Position numbers and translations under genes: made by a program. This document shows positions 1-64,000 of a DNA stretch of 64,000 bases, in pieces; position 1 is the first letter of the stretch; the number at the start of each line of letters is the position of its first letter. The notes beneath the pieces were generated by a model. That model saw only the letters and a list, made by a program, of their open reading frames with translations, did not search any database and was not told where the DNA came from. Source of the stretch: Spirochaetales bacterium (GTDB lineage: Bacteria; Spirochaetota; Spirochaetia; Sphaerochaetales; Sphaerochaetaceae); NCBI GenBank assembly GCA_018433865.1, contig JAHDQJ010000003.1:124001-188000 (forward strand). Reading direction: 5' to 3'.

Positions 1-249
1 CTCACGAAGCCGTTCATGCAGGTCGGAGGCAGGCAAAAAGCTGAAAGTCCCGTTGGATTCGACCAGTTCCAGTCCGTGCATGTGTCCCAGCCAATAATCC
101 GCCAGCTCGTCGAGCGCACTGCGCAACGGCTGCTCGGCCAGGCCGGAAAGCTTTCCCAGCCTATCAAGGGAAACAGGTTCGTTCTCGAGAAAGAGGATGA
201 CCTCGATGATCCGAGCATCGGGGCTGAGGATAGTCGTCGGGTCGTTCAC
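1..249 (-). CDS. scpB: ScpB, chromosome segregation/condensation protein (N-terminal part only)
   Basis: The first 83 codons of a gene that runs off the left edge. The reading frame starts with GTG inside the scpA stop codon (GTGA, 4-bp overlap). It encodes an N-terminus of the winged-helix ScpB type: RIIEVILFLENEPVSLDRL followed by an LRSALDELA helix. ScpB dimers bind ScpA and bridge SMC heads in the bacterial condensin complex. The overlap with scpA implies translational coupling and supports the call. Everything beyond residue 83 is outside the window, so completeness cannot be judged. Confidence 0.85.
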   Translation of the reverse strand, partial: MNDPTTILSPDARIIEVILFLENEPVSLDRLGKLSGLAEQPLRSALDELADYWLGHMHGLELVESNGTFSFLPASDLHERLRE

Positions 250-1178
250 GCATCATCCTCCTCTTCGAGGTCGATCACCTCATCATACGTTTCCTCTTCT
301 TCTGGAAAGAATTCATGCTCCATCCTCGGCTGCTCCTTCAGGATGTCCCGGGTCGACTCCAGGAAACTCTCATAGGGTTCCTCGTCCCCATAATCCTCCT
401 CGTCGACCACGGAAATATCGAATCCGGAGTTCTTCCTGATGACGATATCGCCGAAGAGCGCATGCTGGCGGATGGTGACCATGCTGAACTTCACCGCTTC
501 GAGGATAGCGAGAAAGGCACAGATGATATCCATCGCCGAATCGGGACGCACGACGATGTCGATGAAGGATATCTCCTCCTGCAGCTCGAACAGCTCTGCC
601 ATCAGGGTAAGCTTTTGCTTGGTGGTGACCTCCTCATAGACATTGAAGACTTGCTCGGGAGTGATGGACCTGAGCAACGAGGTGAATGACTGCAACAGGT
701 CCCAGACCGTGACACCGTTCCAGAGCTCCTGATCTTCGAACGGCAGCATGAATTGGCTCTTGCGCCGCTGGATGAAGAGTTCACCTCCTTGGCTGGAATC
801 TGCCAACAAGGAGGTGTAGCGCTTGAACTTCTGGTAGTCGAGCAAGCGTTCCACGAGTTCCGAGCGCATCTCCAGAAACGAATCGTCTTCCGTTTCATCG
901 TCAGAGGTCGGAATGAGCATCCTGCTCTTCATGTAGATGAGGTGCGCAGCCATCGCATAGAACTCGGTCAGGTCATCGAGATCCGTCGTCCCCGCACCAT
1001 CGAGGTACCTGATGAACTGATCGGTGATCTCCGCGATCGGGATGTCATAGATATTGATCTGAGCCTTCTGGATCAGGTGCAACAAAAGATCCAGCGGTCC
1101 TTCGAACTGACGTATCGAATAGGACAAGGCGGTGTGTCCGTTTTGAGCGGCTGCCGCCAGCCCCGCATCATGTACCAT
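246..1178 (-). CDS. scpA: ScpA, kleisin subunit of the SMC condensin complex
   Basis: A 310-residue protein with the ScpA N-terminal signature (FEGPLDLLLHLIQKAQINIYDIPI, residues about 25-48), the helical region that contacts the SMC neck, and a C-terminal winged-helix part (EAVKFSMVTIRQHALFGDI). ScpA closes the SMC ring in chromosome compaction and segregation. The C-terminus ends in an unusually acidic tail of about 60 residues rich in Glu/Asp, longer than in many ScpA proteins. It lies 41 bp downstream of recA and overlaps scpB by 4 bp. No strong Shine-Dalgarno precedes the ATG, so the start is slightly uncertain. Confidence 0.95.
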   Translation of the reverse strand: MVHDAGLAAAAQNGHTALSYSIRQFEGPLDLLLHLIQKAQINIYDIPIAEITDQFIRYLDGAGTTDLDDLTEFYAMAAHLIYMKSRMLIPTSDDETEDDSFLEMRSELVERLLDYQKFKRYTSLLADSSQGGELFIQRRKSQFMLPFEDQELWNGVTVWDLLQSFTSLLRSITPEQVFNVYEEVTTKQKLTLMAELFELQEEISFIDIVVRPDSAMDIICAFLAILEAVKFSMVTIRQHALFGDIVIRKNSGFDISVVDEEDYGDEEPYESFLESTRDILKEQPRMEHEFFPEEEETYDEVIDLEEEDDA

Positions 1179-1219
1179 GCTGAGAGTATACTGTTTTCAC
1201 CTGCTCGCGTAAAGGGATG

Positions 1220-2287
1220 TCAGGAGGTCGCCTTGGGTTCTTCCTTGACCGCGGGAGGGAACATCAACGCACGCAAAGCAACATCAAGATCCGATGTGAT
1301 ATCCGTATTCGTGCGAAGGAATTGGATCGCATTGTCCCTGCCCTGCCCAATTTTCTCCGCCTTGTAGGAATACCAGGAGCCGCTCTTCTCAAGCAACTCG
1401 TACTTGAGTGCGGCATCGAGGATGCTTCCGTGGTAGCTCAGGCCCTCTCCAAAGTACATGTCGAGCTCCACCTTCCTGAACGGCGGAGCAACCTTGTTCT
1501 TCACGATCTTGATCCGTACCCGGTTGCCGATGATATCGTCGGCACTCTTGCTGATCGCTTCGATCTTACGGACTTCGATCCTGATCGAAGCGTAGAACTT
1601 CAATGCATTTCCTCCGGTCGTGGTCTCGGGGTTTCCGAACATGATGCCTATCTTCATCCGGATCTGGTTGATGAAGATGATGGTGGTATTGCTCTTGGCC
1701 AGGATACCGGTGAGTTTCCGGAGCGCCTGGCTCATCAGTCTCGCCTGAAGGCCCATGTGGGAATCACCCATCTCTCCATCGATCTCAGCTTGCGGCGTCA
1801 ACGCGGCAACGGAGTCGACGACGATGATGTCCACCGCACCTGAACGGACCAGGGATTCGACGATCTCGAGGGCTTGCTCTCCATTGTCGGGTTGGCTGAT
1901 CCATAGCTCGTCGGTGTTGACTCCGAGCTTTCTCGCATAGGCAGGATCCAGCGCATGCTCAGCATCGATGAATGCGGCGATGCCGCCTGCCTTCTGGCTT
2001 TCGGCGATCGCATGCAGCGCAAGTGTCGTCTTTCCAGAGGATTCAGGGCCGTAGATCTCGATCACCCTCCCCTTCGGATACCCGCCTACGCCGAGCGCCT
2101 CATCAAGGAGGATCGATCCGGAAGAGATGACCTGTACGGTCTTGTCGGTGGGATTGTCGCCGAGCTTCATCAGGGCTCCCTTTCCGAACTGCTTGTCGAT
2201 CTGGGACCGTGCAGCCTCAAGTGCCACCAATTTCTGTTTGGTATCGGTAACGACTGTCGTCGTACCGCTGTTCGAACTCTTTGCCAT
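1220..2287 (-). CDS. recA: RecA recombinase
   Basis: A 355-residue RecA of normal length. Walker A (GPESSGKTT) lies at residues 80-88, and the Walker B region, the MAW-type motif ([18 protein letters not shown]) and the L2 loop ([12 protein letters not shown]) are all intact. It forms nucleoprotein filaments for homologous recombination and SOS signalling. The ATG at 2287 is chosen because AAGGAG lies 11 nt upstream; a TTG at 2296 is in frame but only 2 nt from that box. The 62-bp gap after dtd carries a short dyad (2310-2325). It lies in the run rpe-dtd-recA-scpA-scpB. Confidence 0.97.
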
Positions 2288-2309
2288 CTCTTTCAACGCT
2301 CCTTCATGT

Positions 2310-2325
2310 GGTTCTTCGGTGAACC
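2310..2325. promoter_or_regulatory. Inverted repeat upstream of recA (possible operator or hairpin)
   Basis: GGTTC-N6-GAACC dyad in the dtd-recA gap, about 23 nt upstream of the recA ATG. It is a candidate regulator site or small RNA hairpin. It is not the Bacillus-type LexA box (GAAC-N4-GTTC), because the half-sites point the other way. No convincing -10/-35 pair was found beside it. Confidence 0.3.
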
Positions 2326-2349
2326 TACCTGTGTATCAACGATTCCGCT

Positions 2350-2796
2350 TCATCGAGGCGGACTGTCGAGTACGATGGTGATCGGTCCCTCATTCGTATA
2401 CTGCACCTGCATCGATGCACCGAAGGACCCTGTCTGCACTTCCAACCCTTGTGCGCGAAGATGCCCGACGAACCGTTCGTAGAGCTCATTCGCCATCTCC
2501 GGTTGCGCGGCGGGATCGAACGACGGGCGATTGCCCTTGCGCAAATCGGCACAGAGGGTGAATTGGCTCACCACGAGCAACTTCCCCCCGATATCCTTCA
2601 CCGAGAGGTTCATCTTGTCCTGCTCGTCGGTGAACAGGCGCATGGAGGGAATCTTCCTCGCCATGAACTCTACCTCTTGCACACCATCATCCTTCGCTAC
2701 GCCGAGATACACGAGCAACCCGCGATCGATGGATCCGACCGTGACTCCCCCGACGGTAACCGAGGCGTCGCGCACCCGTTGCAGGACCGCCCTCAT
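2350..2796 (-). CDS. dtd: D-aminoacyl-tRNA deacylase
   Basis: A 148-residue protein with the DTD hallmarks: MRAVLQRV start, the SQFTL motif (about residues 77-81) and the NEGPITIVLDSP strand near the C-terminus that corresponds to the family's cross-subunit GP motif (here GPI instead of GPV). It removes D-amino acids mischarged onto tRNA. The ATG overlaps the rpe stop by one base (TGATG), indicating translational coupling. The reading frame stays open far upstream through rpe, but family alignment fixes the start here. Confidence 0.93.
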   Translation of the reverse strand: MRAVLQRVRDASVTVGGVTVGSIDRGLLVYLGVAKDDGVQEVEFMARKIPSMRLFTDEQDKMNLSVKDIGGKLLVVSQFTLCADLRKGNRPSFDPAAQPEMANELYERFVGHLRAQGLEVQTGSFGASMQVQYTNEGPITIVLDSPPR

Positions 2797-3464
2797 CAGC
2801 TGTCCAGTCCCTGCACCTGGGCCACGAGTGACCGCTTGTCCTCCGAAGAGAAGAAGGCGCTTCCCATGACCAGCACGTCCACTCCCGCCTGGACAAGGGC
2901 TCCTGCGTTCCTGGCGTTCACCCCACCATCCACGGCAATCCTGAAATCGAGGTTGTACTTCTTTCTCAATGCCGCAAGTTCGGCAATCTTCCGCATCGAC
3001 GCAGGGATGAACTTTTGTCCTCCGAATCCGGGATTCACACACATGATGAGCACGAGCTCGACATCCTCGAGGATCAGGTCGATGGCCGAGACGGGTGTGG
3101 AGGGAACGATGGAGACGCCTGCCTGCTTGCCCTCGTCATGAATCGATGCGATAACCCTGTGCAAATGCGTCGTCGCTTCGCTATGTACGGTGATGATGTC
3201 GCTTCCTGCTTGGGCGAATGCCTGGATATGACGTTCCGGCTTGTCCACCATGAGGTGGGTATCGAAGATCAACGAGGAAAGCGGGCGCATGTCCTCGATG
3301 AACTTGGCGCCGAATGTGATGTTCGGGACGAACGTGCCATCCATGACATCCAGATGTATCCACTGGGAGCTTGTCTCTTCGATGATTCCCAACGCATCCG
3401 CCACATGGGCGAAATCGGCCGACAGTACCGAGGGAGCTACGATGCAACGTGGTTCAGTCTTCAT
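2796..3464 (-). CDS. rpe: Ribulose-phosphate 3-epimerase
   Basis: A 222-residue TIM-barrel epimerase interconverting ribulose-5-P and xylulose-5-P in the pentose phosphate pathway. Visible motifs are APSVLSADF near the N-terminus, HLDVMDGTFVPNITFG (metal-binding His/Asp), MCVNPGFGGQKFI and AVDGGVNARNA. The ATG at 3464 is chosen because homology begins right after it; an upstream in-frame ATG would add 24 unlike residues. The Shine-Dalgarno is weak. It is the first gene of the rpe-dtd-recA-scpAB run. Confidence 0.95.
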   Translation of the reverse strand: MKTEPRCIVAPSVLSADFAHVADALGIIEETSSQWIHLDVMDGTFVPNITFGAKFIEDMRPLSSLIFDTHLMVDKPERHIQAFAQAGSDIITVHSEATTHLHRVIASIHDEGKQAGVSIVPSTPVSAIDLILEDVELVLIMCVNPGFGGQKFIPASMRKIAELAALRKKYNLDFRIAVDGGVNARNAGALVQAGVDVLVMGSAFFSSEDKRSLVAQVQGLDS

Positions 3465-3550
3465 GTACTCATTTGTACCAGATAGCGTCGTTTTTGGAAA
3501 GCGCCTGACTGCCCTTCGCCACTTCCGACTCGCCACAAATGAATGGCTTA

Positions 3551-3579
3551 TTGCATTGTATTGCTTTGTATGATAAAAT
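3551..3579 (+). promoter_or_regulatory. Predicted promoter of greA
   Basis: TTGCAT (3551-3556), 17-nt spacer, TAAAAT (3574-3579), giving a leader of about 120 nt before greA. It sits in the 242-bp divergent gap between rpe and greA; a clear rpe promoter on the other strand was not found. Confidence 0.55.
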
Positions 3580-3706
3580 ATAGAAGCAACTTGGAACTAT
3601 TCTCACCGTACAACACCTGAGCTGTGAAGGGATCCGGACGAAAGGATGCATGGCTCGGGCTGTTTGCTATTTGTTCCAAATGAGCACTATTTCAAGGGAG
3701 CGCAGC

Positions 3707-6391
3707 ATGAACGAAGAGAACATCAAAACCCTACTCACCGAAGAGAAGTGGACAAGGGCTACCATCAACAACTACACGATACCGAATTTCCAGGAGCTCG
3801 ACGTCATTCTGAACCAGATCGAAACCCCCGAGGAACTCATGGAGGTCAAGTCCGTTTGCGATGAATACCTCCAGAAGAACAAGAACAGTATCATCGCCAT
3901 GTATCTCTCCGGCAACATAGCGCTTCGCAGACGCTCCCTGGACTATGGGAACATCACGAATCTCATCGAGATGTTCAATGAGAACAAGAAGCACTCCATC
4001 GTGGAGTATCTTTGCCAGAAGGTCCTGGAGCGGTTCGAGGACAAGTATGTGATTCGTGTACTTGCGGCCACCTACGAGAAACTCGGACGTGAGGACGACA
4101 AGTTCGCCCTTTACGAGCGTCTGGTGAAGGTAGACTATGAAGAGACCGACCTGCTGCTGGCCATCGCGGAGCGGTACGTCTCGAAGAACAATACCGAGAA
4201 ATCCCTGTTCTACTACAAAAAGGCCCTCCAGCGATATCTCAATGCGCAGAACCTGTTGGCGGTGAAGGACGTGTGGACGATCCTTCTCGGGATGATTCCC
4301 GATGATTTCGCCTATCTGCTCGGACTCGCTCAACGTATCCTTGCCCGTTTCCAGGGCGAGCGGATCACCCAGATGCTCGCCCAACTGCATGAGGTTACCC
4401 GGCAGAAGCAGGATTGGGACCGTGCAGTCATCGTGCTCAAGACGATCCTCGAAGTCGATCCCCACTCGGAGTGGGCCCGTGAGAACCTCGTGGCCACGTA
4501 TCGGAAGAAGTATGAGGGGCACAGCAGGCTCGAGACATGCATCGAGATATCGAATCTGACCAAGAGCTATCGTGACGTCCATTCTGCCATCGACGATTTC
4601 GAGAAGAACATCGCATTCGACAAAGGGTCCTTCGTATTCCACAAGACCTGGAGCATCGGAAGGATCCGCGAGCTCAGCCATGAGAACGTCATGATCGACT
4701 TCGCTTCCAAGAGGAACCACAGCATGTCGCTCGGCATGGCGTTCAGTTCCCTGCAGGTTCTTCCCAAGCAGCACATATGGGTGCTCAAGAGCGTATTCGC
4801 GAAAGAGAAGCTGGCCGACAAATTCCTCAGTGACGTTCCCTGGGGACTGCGAATTCTGATCACGAGCCATGCGAACGAGGCTACGCTGAAGGACATGAAG
4901 AGCGAGATCGTCCCATCCATACTGGATGCCAAGCAGTGGACGACCTGGCTCGCAGCTGCGAAGAAAGTGCTGATGAGTGATCCGCTCATCGGATTCTTGC
5001 CTAGCGACCCCGAGGTCTACACTGTCCGTGAGACCCCTATCTCCTACGAAGAGAAATCGCTCGGCATATTCCGCAATGAGAAGCGTTTCTACCAGAAGGT
5101 CCGCATCGTACGCGAGTTCCTCGAGAACGGGGACCCCGAATCCGAATTCTTCAACGAGATGGTGCGCTATTTCAAGGACCAATGCACAAGCTACCAGAGC
5201 GTCGGCGACCAGGTCATCTCAAGTTTCCTCTTCGTCGATTACCTGTGTGACCGGTATCCATTCCTCGAACGTCCGGCTTCGGTCGATTTCAAACACCTCT
5301 ACGGACTGATGGAACAAGTCCCCAAGGTATTCGGAGCCATAGACGACTCGGAACTCAAGAAATCGTTCATCGACAATGTCGTGAACGTCGAGGATCCCGA
5401 ACAGGTAGACAAGGTGCTCATATCACTCTACCCCTACTACCTCACCAGCTACATCATGGACACGCTCAGGGAACAGGGGCGGCAGAAGGTGATCGAGGAC
5501 ATGTTCAGGGACGCGGTACGGAATTACCGGGAGAACGCAGACCTTTTCACTTACCTCGCCAGGACCTATGACCGCAAGTTCTGGGAAAAAAAGATCAAGA
5601 TTCCGTTCGAAACCCTGATCACGAGCGAACTGCAGTTGCTCGACTTCGCGTTCAATGCCATCGAGGCCAAAAAGTCGACGAACGAGAACCGCAAGATCGC
5701 GAAGACGCTGACTACCATCCTGTTCGATGAGCGGTTGGTGTTCGAGTTCCTCAAGGGAGCGAACGAAGGTTCAGCGCAGCGGGTAAACTTCATCGTACAG
5801 AGGATGCAGGGACTCGATCCCTCGCGGAAGATCGAGGTGAAGCATGAGATACTTGAGAAGTATCCCGAATTCGTCTTCCTCGGGGAAGAAGAGGCGGCTG
5901 CGGAGATGGTGAGCAGCGGATTGTTGGTCACACAGGCCAAATTCGTGGAGAAGCAACAGGAGCTCGACCGGATCATGAACGTCGAGATCCCGGAGAACTC
6001 GAAGGAAATCGGTGCGGCGCTCTCCCTCGGAGATCTTCGTGAGAACTCCGAATTCAAGGCTGCGAAGGAAAAACAGGGCATCCTGAATGCCACGATGATG
6101 CGGCTCACCGATGAGATCTCCCGTGCCTCCGTGGTCACCCAGGAGATGGTCGATCCCACTCGCGTCTCATTCGGGACGGAGGTGGTCATGGTGAATAATC
6201 TCACAGGAGGAGAGGACACCTACCGGATCTTGGGTCCGTGGGAGTCCAATCCCAGCGAGAATACGATCAGCTACCTCGCACCCTTCGGTGCGAAGCTGCT
6301 GAACCACACTCCCGGAGAGCGGTTCTCCTTCGTAATCAACGAGAAGCAGTACGATTTCACCGTAAAATCCATCAAGGCGTTGGAAGTCTAG
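3707..6391 (+). CDS. greA: GreA transcript-cleavage factor with giant N-terminal extension
   Basis: An 894-residue protein whose last ~155 residues are a complete GreA: a coiled-coil with the acidic-tip motif GDLRENSEFKAAKEKQ (about residue 775) and the C-terminal FKBP-like domain that binds the RNA polymerase secondary channel. The ~740 residues before it are mostly helical, with TPR-like stretches (for example YKKALQRYLNAQNLLAVKD). Normal GreA is about 158 residues. Long GreA forms occur in spirochaetes to my knowledge, but the role of the extension is unknown. The start is set by AAGGGAG six bases before the ATG at 3707. It is monocistronic, with a terminator at 6415-6450. Confidence 0.9.
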   Translation: MNEENIKTLLTEEKWTRATINNYTIPNFQELDVILNQIETPEELMEVKSVCDEYLQKNKNSIIAMYLSGNIALRRRSLDYGNITNLIEMFNENKKHSIVEYLCQKVLERFEDKYVIRVLAATYEKLGREDDKFALYERLVKVDYEETDLLLAIAERYVSKNNTEKSLFYYKKALQRYLNAQNLLAVKDVWTILLGMIPDDFAYLLGLAQRILARFQGERITQMLAQLHEVTRQKQDWDRAVIVLKTILEVDPHSEWARENLVATYRKKYEGHSRLETCIEISNLTKSYRDVHSAIDDFEKNIAFDKGSFVFHKTWSIGRIRELSHENVMIDFASKRNHSMSLGMAFSSLQVLPKQHIWVLKSVFAKEKLADKFLSDVPWGLRILITSHANEATLKDMKSEIVPSILDAKQWTTWLAAAKKVLMSDPLIGFLPSDPEVYTVRETPISYEEKSLGIFRNEKRFYQKVRIVREFLENGDPESEFFNEMVRYFKDQCTSYQSVGDQVISSFLFVDYLCDRYPFLERPASVDFKHLYGLMEQVPKVFGAIDDSELKKSFIDNVVNVEDPEQVDKVLISLYPYYLTSYIMDTLREQGRQKVIEDMFRDAVRNYRENADLFTYLARTYDRKFWEKKIKIPFETLITSELQLLDFAFNAIEAKKSTNENRKIAKTLTTILFDERLVFEFLKGANEGSAQRVNFIVQRMQGLDPSRKIEVKHEILEKYPEFVFLGEEEAAAEMVSSGLLVTQAKFVEKQQELDRIMNVEIPENSKEIGAALSLGDLRENSEFKAAKEKQGILNATMMRLTDEISRASVVTQEMVDPTRVSFGTEVVMVNNLTGGEDTYRILGPWESNPSENTISYLAPFGAKLLNHTPGERFSFVINEKQYDFTVKSIKALEV

Positions 6392-6414
6392 GATTTTCCA
6401 CCGGCACTACCAGA

Positions 6415-6450
6415 GAGGCGCGTCGTTCACTTCGGCGCGCCTCCTTTTTT
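6415..6450 (+). terminator. Intrinsic terminator of greA, overlapping the murJ 3' end
   Basis: GAGGCGCG (6415-6422) pairs with CGCGCCTC (6436-6443) and is followed by CTTTTTT. The loop and right arm lie within the last codons of the convergent murJ gene. Confidence 0.8.
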
Positions 6451-7989
6451 CGTGAGGACACTGAGGAATTCGATGTTCGCCACCTTGTAGCTGGCGATCG
6501 TGATGCCGATCGCGATCAGGTAGAGACCCGCAAGCACCAGGGCGTTCGTCCACGTGCTTCCGTCTTGCCACCACCGCCTGTCCGCGAATCGCACGTAGGC
6601 GAATGCAAGCAATCCGAGCGGAATGTTCGCTGCCGCAAGTCTCGCGAGTGAAAGGATCGTGGATCGCAACCTGATGCGCATCACGTTCCCCCGGTAAAGG
6701 ATGAGGGCAAGCATCGTGATTCCTCCAAGGTGTGCCACGGTATTCGCCAAGCTGAGCGACTGCCCGCCCATGCCGCTTTTCAAGCCGATTATCGTGACCA
6801 GGATGTCGGTGATCGCGAGCACTGCGCCGACTGCCACGGTGAGGGAGAACTTGCCGGTTGAATAGCATGCACGTTGCAAGAATCCGTATCCTGCCACGAA
6901 TGGCATGCCGATGGCGAACCACTTGAGCATCGTACCGGTCAGCAACGTGTCGGAAAGGGTGAACCGTCCGCTCTGGAGCAAGATCGCCGTCGTCTCGTTG
7001 CGCAAGATGTACAGGGCGATTGCGGCGGGGACCAAGAATGTCGCGATATAGACCAACCCCTGTGACACGAAAAAGCCGAGCTGTTCACGATCCCGCTGGT
7101 GATACGCACCCACCATCGCAGGAAAGAAGACGGTCGCGATCGCAGTGTAGAAGATGCCGTAGGGAGCCTGCCAGATGATGATAGCATTGCTGAAAGCAGT
7201 CACCACCCCTTCCGACAACGTGGAGGCGAAATAGAAGGAGACCTGCTGCGTCACGATCGCAAGCACCGCCGTGATGGTCACCGGCCCCCAGGCGATCATC
7301 ACGCGCCTGAACGGGCCGTCGGTGAAGTCGAATGAGAATCGGAATCGGTATCCGAGCCGACGCAACCCGATGAAGGTGACCGAGGCCTGCAAGGTTCCGC
7401 CGACGATGACGCCGATGGCCATCGAATATGCACCGAACCGGGAGGAAAGCAGGTACACGGAGGCAATCACCGAAATGCTGAACAGCAAGGGAGATGCCGC
7501 GGCAAGGAAGAACGATCGGTGGCTCTGCAGCACTCCTCCGTAGAGCGCGGAGAACGAGATGGTTCCCAAGAACACCATGAAATAGACGAGCAATTCACCC
7601 GAGAGCCTCAGGTGAGACGGGTCGGAGAAATCGCTGAGGAAGCCGATGATCTGTACCCTGGATATCCACGTCAGCACAATCAATGGCACACTGATGAGCA
7701 GTTGGAATCCTTGCATCCTGGCCAGAAGTGCCGAAGAGGAGACGATTCCCCCCTTCTCCTTCTCTATCTCGGTAGTGAAGACGGGGACATAGGCGCTGCT
7801 CAATGCTCCTTCGGCGAAGAGTTTCCTGAAGTTGTTCGGAATATTGAAGGTGAAGTTGATGACGTCCGCGATGCCGGTAGCTCCGAAGACCGTGGCGATT
7901 GCCCTTGCCTTCAGGATGCCAAGCAGGCGTGAAGCGAGCGTGCAGATCATGAGGATGATCGAATCGGCAGCCGTCTTCCTATGTTCCAT
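6427..7989 (-). CDS. murJ: MurJ, lipid II flippase (MOP family)
   Basis: A 520-residue multi-spanning membrane protein beginning MEHRKTAADSIILM, with MurJ features: LLGILKARAIATVFGATG in TM1, FNIPNNFRKLFAEGALSSAYVPVF after it, and about 14 hydrophobic segments. It flips the peptidoglycan precursor lipid II across the inner membrane. The ATG at 7989 lies 11 bp inside tgt, the likely coupled upstream gene. It is the last gene of the long rimP-to-murJ run, and its 3' end doubles as the greA terminator region. Confidence 0.93.
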   Translation of the reverse strand: MEHRKTAADSIILMICTLASRLLGILKARAIATVFGATGIADVINFTFNIPNNFRKLFAEGALSSAYVPVFTTEIEKEKGGIVSSSALLARMQGFQLLISVPLIVLTWISRVQIIGFLSDFSDPSHLRLSGELLVYFMVFLGTISFSALYGGVLQSHRSFFLAAASPLLFSISVIASVYLLSSRFGAYSMAIGVIVGGTLQASVTFIGLRRLGYRFRFSFDFTDGPFRRVMIAWGPVTITAVLAIVTQQVSFYFASTLSEGVVTAFSNAIIIWQAPYGIFYTAIATVFFPAMVGAYHQRDREQLGFFVSQGLVYIATFLVPAAIALYILRNETTAILLQSGRFTLSDTLLTGTMLKWFAIGMPFVAGYGFLQRACYSTGKFSLTVAVGAVLAITDILVTIIGLKSGMGGQSLSLANTVAHLGGITMLALILYRGNVMRIRLRSTILSLARLAAANIPLGLLAFAYVRFADRRWWQDGSTWTNALVLAGLYLIAIGITIASYKVANIEFLSVLTKKGGAPK

Positions 7990-9100
7990 AGTACCGTGCC
8001 AGATAGGAGCGCTTGAACTCTCCGAACCGGTCTTCCCTGATGGCCTGGCGCACATCCTGCATCAGCCTGTACAAGTAGGTCAGGTTGTGTTCCGTGGCCA
8101 GCATCCCCCCGAGCATCTCCTGAGCCTTGAAGAGATGTCGCACGTAGGCGCGTGAGTATGACGTGCACGCGGTACACGTACATCCCTCGGACAGGGGACC
8201 TTGGTCGAACTCATGGACTGCTTTCTTCATCTGGATCATGCCGTCGTCGGTAAAGACCGACCCGTTCCGGGCGGCACGCGTGGCGAGCACGCAGTCGAAC
8301 AGGTCTATCCCGTTTGCAACGGCATCGAGGATATAGTCGGGAGAACCGATCCCCATCACATAGCGCGGTTTCTCCGCGGGAATGAACTCGGTGGTGTAGG
8401 CCAAGTATTCGCTGAACATCTCGGGAGTCTCACCGACCGAGAGACCGCCGATCGCGATGCCGGGAAAGTCCATCCCGGAGATTGCCAGCGCACTCTCCTT
8501 CCGCAGGTCCTTGTAGAAGTTTCCTTGCACGATGCCGAAGAGTTTTCCGTCGAATCCTTCCAAGCTGCTCCAGTGGTCATGCGACCGTCGGGCCCATGCG
8601 TGGGTGATCTCCAGTGCTTCGCGAGCCTTGCGGTAGGTGATATCGGGAGGTGTGCACACATCCAGGCACATGAGGATGTCACTGCCGATCACCTGCTGGA
8701 TATCCACGACTTTCTCTGGCGTCAGGTGGTGCCGCGAACCATCGATATGGCTTTGGAACACCACTCCTTCCTCGCTGATCTTCCTGAACTGGGAGAGGCT
8801 GAAGACCTGGAATCCGCCACTGTCGGTGAGGATGTTGTGTTTCCAGTTGCTGAAGGCGTGCAGTCCGCCGAATCGCTTGAGGACCTCGATGCCCGGTCGC
8901 AGGTAGAGATGGTAGGTGTTTCCCAGGATCAGGTTGTATCCGATATCCTGTACGGTATCGTGGTAGATGCCTTTTACCGTACCGTTGGTTCCCACCGGCA
9001 TGAATGCCGGAGACTCCACCTCGCCATGCCCGAGCGAGATCACGCCGCAGCGTGCCAACGAGTGTGCATCCTGATGTGTCTTGCGAAAAATACCCGCCAT
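7979..9100 (-). CDS. tgt: Queuine/preQ1 tRNA-guanine transglycosylase
   Basis: A 373-residue TGT that exchanges guanine-34 of Asp/Asn/His/Tyr tRNAs for preQ1. The active-site region LTDSGGFQVFS has the conserved Asp at about residue 93, a second catalytic-type Asp is in VCTPPD, and the zinc site CxCxxC...H lies near residues 308-339. The Shine-Dalgarno AGGAGG sits 9 nt upstream. queA, the next step of queuosine synthesis, is elsewhere in the window (33199-34233). It overlaps murJ by 11 bp and follows lptG by 3 bp. Confidence 0.96.
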   Translation of the reverse strand: MAGIFRKTHQDAHSLARCGVISLGHGEVESPAFMPVGTNGTVKGIYHDTVQDIGYNLILGNTYHLYLRPGIEVLKRFGGLHAFSNWKHNILTDSGGFQVFSLSQFRKISEEGVVFQSHIDGSRHHLTPEKVVDIQQVIGSDILMCLDVCTPPDITYRKAREALEITHAWARRSHDHWSSLEGFDGKLFGIVQGNFYKDLRKESALAISGMDFPGIAIGGLSVGETPEMFSEYLAYTTEFIPAEKPRYVMGIGSPDYILDAVANGIDLFDCVLATRAARNGSVFTDDGMIQMKKAVHEFDQGPLSEGCTCTACTSYSRAYVRHLFKAQEMLGGMLATEHNLTYLYRLMQDVRQAIREDRFGEFKRSYLARYYGT

Positions 9101-9103
9101 CCT

Positions 9104-10186
9104 CTATATCCTCCTGACCAAGGAGATTGCCCCCGATACGCACAACAACGCCACTATCGGCGCCAAGGGTCCCCACTCAGGACCGTAGATGCCCTGCTTC
9201 GCGAAAATCATGCTCACCATCTGCATGACGAAGAAGACCACCGCGATGGCGAGGCTCGCCAGGATGCTGAGCATGAGCACGTTCTTTCTCCATGTGAACA
9301 CAGTAGAGCAGGAAATCAGGATGAGAATCAAGGGGGTGAGGTTTCCCAGTATCCTGTGGTAGAAATCTGATGCCTGGATGGCATATTGGTTGGCATCCAT
9401 CACCTGTATCCGCCGGATGTAACGCAAGGCGCTGCCCAGTTCCATCGTGGTGATGTCAGCCTGGAGATTCCTGAACAGCGCAGGTTCGAGATTGACCGAC
9501 TCATTGTGATACACCGCGAGACGCTGCGCGTCCATGACCTGGCCATCAAGGTCGAGCAGATAGCGGTTCGCATCCTTGAATTCCCACCAGGACCCGTTGA
9601 ACGTACCGCTTGCCGCATCGATCCGTGCCTGCAATTTCCCCGTCCGGTCCATCACGATGAGCGTCACGCCCGTGATCCGCTTGCTCGATTCATAATATCG
9701 TGCCGCGTGGAGGATGTACGATCCGTCCGGGGATTGCAGGGTGACATTCCTGTTGTCGTTCAGTTCCCTGACCTGCAACGCCTCGTTGCCGAGCGCCTTC
9801 TTCTCGACCGAAGCGGGAATCGCCAGCTGCTCGGAGATGAGAAACTGGGTGCCTGCGAGCAGGAGTCCCAGCACGACGATGGGAAGCACGACACGTCGGT
9901 ACGGATACCCGATGTTCGAGAGGATGATCATCTCGTTGTTCGCGTGAAGCATCGAGAGAAAATAGGTCGTGGAGAAGAGCGCTGCGGGTCCGATCGCATG
10001 GACGGCGGCCTGTGGCAAGAACAAGACCGACAGGCGGATGATCGTCACATAGCCGATCTCGTTGCGCAAGTACTGGTCGAGATTGCTGAACACGTCGAAG
10101 AGGACGATCATGAGCGTGATCAGCAGTGCCGATTGGAAGAACGTGCGCACCAGCGAACCGAATACATACACATCGACTTTTTTCAT
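9104..10186 (-). CDS. lptG: LptG-type permease (LptF/LptG family)
   Basis: A 360-residue inner-membrane permease with paired N- and C-terminal transmembrane segments flanking a periplasmic beta-jellyroll domain, the LptF/G layout. The first TM region (VRTFFQSALLITLMIVLFDVFSNLDQYL) and the coupling-helix stretch after TM2 (HANNEMIILSNIGYPYRR) fit the family. With an LptB ATPase it would extract and move glycolipid to the outer membrane. Its ATG overlaps the lptF stop (ATGA). Assignment as G rather than F rests on gene order. Whether the organism makes true LPS cannot be told from here. Confidence 0.85.
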   Translation of the reverse strand: MKKVDVYVFGSLVRTFFQSALLITLMIVLFDVFSNLDQYLRNEIGYVTIIRLSVLFLPQAAVHAIGPAALFSTTYFLSMLHANNEMIILSNIGYPYRRVVLPIVVLGLLLAGTQFLISEQLAIPASVEKKALGNEALQVRELNDNRNVTLQSPDGSYILHAARYYESSKRITGVTLIVMDRTGKLQARIDAASGTFNGSWWEFKDANRYLLDLDGQVMDAQRLAVYHNESVNLEPALFRNLQADITTMELGSALRYIRRIQVMDANQYAIQASDFYHRILGNLTPLILILISCSTVFTWRKNVLMLSILASLAIAVVFFVMQMVSMIFAKQGIYGPEWGPLAPIVALLCVSGAISLVRRI

Positions 10187-11469
10187 ACGCGCCTCGTCCG
10201 GACCAGAAGGAAGAATGCAATGATCGCCACCACCGCGTTAGGCCCCCAGATGAGGAATCCCGGGTTAGCCGGGAAGTCAAGGATCTTCGTCTGGGCAAAG
10301 AACAGGAGGAACCAGTAGAACGATGCGACCACGAGACTGAGACCGAATCCGAAGAGCCTGCCGTGCTTGAGCCTCACGAACGAAAGCGGGAACGTGATGA
10401 ACACCAGTACGAAGCAGCTGAACGAAAGGGCGAATTTCTTGTGCAGTTCCGCACGATAGTATTGCAGATAGAAATTTATGCCCTGGCGCGTCTTGATCCG
10501 TTGGATGTCCTGTTGCAGTGAGGTAATCGTTGCTACCAGCGAAGGATCGATGGTTTGGTCTTGCACGGTGATCGTACGCATCAGGTCGGAGACCTGCCTC
10601 TCGAGCGTACGCAACGAAGCCATCCTCGCCATTTCTTCACGTTCCTGATCGCCTGCGCGCAAGGCGATGGCAGAGAGCAGGTCGCGCGTGCTCAGTTGCG
10701 TGGGCGTCACGTCGGTGAACCGGCTTACCTGGGAACTGAAATCGAGATAGTAGATCATTTCCTTCGCTTCAGCCATCGTGAAATCATCGAGAGCGTTGCG
10801 GTCTGTGGCGAGAATCACGGGATCCTGAAGCTCGAGCCGGTAGAGGAAGGTCTCAAGGTCCATCAGCGTGATCGAACCGCCGGATGCGCTGATCACCTGG
10901 TTGGTGGAACCTTGCGCGGTATCGAAAAGTACAAGCGGTCCGATGTTATCATCCGTAACATTTCCTGTCACCAATACGATATCCCCTACCCTGTTCACCG
11001 CATACGGTTCGATTTCCAAGGTGGGCAAGTCCCGCATCAGCTGGGCGTAGATCGTCCTGAAACGCTGGTTGCTGTAGGGGACCAGGATGTCGGCGACGAG
11101 GAACGTGCCCACGGCAAGGAGTAACGCACAAACGGCGATCGGAGCAAACATCTTCCTGAGCGGAATGCCGCTTGCACGGAGCGCCAGGATCTCATTGCGC
11201 TCCGAGAGGTCTCCGATGACCATCGCTGCCGCGCTGAGCGTTGAGAACGGGATCGTGTAGAGCATGATCTGCGGTATGGACAGCCCGACAAGTTTCATGA
11301 CGGAGAGAACGTTCACGTTCTTGAGCAGTATCCGCTGCGCGAAGAGCAACAACTGATTGATGAAGAAAATGAAAAAGAAAAAAAGGAACGCAACCAAAAG
11401 CGATACCAAAAACTGTCGCAGGATGTAGGAGCGCAGGATTGCGTAGGAGGACCCAGATCGTCCGTGCAT
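10183..11469 (-). CDS. lptF: LptF-type permease with helical insertion
   Basis: A 428-residue LptF/G-family permease, about 60 residues longer than typical LptF. The N-terminal TMs (LRQFLVSLLVAFLFFFFIFF) and coupling helix (DLSERNEILALRASGIPLRKM) are canonical, and the C-terminal TMs follow SFSCFVLVFITFPLSF. The extra length lies before the last TMs, about residues 245-330, and reads as a charged coiled coil (EREEMARMASLRTLERQVSDL...). It overlaps lptG by 4 bp and lies 5 bp after dut. No strong Shine-Dalgarno was noted. Confidence 0.85.
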   Translation of the reverse strand: MHGRSGSSYAILRSYILRQFLVSLLVAFLFFFFIFFINQLLLFAQRILLKNVNVLSVMKLVGLSIPQIMLYTIPFSTLSAAAMVIGDLSERNEILALRASGIPLRKMFAPIAVCALLLAVGTFLVADILVPYSNQRFRTIYAQLMRDLPTLEIEPYAVNRVGDIVLVTGNVTDDNIGPLVLFDTAQGSTNQVISASGGSITLMDLETFLYRLELQDPVILATDRNALDDFTMAEAKEMIYYLDFSSQVSRFTDVTPTQLSTRDLLSAIALRAGDQEREEMARMASLRTLERQVSDLMRTITVQDQTIDPSLVATITSLQQDIQRIKTRQGINFYLQYYRAELHKKFALSFSCFVLVFITFPLSFVRLKHGRLFGFGLSLVVASFYWFLLFFAQTKILDFPANPGFLIWGPNAVVAIIAFFLLVRTRRV

Positions 11470-11474
11470 CGGCG

Positions 11475-11930
11475 TTACACTCCTGTTGACCCGAACCCCC
11501 GATCCCCACGCTCGGTTGCATCCGTGTGCGCGGTTTGTACGAACGTACAGCGTAAGACCGGTGCAATGACCAGCTGTGCGATCCTGTCGCCATGATTGAC
11601 GATGAACGGCTCATCCGAGTGGTTTATGAGGACCACCTTCACCTCCCCACGATAATCGCTGTCGATCGTGCCGGGGCTGTTGAGTACGGTGATGCCCGAT
11701 CGGAAGGCGAGGCCGCTTCGCGGTCTCACCTGTCCTTCGAATCCCTCGGGTATCTCAAGCACGAGACCCGTGGGGACCAATGCCCTGCCCCCCCTGGAGG
11801 CGATGGTGACCGGACCGTCGGGAAGGCATGCACACAAATCGGCACCTGCCGCCCCGGCCGAAGCATAGAGGGGCATCCGTGCCCCCCTGTGTGCAACGAC
11901 CCGTATGGTCGTCCCTTCGGTCAGTTCCAT
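11475..11930 (-). CDS. dut: dUTP pyrophosphatase
   Basis: A 151-residue trimeric dUTPase with all five motifs: I AGADLCA, II RPRSGLAF, III PGTIDSDYRGEV (catalytic Asp), IV GDRIAQLVI, and V RGDRGFGSTG at the C-terminus. It hydrolyses dUTP to dUMP and keeps uracil out of DNA. It is packed 2 bp after pnp and 5 bp before lptF, so it is almost certainly co-transcribed. Confidence 0.97.
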   Translation of the reverse strand: MELTEGTTIRVVAHRGARMPLYASAGAAGADLCACLPDGPVTIASRGGRALVPTGLVLEIPEGFEGQVRPRSGLAFRSGITVLNSPGTIDSDYRGEVKVVLINHSDEPFIVNHGDRIAQLVIAPVLRCTFVQTAHTDATERGDRGFGSTGV

Positions 11931-11932
11931 GC

Positions 11933-14038
11933 TTATTTCGTTTCCTTGTGATCCAATGCATCGACATAGCTGAGATTGAGTCTTCCCATCCTGTCGATCT
12001 CGACGAGCTTCACGGGAATCACCTGGTTCACGCTCAGCACATCATTGACATTGTTGACCCTGGTCTTGGCGAGCTTGCTGATGTGGCAGAGGCCCTCCTT
12101 GCCGGGAAGTATCTCGATGAACGCACCGAAATCCATGATCCGCTTGACGGTTCCGGTATAGATCCGGCCGACTTCAGGCTCTTCTACGATCGACTTGACC
12201 AGGTCCATCGCCTTCTGGGCGCTGACGCGGTTCTTGCCATAGATGGTCACGGTTCCGTCGTTCTCGATGTTGATCTCGGCACCAGACTGCTCGGCAATGC
12301 TCTTGATCGTCTTGCCACCGGTTCCGATGACAGCTCCGATCTTTTCCTCGTCGACCTTCATCGTAAGGATCTTCGGTGCATATTCGGAAATGTCCTCGCG
12401 CGGAGTCTTCAATGTCTGCTCCATGATGCCGAGGATATGCATCCGACCTTCCTTGGCTTGTGCGAGCGCTTTCGCCATGATCTCGCGGGAGACTCCGGCG
12501 ATCTTGATGTCCATCTGGAAAGCGGTGATGCCGTCGCGGGTGCCCGCCACCTTGAAATCCATGTCCCCGAGGTGGTCTTCCTCGCCGAGAATGTCACTGA
12601 GCACCACATACTTGCTGTAGTCGGCGCCCTCGGTGATCAATCCCATCGCGATTCCGGCCACCGGCTTGAGGATCTTCACTCCCGCATCCATCAGCGAGAG
12701 GCATCCTCCGCATACGGAAGCCATCGAGGAAGATCCGTTGGACTCGAGGATCTCTGAGACGACACGCACGGTATAGGGGAACTCTGTCTTCGGGGGAATG
12801 ACTCCCTCGAGCGCCCGCTGGGCCAGGTGTCCGTGCCCGATCTCACGCCTGCCGGTGCCGAGCCGACCGGTCTCTCCCACGCTGAACGGGGGGAAGTTAT
12901 AGTGAAGCATGAAGTTGCTGAAGTGCTTGTCTCCATCGATCGTGTCGAACATCTGTTCGTCACTTGCCGTTCCGAGAGTCGTGGAAGCGAGGCTCTGTGT
13001 CTCGCCACGGGTGAACAGCGCGCTTCCGTGAGCCCTCGGGAGTACTCCGACCTCACAGGTGATGGGACGGATCGCATCCACCTTCCGGCCATCGGTACGC
13101 ACGCCGTCATTGAGGATCGAGGAACGGAGGATCTGGTACTCAAGGTCCTCGAACATCGCATCGACCTTGTCACCCTTCCCGCTCGCGTCGATCGCATCGG
13201 CGAATTTATCAACGACCTGTGCCTTCACCTCGGCGAGAGCCGCGTACCGCTCCATCTTTCCTTTCACGAACGAGGCTTTCTTGTAGAGTGGGTAAGTGTA
13301 TTCCCTGATCGGATCGAGGAAGGAGAGGTCCTCATGGATCTCCATGAGCGGCAACTTTTCCTTTCCTGCGAGCTTTGCAAGCTCCCGCTGGATGCGGCAA
13401 AGGTCTGCGATGACCGGCTGAGCGGTCTCGATCGCCTCGAGCATCATCTCCTCCGAGACCTGCTTGGCGCCACCTTCGACCATCGTGATGCCGTCCTCGG
13501 TCCCTGCGACGACGATTTCCAATTGGGAATCCTCGATCTGCTGGAACGTGGGATTCACCACATAGGAACCGTCGACATACGCGATCCGCACTGCGGCGAC
13601 AGGTCCGTTGAACGGGATGTCACTGATCGTGACGGCCGCGGAGGAGGCAATCATCGCGATGATGTCGGGAGGATTGACCATATCGGAGCTTACGACGGTG
13701 GGAACGATCTGGATCTCACGACCGAATGCCTTGTCGAACAGCGGCCGCATCGGCCGGTCGATCAAACGTGAGACGAGTATTTCCTTGTCCTTCGGACGGC
13801 CCTCGCGCTTGAGGAAACCGCCGGGGATCTTGCCTGCTGCATAATATTTCTCATTGTACTCGACCTGGAGCGGGACATAGTCGAGCGGAGTATCGGGAGC
13901 ACGTCCGCTGCACACGGTCGCGAGCACGGCACTGCCCTCATAATAGGCATACACCGCACCATTGGCCTGCTTGGCCATCTTTCCGGTTTCCAGCACCAAT
14001 TCGCCGGAACCAATCTTGAACTTTACTGATTTCATCAT
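11933..14038 (-). CDS. pnp: Polynucleotide phosphorylase
   Basis: A 701-residue PNPase: two RNase PH-like cores, a helical linker, a KH domain (GAVIGTGGKTIKSIAEQ, about residue 565) and an S1 domain (GRIYTGTVKRIMDFGAFIEI) at the end. It degrades RNA 3' to 5' by phosphorolysis. The start is the first of two adjacent ATGs, with GTAGGA just upstream. It follows rpsO, the order known from E. coli, with an intercistronic hairpin at 14095-14128. Confidence 0.97.
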   Translation of the reverse strand: MMKSVKFKIGSGELVLETGKMAKQANGAVYAYYEGSAVLATVCSGRAPDTPLDYVPLQVEYNEKYYAAGKIPGGFLKREGRPKDKEILVSRLIDRPMRPLFDKAFGREIQIVPTVVSSDMVNPPDIIAMIASSAAVTISDIPFNGPVAAVRIAYVDGSYVVNPTFQQIEDSQLEIVVAGTEDGITMVEGGAKQVSEEMMLEAIETAQPVIADLCRIQRELAKLAGKEKLPLMEIHEDLSFLDPIREYTYPLYKKASFVKGKMERYAALAEVKAQVVDKFADAIDASGKGDKVDAMFEDLEYQILRSSILNDGVRTDGRKVDAIRPITCEVGVLPRAHGSALFTRGETQSLASTTLGTASDEQMFDTIDGDKHFSNFMLHYNFPPFSVGETGRLGTGRREIGHGHLAQRALEGVIPPKTEFPYTVRVVSEILESNGSSSMASVCGGCLSLMDAGVKILKPVAGIAMGLITEGADYSKYVVLSDILGEEDHLGDMDFKVAGTRDGITAFQMDIKIAGVSREIMAKALAQAKEGRMHILGIMEQTLKTPREDISEYAPKILTMKVDEEKIGAVIGTGGKTIKSIAEQSGAEINIENDGTVTIYGKNRVSAQKAMDLVKSIVEEPEVGRIYTGTVKRIMDFGAFIEILPGKEGLCHISKLAKTRVNNVNDVLSVNQVIPVKLVEIDRMGRLNLSYVDALDHKETK

Positions 14039-14094
14039 CTTTTCCTACTTCTTCTTGTTCTTTGTTCTTTTCATCCTATCGTCAGAAAGAGGAA

Positions 14095-14128
14095 CAGCCC
14101 CAGAAGTCCCTTCGGGATTCGGAGGCTG
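14095..14128 (-). other. rpsO-pnp intercistronic RNA hairpin
   Basis: Imperfect stem-loop with outer CAGCC/GGCTG and inner TCCC-TTC-GGGA pairing, midway in the 117-bp gap between rpsO and pnp. There is no T-run after it on the minus strand, so processing or a stability element is likelier than termination. In E. coli the equivalent hairpin is an RNase III site used for pnp autocontrol; the same role here is only inferred. Confidence 0.5.
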
Positions 14129-14155
14129 GTCCTTTCATCTTTCGATTCCCATACA

Positions 14156-14422
14156 CTATTTTCTCAACTCAAGTTTCTGGATCAGCTCACGGTACCGGTT
14201 CACATCGCTGTTCCTCACATACTTGAGCAAGCGGCGGCGGGCACCGACCATCTTGAGCAAGCCGCGCCGGCTGGCGTGGTCCTTCGGGAACTTGTTGAAG
14301 TGCTCCTGAAGGTCCCTGATGCGGGCGGTGAGCAGTGCGACCTGCACCTCTGCCGAACCGGTGTTCGTCTCCGCTCCACCGAACTCGGTGATGATCTGGT
14401 TCTTCATCTCTTTTGTCAACAT
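14156..14422 (-). CDS. rpsO: 30S ribosomal protein S15
   Basis: An 88-residue S15 with the family pattern: [21 protein letters not shown], then [23 protein letters not shown]. It binds the 16S rRNA central domain. The ATG lies 7 bp inside the end of ribF, with AGGAG about 10 nt upstream. No terminator separates it from ribF, and pnp follows. Confidence 0.97.
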
Positions 14423-15279
14423 ATCTGCGTCAACTCCTTTAAAAACTGCAAATTGTCATACCTTCCGGATACTCCCGCCCCCCCATGGACAACGCTTGGC
14501 GCCGGATTCATGATGTTGGTCAGCGTAAGAAACTCTTCGTCGACCAAGGCGATCATGGTTCGTTCCGACCTGTCGGCCATGACAAGAACGGTCTCGTACA
14601 CTCCCGGTGGCGGCAGAAGTTGCACGAACGATCCGATAGGGAATCGCAGGGGATATTCGTTGTTCCTGGAAGGTATATGGGCCAAGTCCACCGAATAGTT
14701 CCTGCCGAGCTGGGCCGGAATCTCCGACACCTTGCCCTTCGTGAGAGTGATGCGCACCAACGTGCTGCTGTCCTCGGTCCCGTCGTTGAGCGTATACATG
14801 TCGGGAACACATACCTGCGCTCCCTTCGTATGGCGGGGAACAATCTCCCTGAGCTCCGCCACACCGGTATCGGCGTGGGAACCGCAACGGAAATTCTCTC
14901 CGACGACCACGGCTTGGACATCGAACATGCCGCAACAGCGGGCGATGAACTCCTCTCCCGTAAGTTTACTGAAATCGGGAGAAAAGTCAATCACAACCAA
15001 ATAATCAACTCCTAGGTCGGCAAAGAAATCGGTGCTTTGGCGCAAGCTCATCAACGGCTTGTCAAAAGGATTGCGGCCGATCATCGTCTTCGGGTTCTGG
15101 GCAAAGGTGATCACCACGGTTTTCCATCCGTCGCTGTTTCGGGCGAGTTCGACCGCGCTTCCGATGATCCGCTGATGTCCGATATGCAATCCGTCGTATA
15201 CACCGATGGAGAGGACCGCGTGTGTCCTTATCAGCTCTCCGGAGACTGCCAACTGATTGAAATCATAGATGTGCATCAT
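14416..15279 (-). CDS. ribF: RibF-like FAD synthetase; flavokinase domain degenerate
   Basis: A 287-residue protein. The N-terminal half is the RibF nucleotidyltransferase: [16 protein letters not shown] (HxGH-type motif), [13 protein letters not shown] and GENFRCG, which adenylylate FMN to FAD. The C-terminal ~120 residues sit where riboflavin kinase should be but lack the family's GRGRxLGFPTAN-type ATP/metal loop, keeping only a PPGVYET-like strand. The protein may make FAD from FMN but not phosphorylate riboflavin. The start at 15279 has AGGAG six bases upstream and overlaps the truB stop. The position between truB and rpsO matches common ribF context. Confidence 0.85.
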
Positions 15280-16181
15280 CCATCGCTCCTCACGCACGGC
15301 AATGCCATCACCGAGACAGGCATTCCCGTACTGTCGATGGCAGTGACCGCCAACAGCGTCCCCTCCTCGGAGAAGATGGCCGCATGGGTATCCTGTGCTC
15401 CACACTCCCGTAGGATGATACCACGTGCATCGGGCAGGTTTCCATAGGTCAGTCGCAGCGAGGATTCCCTGTCGACGGTGATGCGTCCGATACCGTCCAG
15501 CATCATCAGGCGATCCACCGATCCTTCGCTATGAGCGAGCAATGCCTTCGTATCCTCGGGATCGACTGCATCCTCGAATCTGAACGGACCGATTTCCGTC
15601 CTCTTCAGTGCGACAAGATGAGCACGGGAACCACTGGCGCGGGCGATGTCGCGGGCGAGCGAGCGTATATAGGTACCCTTGGAGCATCGTACGTCAAGGA
15701 TCATGTCGCTACCATCCCAACCGACGATCCGAATCGAGTGGATCGTGACCGGTCGGGAAGGCATGTGAACCTCAATTCCTTCCCGTGCCATGCGATACGC
15801 TCGCTTGCCGTCGATGTGGATGGCTGAGTATTGCGGAGGGCTTTGCATGATGCTGCCGGTGAATGATCTCTTTAGTACCTCAGCGACAGTTTCTTCGGAA
15901 GGCAGTGCGGCGGTGGCGATGACCTTGCCCTCGGGATCGAGCGTGTCGGTCTCCTCGCCGAACCGGACCGTCGCGACATAGCGCTTGTCCAGGTCGCCCA
16001 GCAAGGGATTGAGCTTCGTGAAGCGCCCGGTGAGTACGATCATGAGTCCCTCGGCAAACTTGTCCAGGGTACCTGCATGACCCACTTTCTTGTCAACATG
16101 GCGTTTGACTGGCCTGAGAGACTCAAATGATGTGATGCCTGTCGGCTTGCGAAGCAAAAGCAGGGAAAAATTATTCGCCAT
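15276..16181 (-). CDS. truB: tRNA pseudouridine-55 synthase
   Basis: A 301-residue TruB. The catalytic motif GHAGTLDKFAEGLMIV carries the Asp nucleophile (about residue 40), followed by KRYVATVRFGEETDTLDPEG, QSPPQYSAIHIDGKRAY and CSKGTYIRSLARDI. It makes pseudouridine-55 in the tRNA T-loop. It overlaps rbfA by 11 bp and ribF by 4 bp within the translation operon. Confidence 0.97.
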   Translation of the reverse strand: MANNFSLLLLRKPTGITSFESLRPVKRHVDKKVGHAGTLDKFAEGLMIVLTGRFTKLNPLLGDLDKRYVATVRFGEETDTLDPEGKVIATAALPSEETVAEVLKRSFTGSIMQSPPQYSAIHIDGKRAYRMAREGIEVHMPSRPVTIHSIRIVGWDGSDMILDVRCSKGTYIRSLARDIARASGSRAHLVALKRTEIGPFRFEDAVDPEDTKALLAHSEGSVDRLMMLDGIGRITVDRESSLRLTYGNLPDARGIILRECGAQDTHAAIFSEEGTLLAVTAIDSTGMPVSVMALPCVRSDG

Positions 16182-16530
16182 CGTTCACATGCAGGCTGTC
16201 GATGAGCTCATGCATGGCCTGGGCCTCCTTGATGGAGGTGTCGGCCTTGAAGGTGAGCTTCGGAGTGTTGCGTGTCTTGAGCAGCACCCCTAGCCTCCTC
16301 TGTATGAACCCGGCGGCACTTTGGAGTGCCGCCACCGATTGGCCGAGCTTGTCATCATCGACGAAGGATGAGACCCAGAGCGTGGCATAGGCCTTGTCCT
16401 TGCTCAGGTTCACCTCGCTGACCGAGACGAACTTGCTCAGCAGATGATGTTTGATCTCTCCCGTCACGATCATCGTGCTGACCGCTTCCTGTATCCTGGC
16501 TTCTAGCCGCTGATGAATATACTCACTCAT
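16171..16530 (-). CDS. rbfA: Ribosome-binding factor A
   Basis: A 119-residue KH-fold protein with RbfA features: an N-terminal helix (YIHQRLEARIQEAVSTMIV), then VSEVNLSKDKAYATLWVS and an AAGFIQRRLGVLLKTRNTPKLTF stretch. It assists 30S maturation. It overlaps infB by 8 bp and truB by 11 bp, the classic infB-rbfA-truB order. Confidence 0.95.
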   Translation of the reverse strand: MSEYIHQRLEARIQEAVSTMIVTGEIKHHLLSKFVSVSEVNLSKDKAYATLWVSSFVDDDKLGQSVAALQSAAGFIQRRLGVLLKTRNTPKLTFKADTSIKEAQAMHELIDSLHVNDGE

Positions 16531-19369
16531 TCGTCGTCAACTTCTTTGCAATCTCGATGACATCGATGACCTCTAGGATGTCACCCTGTTGCAGGTTCTG
16601 GAAATTGTCGATGCCGACACCGCACTCGAATCCCGCGGCGACTTCCCTTGCATCATCCTTGAACCGCCTGAGGCTGGAAATCTTGCCGGAGTGGATCTTC
16701 ACGTCGTCACGATAGACATTGACCTGGGCATTGCGCCTGATCTTGCCGTCCGTCACGTAACAACCCGCGATCACGCCGATCTTGGGTACCTTGAATATGT
16801 CCCGGACCTCGACCTGACCGATGACGATCTCCTTCCGTTCCGGGGCAAGCATGCCTTCCATCGCTGCACGGATGTCATCGACCGCATCATAGATGATGTT
16901 GTACTTGCGGATCTCGATCTTCTCCTGTTCGGCGAGAACCTGAGCCCTGGGGGTCGGCCTGACGTTGAATCCCAACACCAGCGCACTGGATGCGATCGCG
17001 AGGTTGATATCGTCCTCGATGATCGCTCCTGCGGAGGCACGGAGCACGTTGAGCCTGATCTCATTGTTCGAGAGCTTCTCCAATGCGTTCTGGACCGCTT
17101 CCACGGAACCTTGCACGTCACCCTTGATGATGACGTTGAACTCCTGCACGGTACCGTCCTGCATCTTGTCGAAGATGTTGTCGAGGGTGACCTTCTTCAC
17201 GTTCTTCGCTTGTCCGAGGCGCTCGAGTTCCTGTCTCTTGGAACCGACCTGCCTGGCTTGCTTCTCGTTCTCGGTAACCTGGAACGGATCTCCCGCACCC
17301 GGTATGTCGCTCAATCCGATGATCTCCACAGGGGTGGCAGGACCCGCTTCGGTAATGCGGTTTCCACGGTCATCCACCATGGCACGCACCTTTCCGGGAT
17401 AGATGCCAGCGACGAAATTGTCGCCCTGGCGCAAGGTTCCCCGTTCGACGATGACCGAAGCGACGATTCCGCGTCCCTGGTCGATCCTCGATTCGATGAC
17501 CTTTCCCTCTGCCCTGACGCTGGGGTTGGCGGTGAGCTCGAGCATCTCAGCTTGCAACAGGATCGTATCGAGCAATTCCTCGATGCCGAGCTTCTTCAAG
17601 GCCGATATCTCACAATAGAGCGTACTTCCGCCCCAATCCTCGGGCATGAGTCCGTGATCGCTGAGCTGTTGCTTGACCCTGTCCACATTCGCCTCGGCAA
17701 GGTCGACCTTGTTGATCGCCACGATGATGGGGACCTTCGCCGCCTTGGCGTGGTCGATTGCCTCGAGTGTCTGCGGCATGACGCCGTCGTTCGCCGCGAC
17801 GACGAGGACGACGATGTCGGTCACCTGGGCTCCGCGGGCACGCATCATCGTGAACGCGGCGTGTCCCGGGGTGTCGAGGAATACGATGTCTCCCTTGCCG
17901 GGAAGCGCAACCTTGTAAGCTCCGATATGCTGCGTGATACCGCCGAACTCACCTGCAACCACATCGGTGGAGCGGATGGCGTCGAGCAGTTTCGTCTTTC
18001 CATGGTCGACGTGCCCCATGATCGTCACGATCGGTGCACGGTTGAGCAGATCGGCCGGCTTGTCCTCATCCGTGGCGATCAATGTCTCGTCATAGAGTGA
18101 GACGAGATTGACCTCACAGTCGTATTCGCCTGCGATCAGCGTGGCCACATCGGAATCGATCTGTTGGTTGATGGTGACCATCATCCCCATCTTCAGAAGC
18201 TTGCCGATCACCTCGGAGGCCTTCAGGTTCATCTTCTTCGCAAGATCGCTTACGGTGATGACCTCCATGATGTCGATTTTCTTCGGCACGGGATTCGCGC
18301 GATGCTGGTCTTTCCGCTTGATCTGGAAATCCCTCTCGGTATCACGATCGGGCCGTACGAAATCTTTCTTCTTTCGGAAGACCTTCTTGCTGGTCTTCTG
18401 TGCCATCGGATCGATTTCAGGTGTGGGCGCATTGCCCGGGGCACCCGGACGTCCTGGGCGTCCACCGTACCCGCCACCGGGCCTGGGACCGCCGAACGGA
18501 GGTCTTCCCGGACCACCTGGCCTGCCAGGTCCATTGTAGGGCGGCCTGCTGCCATACGGCGGCCTGCTGCCCGGAGCCCCGCCGTTATAGGGGGGGCTGC
18601 TGCCCGGAGCACCACCGTTATAGGGGGGTCTGCTGCCCGGAGCACCACCGTTATAGGGGGGTCTGCTGCCCGGAGCACCACCGTTATAGGGAGGTCTGCT
18701 GCCCGGAGCCCCGCCGTTATAGGGGGGCCTGCTTCCGCCAGTACGCTGATACGGTGCATTCGTGCCGTCCGAGGGAGCGCGATTGGCATATCCGCCGACC
18801 TGCCCTACTTGGCGAGGCGTACCGCCTGGAACGGGAGCACCGGCCCTGGCCTGCTGGGGATTGTTCTTTCTCCACTCGGCATGAGCCTGGGCACTCTGAC
18901 CCTGACCCGGTACCGGCGGCAAGTTTTTCGGTGCACGCACCACGGGAGTGGACGGCCCTGCGTTTGGCGTTCTCCTGAAGGGATGGTCGGTGCTTTTCCG
19001 ACCAGCGTGTTCCTCAGGTTGTGCGGGAGCAGGACTTCCGGCGGAAAGCTGCTGAGGCTGGACACGCCCGGACTCTTCGACGGAAACGGTTGCCTGAGTC
19101 GCCGAAGATTCGGTCGCGGCCTGCGTCACCGTGGAAGAAGATGCAGAATCCTCGGCCGGCGGTGCGGTCGGTTTCTCGATGGGCTTGGCCTGAGGTCGCA
19201 CCACGACGACCTTCTTCTTCACCACAACCACTTTCTTCTTCTCAGCAGGACGCGAAGATTCGGCTTCATGTGGTGCTTGACTCGGGTTTGACGGCCCGGC
19301 CGGTCCGCGCGCATGCTTGATCAGGGTTGCCTTTGGCTTCTTATCTTCTTCCGTCATAGGTTCTTTCAA
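16523..19369 (-). CDS. infB: Translation initiation factor IF-2
   Basis: A 948-residue IF2. The N-terminal ~330 residues are low-complexity: basic repeats (KKKVVVV twice), Pro/Ala-rich spacer, then tandem [11 protein letters not shown] units and a Gly/Pro/Arg-rich stretch. The conserved part follows: IF2_N ([25 protein letters not shown]), G1 [20 protein letters not shown], and domains II-IV. It delivers initiator tRNA. TTG at 19369 is taken as start (GAGGAG just upstream, next to the nusA stop); ATG at 19357 is an alternative four codons in. Confidence 0.95.
18564..18728. repeat. Five tandem 33-bp repeats in infB
   Basis: Five head-to-tail units start at 18564, 18597, 18630, 18663 and 18696, with a decayed sixth at 18729. 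Each encodes [11 protein letters not shown] (one copy SSPPY...). Copies differ at only a few bases, suggesting recent slippage or recombination. The length is a multiple of three, so the frame is kept. Confidence 0.95.
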
Positions 19370-20833
19370 TTACTCCTCGTCTACTTCCACTTCTTCGAAA
19401 CTGAGACCGACACCACAACTGGGACAACTTGTCATGTCAGGGGTCAATACATGTCCGCACTCCGGACAGAGGAACTGATGCTCGACCTCACTCTCGTCCT
19501 CTTCCTCCACGATATCGACATACTCGCCCAGCACGCTGTGGATCCTGCGTACCTCGTCCTCGGTGATGTCCTCGAGGCCGGCGATGTCCTCGTCGGCAAG
19601 GTTGACAAATTCCTCGACCGTATAGATGTCGTGGAACTGGAGCTTGTCGACCAGCTCCTTGCCCAGCTCCTCGATGTCGCTGAGCATCATCTCACCCTCT
19701 TCCTCGTAATACTCCGGTTCTTCAACGGGAGAATCGGTGAAGAGCGCGTCGACACGTTCCTTCGTCTCGATATCGAGATCCATCTCACGATACTGGTCGA
19801 GAGTCTTTACGTCAATGATCCAGTCGGCGAGCTTGTTCGCCAACCGGACGTTGATACCCTGCTTTCCGATGGCCAATGAGAGCTGTGAATCGTCGACGAC
19901 GGCTACTGCGGTCCGCTTCGCCTCGTCGAGGATCACCACCCGTTTCACCTCGGCAGGCGAGAGACAGTTCTTGATATACTCGATCGGATTGGGGTCGTAG
20001 CGGAGCACGTCGATGCGCTCACCTTCCATCTCACGCATGATCGTCTGCACCCTGATTCCCTTGAGACCGACACAGGCACCGACCGGATCGAGATCTGCAC
20101 GATGTGAGTAGACCGCCACCTTCGTGCGGTATCCCGGCTCCCGAACGATCTTGTGAATCTCGATGGAGTGGTCATAGATCTCAGGAATCTCAAGTTCGAA
20201 CAGCTTGCGGACGAAATCGGTATGGGTCCGTGAGAGGATCACCCGCAACTGACCGTGCTCAGGCTTCTCGACCTGGTAGACGAAGCACTTGATCTTGTCA
20301 TTCTTGCGGTATATCTCTCGCGGGCTCTGGTATCGCTTCGGGAGGGTTCCCTCGACTTTCCCCAGGTCGATGTACAGATCGCCGTTGGGTTGCTCACGCT
20401 GGTAGTATCCGATGATCATCTCCCCTTCCTTGGTCTTGTACTCGGAATAGAGGGTGTCCTTCTGGATCTCGCGGAGGTCCTGCTTGGCCTTCTGCTTGGC
20501 GCTCTGGACCGATATGCGGTCGAACGTCTTCGGATCTATCGGAATGAGCAATTCGTCACCGATCTCACAATCTTCATGGAGTTCGCGGGCTTCGGAGAGC
20601 GATATCTCGTCGAACTCGCCGCTGTCCTCATCATCCTCTACTATCACTTTCTTGGCAAAGAGCTGTACATTGTCATGCGCCTCGTTGAACTCGACGACGG
20701 CATTGTCGCTCGTACCGAACTTTCTCTTGTATGCGGCAAGCAGCAAACCCCTGATGGTCTCGAGCACCAGGTCTTCGCTGATACCCCTCTCGTTCACCAG
20801 GGTGCGTATTGCATCTCCCAAATCATTGGACAT
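19370..20833 (-). CDS. nusA: NusA with C-terminal zinc ribbon
   Basis: A 487-residue transcription factor: N-terminal RNAP-binding domain, S1 domain, two KH domains (DPVGACVGLKGIRVQTI; LAIGKQGINVRLA) and one helix-hairpin-helix-like acidic module (LADEDIAGLEDITEDEVRRI). After an acidic linker come two CxxC knuckles (CPECGHVLTPDMTSCPSC), a zinc ribbon not found in E. coli NusA. It controls pausing, termination and antitermination. ATG at 20833 is preferred because GGGAGGA precedes it; it overlaps the rimP stop (TAATG). A start 18 bp upstream lacks a ribosome site. Confidence 0.95.
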   Translation of the reverse strand: MSNDLGDAIRTLVNERGISEDLVLETIRGLLLAAYKRKFGTSDNAVVEFNEAHDNVQLFAKKVIVEDDEDSGEFDEISLSEARELHEDCEIGDELLIPIDPKTFDRISVQSAKQKAKQDLREIQKDTLYSEYKTKEGEMIIGYYQREQPNGDLYIDLGKVEGTLPKRYQSPREIYRKNDKIKCFVYQVEKPEHGQLRVILSRTHTDFVRKLFELEIPEIYDHSIEIHKIVREPGYRTKVAVYSHRADLDPVGACVGLKGIRVQTIMREMEGERIDVLRYDPNPIEYIKNCLSPAEVKRVVILDEAKRTAVAVVDDSQLSLAIGKQGINVRLANKLADWIIDVKTLDQYREMDLDIETKERVDALFTDSPVEEPEYYEEEGEMMLSDIEELGKELVDKLQFHDIYTVEEFVNLADEDIAGLEDITEDEVRRIHSVLGEYVDIVEEEDESEVEHQFLCPECGHVLTPDMTSCPSCGVGLSFEEVEVDEE

Positions 20834-21321
20834 TATGACATATCCTCCCATGCATAAGCTAATTTGGCCTTCTGAACCCGGCCGTGCGGAATATGGTACG
20901 TTTCCATGGTTTCCTTGGAATCTTCGATGCTGGCATTGTACAGGATGACCTCACTCTCCGAAAGCGGTCCGATGATTCCTTCAATCCACGCGCCTGGTCC
21001 GCTGTCGTAGACCCTGCAACGTTTCCCCTCGAAGAGCGCGAATTCGTGCAGGTCCCGGAAAATGCGTTGCACGCCCGGCGTGGATACCTCGAGATCGAGG
21101 TTGCGCTCCCCGCCGAGCAAACTCAGGCGTGGGAATATGATCCGGTGTGCCTTGGCACAATCATCGATCCCTGCGGTATGTCCCGTGTTGGTGATCGTCA
21201 CCACCACATGCGTGGCATCACGATGCTCGTCGCTGCGGACATCCACGACCCGCAACCCTATCGGTTGCAGCACCGCCGAGATCTCCTGGAACAATGCATC
21301 TTTCTCAATACTGTTTTGCAC
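20833..21321 (-). CDS. rimP: Ribosome maturation factor RimP
   Basis: A 162-residue RimP, with VVDVRSDEHRDATHVVVTITN, DDCAKAHRIIFPRL and LEVSTPGVQRIFRD marking the conserved N-terminal domain. It acts in 30S assembly. GTG at 21321 is chosen because GGAG lies 5 nt upstream and family similarity begins there. It is the first gene of the nusA-infB-rbfA-truB run. A terminator hairpin ends only 11 nt upstream of the start, so the gene must be reached by read-through. Confidence 0.92.
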   Translation of the reverse strand: MQNSIEKDALFQEISAVLQPIGLRVVDVRSDEHRDATHVVVTITNTGHTAGIDDCAKAHRIIFPRLSLLGGERNLDLEVSTPGVQRIFRDLHEFALFEGKRCRVYDSGPGAWIEGIIGPLSESEVILYNASIEDSKETMETYHIPHGRVQKAKLAYAWEDMS

Positions 21322-21332
21322 GTGAACTCCAT

Positions 21333-21359
21333 AAAAAAGGGATCGGCTTGTGCGATCCC
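21333..21359 (-). terminator. Intrinsic terminator/attenuator in the rimP-nusA-infB leader
   Basis: On the minus strand, GGGATCG pairs with CGATCCC (seven perfect pairs, 7-nt loop) and is directly followed by TTTTTT, then the ribosome site and GTG of rimP. It lies downstream of the predicted promoter at 21385-21414, the arrangement expected for transcription attenuation. It could also end comF transcripts. Confidence 0.8.
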
Positions 21360-21384
21360 CCAAAAATCAACCATTACTGTGCAA

Positions 21385-21414
21385 AGCGTAATCCATTTGC
21401 CTGCCAATGTCAAT
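21385..21414 (-). promoter_or_regulatory. Predicted promoter of the rimP-nusA-infB operon
   Basis: On the minus strand, a perfect TTGACA (21414-21409), about 17-18 nt spacer and TACGCT (21390-21385). The -35 overlaps the end of comF. It predicts a leader of about 55 nt containing the terminator hairpin. The -10 is weak (three of six). Confidence 0.5.
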
Positions 21415-22051
21415 GCGACGCCACCGAAAGTCCGCATACTGGACAGGAAAATGCCATTTCCAGCAATCCCACGCACTCGCTCAACGTCGATCCGCCGTGC
21501 ATGGATGAGTCGATCACGACAACCCTGAGCAGCTGATCCGACCTGCCGTCCACTCTCCGGAGGATCCGGACCTGTCCGCTACCCGGTGTCCTTCCGAGCA
21601 CATGTGCCGTGTGATAGCCGTGCCGGGATGCGAGAACCTGAGCGACACGTCTCATGTGATCATGCCCGCGTTCGCGCAAGGAACGCACGCTGCAAGGAAC
21701 GGGGACGATCAGCATACGTGCTGGATCCAGGGAAAATTCCCTGCGCAGATGCCGGTCGATCAGCGCGGCTATGAGGGCATGTACCCTTCCGTCTCCGCCA
21801 CGTTCACACGCGCTCACCAACCGTCCGAGCGTTCCGCGGAAAAATCCGAGCCGCAAGATCGGAACGGAGTTCTGGCGGTGAGGACAGGCGGCTCCTTCGT
21901 AGAGCAGGAAACCGAGGCACGACGGACAGCGGGGCAAACGGGAGGCAACGGAGATCTCCAGGGCGAGAGCATCGGCACATTCTTTGCAGAGAGCATCCTG
22001 CAACGATGAAAAGGTGCGACAGAACGCACAATATCCATAAGAAGACGACAT
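21410..22051 (-). CDS. comF: ComF/GntX-family protein with degenerate PRPP motif
   Basis: A 213-residue protein of the ComF type: an N-terminal zinc-knuckle region (CAFC...LCKEC, then CPSC), the VPVPCSVRSLRERGHDHMRRVAQVLA segment and a C-terminal phosphoribosyltransferase-like domain. Where the PRPP loop normally reads DDVxTTGAT it has DSSMHGGST, so PRPP binding is doubtful. ComF proteins act in DNA uptake in competent bacteria; here the role is unknown. It lies 32 bp after mutS and is probably co-transcribed. ATG at 22051 is preferred over GTG at 22057; neither has a good ribosome site. Confidence 0.8.
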   Translation of the reverse strand: MSSSYGYCAFCRTFSSLQDALCKECADALALEISVASRLPRCPSCLGFLLYEGAACPHRQNSVPILRLGFFRGTLGRLVSACERGGDGRVHALIAALIDRHLRREFSLDPARMLIVPVPCSVRSLRERGHDHMRRVAQVLASRHGYHTAHVLGRTPGSGQVRILRRVDGRSDQLLRVVVIDSSMHGGSTLSECVGLLEMAFSCPVCGLSVASH

Positions 22052-22083
22052 ACACACATGACCGGAGAAAAAGGAAAGACGCT

Positions 22084-24675
22084 TCAGCTTCCGTTTTCCA
22101 ATTCTTCTTTCAGGGATTCGATGAAACGCATGGCCTGCAACGGGGTGGACTCATCCAGAGGAAAGTCCGCTATCCTAGCACACACTTCTGTGCACAGAGG
22201 GGGGTCAACCGGTGGTACAAGCGTATCACCCTTGGTAAAGAGATCGAGCTGCAACGCATTGCCTGCCAGGGCATAGTCCGCGAAATGTTGCCGTTGGAAG
22301 TTCGCCGCATCCCGGATTACGTGGGAGGGCATTCCGGCCATGCGTGCGACATGCAGTCCGTAACTGCTGTTTGCCACCCCTTTCTGGACTTTCCTGAGGA
22401 ATGTCACCGAACGCTTGGTCTCGGCGACAGCCAGGGTCAGCAGCTGCATTCCTTCGGTATTGAGCATGGTCAGCTCATGGTAATGAGTCGCGAAAAGGGT
22501 CTTCACCTGCATCGTGGTCATGGCACGCATGACCGCGTATGCGATCGACATGCCGTCCTGCGTGCTCGTTCCCCTGCCGATCTCATCCATGATGGCTAGC
22601 GAGCGGTTAGTGGCGGTCCTCAGGATATAGGCGGCTTCCTGCATCTCGATGAGGAAAGTCGACTCTCCCCTCGCAAGATTGTCGCTGGAACCTACCCGGC
22701 AATACAGGCGGTCAGTGAGACCGATGGTCGCAGAACGTGCGCTTACGTAGGATCCGATGTGGGCCATCAGGACGATCAATGCGTTTTGCCTCAGGTAGGT
22801 CGACTTTCCCGCCATGTTCGGGCCCGTGATGAGGCAGAACCGATCCTCACCCTCATCCATGGACAATCCGTTCGCGACGAACTGGCCGCGTGCCATGTGC
22901 TGCTCGACCACAGGGTGCCGTCCGTCGGTGATGACCAGCACATCGGCTGACACCACAAGCGGCTTGCAATACTGTTCGAGGTGCGCGACCTGGGCGAAGG
23001 ATTGCAGGCAGTCGACCGTGGCGAAGAACTCTCCGAGCGCGAGAAGATCGGAGGTAAGCGACGCCGTCTTCACGAGCAACTGTTCGTACAGTTCCCGCTC
23101 AAGCTTCTCGGCACGTTCTGTTGCCGCGAGTATCTCGCTTTCAAGCGCCATGAGCTCGTCGGTGGTGTACCGTTCGGCATTGACCAGCGTCTGCTTGCGG
23201 TAAAAACGGTCGGGGACCTTGCTTCCGTGTGTCTTGGGAATCTCAAGGTAGTGTCCGATGATCCGGTTGCTGGAGAGCTTCATCGTGGGGATGCCCGTCT
23301 CTTCCTTGAGCCGCGTCACATAGCCGGTCAGTTGGGACGCACCGCCGTCCGTAAGCGTGCGAAGGCGATCGAGTTCCTCGGAATAGCCTTCCTTGATCAC
23401 AGAACCGCCGGAGAACGGACCTTGCACCTCCCCGTCGATGGCACAGAGGAGTGTCTCCATGAGGGAGACCAGAAGAGTCATCCTCGCATCATCAAGATGT
23501 CGGCCCAGCAGGATCCTGTAGCGATCCGCATGATGCGTGGTAAGCTCGAAAAACGTGGCGATGGCATGGGTGATCGCCAGCAGGTCCTGTGGTATCGCAC
23601 GTCTCATCGAAACCCTGGTGGCAAGCCTGGAAAGGTCCTTCAGGTCACCGAGAAGTGTCCTGACCCGCTGACGTTCACGTTCTTCTGCGAGGAACCACCC
23701 TACCCACTCCTGCCTACCTGCAATCGCCTCCATCGATGCGAGGGGGGTTGCGATCCATGATTTGAGCAACCGGGAACCGGCACTGGTGCAGGTCTTGTCC
23801 AAGGCACTGAAAAGCGTACGCTGTGATGAACCATCCTGGAGATTACGCAACAGTTCGAGGTTCTTCCTCGAGGATTCGTCGATGAGCAAATGGGCGCCGC
23901 GGTCGATCCTGAGCAAGGTATCGATGTGGGAGAGGCTTGTCTTCGCGGTATCGCTGATGTAGCGGAAGAGTGCTCCCGCTGGTGCGAGCACGGGATCATC
24001 ATCCCCGATACCGAATTGCTTCAAGGTCTTCGTCTCGAAATGCTCGGTGAGCATCGACGCGGCCTGGTTCAGGCCGAAGTACCAGGAAGGAAGCCTGGTC
24101 TTCACCGCTTCCGACTGGTCGACCAGTGTCCCGTAGGCTCCGTGGGAGAAGTAGTCGTCCTCATTGACCAGTATTTCTTTCGGGGAAATTTCCTCGAAGA
24201 GACTCCTGAGCGATTCAAAGCGGTCATCCTTGGGAATCGTGACGAGATACATCGTACCGCTCGAGATTTCGCTGTAGGCACAAGATATCTCACGGTCCTG
24301 CAGCGCGATGCAAAGGATATGATTGTTCGACGAGGCATCGAGGAACTCATCCTCGACCACCGTCCCTACGGTGATGACCTGGACGACCTCGCGGCGGGCG
24401 ATCGAGCGGTTCGGTCCGCTCATCTCCACTTGCTCGCAGATTGCGATCTTCTTGCCCGCGTCGAGCAGACGCTTGATGTAGTTCTTCGCCGCATGGTAGG
24501 GAATTCCGCACATCGGGATGCCGTTTCGTGCGGTCAGGGTGATGTTCAGAAGCCTGGAGACCTCCTTCGCATCGTCAAGGAACATCTCGTAGAAATCGCC
24601 GAGACGGAAGAAGAGTACCTCGTCCTGATGCTCCTGCTTCAGGGAGAGGTACTGTTCCATCATGGGCGTATTCAT
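22084..24675 (-). CDS. mutS: DNA mismatch repair protein MutS
   Basis: An 863-residue MutS. The mismatch-reading FYEMF motif is in LGDFYEMFLDDA near the N-terminus, the ATPase has Walker A GPNMAGKSTYLRQ (about residue 617), MDEIGRGTSTQDGMS and FATHYHEL. It recognises mispairs and small loops. ATG at 24675 is chosen because GGAGG is 5 nt upstream; in-frame starts further upstream add residues unlike MutS. It follows bamA closely. No mutL is in the window. Confidence 0.96.
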   Translation of the reverse strand: MNTPMMEQYLSLKQEHQDEVLFFRLGDFYEMFLDDAKEVSRLLNITLTARNGIPMCGIPYHAAKNYIKRLLDAGKKIAICEQVEMSGPNRSIARREVVQVITVGTVVEDEFLDASSNNHILCIALQDREISCAYSEISSGTMYLVTIPKDDRFESLRSLFEEISPKEILVNEDDYFSHGAYGTLVDQSEAVKTRLPSWYFGLNQAASMLTEHFETKTLKQFGIGDDDPVLAPAGALFRYISDTAKTSLSHIDTLLRIDRGAHLLIDESSRKNLELLRNLQDGSSQRTLFSALDKTCTSAGSRLLKSWIATPLASMEAIAGRQEWVGWFLAEERERQRVRTLLGDLKDLSRLATRVSMRRAIPQDLLAITHAIATFFELTTHHADRYRILLGRHLDDARMTLLVSLMETLLCAIDGEVQGPFSGGSVIKEGYSEELDRLRTLTDGGASQLTGYVTRLKEETGIPTMKLSSNRIIGHYLEIPKTHGSKVPDRFYRKQTLVNAERYTTDELMALESEILAATERAEKLERELYEQLLVKTASLTSDLLALGEFFATVDCLQSFAQVAHLEQYCKPLVVSADVLVITDGRHPVVEQHMARGQFVANGLSMDEGEDRFCLITGPNMAGKSTYLRQNALIVLMAHIGSYVSARSATIGLTDRLYCRVGSSDNLARGESTFLIEMQEAAYILRTATNRSLAIMDEIGRGTSTQDGMSIAYAVMRAMTTMQVKTLFATHYHELTMLNTEGMQLLTLAVAETKRSVTFLRKVQKGVANSSYGLHVARMAGMPSHVIRDAANFQRQHFADYALAGNALQLDLFTKGDTLVPPVDPPLCTEVCARIADFPLDESTPLQAMRFIESLKEELENGS

Positions 24676-24698
24676 CTTGCCCTCCATGGTCACCCGTC

Positions 24699-27600
24699 TC
24701 AGTAGATGCTCGTAGTGATGGCAAGCACCAGTTTCAGTCCGCTGCCGTCCCTGTTTGCATTCCTGAAGATGGCACCGTCCTCCCATACGAACGCATTGTC
24801 ACCGATCTTGTTCGCATTCTTCACGAGGTACAGGCCGAGCGGGAACCCGGGAATCTTCAATCGGATGCCCAGTCCCGCGGCGAAATACCACTGCAAAGGA
24901 TCGCTGCCGACGGTTTGCAGGTCGAGCGAACCGCCGGTTGCGCTTACGAACGCCTCACCCCACAGCACGTTCTCCGCGATCTGGATGCTGAATTCGAGCG
25001 AGGAGTCCCAAAGGAATTCAAAATAGAATTGGGGAGTGATGCCTCGCGCGATGGTGATGCCGTCGATGTAGAGATACTCATATTTCGAGGCGCTGATGCC
25101 GCTGATCCAAGATCCTCCCCAATTCTTGGGGTCGATCGGATAATACTGGTTGAACATGAAGGAGACCGTCGAATTGAGGCTGACAACTCCCGGAGTCGGC
25201 TTCTCGCCCGGTATCTCGAAGATTTTCAGGAACGCCGAAGCACTGGTGGAGGAGCGCATGTAGTTGGACAATCCGCCGATGATACCACCCGCATAGGTAA
25301 GATTCTGACTGATCACATAACCTCTGGTGGTATTGCTGACCAGGTCCCTTCCATCCCAGGAGACCGCCATACCGACCCGGTTGGAGAACTGCCACGCCTC
25401 GCCATACTTGTCGATCAAAAAATCATATGGCGTGTAGATGCTTGCGTCGAAATAGGCCCTGTTGAGGGTGAACGTCGGACCAATCGAGAGGGAAAGCCGT
25501 CCCGGATCGAATACGAACGTATAGCCCGTATTGTAGCCGAGGGATATCTTGAAGTAATCGTACGGCATCAGGTACTGCGCGTCGGGATTCGGAGAACCGT
25601 CCGCGACCCATGCCTCGTAACTTGCGTAGGGATAGGGATAGGCTTTGCTGTCCTTGAGCTCGGTGGTGGGAGAATGGTCGCCCAACCTCCTGCCGTTCGT
25701 ATATGAGCTGCGGTTGAACGAGAGGTTCACCCCGTTGCTCCATCGCTTGTCCTTCACCCAGGTATCCCTGAATGCAAGGGATGCGGTCTGGGAACTCGGG
25801 GAGAGCTCCGTGGAAATCTCAAGGTCACGACCGGTTCCCCCCACGTTGGTATCGCTCCAGGAGAGGAATCCGCTGACGGGGAATCCCTCGACATTGCCGC
25901 CGAACGTGGCACCGAAACCGATGTTCATCTGGTTTCCTTCGGTGACCTCGTAGGTGACGACCAGCGAGCTGGGGGCCGAACCGTAACTGATCGAGGGGAC
26001 CACATCGGTCAACAATCCGGTGTTGTAGAGATTCTGCGCACTCTTGATATACTTGTCTTTGCTGAAGATGTCTCCCGCGTTCAGCGAAAGCTCACGCTCG
26101 AGCACATGGGGCTTCGTCTTCGTGAGTCCGCGGATGAGCACCTGCTCCACCGTAGCCTGTCCACGCTCGACGATCGTCACCGTATAGGCGATGCTTTTCG
26201 CCTCGGTGTCGCGTGCTTCGGATATGTCTATGGTGTTCTCGACATATCCTTCGTTCCAATACAGGTCCGCGATCTTCCCGATCTCCGACTGGACCTTGGA
26301 GATATCAAGCACACTGCCCGCTTTCATCGTGAGCAGTCCTTGGATCCTCTCGTCGTCATACACCGAGTTGCCTTCGACCGCGATGCCGCCGAAGAACCAT
26401 TGGTCGCCCTCTTCGATGACGAAGGTGAGACGGAGCTTCTTCACAGACTCATTGTCGTCCTCGATCGGGTCGAGGCGCACATCGGTCACCTTCGCATCTA
26501 TGTAGCCCCGCTTCTGATAGGCCAACAGCAACGCCTGCGAATCGGCAGCCACCTTGGCAGCTTCATAGTTGCCTGAGTTGAAGAGCGACTGCACTTTCGT
26601 GGATATCTCTTTCTGCAGCACCGAGGAACCGACCTTCGCATTCCCCTCGAAGGAAATCTCCCCGATCTTCGACTGGATTCCCTCGGAAATCGTGTAGGTC
26701 AGATCCAGCAAGTTCGTCGTCTCATCGATGGCATAGGTGGATTCCACGGATACATCGGCATATCCGCGTCCGAGGTAAAGCGACTGCAATGCATCCTTTC
26801 CCGCATTGACCCGCGAAAGCGAAAGGAATTCACCCTTCTTCACCGTGAGACTCTCTTCGAGCACCTTCGCCTTGATCCCTGAGTTGCCCTCGAACACGAT
26901 GGACCTGATCACCGGGAGTTCGGTGAACTTGAAATGGATGTACAGGTCGTTCGGAGCACTTGAGCCTCGTTTCGCTTCGGCCTGGAACACACTGAACTTC
27001 AACAACTCATTCAACTTGGTCTCGATCTCACGATAGAGCTGCTGGTTGAAATTCTTGCCTACGTAGGGATAGGTGAGATCATCGATCAGGTCGGATGAGA
27101 CATTCTTCAATCCCTCATAGGCAAATCCGCGGATCGGTTTGTTCAGATACCACTCGAATTCGGTAAGCGCGAAGGAAAGTACGATGCCGTCGGTCAGCGG
27201 ATCGGATACATAGGAGGGGACCACATCGACACGGTCATAGCCTTTTGTCTGGTAGAGTCTCTTGATCGCCTGGACCGAGCGTTCGATCTGTGCCGTCTCG
27301 AACATCGTCCCGACAGGGATGCCGATCGCTTCCTTCAATTCCATCGCAGAAGCCACTTTGTTTCCGCTGAATCGGATGTCGGAGAGTTTCTGACGTTCGA
27401 CGAATTCGATGTATACCATGGTACGGTCGGTCGAGCCGTCCACCCTGGCGGGAATCAGCTCCACCTCGAGGAACAGTCCGGTTCCGAGCAACTGCCCCCT
27501 CAGGTTGTCGATCGCTCCTTGAGCGTAGGGAGTATTCACCAACGGCGCCACATAAGGATCGATCACTGCCGCCTCTACAGATTGCAGGTCGACGTAGACA

Positions 27601-27713
27601 AACTCCTGGATCGGCTTTCCGACCCACCAGTTCTCAAGTGAAGTGTTTTCGGCAGCCGCGATGGGGAATATGAATGCCAACACCAGGATGGTTGAGAAAA
27701 ATTTTCGCAGCAT
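24699..27713 (-). CDS. bamA: BamA, outer-membrane protein assembly factor with seven POTRA-like units
   Basis: A 1004-residue protein with a signal peptide (cleavage likely after IAAA). Residues about 35-592 split into seven ~75-90-residue POTRA-like units, several with the (I)xFEGN start and GYxD turn (SDIRFSGN, RSIVFEGN, GEISFEGN, GGIAVEGN). The C-terminal ~400 residues are an Omp85 barrel (NVGGTGRDLEIS; final residue Tyr). It inserts beta-barrel proteins into the outer membrane. The normal number is five POTRAs. It is 12 bp downstream of tamB, an Omp85-partner gene. Confidence 0.92.
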   Translation of the reverse strand: MLRKFFSTILVLAFIFPIAAAENTSLENWWVGKPIQEFVYVDLQSVEAAVIDPYVAPLVNTPYAQGAIDNLRGQLLGTGLFLEVELIPARVDGSTDRTMVYIEFVERQKLSDIRFSGNKVASAMELKEAIGIPVGTMFETAQIERSVQAIKRLYQTKGYDRVDVVPSYVSDPLTDGIVLSFALTEFEWYLNKPIRGFAYEGLKNVSSDLIDDLTYPYVGKNFNQQLYREIETKLNELLKFSVFQAEAKRGSSAPNDLYIHFKFTELPVIRSIVFEGNSGIKAKVLEESLTVKKGEFLSLSRVNAGKDALQSLYLGRGYADVSVESTYAIDETTNLLDLTYTISEGIQSKIGEISFEGNAKVGSSVLQKEISTKVQSLFNSGNYEAAKVAADSQALLLAYQKRGYIDAKVTDVRLDPIEDDNESVKKLRLTFVIEEGDQWFFGGIAVEGNSVYDDERIQGLLTMKAGSVLDISKVQSEIGKIADLYWNEGYVENTIDISEARDTEAKSIAYTVTIVERGQATVEQVLIRGLTKTKPHVLERELSLNAGDIFSKDKYIKSAQNLYNTGLLTDVVPSISYGSAPSSLVVTYEVTEGNQMNIGFGATFGGNVEGFPVSGFLSWSDTNVGGTGRDLEISTELSPSSQTASLAFRDTWVKDKRWSNGVNLSFNRSSYTNGRRLGDHSPTTELKDSKAYPYPYASYEAWVADGSPNPDAQYLMPYDYFKISLGYNTGYTFVFDPGRLSLSIGPTFTLNRAYFDASIYTPYDFLIDKYGEAWQFSNRVGMAVSWDGRDLVSNTTRGYVISQNLTYAGGIIGGLSNYMRSSTSASAFLKIFEIPGEKPTPGVVSLNSTVSFMFNQYYPIDPKNWGGSWISGISASKYEYLYIDGITIARGITPQFYFEFLWDSSLEFSIQIAENVLWGEAFVSATGGSLDLQTVGSDPLQWYFAAGLGIRLKIPGFPLGLYLVKNANKIGDNAFVWEDGAIFRNANRDGSGLKLVLAITTSIY

Positions 27714-27725
27714 GTGGACTCCTTG

Positions 27726-30700
27726 TCAGAACTCGAATCGCTTCGTAACGCTGAACCCCATAGTATCGAATAAATCGAAAACCGACAACTCTTCAGGTTG
27801 TGTGAACAAACTGAATGTTGCCAGCGGGTTCGCCCACTCAAGGCTCAGCTCCGTATCGACTTGCAAATCGTTCGCCAGGAACGAGGTGGCCGATCCGATT
27901 CCTGTCTGGCGGAAGTGGAGCATCCCCTGAAGGTAGAAATCATCAAGTATATATTTGCCTATGTACATCGTCGTGTTGTCCAGGTAACGGGCCAGCGGGC
28001 TGACGGTCGTATCCGCTGAGATTCCCGGGATGGCATCGAACAGGATGTTCTGCAGGAGGTTGCTCCTGATGGTGAAGACATCCAGTCCGAGTGATTGGCG
28101 GATGACGTTCGTGAACCCGAGGGACAATGCGGTTCCCTGGAGCAATCCAAGTCGGCTGAACACGTCGGTAGCCGCGGATGCGACCGAAACGACCGATTGC
28201 AAGCCGCTCTCGCCTACCGTACCCGGAGAAACGATGTTCTGCCCGAGCATCTCGAGGATCTCGTTGGTAGACCGGAGCGGTATCGATTCGAATCGCGGGT
28301 CGAGCGCATCGAATCGCGCATCTTGCAGGACCATGTAGATGTCGACCCTCGTGCCGTCAGGATCGAACTCGCGCAATCGGGCTCGCAGGCTCAGCGTCGG
28401 CATGCCATCCGATGCAAGGTCTCCGGTCGCGGGAGGGAATCGCAAGGACCCTTCGGTGATGTAGAAATTCTTCTGCACATAATAGATCTCACCGCTGCGA
28501 AGGGCCAACTCCCCGCTGAACGAGGTTGCCATGGAAGGAGCCTGGACGGTGATGCCGACGCTCTGCCCGTCGTCGAAGGTCGCGCGGAGTATCGGGCTGT
28601 CCTCGTTCGGATAGATGAACGAAACGTTCCTCCCTGTCCTGAGGGTCATGTCGATGCTGGTACGGGTCTTGTCGGTCATCCATGATGGGCGGGCAGGCAC
28701 ATCGAAGTTGACCAGAGCATCGGAGACCGTGATGTCTCCGTACAGGGTCTCCTCGGTGGGAGTGCCGTCGATGCTGAAGGAACCTTGGACACGAGCCAGT
28801 ACGTTCACGTTGGTTGCGTACATGGGAAGCCAAAACGAGATCGGATCGTCCAATCCGAGTATGTCGATCCTGTAATGAGGTACGTTCCACTGTTCCAGAC
28901 TTGCCTCGAGCCGGATTCTGCCTTTCGTGGCACGCCCCGATTCATGTACCGCAGACACATCCGTAGCCGCGACAGTCGCAAGATTCTCGGAAACCGTGAT
29001 GACCGGATTCTTCAGCGAGAACAGTTCCCCCACCGTCCAGAATGTCGTGAGGCCCACGGAGTCGGACGTGAGTGTCCCGTAATAATCGGGATCATCGGTG
29101 GGTCCATCGATCATGAGATTCCCTGAGAACGTGCCGGACTCGAACCAGATGATGGGTTCCAGAAGCAATGAGTTCAGCAATGGCATGTCGAATGAGATGT
29201 CCCTCGCCTCGAGAGAGATCCGTTCACGGTCGACATGCCCCGAGACCTTGAGGGGGATGGGGAATCCCCGCGCCGCTTCGATTGCCAGCAAGCCGTCACG
29301 GAAACGATACAGCCCGCTGAGCGTTCCTCCGTCCAGGGGTATGACGCGAATTTGGTCTTTCGATACCTGTATCTCATGAGAACCGTCGGTCCACCCTATC
29401 ATGCCGTAGAGGGACGCATCCCGATGGGAAACCGTGATCGGAGGAATTCCATCCGCCAATCGGGCCAAGCCGTCAAGCCACACGAAAAAAGAATCGGCCC
29501 GGTCGAAGACGGTTCGTGCCTCGAAGCTGATCCGTGACGAGGCATCGCGCCACTGCATCGGAGAGTCCATGAAAATGTTTCCGGTCGCCTTGATCTCGCC
29601 AGAAAAATCGGCAATCGCTTCTTCGATGCCGACCAAGACCGGACCTGTACGGTATCGGGCATCCTCGATCACCAAGGAATCGGATTCGAGATGCATGCCG
29701 AAGGAAAGGTGTCGGTCAGCACCCAATCCCAGATCCAAAGAACCGTGTGCTTTCGCCAACTTCTTAAGATCGGTCTCTCCGAGGAACTCGAAGTCGACCC
29801 TCCCTTGCTCATCGATCAGGCCGAACCGTCCGAGATGGAAGTCCTTGATCGACAGCGAGCCTCTTGCGATGTGCGGTTCGGCGGGATCGTGGAAGAACGA
29901 TGAACCGATGAACGATCCGTCACTTCCTCTGAAGAGCGCCTGCAAGGAGAACCGGTCCAACGACCCCAGGAGGATCGATTGCAATGATCCGTTGGCGAGC
30001 GACAGGTTCCCCGTCACCTCGCCCTGAGCATCACGGTAGGTCACCTCGTTGAGAAGCAGTTGGCCCTGATCCGCATCGAATGAGAATCCCACGGACCACG
30101 CACCTCCCTTGCTCCACGACAAGCCGTCGAGAGAGATATCCTCCCCCCTGATGATATAGAGGCCGTCGGCGAGGGAGACATCCGATCCGATCGTACCCGA
30201 AACCTTGCCGATGCCTCTGAACAAGGCGGTGTCGATCTCCGGCAACTCAAGTTCCGACATCGCCAAGTCGAAGGTCACATGGCCGGGATCGGATAGGAAA
30301 TCGAAGGAGGCCCCGAGGTTGTCGGAGGAAAGAGAAATCTCTCCTTGCGGGATATCGAAGCTGACGGTCACCGGATACCTTTTTCCTGGCACGGAGAGGA
30401 CCGCATCGGTCGTGAGCAGGTTTTCCTGTGCCCACGATATCACCCCATCCAACCGCGACCGGGGAGTCTTCGGGCTTGTCACCGCATAGCGATAGACACG
30501 GGTGGCCTCGCGCTGGAAATCGGCTGCAACGATCTGTTCGCCGCTTTCGACCTCGCGCACGTCGATGGATCCTTCGGGGATCAATCCGATGCGGTCGATC
30601 GAACCGCTGTAGGAGAGACGGAACCCTTCCGTGGTGAGTGTGGCAAGGTCGATGACGTAGTCGGTTTCATCCATGCGCCCGCTCACTGTCGTGGCGATGT

Positions 30701-32423
30701 TGAACCGCTGATCCTCGACTGCCAGGTTCGCGATTCCCAGTTCAGCGGTAGCACGTCCGGTCGTACCGTCACGTTTCAGTTGCAAGTTGAGGTTCCCCTC
30801 GAGAGACGTCTCGGGAACCACCAAGTCAGCTGTGTCAGGACTCACGGATTTGATGACCTGGTGCATGGAGTACGGGGAGAACTCACTGAAACGCGTGGAG
30901 ATCCTCGCGGATTCATCCGCCCGGTCATACTCCAGCGAGGCTTGGATGCCTTCCGAATGCGAAAGCTGAATCGTGATGTCATCCCGATCATAGCGTGCAT
31001 CGAGCATCAGGGAACCGGGAATGTCGGCGCTTGTGAGTTCGCGAATGCTGGTGCGCGCCACGGCAAACGTGCCATCCGCTTCCAATTGGGCATCCGCAAA
31101 GACTTGGGCGGAAAGGGACTGCAGGAATCGGATGTCTGTTTCCCCTTGCAGCGCGAAGCTGGCCTCCAGGCTGGTAAGGCTCTCACGTGTGTTGTGCACC
31201 GCAAGGAGGTGGGCTTGGTCGAACGTCATGCGTCCGAAGTTTTCCAATCTGATGCCGAGTCGAGCTCCGAGCGAAGCACTGTCTTGCACTGTGGCAACAT
31301 CGGTGCCCAGACGGATCGATGCGATCGGACTGTTCAGGTTCAACAGGATCGACGGGCGGTCCACCGAGGCGACCATGTCTTCGTTATCGAGGACCTGCAT
31401 CATAGCTTCGGATGAGAACTCGATGTTCGTGCCCTCGCCTTGTGCGTCGTAGACCAACTGCGATTCGGGAAGCAAGAATCTCCATGGCCCCTGATCGACA
31501 GCAAGGAGATTGAGCGAGGCTTGTGCCCTGTCGACCGCCGATCCTTGGAGGGACGATTGTGCCCGCAGGTTTCCCAGCGTCACGTTGACCGGTTTGTCCT
31601 CGACCAACAGGGAAAGCCCAAGATCCTCAAGTTCTCCGACGACACTGCCGTTCAACCCCATCATGCTTTCGAAAGAGGTACCGAAGAAAAATAAAGCGAG
31701 CGAATCGGTACTCAGGCTCACGAGCGAATCACGATGGGAGAATTGGATCTTTCCGACATCGAGGCGAGCCCCCAGCTGCCCATCGGCTGTCGGTCCGAAC
31801 CCAAGGGAAGCCCCCCCGGCGCGAGCGGACCACAGGTCGGAGTGGGAAACAGAGAGCTCGTCGATGCGAATCTGTGCCTGGGTCGGAGTTCCCTCCGTGA
31901 TGAGCAGGGAGCCGAACAGGTTTTCCGCATCAGCCATGACGGCATCGATGGCGTAGGAAACACGTGAATCGGAGAGTTCGATCCGGAAGGTTCCGGGGGA
32001 GGGATCCTGTCCTTCCTGGTCGTCGCCCGCAAGCTCCTGCAGGAATCCTGCGAACCGTTCATCATACAGGATGTCCAACCCATCAACGGTGATCGGAAGG
32101 CTTTTCGGATAGAGACGCCGCGTGAGGAACCGGTAGGCAGGCGCGTCGATGGTGATCCGGTTCGCACGCAGCATCTGCTTTCCCTCGGTGTCGGCGAGCA
32201 CGAGACCGTGTACGCTGATTCGTGAGAAAAGGGATGATTCCACCGACTCGACGCGCAAGCTGTATTTCCCTTCTCCTTCCAATCTCTCGAGCATGTGCAC
32301 GGCAACCGTACGTCCTGCTTGTCCGAATATCTCGAAAGGACCGAGGGCGATCGTGCCTATCACCACGGCGAAGAGGATGAGAGCAGCGAACATGATATTG
32401 GAGACAGTCGTATGATATTTCAT
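27726..32423 (-). CDS. tamB: TamB/YtfN-like AsmA-superfamily envelope protein
   Basis: A 1565-residue protein with one N-terminal membrane anchor (NIMFAALILFAVVIGTIALG), a very long beta-rich periplasmic region and the C-terminal DUF490/TamB domain (about the last 350 residues, including GELALRSGEIYYVQKNFYITEGSLRF). TamB-type proteins form hydrophobic grooves that move phospholipid between membranes or aid Omp85 work. It sits immediately before bamA, so it may partner that BamA directly; no tamA is seen. ATG at 32423 is chosen over an upstream in-frame start. A lone TATACT at 32445-32450 may be its -10. Confidence 0.88.
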   Translation of the reverse strand: MKYHTTVSNIMFAALILFAVVIGTIALGPFEIFGQAGRTVAVHMLERLEGEGKYSLRVESVESSLFSRISVHGLVLADTEGKQMLRANRITIDAPAYRFLTRRLYPKSLPITVDGLDILYDERFAGFLQELAGDDQEGQDPSPGTFRIELSDSRVSYAIDAVMADAENLFGSLLITEGTPTQAQIRIDELSVSHSDLWSARAGGASLGFGPTADGQLGARLDVGKIQFSHRDSLVSLSTDSLALFFFGTSFESMMGLNGSVVGELEDLGLSLLVEDKPVNVTLGNLRAQSSLQGSAVDRAQASLNLLAVDQGPWRFLLPESQLVYDAQGEGTNIEFSSEAMMQVLDNEDMVASVDRPSILLNLNSPIASIRLGTDVATVQDSASLGARLGIRLENFGRMTFDQAHLLAVHNTRESLTSLEASFALQGETDIRFLQSLSAQVFADAQLEADGTFAVARTSIRELTSADIPGSLMLDARYDRDDITIQLSHSEGIQASLEYDRADESARISTRFSEFSPYSMHQVIKSVSPDTADLVVPETSLEGNLNLQLKRDGTTGRATAELGIANLAVEDQRFNIATTVSGRMDETDYVIDLATLTTEGFRLSYSGSIDRIGLIPEGSIDVREVESGEQIVAADFQREATRVYRYAVTSPKTPRSRLDGVISWAQENLLTTDAVLSVPGKRYPVTVSFDIPQGEISLSSDNLGASFDFLSDPGHVTFDLAMSELELPEIDTALFRGIGKVSGTIGSDVSLADGLYIIRGEDISLDGLSWSKGGAWSVGFSFDADQGQLLLNEVTYRDAQGEVTGNLSLANGSLQSILLGSLDRFSLQALFRGSDGSFIGSSFFHDPAEPHIARGSLSIKDFHLGRFGLIDEQGRVDFEFLGETDLKKLAKAHGSLDLGLGADRHLSFGMHLESDSLVIEDARYRTGPVLVGIEEAIADFSGEIKATGNIFMDSPMQWRDASSRISFEARTVFDRADSFFVWLDGLARLADGIPPITVSHRDASLYGMIGWTDGSHEIQVSKDQIRVIPLDGGTLSGLYRFRDGLLAIEAARGFPIPLKVSGHVDRERISLEARDISFDMPLLNSLLLEPIIWFESGTFSGNLMIDGPTDDPDYYGTLTSDSVGLTTFWTVGELFSLKNPVITVSENLATVAATDVSAVHESGRATKGRIRLEASLEQWNVPHYRIDILGLDDPISFWLPMYATNVNVLARVQGSFSIDGTPTEETLYGDITVSDALVNFDVPARPSWMTDKTRTSIDMTLRTGRNVSFIYPNEDSPILRATFDDGQSVGITVQAPSMATSFSGELALRSGEIYYVQKNFYITEGSLRFPPATGDLASDGMPTLSLRARLREFDPDGTRVDIYMVLQDARFDALDPRFESIPLRSTNEILEMLGQNIVSPGTVGESGLQSVVSVASAATDVFSRLGLLQGTALSLGFTNVIRQSLGLDVFTIRSNLLQNILFDAIPGISADTTVSPLARYLDNTTMYIGKYILDDFYLQGMLHFRQTGIGSATSFLANDLQVDTELSLEWANPLATFSLFTQPEELSVFDLFDTMGFSVTKRFEF

Positions 32424-32501
32424 ATGATCATCCGCATACCTGACAGTATACCGGTTATCATGCCGTTTACCTACCCTTTTCGGAAACCCCGCGCCCACTT
32501 C

Positions 32502-32530
32502 TTGTCAATCGCCGTCGCTTTGGATAGTAT
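32502..32530 (+). promoter_or_regulatory. Predicted promoter of tmk
   Basis: TTGTCA (32502-32507), 17-nt spacer, TAGTAT (32525-32530), then AAGGAG and the tmk ATG at 32570. Confidence 0.65.
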
Positions 32531-32569
32531 GGAACAGGACTCGGAACGCTAGGCAAGGAGAATCGGAGC

Positions 32570-33190
32570 ATGCAAGGAATTCTTGATCGTTTCATCGTTA
32601 TCGAGGGGCTGGATGGCGCCGGAACGACCACACAGATGAAGGCGGTGGCGGAGGCGTTCGATGAGGCTCAAGTGCACTGTCATGCCACATTCGAGCCCAC
32701 TTCGTCAGCTTTGGGCACCCTGGTGCGGACAGTGTTGCGCAAAGAGGTCGTCACGACTCCGCTCGCGCTTGCGATGCTCTTCGCCGCAGATCGCGAGGAT
32801 CATCTCCATCACCCGATCAACGGTATCGTGAGGAAGATCTCCGAAGGTGCTGTCGTGATCTCCGACCGCTATCTGTTCAGTTCGCTTGCCTACCAGTCGG
32901 TTGAGTGCGGATTCGAGCGGATCAGTGCGCTGAACGACTTCCCCATACCCCGTTTCATAGTCTATCTGGACACGCCGGTGGAGGATTGTCTCGCGAGGAT
33001 CGATTCGCGTGACCAAGGGAGGGAACTGTTTGAGAAACAGGAGTTCCTCTCACAAGTGCGGGACAACTATGAGCTTATCTTCGCCGACCTGCCCGAATCG
33101 GTCGTGTTCATGCGCTTGGACGGCCGGAAGACGAAACAGGAGATCACCTCTGCGATCCTCGCCACCCTCAAGAGCCACTCCCTGCTCTGA
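32570..33190 (+). CDS. tmk: Thymidylate kinase-like protein with altered P-loop
   Basis: A 206-residue protein with the dTMP kinase layout: FIVIEGLDGAGTTTQMK at the N-terminus, FEPTSSALGT (equivalent to the DR/EP region), SDRYLFSSLAYQ and a C-terminal helix. It would phosphorylate dTMP to dTDP. The P-loop reads GLDGAGTTTQ, with Thr where Lys is expected in GxxGxGK(T/S), and the bases (GGA ACG ACC) confirm it. A related nucleotide kinase is possible. AAGGAG lies 9 nt upstream. It is a single gene convergent with queA, 8 bp apart, with no obvious terminator. Confidence 0.85.
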   Translation: MQGILDRFIVIEGLDGAGTTTQMKAVAEAFDEAQVHCHATFEPTSSALGTLVRTVLRKEVVTTPLALAMLFAADREDHLHHPINGIVRKISEGAVVISDRYLFSSLAYQSVECGFERISALNDFPIPRFIVYLDTPVEDCLARIDSRDQGRELFEKQEFLSQVRDNYELIFADLPESVVFMRLDGRKTKQEITSAILATLKSHSLL

Positions 33191-33198
33191 AAGATGCC

Positions 33199-34233
33199 TC
33201 ACCGGATGAACATCGCATCACCGTAACTGAAGAAGCGGTATCCGTGCGAGACTGCATGCCGGTATGCTTCCATGATGCGTTCCTTTCCCGCGAATGCACT
33301 GACGAGCACCAGGAGCGTCGATTCCGGTGTATGAAAGTTCGTCATCAGGTGATCGACCACCTTGAAACGGTAGGGAGGAAGGATGAACAGCCGGGTGCTT
33401 CCCCTGCCCGGTACCAATGTTCCCGAAGCTTCATCGAACGCCGATTCGAGCGTCCTCACGCTGGTCGTCCCCACCGCGATCACCGGTCGACCGCTTCGCT
33501 TGGCCTCGGTAACCAGGCTCGCACTCTGCGGAGGGACCTCATAATGCTCAAGATGCATGTGATGGTCCTCGAGTTGTGCAGAACGCACGGGAAGGAAGGT
33601 TCCCGCACCGACGTGCAACGTCACCGGGGTGATGGTGATTCCCAAAGAGGCGATCCGTCCGAGGATATCCTCGGTGAAGTGCAATCCTGCGGTGGGGGCT
33701 GCCACCGATCCCGATTTGTCGGCATATACGGTCTGGTAGCGCGACTCATCAGCAACCGTATCGGTTCGCTTGATGTACGGTGGAAGCGGCATGTGGCCGC
33801 ATTCCTCGAAAAAACGCTCGTCTACCGGTTCGTCGAACCATACGAGCTTTCCGTCCTCATGCTCCGCATCGATGGTGGCGGTCCATGTCGTGCCGTCCTT
33901 CCCGGTGAATCGGTAGTGCTTGCCAACACGTTGCTTCTTGCTCTTGGTGACCATGGCCGACCATCTGCGATCCTCCAGCTCGTTGAGGAACAGGAACTCG
34001 ACTTTACCGCCTGTCTCACTCTCTCCATAGACGCGCGCCTTGCGCACCTTTGAGTCGTTCACCACCATCAATGCTCCGGGGATGAGGAAATCGGGGAGAT
34101 GCGAGATGGTGGAATCGGTGAGTGTCCCACTGGTGCGGTCAAGGACCAGCAAGCGGCTCTCACCTCTTTTGTCGGCGGGGAATTGGGCTATCAGGTGTTC
34201 GGGCAGATCAAAAGAGAATTCCTTGGTTTTCAT
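33199..34233 (-). CDS. queA: S-adenosylmethionine:tRNA ribosyltransferase-isomerase
   Basis: A 344-residue QueA, with [26 protein letters not shown] at the N-terminus, [29 protein letters not shown] and [12 protein letters not shown]-type motifs (here [12 protein letters not shown]). It transfers the ribosyl part of SAM to preQ1-tRNA, giving epoxyqueuosine, downstream of Tgt. It overlaps ruvB by 26 bp, with AGGA six bases before its ATG inside ruvB. The ruvC-ruvA-ruvB-queA order is common. Confidence 0.96.
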
Positions 34234-35257
34234 CAGGTTTCCTGTCGTATGGCATGTGCAGAAGATCGTATGCGAGACTTGTCGCCATCCGGCCGCGCGG
34301 AGTGCGCTTCAAATATCCTTTTTGGATCAGATAGGGTTCGTAGAAGTCCTCCAGCGATTCGATGGCCTCGCCGACCGATATGGCAAGCGTCTCGGCTCCG
34401 ACCGGTCCGCCGTCGTAGAATTTGATGATCGTCCTCAGGATGTTGCGATCCTGGTCCTCCAACCCTTCTCCGTCGATGCCCAACCGCTCCATGCTTACCT
34501 GCACGATCGAATCATCGATGATGCCATTGCCGAGCACCGCCGCATAATCGCGCAGTCTCTTGAGCAGTCGGTTCGCAATACGCGGTGTACCGCGGGAACT
34601 TTTCGCAAGGAGCCTGATCGCCGATTCCTCGATCGTTGCATCGAGGATCTTCGCCGACCGGCGTATGATCGAGACCAGCTCCTCCTCACGGTAGAATTCA
34701 ATCCTGCACGTGATGCCGAACCGTGAGTAGAGCGGCGATGAGACTTGTCCCGCCTTCGTGGTCGCCCCGATGAGCGTGAACCTGGGGATGGGTATGCGGA
34801 TGGTCCGTGCCGCGGGACCTTGGCCGATCACCCAGTCGATCTCGTAATCCTCCATCGCGATATAGAGCATCTCTTCCAACGCAGGTCGCATCCTGTGGAT
34901 CTCATCGATGAAAAAAATGCTTCCCTCGGTCACGTTGGTGAGGATTCCCGCGAGATCCTTCGGCTTCTCGAGTGCGGGAGCGCTGGTCATCCTGATCTCC
35001 GCGCCCATCTCATTTGCGATGATCGATGCCAAGGTGGTCTTGCCCAGTCCGGGAGGGCCGATGAGGAACACATGGTCCAGCGTCTCCTTCCTCTCGAGCG
35101 CTGCGCGGATGAACACGGAAAGATTGTCCTTGATCCGTTGCTGTCCCTGGAAATCATGCAAGGACTTGGGACGCAGGATATTCTCCTGGACATCGGTATC
35201 GCTTTGGAAGGTACTGGAGAGTATGGAATGCTCCCTGTCGTCGTGATCCACGTTCAC
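34208..35257 (-). CDS. ruvB: Holliday junction helicase RuvB
   Basis: A 349-residue AAA+ motor: [12 protein letters not shown], Walker [12 protein letters not shown], Walker B FIDEIHRM, sensor [19 protein letters not shown], and a C-terminal winged helix ending with the RTPRGR signature. It drives branch migration with RuvA. GTG at 35257 overlaps the ruvA stop (GTGA). Confidence 0.97.
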
Positions 35258-35889
35258 CCTAACCTTATGATCGCATTCCTGAAGAGGAACTCCTCGGATT
35301 CGTGCAATGTCTTGCCCGCAAGCACTGCTTCGTGCTCCTCGAGAAGTTTCGCGAGGACACTGACTACCTGACGCTTATCATAGCCCATATCGGCCAATGC
35401 GGCAACAAGGTCCTCGTAGCGCCGGTCAAGCGTTCCCGTCCCTTGGTCCGCCTGCCCCCGCTTGGGCATCTCGAGCGTCACGGTATCGCGCAACGCGAGG
35501 ACGATCTTCTGCGATGTCTTCGGACCGACACCGGGTATGGTGGCAAGGAACTGCAGGTCATTCGCATCCAGCGCCTTGATGAAGGCACGGACCTGGACGC
35601 CGCTGAGTATCTTCATCGCCTGTCGGGGACCGATCCCATTGACCTTGATCAACTCGAGGAAGAGCATCCGTTCCTCCTCATCGGTGAATCCGAAGAGGGT
35701 CATGCTCTCCTCCCGGTGCTGCAGGTGCGAAAGCAAGCGGACCTGCCGTTTCGCATCCCCGTGCAACTGGCTGAGCTTGCTCGCAGTCTGGCTTGAGATG
35801 ACGAGCGAATACTCCACTCCTGAGGCGGTCCTGATCACCGCTTCGTTCGCCCCTACGTGGATTATCTCTCCGATCACCGCATGGATCAT
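35254..35889 (-). CDS. ruvA: Holliday junction-binding protein RuvA
   Basis: A 211-residue RuvA, with an OB-fold N-terminal domain ([13 protein letters not shown]), two helix-hairpin-helix motifs ([32 protein letters not shown]) and a C-terminal domain III ([18 protein letters not shown]) that binds RuvB. AGGAGG sits 5 nt before the ATG. It overlaps ruvB by 4 bp. Confidence 0.97.
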
Positions 35890-35898
35890 CGCAACCTC

Positions 35899-36390
35899 CT
35901 ACAGTCCTATCCTCTTTCCCAACACACCGTTCGTGGCATAACAGATGGCCGCGGCAAGTGAGTCCGCGGCATGATCGGGCGAAGGCACGGTCTCGAGCTT
36001 CAGCAGGAGGCGGACCATCTCCTGCACCTGATGTTTCTCTGCGGTTCCGTATCCGGTCACCGCCATCTTGATTTGCAACGGCGTGAACAGGGTCACCGGT
36101 ATGCCTTGCAACGACATCTGTTGGATGATCGCTCCGATCACTTTCGCCACAGTGATGGCGGAACTGACGTTCTTCGCGAAGAAGATGTCCTCCATCGAGA
36201 CCGCATCGACCTTGAACTGCGTGGCAAGCGAACCGACATCGTTCGCGATCGCGTGAATGCGAGATTCGATGGGTGTCTTCGCCTCCGTCTTCACCACACC
36301 AAAGGAAACAGGCCGGTAGCGTTGGCCAACAATGTCGACCACACCCCAGCCTGTCTTCGCGATCCCTGGATCTATGCCAAGAACCAGCAT
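35899..36390 (-). CDS. ruvC: Holliday junction resolvase RuvC
   Basis: A 163-residue RuvC with the four acidic catalytic positions visible: GIDPG (Asp7), MEDIFFAKN (Glu) and the C-terminal PDHAADSLAAA pair. It cuts four-way junctions after RuvAB migration. The ATG at 36390 is one base after the yebC stop, with a GAAGAG-like ribosome site inside the yebC end. Confidence 0.96.
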   Translation of the reverse strand: MLVLGIDPGIAKTGWGVVDIVGQRYRPVSFGVVKTEAKTPIESRIHAIANDVGSLATQFKVDAVSMEDIFFAKNVSSAITVAKVIGAIIQQMSLQGIPVTLFTPLQIKMAVTGYGTAEKHQVQEMVRLLLKLETVPSPDHAADSLAAAICYATNGVLGKRIGL

Positions 36391-36391
36391 C

Positions 36392-37138
36392 TTACTCTTC
36401 TTCGTCGTTGAAGTCGTCAGGTATGTCGAGGTTTGAGGAGACCTGCTGCACGTCATCAAGCTCCTCGAGACGCTCGATGATCTTGAGCACCTTCCGGATC
36501 TTCTCGTCATCGAGGGATACGGTGGTATCGGCGATCTTGCTCACTTCGGCGGAACTTTCCGAGAAACCGGCACCCTGCATCCCCTCGAGCACCGTGTTGA
36601 AGTCACTGGGATCGGTGACGACCTCGATGACTCCGGACGAGCTGCTGATATCCTCGGCACCGAGCTCGAGTGCCGACTCGAGGATCTGGTCCTCGGTGTA
36701 TTGTTCCCCGTCGTAGGTGATGATGCCCTTGGTCTGGAACATGTAGGCGACGCTGCCACTTGTCCCGAGTGATCCGCCAAGTTTGGTGAGGGTGCTGCGC
36801 ACATCCGCGGCAGTCCTGTTCTTGTTATCGGTCAGCGTATCGATGATCAGGGCAACTCCGCCAGGTGCATACCCTTCATAGGTGAGCTCGTAGTAGACGG
36901 ACCCGTCCATCTCTCCAGCACCCTTCTTGATTGCCCGCTCGATGTTGTCCTTGGGCATGTTGTCGGCACGAGCCTTGAGCATCGCGGTACGCAACCGTGC
37001 GTTGGACTCGGGATCGCTTCCACCCATTTTTGCCGCCACGGAAATTTCCTTGATCAGCTTGGTGAATTTTTGCCCACGCTTTGCGTCTGCAATACCTTTC
37101 TTGTGCTTGATGGTTGCCCATTTGCTATGGCCGGACAT
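36392..37138 (-). CDS. yebC: YebC/TACO1-family regulator or translation factor
   Basis: A 248-residue protein starting MSGHSKWATIKHKKG, the YebC hallmark, with NMPKDNIERAIKKG and YEGYAPGGVALI following. Family members are described as DNA-binding regulators or as factors easing translation of proline-rich tracts. Adjacency to ruvC is widespread. The ATG at 37138 has AGAGG upstream. The C-terminus is acidic. No clear promoter was found in the 82-bp gap after hemW. Confidence 0.95.
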   Translation of the reverse strand: MSGHSKWATIKHKKGIADAKRGQKFTKLIKEISVAAKMGGSDPESNARLRTAMLKARADNMPKDNIERAIKKGAGEMDGSVYYELTYEGYAPGGVALIIDTLTDNKNRTAADVRSTLTKLGGSLGTSGSVAYMFQTKGIITYDGEQYTEDQILESALELGAEDISSSSGVIEVVTDPSDFNTVLEGMQGAGFSESSAEVSKIADTTVSLDDEKIRKVLKIIERLEELDDVQQVSSNLDIPDDFNDEEE

Positions 37139-37220
37139 ATGTGAACCTCTTTGTATTGTTTCAGTCTCTGATGTACTCACTCAACTGGCACATTAGCCTA
37201 GCATGCGTGAAAATTCACTG

Positions 37221-38405
37221 TCAAGAGGGGGGCCTCAGCGCAGAGGAAAGGTGCAGGATGATGGCGTCACAAACCATCAACCCCTCTTTGGTGAGCGAGA
37301 AGCGTGCATCGGAATCGGTGAACAGGTTCAGCTCCCCGCCACGAAGCGCCTCGACCTGAGAAGCGAACAGGTCGTCGAACGGCACACCGAACCGAAAGAG
37401 CCAACGATTCTTGTCGATGCCATCCGAGGTGCGCAGGCTCATCAGCAATTGCTCCTCCATCACTTCATGACGGTGCAACATCTCGGTCCCGTAGGTCGAG
37501 AACGGTTTGCCCTCCAGATAGGCATGCACCGAAGGAGCTCCCGTGATCCTGAGCGCACGGTCCGAGCAGGCGATCGTTCCCGCGGCGGTCGGACCGAGTC
37601 CCACATAATCGTCCAGGTTCCAATACCGTTCGTTGTGGATACATCGGCTCTGCAAAGAACGGGCGAAATTGCTGATCTCATACTGTGCGAATCCGAGGAC
37701 CTCCAAATGCTCCCAGCAGGAACGCAGCATCTTTTCTTCATCATCCTCATCCAGCAGTACCAACGCATCGGAACCGACACGACGAGCCAACTGCGTTCCC
37801 TCTTCCACGGTAAGGTTGTACAGGGATATGTGGTCAGGTTCCGCAAGGCTGACAAGATCGTCTATATCATCGAGCGCATCAGTCACCGACTGCCCGGGAA
37901 TGCAGGTCATCAGGTCACAATTGAGTCGCCAACCGGTCCTCTTCCTCATCCGGCCGACCAAGTCGAGCGCCTGGACCATGTGCTCGAGTTTCGCATTCCT
38001 CCCCAGCGTGTCGAGATGTTGCTGGCGGAGGCTCTGTATGCCGATGCTGATCCGGTTCAGGCCCGATCCCGCAAGAGCCTCGTGCTCAGCGGTTATCGAC
38101 TCGGGATTGATTTCCATGGTGATCTCACAGGGAGGACCGAGAGCCTGTATCGGCTCCAGCAGTGTGCACAGCTGTTGCACGCTGAGGATCCCGGGATTTC
38201 CCCCGCCGAGAAAAACCGTCTCGAACGGATGTGTGCGCATCGCACACAGCTGCCGGATTTCCTCAAGAAGATTCTGGTGAAAGCGTTCGACCAACGAGCA
38301 CTCGTACATGCTCTGCGGCAGGGAGTAGAATGCACAATAGGCACATTTCTCCCGACAGAACGGGATGTGGATGTACAGGGAAAGCGGTGCGTGCGCTGGG
38401 ATCAT
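37221..38405 (-). CDS. hemW: HemW-like radical SAM protein (heme chaperone family)
   Basis: A 394-residue radical SAM protein with CREKCAYCAF (CxxxCxYC, about residues 17-24), FLGGGNPGILS (the family usually has GGGTPS), EINPES, GIQSL and a C-terminal HemW domain with NERYWNLDDYVGLGPTAAG. HemW, unlike HemN, has no demonstrated coproporphyrinogen dehydrogenase activity and is a heme chaperone. It lies 17 bp after lepB. Its ribosome site is weak. Confidence 0.9.
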   Translation of the reverse strand: MIPAHAPLSLYIHIPFCREKCAYCAFYSLPQSMYECSLVERFHQNLLEEIRQLCAMRTHPFETVFLGGGNPGILSVQQLCTLLEPIQALGPPCEITMEINPESITAEHEALAGSGLNRISIGIQSLRQQHLDTLGRNAKLEHMVQALDLVGRMRKRTGWRLNCDLMTCIPGQSVTDALDDIDDLVSLAEPDHISLYNLTVEEGTQLARRVGSDALVLLDEDDEEKMLRSCWEHLEVLGFAQYEISNFARSLQSRCIHNERYWNLDDYVGLGPTAAGTIACSDRALRITGAPSVHAYLEGKPFSTYGTEMLHRHEVMEEQLLMSLRTSDGIDKNRWLFRFGVPFDDLFASQVEALRGGELNLFTDSDARFSLTKEGLMVCDAIILHLSSALRPPS

Positions 38406-38422
38406 CTGGGCAAGTGCGCGAC

Positions 38423-39421
38423 TCAGGAGACGCCTCCCATGCGTCCGAGAGGCCAGAACCTGAAACGTACGCGACCGATCACGTCCTTGTGTTCAACCGG
38501 ACCGAAATAACGTCCATCCTGGGAGTTGTCACGATTGTCACCCAATGGCAACACATGCCCTTCCGGGACATAGATGCCTGCTTCATAGCGCGCTGCGAGC
38601 GATCTTGCTCCGATGTCCGAAGGATCGATCTGATGGAGGGTCCTGGTCCTCGCGTGTTCGACCTGGTAATGATCCACGAGGCCCCGGTAATCGGCTACGC
38701 TCCGATATGCCTGCAACAGGTATGCGGGTGAGGCGGAGGAGAGTCCCGCCTCCTGGTATCCCATCAACGCGCCATAGGCATTGATGCCGGCATATCGTGA
38801 GCTTTCGATGCTCTGGTGCGGAGCTTCGGAAAGCCCTGCGCTTCGGCGGTATTCCTTCTCGGCCGTGAACGTAGGCTGTCCACCGCTTTTCAGGAACAAG
38901 GACCCGTCACTGAAACGTACCGTATCGCCTGCCAGCGCCGCGGCGCGTTTCACATACAGACGCTCGCGCATGTTCCCTTCATCATCCACATCAATGTTCA
39001 CGAGTGAGAAGGAGGCCATGTAGACGATCTGGGAAAGCACGTCGAAAATCGGACCTTTCGATTCATATTCGGGATTGTAGAACACGATCACATCGTCACG
39101 AAGCGGAATGCGACGATCGAGGATCTTCGGTCCTCCGGGATACAGCTCTATGCCATAACTGGTCTTGCTCACGAACACCCGATCCTTGATGAGCAGGGTC
39201 TCCTCCATCGAGGGAGAGGGTATCATGAACAGCTGGAACAGATACTGGTTCAACAGAAGCACGAAAATGACGGCGAACACGATCGCATCGAGCCAGCTGA
39301 ACAGCTCTCCCTTGAAGGTTTTCTTGACCGCTCGGGCGGCTTTCTCACGGGCGAGGCGGACTCTCCTTCTGGTGAGGCAGGCTTCGGTGACGCGTTGTAT
39401 CCAATCGAGATATGCTCTCAT
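38423..39421 (-). CDS. lepB: Signal peptidase I
   Basis: A 332-residue membrane protease with a basic N-terminus, one TM (LDAIVFAVIFVLLLNQYLFQLF), catalytic Ser in IPSPSMEETL (about residue 71), catalytic Lys in YVKRAAALAGDTV and the GDNRDNSQDGRYFGPV box. An insert of about 80 residues, rich in Tyr/Ser/Ala, sits between the Lys region and the GDN box. It cleaves signal peptides of exported proteins. The predicted promoter would place the transcript start at or next to the ATG, and no Shine-Dalgarno is visible. Confidence 0.95.
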   Translation of the reverse strand: MRAYLDWIQRVTEACLTRRRVRLAREKAARAVKKTFKGELFSWLDAIVFAVIFVLLLNQYLFQLFMIPSPSMEETLLIKDRVFVSKTSYGIELYPGGPKILDRRIPLRDDVIVFYNPEYESKGPIFDVLSQIVYMASFSLVNIDVDDEGNMRERLYVKRAAALAGDTVRFSDGSLFLKSGGQPTFTAEKEYRRSAGLSEAPHQSIESSRYAGINAYGALMGYQEAGLSSASPAYLLQAYRSVADYRGLVDHYQVEHARTRTLHQIDPSDIGARSLAARYEAGIYVPEGHVLPLGDNRDNSQDGRYFGPVEHKDVIGRVRFRFWPLGRMGGVS

Positions 39422-39427
39422 GCAGTC

Positions 39428-39456
39428 AAGCTACCACAAACGGATGCCATTGACAA
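39428..39456 (-). promoter_or_regulatory. Predicted lepB promoter, -35 shared with the divergent gene
   Basis: Minus strand TTGTCA (39456-39451), 17-nt spacer, TAGCTT (39433-39428). The start site would fall about at the lepB ATG (39421), implying a leaderless or near-leaderless mRNA. Confidence 0.5.
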
Positions 39457-39478
39457 TAAGGCGCCGCAAAGGTACTTT
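39450..39478 (+). promoter_or_regulatory. Predicted promoter of the SUMF1-like gene and smpB
   Basis: TTGACA (39450-39455), 17-nt spacer, TACTTT (39473-39478). Its -35 hexamer overlaps the lepB -35 on the opposite strand. Confidence 0.6.
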
Positions 39479-39506
39479 TCTAAGGATGAAAAAACGCGGA
39501 GAAGAA

Positions 39507-40958
39507 ATGCCCATCAACGTGGAACCGGTCCGACTCAAGCCCCTGTTCGGCATGCCGGCAGGAGTCTATCTCACTGTATTGTATGCACTGATCATCGTGG
39601 TGGTGCTCTTTCTCGTCGCATTCCTTCCCGGCATCTTGAATAGCGGGAAGCGGGTCACCTTCACCAGCGACACCTCACCTGTCTCGGTGTCCGTCGATGG
39701 CATTCACCTCGGGACCGCTCCGGTCACGGCATTCATCGAACCCGGTTCCCATGAGGCCGTCTATTCGTTCGGCGATGCCCTGCATGCCTCGGTGCCATTC
39801 GAGGTTTCCCATCCGGTGTTCCTCACCTGGTTGTTCCCGAGAAGCCAACGAGTCGTCTCAAAGACACTCTTTGCAGATGCTGATGATTTTACGAGGTATC
39901 TTGAGTCGATGTTCGATGAGACTGTCGCATGGTCGGCCGTGAGTACCGATGCACGGTACCACCGCCCCCCATTGATCATGCAGGCTGCAGAGAGTGCACT
40001 GCACTCCGGATTGCAAGGGATCGGGGAGCCGATGTACCGGTTCCTCTCCTCGCTGGCCTTGCACATCGGATCGACCGACATGTTGCAGGAGTTCGGGCAA
40101 GCGTTCTCCCTCCTGGAAGATTCGGATATCTTCACCGCAAGACAGAAGGAATCCTTGACAGGCGACCTGGCTGCGATCGGTGATATCTTCTCTGGCAAGG
40201 AAGGAAAGACTGTCGGCCTTGCGGCTGAACAACGGGAAATCCCGTTCTCCCGGACCGCCCTGTCGGTGGATGCGAACGGATTCTCCCCGATCATCGGCTT
40301 TTCCTACAGCGGAGGCCGATACACGAAGGGAACCGTCACAGACCGCTCGTATCCTGCGATCCTCGAGATGGGTGTCCTCTCCGAAGTAGAGTACTTCTCC
40401 ATTGCCGCGCTCGAGACGACTGAATACCAATGGGCCCGTTTCATCGAGGCGAATCCGTATTGGGCGAAGACGAACATCACACGGTTGGTACAGGATGGTA
40501 TGGTGGACGAGAATTATCTGGCAGGCATCTTCCCGACGGTAACGGTGATGAACAACCGTCCCATCAGGAACATCTCATGGTACGCCGCGGAGGCGTACAC
40601 CCGATGGCTTTCCGAGGCAAGCGGCAAACAGGTGTTCCTCCCGAGCGAAGCACAATGGGAGACCGCCGCCACAAGCGTCCGGCAGAAACCCTATCTCAGC
40701 ACGACGGTGGCCATGGCCCAGAGTGACGGACCTTCCGGCATGCTCGGTGGCTATTGGGAATTCACCGGAGACGACCATGTTCCCTTGGCACGGTATCTCG
40801 GCAGGGAGGCTGCGTTTACCTCCCTCGCGAGTGACGTGGTGGTCAAGGGTGGATCATACCTGAACGACCCGGCGCGCATCACCTCTACCACCGTCGGGAT
40901 CCTCGGTCGGGCCGAGTGCTCCGAGACAGCCGGGTTCAGGGTCGCGTGGACCGAGTGA
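39507..40958 (+). CDS. Membrane-anchored PEGA plus FGE/SUMF1-like domain protein
   Basis: A 483-residue protein with one TM near the N-terminus (YLTVLYALIIVVVLFLVAFL), a PEGA-like segment (SPVSVSVDGIHLGTAPVTAFIEPGSHEA) and a C-terminal formylglycine-generating-enzyme-like fold: ETTEYQWARFIEANPYW, NISWYAAEAYTRWLSEASGKQVFLPSEAQWE and VKGGSYLND. The paired active-site cysteines of true FGE are not evident; the only late Cys is in RAECSE. It is likely a structural or binding protein facing the periplasm. GGAG lies 5 nt before the ATG. It is 11 bp upstream of smpB. Confidence 0.75.
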   Translation: MPINVEPVRLKPLFGMPAGVYLTVLYALIIVVVLFLVAFLPGILNSGKRVTFTSDTSPVSVSVDGIHLGTAPVTAFIEPGSHEAVYSFGDALHASVPFEVSHPVFLTWLFPRSQRVVSKTLFADADDFTRYLESMFDETVAWSAVSTDARYHRPPLIMQAAESALHSGLQGIGEPMYRFLSSLALHIGSTDMLQEFGQAFSLLEDSDIFTARQKESLTGDLAAIGDIFSGKEGKTVGLAAEQREIPFSRTALSVDANGFSPIIGFSYSGGRYTKGTVTDRSYPAILEMGVLSEVEYFSIAALETTEYQWARFIEANPYWAKTNITRLVQDGMVDENYLAGIFPTVTVMNNRPIRNISWYAAEAYTRWLSEASGKQVFLPSEAQWETAATSVRQKPYLSTTVAMAQSDGPSGMLGGYWEFTGDDHVPLARYLGREAAFTSLASDVVVKGGSYLNDPARITSTTVGILGRAECSETAGFRVAWTE

Positions 40959-40969
40959 TTGGAGACAAG

Positions 40970-41434
40970 ATGGCCAAGGATTCGATCAAGATATTGCAGA
41001 CCAACAAGAAAGCGTACTTCAATTATGAGGTGGTGGAAGATTTCGAGGCGGGCATCGCGCTCGAGGGAACCGAGGTCAAGTCGGTACGGATGAGTCGTTT
41101 CTCGTTCGGAGACAGCTATGTGAAGATCACTTCCTCAGGACTGCTCCTCGTGGCCTTGCACATCTCCCCCTACTCCCACGGTAGCATCAACAATCATGAA
41201 CCTGAGCGGGAACGGAGATTGCTGGTACATCGCCAGGAGATCAAGCGGATGAAGCGTAAGGTCGATGAGAAGGGCATGACGCTCATTCCCACGCTAGTCT
41301 ATCTGAAGGGAAACCTGGTGAAGGTTCGGATCTCGCTGTGTAGGGGAAAGCAGGCCCATGACAAACGCAACGCGATAAAGGATCGTGACATGAAACGGGA
41401 TCTGCGCAGGGAAATGAAGAATTTCAACCGTTGA
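40970..41434 (+). CDS. smpB: SmpB, tmRNA-binding protein
   Basis: A 154-residue SmpB: NKKAYFNYEVVEDFEAGIALEGTEVKSVR, ISPYSHGS, and a basic C-terminal tail (KQAHDKRNAIKDRDMKRDLRR) that enters the ribosomal A site. It partners the tmRNA encoded 56 bp downstream in trans-translation. GGAG lies 5 nt upstream of the ATG. It overlaps no neighbour and is probably co-transcribed with the preceding gene. Confidence 0.97.
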   Translation: MAKDSIKILQTNKKAYFNYEVVEDFEAGIALEGTEVKSVRMSRFSFGDSYVKITSSGLLLVALHISPYSHGSINNHEPERERRLLVHRQEIKRMKRKVDEKGMTLIPTLVYLKGNLVKVRISLCRGKQAHDKRNAIKDRDMKRDLRREMKNFNR

Positions 41435-41444
41435 TCCCTGCCAC

Positions 41445-41473
41445 TTGCCGTTTCCCCTTTTTTACCCTATACT
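41445..41473 (+). promoter_or_regulatory. Predicted promoter of ssrA
   Basis: TTGCCG (41445-41450), 17-nt spacer, TATACT (41468-41473), about 18 nt before the mature tmRNA 5' end. Confidence 0.65.
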
Positions 41474-41490
41474 CATGCCATCCCCATTTG

Positions 41491-41860
41491 GGGGGTGTAT
41501 TGGTTTCGACTGGCGTGAGGTCATGCCAGCGGTTGCAAGCGGAGCGCCAACTCCTAAAACTAGCAACACACAAAACTGCCAAGAAAGAAGACGAAGTCTC
41601 TTACGACGCAGAATACGCTCTTGCTGCCTAAGCAGTAGGGACGTACAGGCCTTGAAGGTGCCGCTCTTAACCCTCAGGTGCTTGTAACAACAAGGGCTCA
41701 CCCTGCAAAGCGCCAGTGATTGCGGGGGACAGCACAGCTGGTGTAGGAACGGAAACGTCGGCCGCTGGTCCGCCCCGTTCCGAATACACGAACAGTGGCT
41801 AAGCTTGTAGAGGCCGTTGGGTGGCACGTTAGGACGGGGGTTCGACTCCCCCCACCTCCA
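41491..41860 (+). ncRNA. ssrA: Transfer-messenger RNA (tmRNA, one-piece)
   Basis: About 370 nt. The 5' GGGGGTG pairs with 3' CACCTCC (one G-U), 5' TTGGTTTCGAC and 3' GGTTCGACTCC are the standard tRNA-like parts. The tag frame runs from a GCC resume codon at 41578 to TAA at 41629 and encodes AKKEDEVSYDAEYALAA, ending in the typical ALAA protease signal. The 3' CCA is not encoded (AGA follows the discriminator A). smpB is just upstream. The resume codon is inferred, so the tag could begin a codon or two away. Confidence 0.95.
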
Positions 41861-41870
41861 AGACACCGCT

Positions 41871-41911
41871 AAAGACCCGCCGATAGACATCCGGTCGACA
41901 GGCGGGTCTTT
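41871..41911 (+). terminator. Terminator after ssrA
   Basis: AAAGACCCGCC (41871-41881) pairs with GGCGGGTCTTT (41901-41911) over 11 bp with a 19-nt loop. The A/T ends of the stem make it usable in both directions. Confidence 0.7.
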
Positions 41912-42042
41912 GCTATCGTCACGAGTTCCCCCGCTGCATGTGGTGGAGAAGCTCGTACGATTCGTTAGTATCACGTACGGTATGTTGCACATGGATCTTG
42001 GTGACGTACCTATTCTTCATGCAAGGCAAGGCATCAAACCCT

Positions 42043-43014
42043 ATGATCATGAACCTGATATTCCTGGCTACCGGCATCGCATTGCTCGTCTGGAGCGCCG
42101 ATCGTTTCGTGGAGGGTTCGGCAACCGTTGCCAAGCGTGCAGGCATGAGTCCCCTGGTGATCGGGATGGTGATCGTAGGATTCGGCACCTCCACCCCGGA
42201 GCTGATCGTATCGGTCTTGGCCTCCGCGGAAGGTAATCCCGGGATCGCGTTGGGGAATGCCTATGGTTCGAACATCGCCAACATCGCCCTGATATTGGGC
42301 ATTGCCTCCCTGATACGTCCCTTGACAGTCCGATCCTCCATACTGAAAAAGGAATTGCCGATCCTCACCGTCATCACGATGCTCTCCGTGCTGCTCATGC
42401 TCGACCGGAAGCTGGGTCGTACCGATGGCATCGTGCTGCTCGTTGCGTTCTGCATCCTCATGTGGTGGACGATCCGCGAAGGAAGGGGCCATGTCACCGA
42501 TCCCCTTGGGGAACAGTTCGCACAGGAAAGCGAAGCACGCCGGATGGGGCTGGGCAAGGCGATATTCAGGATCGTGCTCTCCCTCGCCATCCTCATCGCG
42601 AGCTCACGGCTCCTGGTCTACGCGGCGGTCTCCATCGCAACTGCCCTCGGCATGAGCGACATGGTGATCGGACTCACCGTAGTGGCGGTGGGGACCAGCC
42701 TTCCCGAACTCGCTTCCAGCATCATCGCCGCACACAAGGGAGAACATGACATCGCTCTGGGCAATGTACTCGGATCGAACCTCTTCAATACCCTGGCGGT
42801 CGCAGGACTCGCCACCACCATACGTCCGACGGCACTCGAGGATGCGATGCTCTACCGGGACATGTCGTTCATGGGCTTGCTGACCATCTCATTATTCATT
42901 TTCGGGTACGGATTCCGAGGACGGAAGGGTCGTCTCAACCGTTTCGAGGGTGCTTTCCTCCTCATTGCCTACTTCATCTACACCTTCATCCTCATCCGTT
43001 CCACCATCCGATGA
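42043..43014 (+). CDS. Calcium/sodium antiporter (CaCA, YrbG-like)
   Basis: A 323-residue membrane protein with about ten TMs in two halves. Each half has an alpha-repeat: VGFGTSTPELIVSVLASAEGNPGIALGNAYGSN... and VAVGTSLPELASSIIAAHKGEHDIALGNVLGSN..., the exchanger ion-binding signature. It should swap Ca2+ (or similar cation) for Na+/H+. The start is uncertain: ATG 42043 has AAGG 11 nt upstream, and ATG 42020 and 42049 are alternatives. Its last 123 bp overlap the convergent gene 42892-43890. Confidence 0.88.
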   Translation: MIMNLIFLATGIALLVWSADRFVEGSATVAKRAGMSPLVIGMVIVGFGTSTPELIVSVLASAEGNPGIALGNAYGSNIANIALILGIASLIRPLTVRSSILKKELPILTVITMLSVLLMLDRKLGRTDGIVLLVAFCILMWWTIREGRGHVTDPLGEQFAQESEARRMGLGKAIFRIVLSLAILIASSRLLVYAAVSIATALGMSDMVIGLTVVAVGTSLPELASSIIAAHKGEHDIALGNVLGSNLFNTLAVAGLATTIRPTALEDAMLYRDMSFMGLLTISLFIFGYGFRGRKGRLNRFEGAFLLIAYFIYTFILIRSTIR

Positions 43015-43890
43015 CACCAGATCAGGCTGTTCCGTCACAGGTTCCTCGATGATCGGGGTCTCAACTGGTTCCGGTTCGCTCGCGACGATAGGCATCGGTT
43101 CGGGTCTCTCCACCGGCCTTGGACGGAACGAGATCGAGATGCCAGCGCTCACGGCCCTGCCGGAGTGGTCGAGGATATCGATCACGCGCAGGTCTGCCGC
43201 GACAAAGGTGAATTGCATGAATTCTACCGGCAAGAGACGCATGCCGATGTTCAGCATGCCCCGGTCCGTCGGATTCCCTCCGCTGGGCGCCTTGCTGTAG
43301 GAGACATTGCCGAAGTCGATCAGGAAATCGACATTTCCCTTGAACAGTTTCTTGAAAAGCGGAGCCTGGAACCCCATGCCGAAATCGATGTCGGTATTCA
43401 GCGAGTTGTCGAATGTATAGCCGACCAAGAGCGTCGTCTTCGAAGGCCAGCTGATGAATGTCGAGTTGAATGTGGATGCAAGATACGTCTGGGCGGCAAA
43501 CGTGGGTGTCTTGCCTACCTCAAGCATCTGTCCGACCACTCCGAATGAGAGGCTGGTGGTTCCTTTCTCAAGGAAACGCCACTTTGCATTCAACAGCATG
43601 TCGGCTTTGTCCGCGATATCCACGGCGAGGCTCGCTTCGAAATCATGGGCGAACCCGAACTGTATGTAAGGAATGTGTGCGAAGCCTTTGGAGAAATCAT
43701 AGATGGCAGAGTATCCCGTGGTGATCGTGGCATTCTTCGTGCTGGCCACAGGCAATGCACTGGGAATCACGAGATAGCCGTTGACACCTCCCATGGTGGG
43801 ATTCCCTTCATCCGATTGTGCTGCTATGGGCGAGAGCCCGAATATGGTGATAAGTAGCACGCATGCTGCGGTCCGCAAGAGTCCTTTCAT
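42892..43890 (-). CDS. Predicted outer-membrane beta-barrel protein with acidic C-terminal tail
   Basis: A 332-residue protein I do not recognise by name. It has a signal peptide (MKGLLRTAACVLLITIFGLSPIAAQ), then alternating amphipathic strands with aromatic ends (ITTGYSAIYDF, IPYIQFGFAHDFEASLAVDI, TLLVGYTF), reading as a barrel of roughly 250 residues. The last ~70 residues are Pro/Glu-rich and end in a strongly acidic stretch, encoded largely antisense to the exchanger gene. GGGGAGG lies 5 nt before the ATG. It is single-gene, divergent from rpsD. Confidence 0.75.
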   Translation of the reverse strand: MKGLLRTAACVLLITIFGLSPIAAQSDEGNPTMGGVNGYLVIPSALPVASTKNATITTGYSAIYDFSKGFAHIPYIQFGFAHDFEASLAVDIADKADMLLNAKWRFLEKGTTSLSFGVVGQMLEVGKTPTFAAQTYLASTFNSTFISWPSKTTLLVGYTFDNSLNTDIDFGMGFQAPLFKKLFKGNVDFLIDFGNVSYSKAPSGGNPTDRGMLNIGMRLLPVEFMQFTFVAADLRVIDILDHSGRAVSAGISISFRPRPVERPEPMPIVASEPEPVETPIIEEPVTEQPDLVSSDGGTDEDEGVDEVGNEEESTLETVETTLPSSESVPENE

Positions 43891-43924
43891 GATGTCCTCC
43901 CCTTTCGAAGTCGACTGTGGTTCG

Positions 43925-43953
43925 AGCATATCATTTGTGCAAGTGCAGTACAA
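43925..43953 (-). promoter_or_regulatory. Predicted promoter of the outer-membrane protein gene
   Basis: Minus strand TTGTAC (43953-43948), 17-nt spacer, TATGCT (43930-43925). Confidence 0.55.
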
Positions 43954-43998
43954 TAACAATGCATGGGAGAAACCTATCCATCGCGGCCATTTGCTTTC

Positions 43999-44027
43999 TT
44001 GAAACATATTGGAAAATTGCGTATAGT
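43999..44027 (+). promoter_or_regulatory. Predicted promoter of rpsD
   Basis: TTGAAA (43999-44004), 17-nt spacer, TATAGT (44022-44027), followed by an A/T-rich start region and a leader of about 45 nt. Confidence 0.7.
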
Positions 44028-44079
44028 ATAAAAGTTAGCGTATGCTAATAATTTCAAGGTATCAAGGTGGTCATACACG

Positions 44080-44667
44080 ATGGCAATATCACACACACCC
44101 GTGTTCAAGCGGTGCAATCATCTCGGCATCGATCCGATCGTACTCGGATACACGCACAAGCCGAGCATCAGGAGGAAGAAACCGAATCGGAGAAAGGTCA
44201 GCGAGTACGGAGTGCAGCTGAAGGAGAAGCAGAAAGTACGGTTCGTCTACGGCGTATTGGAAAAGCAGTTCAGGCTCACCTATCAACGTGCCGAGAAGAT
44301 GAGCGGCATGACCGGCGTGAACCTGTTGGTCCTGCTTGAATCCCGTTTCGACAACGTCGTCTATCGGCTTGGATTGGCTACAACCAGGAGGCAGGCCCGG
44401 CAGATGATCAATCACGGACATTTCCTGCTCAACGGCAGGAAAGTGGACATCCCTTCCGTCACGCTGAAAGCGGGTGATGAGATCCAGGTGAAGGCAGGGA
44501 TCCTCCCGGCTGTCCGTATGCGGCGGCTTGCCCAGGGGCGTGCCGTTCCCTCCTGGCTCTCCCTCGACGAGCAACAGCTCTCTGCACGGGTCGTTTCCAA
44601 ACCTTCGCGGAAGGACATCGATTTCGAAGTCACGGAATCGGCGATAGTCGAGCTCTATTCCAAGTAA
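44080..44667 (+). CDS. rpsD: 30S ribosomal protein S4
   Basis: A 195-residue S4. The core is canonical (KVSEYGVQLKEKQKVRFVYGVLEKQFRLTY; S4 RNA-binding domain LESRFDNVVYRLGLATTRRQARQMINHGHFLLNGRKVDIPS). The N-terminus lacks the usual YTGP start and has a single Cys, so no zinc site. It is monocistronic with its own promoter and terminator, not in an rpsM-rpsK-rpoA operon. AAGGTGG lies upstream. Confidence 0.97.
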   Translation: MAISHTPVFKRCNHLGIDPIVLGYTHKPSIRRKKPNRRKVSEYGVQLKEKQKVRFVYGVLEKQFRLTYQRAEKMSGMTGVNLLVLLESRFDNVVYRLGLATTRRQARQMINHGHFLLNGRKVDIPSVTLKAGDEIQVKAGILPAVRMRRLAQGRAVPSWLSLDEQQLSARVVSKPSRKDIDFEVTESAIVELYSK

Positions 44668-44698
44668 GTTCCTTCCTGCATCGGTACTCTCTCACAGG

Positions 44699-44729
44699 TT
44701 CCCCCGCTTCCCGTCGGATCGCGGGGGAA
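44699..44729 (+). terminator. Terminator of rpsD
   Basis: TTCCCCCGC (44699-44707) pairs with GCGGGGGAA (44721-44729), followed by TTTCATGTTT. Confidence 0.8.
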
Positions 44730-44754
44730 TTTCATGTTTCGGGTACAGCGGTCA

Positions 44755-44783
44755 TTGACAACAATCAATTTTCAAAATACTAT
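44755..44783 (+). promoter_or_regulatory. Predicted promoter of the SPFH-RHH operon
   Basis: Perfect TTGACA (44755-44760), 17-nt spacer, TACTAT (44778-44783). The expected start near 44790 lies inside the palindrome 44780-44805. Confidence 0.75.
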
Positions 44784-44805
44784 CTAGATGATATCATTTT
44801 GATAG
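44780..44805. promoter_or_regulatory. Palindromic operator over the SPFH-RHH transcription start
   Basis: A 26-bp dyad: outer CTATC...GATAG and a perfect 10-bp core ATGATATCAT (44788-44797); 22 of 26 positions are symmetric. It begins in the -10 box and spans the predicted start, a typical repressor position. The Arc-type regulator encoded by the second gene of the operon is the obvious ligand. Confidence 0.6.
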
Positions 44806-44821
44806 CGAGGAGGAATCTCAT

Positions 44822-45856
44822 ATGGATTCGAAGCATTCGGGTGACTCAGCTCGTTTCTCCCTTGAGGAACGGCTTGCCCCCCACAAGAGCGGCATGGCGC
44901 TGCTGGTATTGGATTCGGTGCTGATCCTGGCATCGATTGCCATGTTCATCGTCGCGGTCACTCCGTTGGCGAGATACTGGAACGACGTGTTGCGGCTCAT
45001 GGTGATCGTGGTGTCCGTCATCTATGGATTTTTCGTGGGACCGATCCTGTATTTCGGGCTGAAGGTGCTCAAGCCGAACGAGGCACTGGTGCTGACGCTG
45101 TTCGGACGGTATTACGGCACCTTGCGGGGAGAGGGTTTCTATTTCGTCAATCCGTTCGTCACCGGCGTGAATCCTACGGCCAAGCATGATCAGGCCTCCT
45201 CGAATGCAGCGGAGAAACCCGCCGCAGCCACAGCGAAATACGGTTCCTACACCATCACCATTCCGAACAAGAAGCTTTCGTTGAAGGCCATGACGCTGAA
45301 CAATGACAAGCAGAAGATCAACGACTCACTGGGAAATCCCATCATCATCGGGATCGTGGTCATCTGGAAAGTCGTGAATACCGCGAAGGCAGTGTTCAAC
45401 GTCGACAACTATGTGGAGTATCTCTCCATCCAATGCGATTCCGCCTTGCGCAACATCGTCCGGCTCTACCCCTATGATGCGAGTGATGATGAGGGGGAGA
45501 AGTCGTTGCGAGGCAGCAGCCTTGAGGTTGCCGAGCGATTGAAGGAAGAGATCCAGGCGAAGATGACCATCGCGGGAATCGAGATCATCGAAGCTCGGAT
45601 CACTCACCTCTCCTACGCTCCCGAGATCGCTGCCGCGATGTTGCAGAGACAGCAAGCCTCAGCGATCATCGCCGCCCGTCAGATGATCGTAGAAGGTGCC
45701 GTCGGCATGGTGGAGATGGCGTTGGAGCAGCTGAGCAAAAAGGAGGTCGTTACCTTGGATGAGGAGCGGAAGGCTTCGATGGTAAGCAACCTTTTGGTGG
45801 TCCTCTGTGGCAACCGTGATGCACAGCCTGTTGTAAATAGCGGCTCGATATATTAG
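44822..45856 (+). CDS. SPFH/band 7 (stomatin-prohibitin-like) membrane protein
   Basis: A 344-residue protein with two N-terminal TMs (about residues 25-48 and 57-82) and a band 7 domain (about 85-290: LKPNEALVLTLFGRYYGTLRGEGFYFVNPF, then VVNTAKAVFNVDNYVEYLSIQCDSALRNIVRLYPYD and AGIEIIEARITHLSYAPEIAAAMLQRQQASAIIAARQMIVEGAV). SPFH proteins form large ring or cage assemblies that organise membranes and proteases. AGGAGG precedes the ATG. It is followed after 15 bp by an Arc-like regulator gene, a pairing that suggests joint function. Confidence 0.9.
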   Translation: MDSKHSGDSARFSLEERLAPHKSGMALLVLDSVLILASIAMFIVAVTPLARYWNDVLRLMVIVVSVIYGFFVGPILYFGLKVLKPNEALVLTLFGRYYGTLRGEGFYFVNPFVTGVNPTAKHDQASSNAAEKPAAATAKYGSYTITIPNKKLSLKAMTLNNDKQKINDSLGNPIIIGIVVIWKVVNTAKAVFNVDNYVEYLSIQCDSALRNIVRLYPYDASDDEGEKSLRGSSLEVAERLKEEIQAKMTIAGIEIIEARITHLSYAPEIAAAMLQRQQASAIIAARQMIVEGAVGMVEMALEQLSKKEVVTLDEERKASMVSNLLVVLCGNRDAQPVVNSGSIY

Positions 45857-45871
45857 ATTGATCGGTAATTC

Positions 45872-46051
45872 ATGGAATCAAAAGAGAAAGACAAGAAACA
45901 GCTGTTGCTCCGCCTCACCAACTCGCTCTGGGAAGAACTGGCCATCTGGGCACAGGATGATTTCAGGTCGATCAACGGACAGATAGAATATTTGCTGACC
46001 GAGGCGGTCCGCCAACGGCGCAAACGTGATCTTCCCGAGAAAGAAGAGTGA
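45872..46051 (+). CDS. Small Arc-type ribbon-helix-helix DNA-binding protein
   Basis: A 59-residue protein. A short basic lead is followed by the strand KKQLLLRLTN, helix SLWEELAIWAQDD and helix RSINGQIEYLLTEAVRQRRK, the ribbon-helix-helix pattern with the Arc-like RSxNxxI turn. It should dimerise and bind palindromic DNA, probably the operator in front of this operon (44780-44805). It is only 15 bp after the SPFH stop, with a weak ribosome site, so translation may be coupled. Confidence 0.85.
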   Translation: MESKEKDKKQLLLRLTNSLWEELAIWAQDDFRSINGQIEYLLTEAVRQRRKRDLPEKEE

Positions 46052-46070
46052 TGGATCGCCATCCGAGAAT

Positions 46071-46097
46071 CTGGCCATGGGGGAATCCCATGGCCAG
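46071..46097. other. Perfect 11-bp inverted repeat (hairpin) after the RHH gene
   Basis: CTGGCCATGGG (46071-46081), 5-nt loop, CCCATGGCCAG (46087-46097). No T-run follows, so it may be a factor-dependent terminator, RNA-stability element or binding site. Confidence 0.6.
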
Positions 46098-46104
46098 TAT
46101 CATA

Positions 46105-46149
46105 TTCGGTGAATTCCGAACATATTTACTAATTCAGTATTTTACTAAA
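46105..46149. repeat. Dyad and 9-bp direct repeat in front of the DUF6530-like gene
   Basis: TTCGG-N6-CCGAA (46105-46120), then TTTACTAA repeated at 46125 and 46141 (16-bp period), the second copy overlapping the predicted -35. A candidate control region. Confidence 0.4.
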
Positions 46150-46169
46150 TGTTCCATAGTTGCTATCAT
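46141..46169 (+). promoter_or_regulatory. Predicted promoter of the DUF6530-like gene
   Basis: TTTACT (46141-46146), 17-nt spacer, TATCAT (46164-46169). Confidence 0.5.
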
Positions 46170-46207
46170 ATCCTTCGTGCAGGAAATGCATCATGGGAGG
46201 TACGATC

Positions 46208-46699
46208 ATGGATATTCCTACGACGTTGAAACACAAGCCGGTCGTGGTGGTGGAGAATTACGAACATATTGACGGCAGGTCGGCGTATGATTCGGATGCG
46301 AAAGGCCTTTCGCTCGGCCTTGCCCAGTGGAACGACCGCGGCTCCGTGGAAATTTCTGCAAAGGTATGGCGCCATACCGGCGAGAAATGGTCCAGGCAGT
46401 CCGAGGAATTGCCGTTGCACCGTGTCCTTGACCTCGCCATCCTCGTTGCACGTACGAAGGAGTACTTCTCCGAGGCCTATCGATACGAGAAGCTCTATGA
46501 TCCGCAGTCGACGAGGATCGACCGGATCGGCTTGCAAGGCGATGCCATGAGTGTGGATGTGGCGGTGAAGAACGAGATGCTCGACAAGGATATCCGCTTG
46601 TTCGCGGATGAGCTGTCGAAAAATGATGAGTTGATCAGTGAGCGCCTGCAGACCTTGGCGACGATCCTTGAGCGGATGGGGTATCACGCCTACTCGTGA
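46208..46699 (+). CDS. DUF6530-like protein of unknown function
   Basis: A 163-residue soluble protein that begins MDIPTTLKHKPVVVVENYEHID, contains GLAQWNDRGSVEISAKVWRHTGEKWSRQSEELPLHRVLDLAIL and ends in helices. From memory it resembles the DUF6530 family, common in Clostridia; no function is known to me. No signal peptide, TM or nucleotide motif is seen. GGGAGG lies 7 nt before the ATG. It is a single gene with its own promoter; its stop region overlaps the convergent sirtuin gene by 10 bp. Confidence 0.75.
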   Translation: MDIPTTLKHKPVVVVENYEHIDGRSAYDSDAKGLSLGLAQWNDRGSVEISAKVWRHTGEKWSRQSEELPLHRVLDLAILVARTKEYFSEAYRYEKLYDPQSTRIDRIGLQGDAMSVDVAVKNEMLDKDIRLFADELSKNDELISERLQTLATILERMGYHAYS

Positions 46700-47445
46700 T
46701 GCGCGTCCAACCAACCGGAGATTTCTTCGAAGCTCTCCTTGAGATCCTCAAGACGAAGCTTCGCGAACTTGTCCAAGGGGGTCGGCTGTGCGTTGATGAT
46801 CACCAGCTTGCCTCCATGGTAATAGGTTGCCATGGGCAGTGAGGCCGCAGGTTGTACGGTCAGGCTGCTTCCGAGCACCAACGTCAAGTCGGCTTCGGCC
46901 ATCTCGCGGTACGCACGGTCCAGCAACCTCGCATCCAATTGTTCGCCGTAGAATACGATATCGGGTTTCACCACACCGCCGCATGCCGCACAACGAGGGA
47001 CCTTTTTGGCCAATACGGCAGGCACCACCTGCTCGTAGGGGTGGACGGCATGGCAAGAAGTACAGTGATGATGCAGCGGACTGCCGTGCACCTCATGCAC
47101 GTTCACGCTTCCGGCCTTGCGGTGAAGCATGTCGATGTTCTGCGTGTACAGTGTGCGCAACATGCCCCTGCTTTCCAATCCTGCCAGGACAGTATGGACC
47201 ACCGAGGGAGAGAATCGATCGAGGACATAGACGAACTCACGGGCCCACGCATAGAAGAGAGAAGGATCCCGATGGAACAGTTCGATGGACAGCAATTCTT
47301 CCACCTGCATCCCGTGGTAGCTTGAGGTGTAGAATCCCCCCGTTCCCCTGAAATCCCGGATCCCGCTGAGTGTGGATACCCCGGCACCGGTAAAAGCGAC
47401 CGTATGTCGGGACTGTCTCAGCATCTCGATCAGGTTCATGGCCAT
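46690..47445 (-). CDS. cobB: Sir2-family NAD-dependent protein deacylase
   Basis: A 251-residue sirtuin: GAGVSTLSGIRDFRG (NAD site), TQNIDMLH, catalytic His in HEVHGSP, zinc knuckles CTSCH and CAACGG, FYGEQLD, LGSSLTVQPAASLP and INAQPT. It removes acyl groups from lysines using NAD+. The Tyr/Arg pair that marks desuccinylases was not clear, so substrate is open. GGAGG precedes the ATG. It lies 12 bp after miaB, likely co-transcribed. Confidence 0.93.
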   Translation of the reverse strand: MAMNLIEMLRQSRHTVAFTGAGVSTLSGIRDFRGTGGFYTSSYHGMQVEELLSIELFHRDPSLFYAWAREFVYVLDRFSPSVVHTVLAGLESRGMLRTLYTQNIDMLHRKAGSVNVHEVHGSPLHHHCTSCHAVHPYEQVVPAVLAKKVPRCAACGGVVKPDIVFYGEQLDARLLDRAYREMAEADLTLVLGSSLTVQPAASLPMATYYHGGKLVIINAQPTPLDKFAKLRLEDLKESFEEISGWLDAHHE

Positions 47446-47457
47446 GCAGGTCCTCCG

Positions 47458-48780
47458 TCACACCAGGTGCTCGGCATTATAGGTATTCCCTACGAGTCCT
47501 TGCAAGGCTACCGGTACGAATTCTCCTACCGCCACGTTCGCACGGGGCTTGAACACGACCATCTCATCGTGCTCGGTTCGGCCGAGATACTCGGTCGCGC
47601 TCCGTTTGGAGACCTGCTCGACCAGCACTTCTGTCTTTCCTGCGCATCGTTGCATCTTGTGTGCATGCGTGATCGAACGCTGCAATGTGATCAGTCTTTG
47701 CAGTCGTTCCATGCGTACCTCGGCTGGCAACTGATCGGGCATTTCTACCGCTTTCGTCCCCTCCCTGGGATTGAAATAGTACATGAACGCCTCGAGGAAG
47801 CGAATCTCTTCCATCAGGGAGAGGGTCTGCAAGAAATCCTCTTCGCTCTCCCCGGGGAACCCCACCATGGCATCGGTCGTGAGTGTGACCGTGGGGACCG
47901 CGCTTCGCAGCTTCGAAATCAGCTGTACGTACCGTTCGCGATCGTACCGACGGTTCATGAGTCCCAAAATCTTGGAGGAACCGCTTTGCACCGGGATGTG
48001 CAGGTGCTTGGCAACGGCCGGTTCCCGGGCGATGACCTGGATCAACTCATCGGAGAAATCCTTCGGATGGGGACTCTCGAAACGGATCCATCGGACCGAG
48101 TCCACCCGTGATGCGATGTCCGCAAGAAGATCGGGAAAACGCAGGCTATTGCCCTGCCAAGTGAAATCGTATGAGTTGACATTCTGTCCGAGAAGCGTGA
48201 TCTCACGTACTCCCGACTGTTCGAGGCGATCGATCTCATCGAATATGGATTGCGGGGAACGGGAGATTTCCCGTCCGCGTACATACGGGACGATGCAATA
48301 GGTACAGAAATTGTTGCACCCGTTCATGATCGGTACATACGATTTGACATCGCCTTCCTTGTGATAACTTTCGGTGAAGGTATAGCGTACGTCCCGTTCA
48401 TCGCTGCCACCGCTCAGCAGTGCCGCGATACGTTGCTTGTCATTGGTACCCATCACATGATCGACCGCAGGAGCTTCACGAAGGAACTCTTCCCCGAGAC
48501 GCTCTGCCATGCACCCGGTAACCACAAGGGTCATCTTTCTCGTTTCCTTGAGATGCTGGAAGAATCCGATGCGTCCCCAAATCCGGTTCTCAGCGGTCTT
48601 GCGGACACTGCACGTGTTCAGGATCGCGCAATCGGCTTCCTCGGCGCTCTTGGCGGGCTTCATGCCAGCAGCCTGCAATGCTGCTTCCAGGGCATTAGAC
48701 TCCGCGGTATTCATCTGGCACCCGTAGGTCTCCATCCAGTAACTCGTATGTATCTTCGGTGCATCCATGTGCAGCTTCAT
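47458..48780 (-). CDS. miaB: tRNA-2-methylthio-N6-dimethylallyladenosine synthase
   Basis: A 440-residue methylthiotransferase. The N-terminal MTTase domain has three cysteines (GCQMN, NTCSVR, TGCMAE), the radical SAM motif is CNNFCTYC, and a C-terminal TRAM domain follows. It adds the 2-methylthio group at A37 of tRNAs reading UNN codons. YGCQMN favours MiaB over MtaB/RimO. It overlaps folD by 4 bp. Confidence 0.95.
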   Translation of the reverse strand: MKLHMDAPKIHTSYWMETYGCQMNTAESNALEAALQAAGMKPAKSAEEADCAILNTCSVRKTAENRIWGRIGFFQHLKETRKMTLVVTGCMAERLGEEFLREAPAVDHVMGTNDKQRIAALLSGGSDERDVRYTFTESYHKEGDVKSYVPIMNGCNNFCTYCIVPYVRGREISRSPQSIFDEIDRLEQSGVREITLLGQNVNSYDFTWQGNSLRFPDLLADIASRVDSVRWIRFESPHPKDFSDELIQVIAREPAVAKHLHIPVQSGSSKILGLMNRRYDRERYVQLISKLRSAVPTVTLTTDAMVGFPGESEEDFLQTLSLMEEIRFLEAFMYYFNPREGTKAVEMPDQLPAEVRMERLQRLITLQRSITHAHKMQRCAGKTEVLVEQVSKRSATEYLGRTEHDEMVVFKPRANVAVGEFVPVALQGLVGNTYNAEHLV

Positions 48781-49655
48781 CTCCTTGTGATGTGACGTTT
48801 CGCGGCGAGCAGGGTGTTCTCCATCAGCATCGCGATGGTCATCACCCCTACGCCGCCGGGGACGGGGGTGATGGCACTGCTGAGGGGTGAGACGGAATCA
48901 TAGTCCACGTCCCCGACGAGGCGGTAACCCGACTTCCGGGAAGCATCAGCAATCCTGTTTATCCCCACATCGATCACCACCGCGTTCGGTGCTACCATAT
49001 CGGCGGTGATCGCTAGAGGCTTCCCGATCGCCGCGATGAGGATATCGGCACGAAGGGTGTGTGCTTTCAGGTTCATGCTCCTGCTATGGCAGACGGTGAC
49101 TGTCGCATCCCTTCCCTTCTGCATCAGCAACGCAGCCATCGGCTTGCCTACGATATTGCTTCTCCCCACGACCACGACGCTCTTTCCGACAGTTTCCAAA
49201 GAATAGTGATCCAACATGCGCAAGACTCCGCCCGGAGTGCAGGGAATGAACGATGGCTCTCCCAGCATCAAGCGTCCCATGCTAACCGGATGCAACCCAT
49301 CGACATCCTTTTCCGGATCGATCGAGGAGATGATGATCCGTTCGTCGATATGGGGAGGGAGCGGCAATTGCACCAGGATACCATCCACAGCCCGGTCTTC
49401 ATTCAACGTTCCGATGAGCGTGAGCAACGTCTGTTGTGCAGTATCGGCAGGCAAGCGGTAGTCACGATGGTCGAATCCCATCTCATCGCAAGACCGGCCC
49501 TTGCTAAAGACGTAGGTCATGCTTGCCGGATCGTCTCCGACGAGGATCACTGCGAGGCACGGCGTATGTCCTGTATCGGCCTTGAAACGCTCGCAGGAGA
49601 GCCGTACCTCGGATCGGACTTCCTGGGCAACTTCTTTCCCTGACATGATCAGCAT
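48777..49655 (-). CDS. folD: Bifunctional methylenetetrahydrofolate dehydrogenase/cyclohydrolase
   Basis: A 292-residue FolD. The catalytic Tyr/Lys pair is in SMTYVFSK, followed by GILVQLPLPPHI, EKDVDGLHP, PCTPGGVLRML, VVVVGRSNIVGKPMA and PVPGGVGVMTIAML. It interconverts one-carbon units on tetrahydrofolate. AAGGAG lies 5 nt before the ATG. It is the first gene of folD-miaB-cobB. Confidence 0.97.
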   Translation of the reverse strand: MLIMSGKEVAQEVRSEVRLSCERFKADTGHTPCLAVILVGDDPASMTYVFSKGRSCDEMGFDHRDYRLPADTAQQTLLTLIGTLNEDRAVDGILVQLPLPPHIDERIIISSIDPEKDVDGLHPVSMGRLMLGEPSFIPCTPGGVLRMLDHYSLETVGKSVVVVGRSNIVGKPMAALLMQKGRDATVTVCHSRSMNLKAHTLRADILIAAIGKPLAITADMVAPNAVVIDVGINRIADASRKSGYRLVGDVDYDSVSPLSSAITPVPGGVGVMTIAMLMENTLLAAKRHITRR

Positions 49656-49693
49656 GGCGACTCCTTCTGGCGAACATCCGCGCGCCTACCCGC

Positions 49694-49722
49694 GTTATAC
49701 CAAATATCGGGACTATTGTGTA
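49694..49722 (-). promoter_or_regulatory. Predicted promoter of folD-miaB-cobB
   Basis: Minus strand TACACA (49722-49717), 17-nt spacer, TATAAC (49699-49694). Confidence 0.5.
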
Positions 49723-49726
49723 CAGG

Positions 49727-49755
49727 TTTTCAAAACTGTTTCGATGCGATATGAT
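49727..49755 (+). promoter_or_regulatory. Predicted promoter of the barrel-lipoprotein pair
   Basis: TTTTCA (49727-49732), 17-nt spacer, TATGAT (49750-49755). The upstream edge lies 5 bp from the folD -35. Confidence 0.45.
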
Positions 49756-49794
49756 GGATTGACATTCGATACGATACCGGGAGAAGCTGTTCCA

Positions 49795-50433
49795 ATGAAA
49801 AAGATCCTGATAGTTTTGCTCCTCTGCATGGCGATCATCCCCAGCATGGCTTTTGCCGAAGATGCAGTACGCACTCCCTACCGCGAATATGCGATGGGCA
49901 GCCAGATGTTCACCTTCCGGGCAGGTCCGGTGATCCCAGCCTTTTTCTATCGTCCTTGGCTCGACCTTTCCGAAGGAGACCGATTCGTCGCCTTTCCCGA
50001 TGCGATGCACATGAAGGTCGGCGGCTACGGATCCATCCGCTACCAAGGTTTCCTCAACAGCACCTTGGCACTCGGCGGTGAGCTCGGATACTATTTTGCC
50101 TACGACATCGGTGATGAACTGTTCACGAGCGTTCCGTTCCAAGCGAAACTCACCTACATTCCGCTTCAGGGAACATTCGAGATTCCGTTGAGCGTCGGCC
50201 TCGGGTTGGCCTACAACTCCTACAGCGCGGGGGAGAAGCCGAGCTTCCTCAGCCTCCTCGCTACCGCGGAAGCAGGGTTCAGCTGGTATTTCAAGGATGA
50301 TTGGGGCATCACGCTCAGTACAGGATTGCAGCTCATCCCGGAGATCCTCGGCCCGAACCACCCCTACACCACCCATACCACCTTCGCCGGCTTCATGCCG
50401 ATCACCCTTTCGGTCACGTACCGGAGCAATTAG
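49795..50433 (+). CDS. Small predicted outer-membrane beta-barrel protein
   Basis: A 212-residue exported protein not recognised by name. It has a signal peptide (MKKILIVLLLCMAIIPSMAFA, cut before EDAV), then repeated amphipathic strands (MKVGGYGSIRYQGF, LALGGELGYYFAYDI, IPLSVGLGLAYNSY, FSWYFKDDWGITLSTGLQL) ending PITLSVTYRSN, consistent with an 8-10-strand barrel. GGGAG lies 11 nt before the ATG. A lipoprotein gene follows after 9 bp, suggesting the two work together at the outer membrane. Confidence 0.78.
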   Translation: MKKILIVLLLCMAIIPSMAFAEDAVRTPYREYAMGSQMFTFRAGPVIPAFFYRPWLDLSEGDRFVAFPDAMHMKVGGYGSIRYQGFLNSTLALGGELGYYFAYDIGDELFTSVPFQAKLTYIPLQGTFEIPLSVGLGLAYNSYSAGEKPSFLSLLATAEAGFSWYFKDDWGITLSTGLQLIPEILGPNHPYTTHTTFAGFMPITLSVTYRSN

Positions 50434-50442
50434 GAGAAAGCC

Positions 50443-51501
50443 ATGGACACCAAACGAACGATCAGGATTGCCATACTGCTGATGATCATGCTCCTTTCCT
50501 TCATATCCCTAGGTTGCAATACGGAAAACCAAGGTGTTTTCAAGCGCATCAGTGAGTCCGTGATACAGGTGGATGTCGGTTCGGTCGACTTGATCATGAA
50601 AAACGGCAACAAACTCTATGCGAACACCGGCAAATCGGGATTGCAGTCCTTTGATACCGTTACCGGCGATTGGGCAAGCATCCCACGAAGTGAAGATGAG
50701 GCAGTGTATCATTATACTTCCGACGGAACCGTCTCGACAGACGGAACTGCATTCATCTATGCGACAGGCGGTACGGGAAGTGCGACGAACGACCTCTATG
50801 CCTATGTTCCCGGAACAGCTTCCTCCGTTGACCACACCGTCGATTACCAGGTGATTGCCATGGTGCCGCAACACAACCTGATCTTGAGACGGACCGGTAC
50901 GGGAGGGTATGCCGTCACCACTATCGCAGGAACCGATCATGTTACGTTCGCGACTGAATTCTCCGAGACCATACCTCCTTCCATCATCGCATCGAATCCT
51001 ACAGATTTCATCGTGACCGGAAAATCGGCCGACAATTCCAAGTTCCTCCATTTCTTCGGATCCTCAAAGGACGCATTGGATTCGACTGATGCCGATTTCG
51101 ATGACACCGCCCTGGTTGCGATGGGGATCGACGGTACCGAGATCGTCGTGATCGATGCGAATGGGAAGACGTGGCAGGGTGAGACAAACGATTTTGTTTT
51201 CGATGCTGGAGTATCAATCTCCGGATGGCCGGCAAGCCGGTATCCATCCGATGCGCCCTACCCGGTCTTCACAGAGGGGACGCTGCTCTACCTGCAGGAT
51301 GGGAACAACGACTTCCAAGAAATCACCATAGCAGACGGCATTGCCGCATCGGTAAGCAAGACGGCCAAGCCGTTCGCTGCGAGACTTGCGAACATCGCCA
51401 TCAAGAGTTACGTGAGACGGGGAACGGATGTCTATGTCGGAACGATGCAGAACGGTATCTTCTGGATCGATCTTTCAGATTTTTCCTCAGACAGCTTCTG
51501 A
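50443..51501 (+). CDS. Predicted lipoprotein with beta-propeller-like repeats
   Basis: A 352-residue protein with a lipobox signal peptide (LLSFISLGC, lipidated Cys at about residue 25). The rest is Gly/Ser/Thr/Asp-rich with repeating strands such as KLYANTGKSGLQSFD, AFIYATGGTG, IVVIDANGKTW, LLYLQDGNND and DVYVGTMQNGIFWID, suggestive of a propeller. No family name recognised. AGGAG precedes the ATG. It is second gene of the pair with the barrel protein; a terminator follows. Confidence 0.75.
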   Translation: MDTKRTIRIAILLMIMLLSFISLGCNTENQGVFKRISESVIQVDVGSVDLIMKNGNKLYANTGKSGLQSFDTVTGDWASIPRSEDEAVYHYTSDGTVSTDGTAFIYATGGTGSATNDLYAYVPGTASSVDHTVDYQVIAMVPQHNLILRRTGTGGYAVTTIAGTDHVTFATEFSETIPPSIIASNPTDFIVTGKSADNSKFLHFFGSSKDALDSTDADFDDTALVAMGIDGTEIVVIDANGKTWQGETNDFVFDAGVSISGWPASRYPSDAPYPVFTEGTLLYLQDGNNDFQEITIADGIAASVSKTAKPFAARLANIAIKSYVRRGTDVYVGTMQNGIFWIDLSDFSSDSF

Positions 51502-51516
51502 CAGCCAGTGCTCATG

Positions 51517-51545
51517 AAAAAAGCGGACCGACCGGTCCGCTTTTT
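51517..51545. terminator. Bidirectional terminator
   Basis: GCGGACC (51523-51529), GACC loop, GGTCCGC (51534-51540), flanked by AAAAAA on the left and TTTTT on the right; serves the lipoprotein gene and the convergent phosphoribosyltransferase gene. Confidence 0.9.
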
Positions 51546-51562
51546 CATGCACATGGCTTGGC

Positions 51563-52177
51563 TCAGTCACATCTGACTTCATGCAGGATGTCGCGTACTT
51601 CGGTATCCGTGTACTCGTGGTCTATCTCATCGCTGGTGAGTCCGATGAACTCGTGGTTCATGTAGTGGATCCATGTCTCATCTTGCGGTGAGTTCAAGAC
51701 ATGCTTGCGACAATAATAATCGGGCTGGATCGGAAGCCGGGGAATATCCTTGTAGTTGGGTATCTTGTAATCGAAGACGGCGATCTTGATGTCACTTCGG
51801 GGTATTCCCTTGGCGAGTATGACACCGACGAGTGCGTTCACCGTCTTGCCCGTATCGAATATGTCATCGACGATGAGGATCTTATCACCGGTACGCAAGT
51901 GCTCTGGTGAATAGGTCCATCCGTCGATACGTACCTCCGACTCCAATTTCATGTTCTCATAGGAACGAGCGACCACCGCGGCATAGAATACCGGTCGTTC
52001 GCCGGCTTGCTTGCGGATGAGCTTGTAGTACTCGCTGAATACGTTGCCCATGTAAGCGCCGCCCCTGAGCGATACATAGATGATATCGGGGACGAAACCG
52101 TCCGCCTTGTGCATCCGGTGCACCAGCTTCAAGGCTGAATCCCTGAGCATTTCAGGACTTATGAACTCTTTTTTCAT
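51563..52177 (-). CDS. Phosphoribosyltransferase-family protein
   Basis: A 204-residue type I PRTase with the PRPP-binding loop ILIVDDIFDTGKTVNAL (about residues 98-114) and an N-terminal DIIYVSLRGGAYMGNVFSEYY. It resembles the hypoxanthine/xanthine-guanine group, which makes purine nucleotides from free bases, but substrate cannot be fixed by eye. GGGTGGGG precedes the ATG. It is last in the run secG-side flavodoxin, isomerase, nusB, map, 16 bp after map. Confidence 0.85.
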   Translation of the reverse strand: MKKEFISPEMLRDSALKLVHRMHKADGFVPDIIYVSLRGGAYMGNVFSEYYKLIRKQAGERPVFYAAVVARSYENMKLESEVRIDGWTYSPEHLRTGDKILIVDDIFDTGKTVNALVGVILAKGIPRSDIKIAVFDYKIPNYKDIPRLPIQPDYYCRKHVLNSPQDETWIHYMNHEFIGLTSDEIDHEYTDTEVRDILHEVRCD

Positions 52178-52193
52178 ACCCCACCCTATCCGT

Positions 52194-52952
52194 TCAGTCG
52201 GCGACAGTCAATATCTTCACGCCATCTTCGGTGATCGCGATCGTGTGTTCGAAGTGTGCAGAAGGTTTTCCATCTGCGGTTACTACTGTCCACCCGTCAT
52301 CCAGATGCCTGATGTTCTTCGTACCAAGGTTGATCATCGGTTCGATGGCCAACACCATGCCGACGCGCAACCGAGGGTTCGGACTCATCGCACTCACATA
52401 GTTCGGAACTTGCGGTTCCTCGTGGATAGCCAGTCCTACGCCGTGGCCGCAATAGTCACGAACCACACCGAATCCGTTGGAATCGGCGAGCTTGAATATG
52501 GGTGCCGAGATATCATGGATCCTGGCATTGGGTTTGGAAGCTCCCTGGATACCGACTTCCAGGCACTGCCGGGTGATCCGTACCAAGCGCTCGTGATCGG
52601 GATTGTCCGTAGTCCCTACGATGAAAGTTCTTGCGGCGTCGCTGTAGTATCCATCCAGATCGATGCCAAGATCGATGCTCACCAGATCTCCATTCTCGAT
52701 CTTCCGTTTGCCTGGAATACCATGGATGATCTCCTCGTTGACGGAGATGCAAGCCGAGCCGGGAAAACCCATGTAGTTGAGAAACGCAGGCCGTCCTTTA
52801 TGCCGGACGATGAAATCGTGGCAGTAGGAGTCGATCTCCTTGGTAATCATGCCTGCTTCGATGAAAGATCCGAGTGAATCGTGCAGCTGTGCGAGCAATC
52901 TGCACGACTGTGCGATGTATTTGATCTGGTCAGGAGTTTTCAACGTGATCAT
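52194..52952 (-). CDS. map: Methionine aminopeptidase, type I
   Basis: A 252-residue MetAP: SVNEEIIHGIP, metal ligands in SIDLGIDLDGYYSDAARTF (two Asp), GHGVGLAIHEEP (His), MVLAIEPMI (Glu) and EHTIAI (Glu). It removes the N-terminal Met after deformylation. ATG at 52952 is chosen because AAGGA lies 5 nt upstream; a TTG one codon earlier is in frame. It overlaps nusB by 23 bp. Confidence 0.96.
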   Translation of the reverse strand: MITLKTPDQIKYIAQSCRLLAQLHDSLGSFIEAGMITKEIDSYCHDFIVRHKGRPAFLNYMGFPGSACISVNEEIIHGIPGKRKIENGDLVSIDLGIDLDGYYSDAARTFIVGTTDNPDHERLVRITRQCLEVGIQGASKPNARIHDISAPIFKLADSNGFGVVRDYCGHGVGLAIHEEPQVPNYVSAMSPNPRLRVGMVLAIEPMINLGTKNIRHLDDGWTVVTADGKPSAHFEHTIAITEDGVKILTVAD

Positions 52953-53370
52953 CAATTTCCTTCCGCATGGAATCCAAGATTCCGTTGATGAACTTGTAGT
53001 TCACCTCGCGGCTGTATTCCTGTGACAACCGTACAGCCTCGGTGATGATGACGTTGCTGTGGATATCACGCGCATACAGCAACGAGAAAACGCTCATTCG
53101 CAGGATGTTGCGGTCGATGCAATCGATCTTTTCGATAGGACGGTTGATCGAATAGCGGGAGATCCAGGAGTCGATCTCCTCAATATGGTCCAACGTTCCC
53201 GTGATCAGGTAGCGTGCGAAGAGTGAGGTCTCGGCATCGATCTGGTCCTGTTCCTCCTCGCTCATGGTGGGAAATCCCCCGAATGTCATCCCTGGGACAA
53301 GCTCTCCGTTGAAATCGAGGGCGTACAAGGTCGAGAGCGCCAGTTCACGCCCCATATGTCGGCTCTTCAC
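52930..53370 (-). CDS. nusB: Transcription antitermination factor NusB
   Basis: A 146-residue all-helical NusB: GRELALSTLYALDFNG, RPIEKIDCIDRNILRMSVFSLLY, VIITEAVRLSQEYS and YKFINGILDSM. With S10 it binds boxA RNA for rRNA antitermination. GTG at 53370 overlaps the isomerase stop (GTGA), with AGGAG 8 nt upstream. A ~15-residue acidic insert (TMSEEEQDQIDAETS) follows the first helix. Confidence 0.94.
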   Translation of the reverse strand: MKSRHMGRELALSTLYALDFNGELVPGMTFGGFPTMSEEEQDQIDAETSLFARYLITGTLDHIEEIDSWISRYSINRPIEKIDCIDRNILRMSVFSLLYARDIHSNVIITEAVRLSQEYSREVNYKFINGILDSMRKEIDDHVENS

Positions 53371-54425
53371 TGTGCACGCTCCTGAGCGATCAGGATATCC
53401 ACCAAGGCCTCACTCCGCAACTGTTGGACGAGAGAGTCGATCGCCTTGAGGTATGCCGCCTGCTGGCTCCTGGAAGTCAGCGTCTGCCTGATGTATTGTC
53501 GCACCGTCACATTCGAGTCGGGGTTGATGAAATCGTCGATCCCCAACAGTTTCGGTTCGGTATGTGTCGTGACCTTCACGATATGATACCCGCCTGTGGA
53601 CTCGAGCACACCGGAAGGCTTGCCCAACGGAAGGGCGAACACCGCATCGAAGAACACAGGACCGAGATAGGCTCGCATCTCTTCGTCATCGAATGCAAGC
53701 CATCCGATATCTCCACCCCTTCCGACCGAATCGGTATCCTTCGAGTACTTGGGAACCAACTCCTCGAATGTATAGGTATTGTAACGGATCCAACGGGCAA
53801 GCTGGTCCATCTGGCGCTTCACCTCTGCCTTGTCGGTATCGGTGAAGGGCATGAAGATGTGGCTGATCCGGACCAACTCCGGATTCATGAACGCAGATCG
53901 GTTCACACGGAAGAATTCATTCACCTGCTCATCGGTCGGTTCCTGATACGATTGCAATACCGAGGACATCTTTCCCCTGACATAAAGATCGACGACAGCG
54001 GATTCCTTGATGTTTTTCTTGAACTCGACCAGAGAGATGCCGTAGTTGTTCCTGATGACCGTCTCGAACTGGGCATCGGTGATCGCACGTCCCACCTGCT
54101 GCTCCACATACGTCTTTTGCTGCCTGACCAACTGTTCGACTTGTGCATCGGTGATCGAGAATCCGTCACGTTCAGCACCCTGGAGCACGAGCTCATCGTT
54201 GATCATGACGTTCAGAACGTCGACAGGCCTGATGATTTCTGCAGAACCGGCGGCCTTTGCCTCAGCCTGGTAGGCGGCGACACGTGCATCGAGTTCGGAA
54301 ACGGTGATCACCCGGTTGCGTATCAGATTGACCGTAGCAGCCGGTTGGCTGATGATGTTTGCCGATATGGTGGACAGGGGAAGCACCAGCATGATGCAGA
54401 GAAGCAAGATCAGTTTGTTGCGCAT
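53367..54425 (-). CDS. Periplasmic peptidyl-prolyl isomerase (SurA/parvulin-like)
   Basis: A 352-residue exported chaperone with a signal peptide (MRNKLILLLCIMLVLPLSTISA), an N-terminal SurA_N-like helical domain (VIRNRVITVSELDARVAAYQ-like; NVMINDELVLQGAERDGF) and one parvulin domain (about 185-295: VRISHIFMPF, YSKDTDSVGRGGDIGWLAF, GKPSGVLESTGGYHIVKV). It would help fold outer-membrane proteins in the periplasm. AGGAG lies upstream. It overlaps nusB by 4 bp. Confidence 0.88.
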   Translation of the reverse strand: MRNKLILLLCIMLVLPLSTISANIISQPAATVNLIRNRVITVSELDARVAAYQAEAKAAGSAEIIRPVDVLNVMINDELVLQGAERDGFSITDAQVEQLVRQQKTYVEQQVGRAITDAQFETVIRNNYGISLVEFKKNIKESAVVDLYVRGKMSSVLQSYQEPTDEQVNEFFRVNRSAFMNPELVRISHIFMPFTDTDKAEVKRQMDQLARWIRYNTYTFEELVPKYSKDTDSVGRGGDIGWLAFDDEEMRAYLGPVFFDAVFALPLGKPSGVLESTGGYHIVKVTTHTEPKLLGIDDFINPDSNVTVRQYIRQTLTSRSQQAAYLKAIDSLVQQLRSEALVDILIAQERAQ

Positions 54426-54443
54426 GAAACGACTCTCCTGGTA

Positions 54444-54857
54444 TTACGAGATGACCAGCCGTTTGCCGACTTCCTTCGCGAAAGCCGGGTTGGACAGGAT
54501 TTCGGAAAAGGTCAGGAACATGCCTTGGCTTTCCATGACCCTCATGAGCGCCTGAAGGGTTTTCCCCTGGCGCAATCCGCGCTTGCCGACAAACGCGAAT
54601 GAGCGCTTTCCCCCGATGGTTCCGCATTGCTTGAGGAAAGCTTCGATCCTTTGGGAAACCTTTCCTCCGAAGAAAGTTTCGGAGATCGCTCCCACGACGA
54701 TGTAATCAAAGTATGAGATGATCTTGCCCGCGTCCTTGGCCGCATCAACCAGATCCACATCATGACCCTGCATCCGGATACCCTGGGCCAAGGCAGCCGC
54801 AAGGTCCTTGCAGGTGGTCGAGGATCCATTGTCAGCAAACAATACACACACTCTCAT
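54444..54857 (-). CDS. Flavodoxin-like protein
   Basis: A 137-residue protein with a flavodoxin-fold order: VCVLFADNGSSTTCKDLAAAL (phosphate loop position), VDLVDAAKD, FDYIVVGAISETFFGGKVSQRIEAFL and KRSFAFVGKRGLRQ. The phosphate loop is not the classic TxTGNT, so FMN binding is uncertain. AAGGA lies 5 nt upstream. It follows a hairpin after secG. Confidence 0.78.
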   Translation of the reverse strand: MRVCVLFADNGSSTTCKDLAAALAQGIRMQGHDVDLVDAAKDAGKIISYFDYIVVGAISETFFGGKVSQRIEAFLKQCGTIGGKRSFAFVGKRGLRQGKTLQALMRVMESQGMFLTFSEILSNPAFAKEVGKRLVIS

Positions 54858-54880
54858 ACTCGTCCTTTTTCAAACGGCAA

Positions 54881-54905
54881 CGACCGCAGAGTAAACATGC
54901 GGTCG
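54881..54905 (-). terminator. Hairpin after secG (weak terminator)
   Basis: CGACCGCA pairs with TGCGGTCG around a 9-nt loop, followed on the minus strand by TTGCCGTTTG. The T-tract is poor, so termination may be partial. Confidence 0.5.
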
Positions 54906-54942
54906 AAGTCCAAGACACTACAATTCATTGCGCCGATGAATG

Positions 54943-55260
54943 TTATTCAGCGGCGTTGGTGTTCCACCAATCCCCGGATTGCTGTACTTGCTCAACCTGC
55001 ACGGAATCGAGCAGGGAATCGCTCGATGGCGACTTGTTGACGACGGCAAGCAGGATTGCAAGGACGAGGAAGCTGGTTCCCAGGATCGCAGTGACCTTGT
55101 TCAGCACCTTTCCGCCCTGGGCTCCGAACGTAGAATCGCTTCCGCCGCCGAAGATTCCGCCAAGACCAGTCCCTGATTCGCTCTGGATCGCCACGATGAA
55201 GATCAGCAAGAGACTCGCGATGATGAAGAGGATCAAAAGAATAATACCGATGACACCCAT
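54943..55260 (-). CDS. secG: SecG, protein-export translocase subunit
   Basis: A 105-residue protein with two TMs (IGIILLILFIIASLLLIFIVAIQ; VTAILGTSFLVLAILLAVVN) around the loop GTGLGGIFGGGSDSTFGAQGG, the SecG signature. It is part of SecYEG. ATG at 55260 has TGGAG upstream. The tpiA-secG order is widespread in bacteria. The C-terminal tail is polar and about 30 residues long. Confidence 0.95.
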   Translation of the reverse strand: MGVIGIILLILFIIASLLLIFIVAIQSESGTGLGGIFGGGSDSTFGAQGGKVLNKVTAILGTSFLVLAILLAVVNKSPSSDSLLDSVQVEQVQQSGDWWNTNAAE

Positions 55261-55273
55261 TATGAACTCCAGT

Positions 55274-56029
55274 TTATCCGATGTTGTAGCGCACGATGGG
55301 GGCGAATTGCTCCACGGTAAGGGAAGCTCCGCCCACAAGTGCCCCATCGATATGCTCCATGGCCATGAGGTCCTTCACATTCGATGGTTTCACTGAACCA
55401 CCATACTGTATTATGAGCGATTCTGCAACCGCTTTGCCATAGAGTTTCGCAATCTCACCACGGATGAACGCATGGGCTGCGTTGGCATCTTCGGGAGTGG
55501 CAGTCTTTCCTGTCCCGATCGCCCACACCGGTTCGTACGCGATGATCACGCGACTCATGTCCCGGGAGGTGACATCCTTCAAGCCGCCGGCAGTCTGGGT
55601 AGCAAGCACGTGTTCAAGCTTCCCCGATTCCCGTTCAGCGAGCGTCTCACCGACACAGAGGATCACATCCAAGCCCTGTGCGAGGGCGAGACGTACCTTG
55701 CGGTTGATGAATTCGTCGGTCTCTCCGTAGAGAGCCCTGCGCTCGGAATGCCCGAGTATCACCACGGAGGCTCCCGCCTCCTTGAGCATCGGTGCCGAGA
55801 CCTCACCGGTGAACGCACCGGAGAGGTTGTCCGACATATTCTGTGCTCCGACGGTAATCCGCGATCCGGAAAGTGCCTCGGCGACCGGTGCGATCGTCAC
55901 GTACGGTGGCGCGACGACCACCCGGACGGTCGCATCCTTGAGTGCCTCGACAAGCGCCTTCGCGAACGCTCTCCCTTCCGAGGGGGACATATTCATCTTC
56001 CAGTTTCCTGCAATGCACACACTTCTCAT
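55274..56029 (-). CDS. tpiA: Triosephosphate isomerase
   Basis: A 251-residue TIM: AGNWKMNM (catalytic Lys), VILGHSERR (His), AYEPVWAIGTG (Glu) and YGGSVKPSNV with GGASL at the phosphate site. It interconverts DHAP and glyceraldehyde-3-P. ATG at 56029 is one base after the pgk stop; a long in-frame extension over pgk is not real. Confidence 0.97.
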   Translation of the reverse strand: MRSVCIAGNWKMNMSPSEGRAFAKALVEALKDATVRVVVAPPYVTIAPVAEALSGSRITVGAQNMSDNLSGAFTGEVSAPMLKEAGASVVILGHSERRALYGETDEFINRKVRLALAQGLDVILCVGETLAERESGKLEHVLATQTAGGLKDVTSRDMSRVIIAYEPVWAIGTGKTATPEDANAAHAFIRGEIAKLYGKAVAESLIIQYGGSVKPSNVKDLMAMEHIDGALVGGASLTVEQFAPIVRYNIG

Positions 56030-56030
56030 C

Positions 56031-57215
56031 TTATTGTCTCTCCAATGCCTTGATACCGGGCAACTGCTGTCCCTCAAGGAACTCGAGCGAGGCTCCGCCG
56101 CCTGTCGAGACGTGGTCGATCCTTTCGGCGAAACCGAACTGATTGACCGCTGCAACCGAATCCCCTCCTCCGACGACGGTGGTACCGTCACACTCGGCCA
56201 CCATCCGTGCGACCTCTTTGGTACCGTTCGCGAACGAAGCGAATTCAAACACTCCCATCGGACCGTTCCATACGATGGACTTCGCTCCCGACAACTCCTT
56301 TGCGATGACCGCGAGGGTCTTGGGACCGACATCCATGCCGATCATTCCCTCGGGAATGTCAACGCCGTCAACCGCAACGGGTGCAGCCTGTTCATTGAAC
56401 TCTGATGCACAGACATGGTCGAGCGGGAGGATCACGCGAACCTTGTTGCTTGCAGCCTTCGCGAGGAAAGAACGAGCAACCTCAATGTATTCAGCTTCCA
56501 GCAAGGAGTTTCCGATTGCATGCCCCTGGATCTTCAGGAACGTATACGCCATGCCGCCTCCGATCACGATGGCATCACAGGTACGCACGAGGGACTCGAG
56601 TACGCTGATCTTGGAAGAAACCTTGGAACCGCCGATGATCGCGACGAACGGCTTGTCAGGATTCTCCAGAAGAGGCGCAAAGAACTTCACCTCTTTCTCG
56701 ATCAGGAATCCTGCAGCGGAGGGCAAGAAGTGTGCGACGCCCTCGGTTGAGGCATGTGCACGGTGTGCGGTACCGAACGCATCGTTCACGTAGACATCGC
56801 CGTAACTGGCGAGTTCCTTCGCAAACTGTTCGTCGTTCGCCTCCTCTTCCTTGTAGAACCGCACGTTCTCAAGAAGCAACACCTCTCCGGCTGCGAGGGA
56901 CCCTACTTCCGACCTCACCGTCTGACCAATCACGTCGGATGCAAGCTTCACGGGACGCCCGAGCAACTCACTGAAGCGCTTTGCGATGGGAGCCATGCTG
57001 AACGCAGGATCCTTCTTACCCTTGGGACGACCGAAGTGGGACATGACGACCACCGAGGTCCCCTTCTGTTCGAGGATATACCTGATCGTCGGAAGCGCAC
57101 CGGCAATCCTGGTATCATCGGTCACCACACCATCTTTCAGGGGAACATTGAAATCCACACGGATGAGCACCCGCTTTCCCCGCAGGTCAAGATCTTTGAC
57201 GGTATATAATTTCAT
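56031..57215 (-). CDS. pgk: Phosphoglycerate kinase
   Basis: A 394-residue [53 protein letters not shown] and the C-terminal GGGDSVAAV and [13 protein letters not shown]. It makes ATP from 1,3-bisphosphoglycerate. ATG at 57215 is preferred (AGGAG 5 nt away) over the adjacent ATG at 57218 (2 nt). It lies between gap and tpiA. Confidence 0.97.
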
Positions 57216-57234
57216 CATGACTCCTCATGTAAGC

Positions 57235-57262
57235 CTGATGCGCACCGGAAGGCGCGCATCAG
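57235..57262 (-). other. gap-pgk intercistronic hairpin
   Basis: CTGATGCGC (57235-57243) pairs with GCGCATCAG (57254-57262), 10-nt loop, no T-run. Likely an mRNA-processing or stability element between gap and pgk. Confidence 0.55.
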
Positions 57263-57286
57263 ACTGAAAACAGTTTCGACTCCAGG

Positions 57287-58291
<1,005 letters not shown>

Positions 58292-58330
58292 CTATGTATC
58301 CTCCGAAAATGTAGGGTATGTATCGATAGC

Positions 58331-58360
58331 AATATACCTATTATCTGCATGCCGCGTCAA
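58331..58360 (-). promoter_or_regulatory. Predicted promoter of gap-pgk-tpiA-secG
   Basis: Minus strand TTGACG (58360-58355), 18-nt spacer, TATATT (58336-58331), leader about 35 nt. Confidence 0.65.
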
Positions 58361-58364
58361 CGAA

Positions 58365-59141
58365 TCAGGCCCTTTTCGTCACAATTTTCACACGGTTGAT
58401 CTTATGTCCCTCGATTTCCTGCACAACGAAATCCATCCCGTTGTACTCAATTTTCTCCTGGTTGAGCGGGATGCGGCCGAATTGTTCGAACACGAACCCC
58501 CCGAGTGTCTCGAAATCGTCCTCGGGGAGATTCAATACGAGCCGTTCATTCAGCTCATCGATCGCGGTCCTGGCGTCACATAGGTAGATCCCCTGCCCGA
58601 TCTCGATGATGTCCTCGTCTTCCTCGTCATCGAATTCATCCTGGATGTCTCCCACGATGATCTCGAGGATGTCCTCCATGCTGACGATACCCGATACCCC
58701 GCCATACTCATCGATGGCGACCGCGATATGCACGCGTCTCTTCTTGAACTCCCTGAGCAGTTCGTCAAGACGTTTCGTCTCGGGTACGAAATAGGGCTTG
58801 CGCATGAATCGCTTGATCTCGAACCGACCGATCTCCGCACGCAACCTGATCAGGTCCTTCACATAGAGGATCCCCACGACATTGTCGATCGTGTCGGTGT
58901 AGACGGGATACCGGGAATAGCCCTGTTCAGCGATCAATGCACGCAACTCCTCGAGTGACAGCGTGTCGGGGATGAACACCACATCGATGCGCGGCACCAT
59001 GACTTCACGTACGGTAGTCTGTGCCAACTCATCGATTCCCTCGATCATGCTTTTCCGTTCCTCCACGACTTCAGCGCGAGGCTGCGGAGGCTGGGGATCC
59101 TCCTTCGACAACCAACTTTTCAGTTTTTTTCCAAAACTCAC
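58365..59141 (-). CDS. CBS-pair/CorC_HlyC protein (TlyC/YbeX family)
   Basis: A 258-residue cytosolic protein with an N-terminal ERKSMIEGIDELAQTTVREVMVPRIDV signature, two CBS domains (LIAEQGYSRYPVYTDTIDNVVGILYVKDLI; HIAVAIDEYGGVSGIVSMEDILEIIVGDI) and a C-terminal CorC_HlyC domain. No DUF21 membrane part is present, as in YbeX/CorC. Family members are linked to ion efflux or ribosome work; TlyC was once called a haemolysin. GTG at 59141 overlaps ybeY by 4 bp, with AAAGGAG upstream. Confidence 0.92.
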   Translation of the reverse strand: MSFGKKLKSWLSKEDPQPPQPRAEVVEERKSMIEGIDELAQTTVREVMVPRIDVVFIPDTLSLEELRALIAEQGYSRYPVYTDTIDNVVGILYVKDLIRLRAEIGRFEIKRFMRKPYFVPETKRLDELLREFKKRRVHIAVAIDEYGGVSGIVSMEDILEIIVGDIQDEFDDEEDEDIIEIGQGIYLCDARTAIDELNERLVLNLPEDDFETLGGFVFEQFGRIPLNQEKIEYNGMDFVVQEIEGHKINRVKIVTKRA

Positions 59142-59611
59142 GAAACAGACTCCTTTAGTACGGTTTCCAACAATTCCTCTTGTTTCCGAAGCATGACTTC
59201 TTGCGGATCATTCGTCTCATGGTCCCATCCGCAAAGATGCAACACTCCATGCACGAGCAATCGGGCGAGCTCCTCGGATGCAGGGACCGAGAAGTCCACG
59301 CAATTGCGATCCATCGCGTCCAGTGAGATGACCAGGTCTCCGAGCACTTCGGGCTCGTCATCTTGGCGGGCATAGAAGAAACCTTCATCATCATCCGATT
59401 GGACGAATGAGAGGATATCGGTGCTTTCATCCTTTCCACGGTAGGCTGAGTTCAGCTGCTGCATCGTTCCGTCGGAGACAAACGAACAGGATATTTCATA
59501 CTCCCGCTTGCCCACGAGGCGCAGGATGCTTCTCAGCAACGCATCGACACGTTCGGACGGCGCACGGGCAGCCATTTCATCCGATTCGTGTGAGATATCT
59601 ATCTCAATCAT
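59138..59611 (-). CDS. ybeY: Endoribonuclease YbeY
   Basis: A 157-residue metalloprotein with the HGVLHLCGWDH motif (HxxxHxxxxxH, zinc site, about residues 119-129) and the preceding TDILSF and LGDLVISL strands. It processes 16S rRNA 3' ends and takes part in ribosome quality control. It overlaps the pgpH-like gene by 4 bp (ATGA) and the CBS gene by 4 bp. Confidence 0.96.
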   Translation of the reverse strand: MIEIDISHESDEMAARAPSERVDALLRSILRLVGKREYEISCSFVSDGTMQQLNSAYRGKDESTDILSFVQSDDDEGFFYARQDDEPEVLGDLVISLDAMDRNCVDFSVPASEELARLLVHGVLHLCGWDHETNDPQEVMLRKQEELLETVLKESVS

Positions 59612-61797
59612 GTTGGTTCCTCTTCCTTCTCTTGCGGATACTCGATACGCGTATGATACCGACCGGTAAGGATCTGTACGAAAACCTTCGCTATGCGTTC
59701 AAGGTCGGTCACCGAAAGACGTGATGACACGAGTTGCTTGCGTTCGAATTTTCCCATGAATATCTGGTTCACCAGTTTTTCGTACTTCTGCGCAGACGGT
59801 TTCTTGATCGTGCGCGAAGCCGCCTCGACGCCATCGGCAAGCATCACGATCGCAGCCTCGGGACTCTGTGGAATCTGGTTTCGGTATGAGTAATCCTGTT
59901 GCTTGACCTCGGAATTGCTGCCTTCGGCTGCCGCGGCAATCTGTGCTTCCTTCAGGAAAATGGCAATCACGTCATTGCCATGGTGCTGGCTGATGATGTC
60001 GATCACCTCCTGGGGAAGATGTGCCTCACGAGCCTTCTCCACCCCGATCTTCACGTGACTCTTGATGATCGCCACCGAAAGGCTCGCCTTGAGGTCGTCG
60101 TGCTTGTTGTCACCGCTCTGGTTCTCGATGAAATATTCAGGATGCTCCTGCTTGCCGATATCGTGATACATGCCACCGACCCGCGCAAGCAAGGGATCCG
60201 CCCCGATTTCCTGAGCCGCTGCATAGGCCAGCTCTCCTACGATCATCGAATGGTTGTAGGTACCCATCGCAGTCTGCGAGAGACGGACGAGTACGGGGGA
60301 GTCGCTGAATGCAAGTTCACGCAACCTGAATGATGTGGGAAAATTCCATATCCACTCGATCAACGGCAACAAGACGGTGACCAAGATATAGGTAATGCTG
60401 ATATTCAAGGCGATGATGGTCACCGACTGCAGGATATGATGGAATCCGAGCCCATTGAACAGATTATGGAAAAGTACCAGGAATGCTGCGGTCACGATCC
60501 CGAAAAACCATTGGAAGATCATGTCCACCCGTTTGTTCACATAGCGGATGAAATAGATTCCGCTCGCACTGATGGCGATCACTAAGAAGAAGGTAGTCTC
60601 GGGTGATGAAGGAAGGAGCATCACATACGAACCGAGAAGAGCCGCGACGATCAGTCCGGTGCGTTTGCGGTTCGTCACCAGCGAAAGGAGGATCGGAAGG
60701 GCGAACACCGGCAAGAACGGCGCATGGCTTGCGAACCCGTGACCGAGTATCGCCGTCAGGATCGCATACAGGGCGATCTCTGTCAGCAGTGTCCCTGCGA
60801 GGAAGAGCAATTGGTACTGATAACGCCTCTTGGAGTGTTCGAAGGCCATGTGCATGGCGTACACCGACACGATGGTGACGATGATCACGAAGAATGACCT
60901 GCCGATCATCTGGCTCGGGGAGAACCGTGAGCTCGCAAGTCGCATCGCTTGCAGGGTTTTCACATCTTCCGCGGTGATCACGTGATCCTCTTTCAGGACG
61001 TACTGTCCCTTCTCCACGCGGACCATCGCCGGCTTTACGGACAGGGCTGCCTCTTGCCTGGCCAGAGCCGTCTCCACGGGTGAATAGAATACGTTCGTGT
61101 CCAATATGATCGCAAGGGTCGTAAATGCCAATTGCTCAAGATCGGTACCCATGGTTCCGTTCACCGCAGCAAGATCCCGCCTCATGCGGACCAGGATCGT
61201 TTCCTTGGTAAGCAGTTCAGGGAGATTGCGTTCGAACGAATCGGAAGCATCCTCGAGTCCCGAATCACGGGTCACACGTACAACGTCGTACCCCTCGCCG
61301 ACGATCATCTCCAGGTCCGCACGTTCGAATATGCCCTCTGTCGCATAGCGGGTGACCAAGTTCCTCATCAAGATTCTCAGCGAAGCTTTCCTCTCGCCTG
61401 GCAGACGTGCGATCGTCTCAGCTTGGGCTTCCAATCCCTCGGAGGGACTCTCGCCGAAAAGGCTGTCGACGCGTGCAAGCATCCGCGAGGTATCGACAAG
61501 TGAGACCGTGAAACGAGGAAGCACCGACTTTGCGATGGCCGCCTGTCTGCGCTTCGTCTCATTCTCATCGATATAGTGGAACGTTTCATTCGCACGTATA
61601 TCGTAAGTTGCCAACGTACCGACTTCATAGCGCGCGCGCACGTCTTCGGTCAGCAACCGTGTCTGGTTGGAAATGAGCACGGGAACGAGAATCGCTCCTG
61701 CGGAAACCAGGAACGCCAAGATTGGTATCGATATCCGCATCCACAGGGGATTGCCGGAAAACCGCTCACTGGCGTTGGGAGTCTTTTTCATAGGCAT
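59608..61797 (-). CDS. 7TM-HD membrane phosphodiesterase (PgpH-like)
   Basis: A 729-residue protein: an N-terminal TM, a large extracytoplasmic 7TMR-HDED-type domain (about 35-290), seven TMs (about 295-480) and a cytoplasmic HD domain (YNHSMIVGELAYAAA, VGGMYHDIGKQEHPEYF, HGNDV, LADGVEAASRTI). PgpH proteins break c-di-AMP to pApA. ATG at 61797 has AGAGGA 6 nt upstream and lies 32 bp inside phoH. Neighbours phoH and ybeY are the usual ones. Confidence 0.92.
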   Translation of the reverse strand: MPMKKTPNASERFSGNPLWMRISIPILAFLVSAGAILVPVLISNQTRLLTEDVRARYEVGTLATYDIRANETFHYIDENETKRRQAAIAKSVLPRFTVSLVDTSRMLARVDSLFGESPSEGLEAQAETIARLPGERKASLRILMRNLVTRYATEGIFERADLEMIVGEGYDVVRVTRDSGLEDASDSFERNLPELLTKETILVRMRRDLAAVNGTMGTDLEQLAFTTLAIILDTNVFYSPVETALARQEAALSVKPAMVRVEKGQYVLKEDHVITAEDVKTLQAMRLASSRFSPSQMIGRSFFVIIVTIVSVYAMHMAFEHSKRRYQYQLLFLAGTLLTEIALYAILTAILGHGFASHAPFLPVFALPILLSLVTNRKRTGLIVAALLGSYVMLLPSSPETTFFLVIAISASGIYFIRYVNKRVDMIFQWFFGIVTAAFLVLFHNLFNGLGFHHILQSVTIIALNISITYILVTVLLPLIEWIWNFPTSFRLRELAFSDSPVLVRLSQTAMGTYNHSMIVGELAYAAAQEIGADPLLARVGGMYHDIGKQEHPEYFIENQSGDNKHDDLKASLSVAIIKSHVKIGVEKAREAHLPQEVIDIISQHHGNDVIAIFLKEAQIAAAAEGSNSEVKQQDYSYRNQIPQSPEAAIVMLADGVEAASRTIKKPSAQKYEKLVNQIFMGKFERKQLVSSRLSVTDLERIAKVFVQILTGRYHTRIEYPQEKEEEPT

Positions 61798-62746
61798 CAA
61801 TAATCCTCTGGACCATCCTGCTTCTCACCACATCGGAAGATTGGAACTCAATGAATCCGATTCCAGGCACGTCCCGCAGAAGCGCAGAAGCGTGCACCAG
61901 ACCGCTGGCGCGGCTTCTGGGAAGATCGATCTGCGTCACATCACCGGTGATCACCGCCGTCGAGTTCTCGCTGAGGCGGGTAAGGAACATCTTCATTTGC
62001 TCCGTCGTGGTATTCTGGGCCTCATCGAGAATGACACATGCGTTGTTCAGCGAACGTCCGCGCATATAGGCCAACGGGGCGGTCTCCACCGCTCCGTTAT
62101 CCTCGAGACGCTTGATGATCGCAGGAGGCAACAGGTACTCCATCGCATCATAGAGCGGACGAAGGTACGGGCTGATCTTCTGGGCCAAGTCTCCGGGGAG
62201 GAACCCGAGGCTCTCCCCCGCCTCCACGACGGGCCTGGTGAGGATGATCTTCTGCTTTCTTCCACCGAGCACTTCTGCCAAGGCATGCGCGATCGCCAGG
62301 AAAGTCTTTCCTGTTCCCGCAGGTCCGATGCTGAACACAAGCTGACGCTCCCGCATGAGACGGATGAAGGTTTTCTGGCGGGCACTCTTCGGATACACCA
62401 TCTTGCCACCGACCGAAATCGAGCTCTTCTGCTCTTCAGCACCCGAGGTGACCATATCATCATCGGTTGACGCGTGACCGGAGACCAGTGCCTGATACTC
62501 CATGAAAATTTCCGGTTCCGTGATGTCCTCGCGCTGGATGGCAAGACGCTTCAGGCGCATCATGAGCGAGGTGAACAGTTCATCACCGGAACTCTCGCGG
62601 TCGGGGACATCGCGATAGGTGATGCTGTTGCCGTGGACAAACAGCTCGCCATTGAGCAGCAGTTCGACATACGGCACGTTCCTGTCATTCACGCCACACA
62701 CACGTTGCATCTGCGACGACTGCTCGAATACTATCGTGCTGCTCAT
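61766..62746 (-). CDS. phoH: PhoH-like ATPase
   Basis: A 326-residue PhoH-family protein: GPAGTGKTFLAIAHAL (Walker A, about residue 144), LTRPVVEAGESLGFLPGDLAQKISPYLRPLYDAM, VILDEAQNTTTEQMKMFLTR (Walker B) and ITGDVTQIDLPR. It is related to the RNA-helicase-like half of PhoH2 and is tied to ybeY in many genomes. GGGAG lies 4 nt before the ATG at 62746. It follows the outer-membrane-type gene by 22 bp. Confidence 0.95.
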   Translation of the reverse strand: MSSTIVFEQSSQMQRVCGVNDRNVPYVELLLNGELFVHGNSITYRDVPDRESSGDELFTSLMMRLKRLAIQREDITEPEIFMEYQALVSGHASTDDDMVTSGAEEQKSSISVGGKMVYPKSARQKTFIRLMRERQLVFSIGPAGTGKTFLAIAHALAEVLGGRKQKIILTRPVVEAGESLGFLPGDLAQKISPYLRPLYDAMEYLLPPAIIKRLEDNGAVETAPLAYMRGRSLNNACVILDEAQNTTTEQMKMFLTRLSENSTAVITGDVTQIDLPRSRASGLVHASALLRDVPGIGFIEFQSSDVVRSRMVQRIIDAYEKDSQRQ

Positions 62747-62768
62747 CCTTCTCCCATGGCACGGGTCT

Positions 62769-64000
62769 TCAGCGTCCTGCATCGAACATTCTGTCGACCT
62801 TGATCTCCGGAATGGCTTTCCACTGCAACAGCACGGTGAAAACCGGCTTCCATCGCCATTCCAAATCCGATAATACTACGCTTCCATGATATTTACAATG
62901 GAGGTCCCAATCAGCCATATGATGTACCAAAGAGATTTCCACCGCTTCCATGGTGAATTGCGTCTCGTTCCTCCCGTCTCCGAAGAAGTCGAACGAAGCG
63001 AGCAGGTCGTCCCACAGGTCGGAGAAGGTCCGGTATCTGTGCAATCCCTTGTTCACCGTCGTGAGCGCCACTTCGAGCGAAAGGAACTCGGCGATGTTGA
63101 ACGAGAGATCGATCTTGAAGGTGAAGTCGGATGCGCTCATGTCCCAAAAGGAGTGGCGGTAGGAGACACTGAGATCCAAGGCAAGGGAAATCCTGTTCTT
63201 CCACCATCGTCTCTCGAATGCCTCGACCTGGACCTTCGTATCGAGAAGATCCCAGACCGGATCATCGATCGGGCCGCTCCCATGGATGCTTGCAGTGACC
63301 CACGGAATCCCAGCGGAGAGCGAGAAACGATCGAAACGCATCCCAGAGAAGTCGTATGAGGCACTCTCGCGGACCGAGAGGAATCCGTCGAAGGGGTGGA
63401 TTGAGAGCGAGGTGTCCACGACGAGCGGATCAAGGATTCCAGTCGATCCGGTGATGGCGGAAGTATCGTAGGTTCCTGTTGCGGAGAATTCGATTTCCCC
63501 CTTGTCGATATAGGAGAATTTCACCGTCGCATCCTCACCGGTGAAGGTGTCGTCTGGCAACTGCTTGACCTTGTATGAGGCGCTCGCCGCAATATTGCCC
63601 TGGGCATACTCAAGTTTCGGAAGAAGACTGATGTCGATCGGTGGGAGTGTCGTGGTGAACGAGGGGGTGAGCACTCCGGTTCCTGTCGATAGGGACTTTT
63701 TCCACGTGACTTGGTGCCTGCCGACCGAATCCTTGCCCCATGATCCCCACCCTCCTGTCTCATTGCCATCAGTGCGTTTCCCTTGGTACAAACGGGAAGT
63801 GAGTCCATACGAAAGCCCCACATAGGGCAAGGACAGATCGGTGAGCGACGTGAGTGTGAGTTGGCTCGTCTCTGTTCCCTCCCCTTCGTTCACCGTGTAC
63901 AGGGGGTCGAGGCGTTGTGTGAAACTGAGCACGGATGGAGCGATGGCACCTTGTATCGTGACGGACGAGGCATTTCGTGCGTATCGTGATGACTCGACAG
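62769..64000 (-). CDS. C-terminal part of a large outer-membrane beta-barrel protein (LptD-like candidate)
   Basis: The frame is open to the right window edge; the visible 410 residues are the C-terminal part. They are beta-rich with many aromatic strand ends (YVGLSYGLTSRLY, ISLALDLSVSYRHSFWDM, FTVLLQWKAIPEI), fit an outer-membrane barrel and end with FDAGR. The size and long strands suggest an LptD/OstA-type transporter, which would match LptF/G in the window, but no diagnostic motif was seen. It is upstream of phoH in the same run. Confidence 0.6.
   Translation of the reverse strand, partial: VESSRYARNASSVTIQGAIAPSVLSFTQRLDPLYTVNEGEGTETSQLTLTSLTDLSLPYVGLSYGLTSRLYQGKRTDGNETGGWGSWGKDSVGRHQVTWKKSLSTGTGVLTPSFTTTLPPIDISLLPKLEYAQGNIAASASYKVKQLPDDTFTGEDATVKFSYIDKGEIEFSATGTYDTSAITGSTGILDPLVVDTSLSIHPFDGFLSVRESASYDFSGMRFDRFSLSAGIPWVTASIHGSGPIDDPVWDLLDTKVQVEAFERRWWKNRISLALDLSVSYRHSFWDMSASDFTFKIDLSFNIAEFLSLEVALTTVNKGLHRYRTFSDLWDDLLASFDFFGDGRNETQFTMEAVEISLVHHMADWDLHCKYHGSVVLSDLEWRWKPVFTVLLQWKAIPEIKVDRMFDAGR

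Follow-up and report, generated by a model that had tools for sequence, protein, structure and literature searches.

The rimP upstream region

Within the window, i.e., the whole 64-kb stretch of DNA that was analysed, the genes rimP, nusA and infB are located on one strand and overlap or abut each other (rimP and nusA overlap), whereby no space is left for a separate nusA unit. Between the end of comF and the rimP start codon the following elements were assigned, listed here together with the genes behind them:

21413-21408, minus strand: -35 element TTGACA, overlapping the comF stop codon TGA (21412-21410)
21390-21385, minus strand: -10 element TACGCT, weak, with a 17-nt spacer to the -35 element
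21378-21360, minus strand: short leader of ~20 nt, from the predicted transcription start (~21378) to the hairpin
21359-21353 and 21345-21339, minus strand: arms GGGATCG and CGATCCC of the terminator hairpin, a perfect 7-bp stem with the loop CACAAGC
21338-21333, minus strand: T6 tract of the intrinsic terminator, directly 3' of the stem
21330-21327, minus strand: Shine-Dalgarno sequence GGAG of rimP
20833-21321, minus strand: rimP, GTG start at 21321-21319, matched by the RimP_N Pfam and NCBIfam RimP models
19370-20851, minus strand: nusA, with NusA_N, KH_5 and a C-terminal zinc ribbon
16523-19369, minus strand: infB (IF-2), directly behind nusA

An earlier note on this DNA had described a perfect 7-bp stem followed by T6 and then, after a gap of 11 nt, by the start codon, and each of these statements was found to be exact on the minus strand, with ATGGAGTTCAC being the letters between T6 and the GTG. 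The stem may be extended by two G.U pairs, formed by G21361 and G21360 with the first two T's. Counted from the predicted start, the leader would measure ~57 nt to the rimP start codon and a terminated RNA ~46 nt, which comes close to the ~50-nt leader RNA that had been proposed. As regards the promoter, the claimed TTGACA is present at -35, but the accompanying -10 element possesses only three of the six consensus letters, T1, A2 and T6 being among those present, and it was missed by a generic promoter scan whose result for the window was not above chance. As generic scanners were uninformative and the -10 element is weak, the promoter assignment rests on the comparison with relatives.

A generic terminator scan of the window likewise returned no excess over chance (10 terminator-like sites, 8.7 expected). 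When the search was confined to mismatch-free stems that span 7 bp or more, include four or more G-C pairs and are followed by T6, two were found in the 64-kb window versus 0.03 per shuffled window, and the fold of the rimP leader is more stable than that of its own shuffles (z -2.36). The second of these two stems (51512-51551, near 51522) is a perfect 9-bp stem with T-runs on both strands and is apparently bidirectional.

Conservation of promoter, spacing and hairpin

To our knowledge, intrinsic termination has been little studied in the spirochaete phylum. For the comparison, rimP was located in 55 of 61 genomes and the upstream DNA was read in all 55 (30 search loci, 20 fetched stretches and five obtained later); eight further genomes of the same class were added, giving 63 rimP regions from 26 families as judged by database labels, with several genomes sharing families. 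The earlier note had proposed to look for the hairpin in relatives, and a T-tailed hairpin was indeed found just 5' of rimP in 61 of these 63 regions, covering the 26 families (50/50 in the first set, 4/5 among the last five, where it is absent from G056, and 7/8 among the added genomes). The leader hairpin is clade-wide across this large class of spirochaetes, as far as sequence comparison can tell. Outside the class the element is patchy: within the same phylum a T-tailed hairpin lies at most 200 nt from rimP in 17 of 29 regions, some of them too distant to count, while 12 of the 29 are without one; about a dozen of the 17 are close to rimP and, as judged by eye, often of the form GAGUCG..CGACUC.

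To evaluate the promoter, the best sigma-70-like site 5' of each hairpin was scored in 50 relatives, with the best site in dinucleotide shuffles serving as control. TTGAC at -35 was present in 47 of the 50 relatives (7% in shuffles), and the distance from the -10 element to the hairpin was 22-33 nt in 46 of the 50 (13% in shuffles). The -10 letters follow TANNNT, with T1 in 49, A2 in 49 and T6 in 48 of the 50 relatives, a conservation which is partly built into the scoring, whereas the spacing result is not. The order of promoter, short leader, terminator and rimP is kept whatever gene lies upstream (mutS, comF or others). As the promoter is retained irrespective of the upstream neighbour, transcription of the rimP operon from a promoter of its own, and not by read-through from mutS or comF alone, is supported.

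This arrangement bears on the idea that the hairpin might be a constitutive partial terminator or insulator, blocking read-through from mutS or comF and passing a fixed, unregulated fraction of polymerases into rimP. Such a role would fit the codirectional gene, mutS or comF, that ends closely upstream in many relatives, and a stem of this strength requires no factor. An insulator would, however, be expected in front of the promoter, while here the promoter precedes the terminator with a spacing conserved in 46 of 50 genomes. In addition, the stem letters that are kept exceed the needs of a plain terminator, as exemplified by the C-G pair at columns 20-33 (retained in 44 of 49 hairpins), and the B. 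subtilis leader located at the same place was reported to be regulated, according to a review (PMC12288461). An unregulated element is consequently considered unlikely.

For a closer look at the stem, which here comprises eight pairs, 49 distinct hairpins were aligned. Paired letters occupy 92.8% of the stem cells and seven of the eight pairs show two-sided changes; the covariation score of 0.565 exceeds that of all 500 shuffles (0.332 +/- 0.019), and versions of the alignment that had been slid reached at most 0.275. Purines predominate in the 5' arm, whose last letters are UCG. Near relatives carry the signature GGGAUCG..CGRUCCC, distant ones GGAGUCG..CGACUCC or AAGAGUCG..CGACUCUU. The T columns 3' of the stem are 90-100% conserved, and this run is best explained by termination. 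Its conservation speaks against a hairpin that would serve as stabiliser of the 5' end or as translational control hiding the start codon instead of terminating transcription. The latter was considered since the minimum-energy fold places TTTGCAC opposite GTGCAAA of the start region, but this pairing is lost in the relatives L003 and L006, and both roles are regarded as very improbable.

Specificity of the hairpin

A covariance model (R1) was built from the hairpin and its flanks. At E<=0.1 it identified a single site in the genome of the window, the rimP leader, which itself belongs to the training set of the model. Most relatives yielded the rimP leader as the best or the sole match of the model. 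R1 also recovers the rimP leaders of three genomes which are absent from the model (G037, G044 and G050), and it scores several rimP hairpins outside the class.

The possibility of a wider regulon was considered and rejected: most of the other matches that were inspected (L066-L072) resemble ordinary 3' terminators belonging to unrelated genes, and the exceptions are not repeated across genomes. One of the matches (L071) precedes an HflK-like gene. Another, at L067:1029-1073 in the relative G028, is a rimP-like hairpin, CAGGGATCGTGATGAACGGTCCCTTTTTTTT, located directly 5' of a carbamoyltransferase-like gene, and it may represent a separate attenuator.

Relation to known leaders

Attenuation in front of this operon has precedents. 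Naville and Gautheret (2010) ranked rimP first among the genes with predicted attenuators and described the rimP-leader as the most widespread one, being a short conserved terminator which in most species lacks an anti-terminator and for which NusA was named the best candidate regulator on the basis of older E. coli work (PMC2965389). Set against this description, the spirochaetal leader precedes the same operon, and its terminator, 11 nt 5' of rimP, lies within the 4-130 nt given there; it likewise consists of a short T-tailed hairpin with a G-rich 5' arm, a C-rich 3' arm and conserved stem letters, and has no larger conserved element, aptamer or anti-terminator (PMC2965389). The motif GGGc..gCCC of that report (PMC2965389) differs from the one found here, where the outer pairs GGG..CCC are followed by A-U as the fourth pair; the consensus of the class reads RGGRRUCG..CG. 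As the exact motif is absent, the spirochaetal leader was assigned to the same kind of attenuator and not regarded as a carrier of the motif itself. Spirochaetes are unmentioned in the main text of that paper (PMC2965389).

The Rfam family RF01770, which represents the rimP leader of Gammaproteobacteria, shares the terminator hairpin directly 5' of rimP but differs in that E. coli possesses two tandem hairpins and the upstream tRNA gene metY. Searches with Rfam at gathering as well as permissive thresholds gave no match at the site, and RF01770 matched nowhere in the window and at none of the spirochaetal leaders. Across 41 genomes RF01770 produced weak, scattered matches, none above the cut-off (gathering threshold of 47 bits; the E. 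coli positive control scored 102 bits), with the best ones lying away from rimP.

A 2025 review states with reference to Mondal et al. (2016) that NusA of B. subtilis is autoregulated by NusA-stimulated termination in the 5' leader (PMC12288461). As proposed here, read-through into the nusA operon is controlled there by a terminator located in the 5' leader, but the dependence on NusA, which was documented for B. subtilis (PMC12288461), is a hypothesis for the spirochaetal leader. As in the B. subtilis type, nusA is located downstream in the same gene cluster. The two leaders differ in length, with ~180 nt being given for B. subtilis (PMC2965389) and ~57 nt being predicted here from start to start codon.

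A literature search returned no paper linking spirochete, nusA and transcription attenuation, and the main text of a Borrelia 3'-end mapping paper mentions neither infB nor the rimP gene. Thus, while the attenuator kind is already known, its spirochaetal form is uncatalogued in Rfam and has a stem signature of its own. Attenuation in front of rimP-nusA-infB would have been retained across a large spirochaete class in a form that the current RNA library misses. With the covariance model and the tight spacing between promoter and hairpin, a minimal test system (~46 nt) is at hand in which termination controlled by a factor can be studied in a phylum other than Firmicutes and Proteobacteria.

Proposed mechanism

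The attenuation of rimP-nusA-infB that the earlier note had put forward is strongly supported by the anatomy of the site and its conservation, that is by promoter, hairpin, T-run and spacing retained over 26 families. Termination with partial read-through would accordingly take place at the site. In our preferred reading, to which a probability of about 0.75 is given, the element in front of rimP-nusA-infB attenuates transcription in the manner of the rimP-leader. RNA polymerase would start at the predicted promoter overlapping the end of comF and synthesise a leader of ~20 nt before meeting the 7-bp hairpin and U6, where a fraction would stop and yield an RNA of ~46 nt, while the remaining polymerases would continue into rimP-nusA-infB and the genes behind. 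The ~20-nt leader is too short to leave room for an aptamer. One anti-terminator, GAUUUUU pairing with GGGGAUC, was evaluated and rejected, since L020 and L025 have GACC in the stem but retain the upstream GATT, so that compensation is lacking. As neither an aptamer nor a competing anti-terminator was found, the fraction reading through would most likely be set by a protein of the transcription machinery acting on the terminating complex. NusA, the product of the second gene of the operon, may, when abundant, stimulate termination and in this way hold its own operon in check. Given attenuation, NusA is probably the regulator, and its feedback is a plausible and good hypothesis, consistent with the published B. 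subtilis case and with older E. coli genetics.

A stem of seven perfect pairs followed by U6 may stop most polymerases unaided, and therefore a factor acting as anti-terminator has to be considered as well. The attenuator could in that case be read by RimP, a ribosomal protein, NusG or an RNA-binding or cold-shock protein. The products of rimP and infB serve ribosome assembly and translation initiation, RimP is also mentioned by Naville and Gautheret (PMC2965389), and many family members carry a TTTTT tract directly 5' of the stem. Conserved extra structure that could serve as a binding element is nevertheless lacking, and the best precedent, the one from B. subtilis, is NusA. A factor other than NusA is accordingly given some weight, albeit a minor one, and regulation by NusA is retained as the preferred reading. 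A distinctly doubtful proposal is that the zinc-ribbon NusA of this lineage directly recognises a spirochaete-specific stem code, in which a purine 5' arm ends in UCG and faces CGA or CGG; if true, NusA autoregulation would here follow a recognition rule of its own that differs from the GGGc..gCCC form found elsewhere.

The C-terminus of NusA was identified as a zinc ribbon (CPECGHVLTPDMTSCPSCGVGLSFEEVEVDEE; PF13248). A CxxC..CxxC ending is present in about 25 of 30 relatives, several of the others being cut off by the end of the locus, and a literature search found no paper describing such an ending of NusA. Further downstream, infB encodes an N-terminal extension that contains a run of near-identical 11-residue repeats (18250-18800, minus strand).
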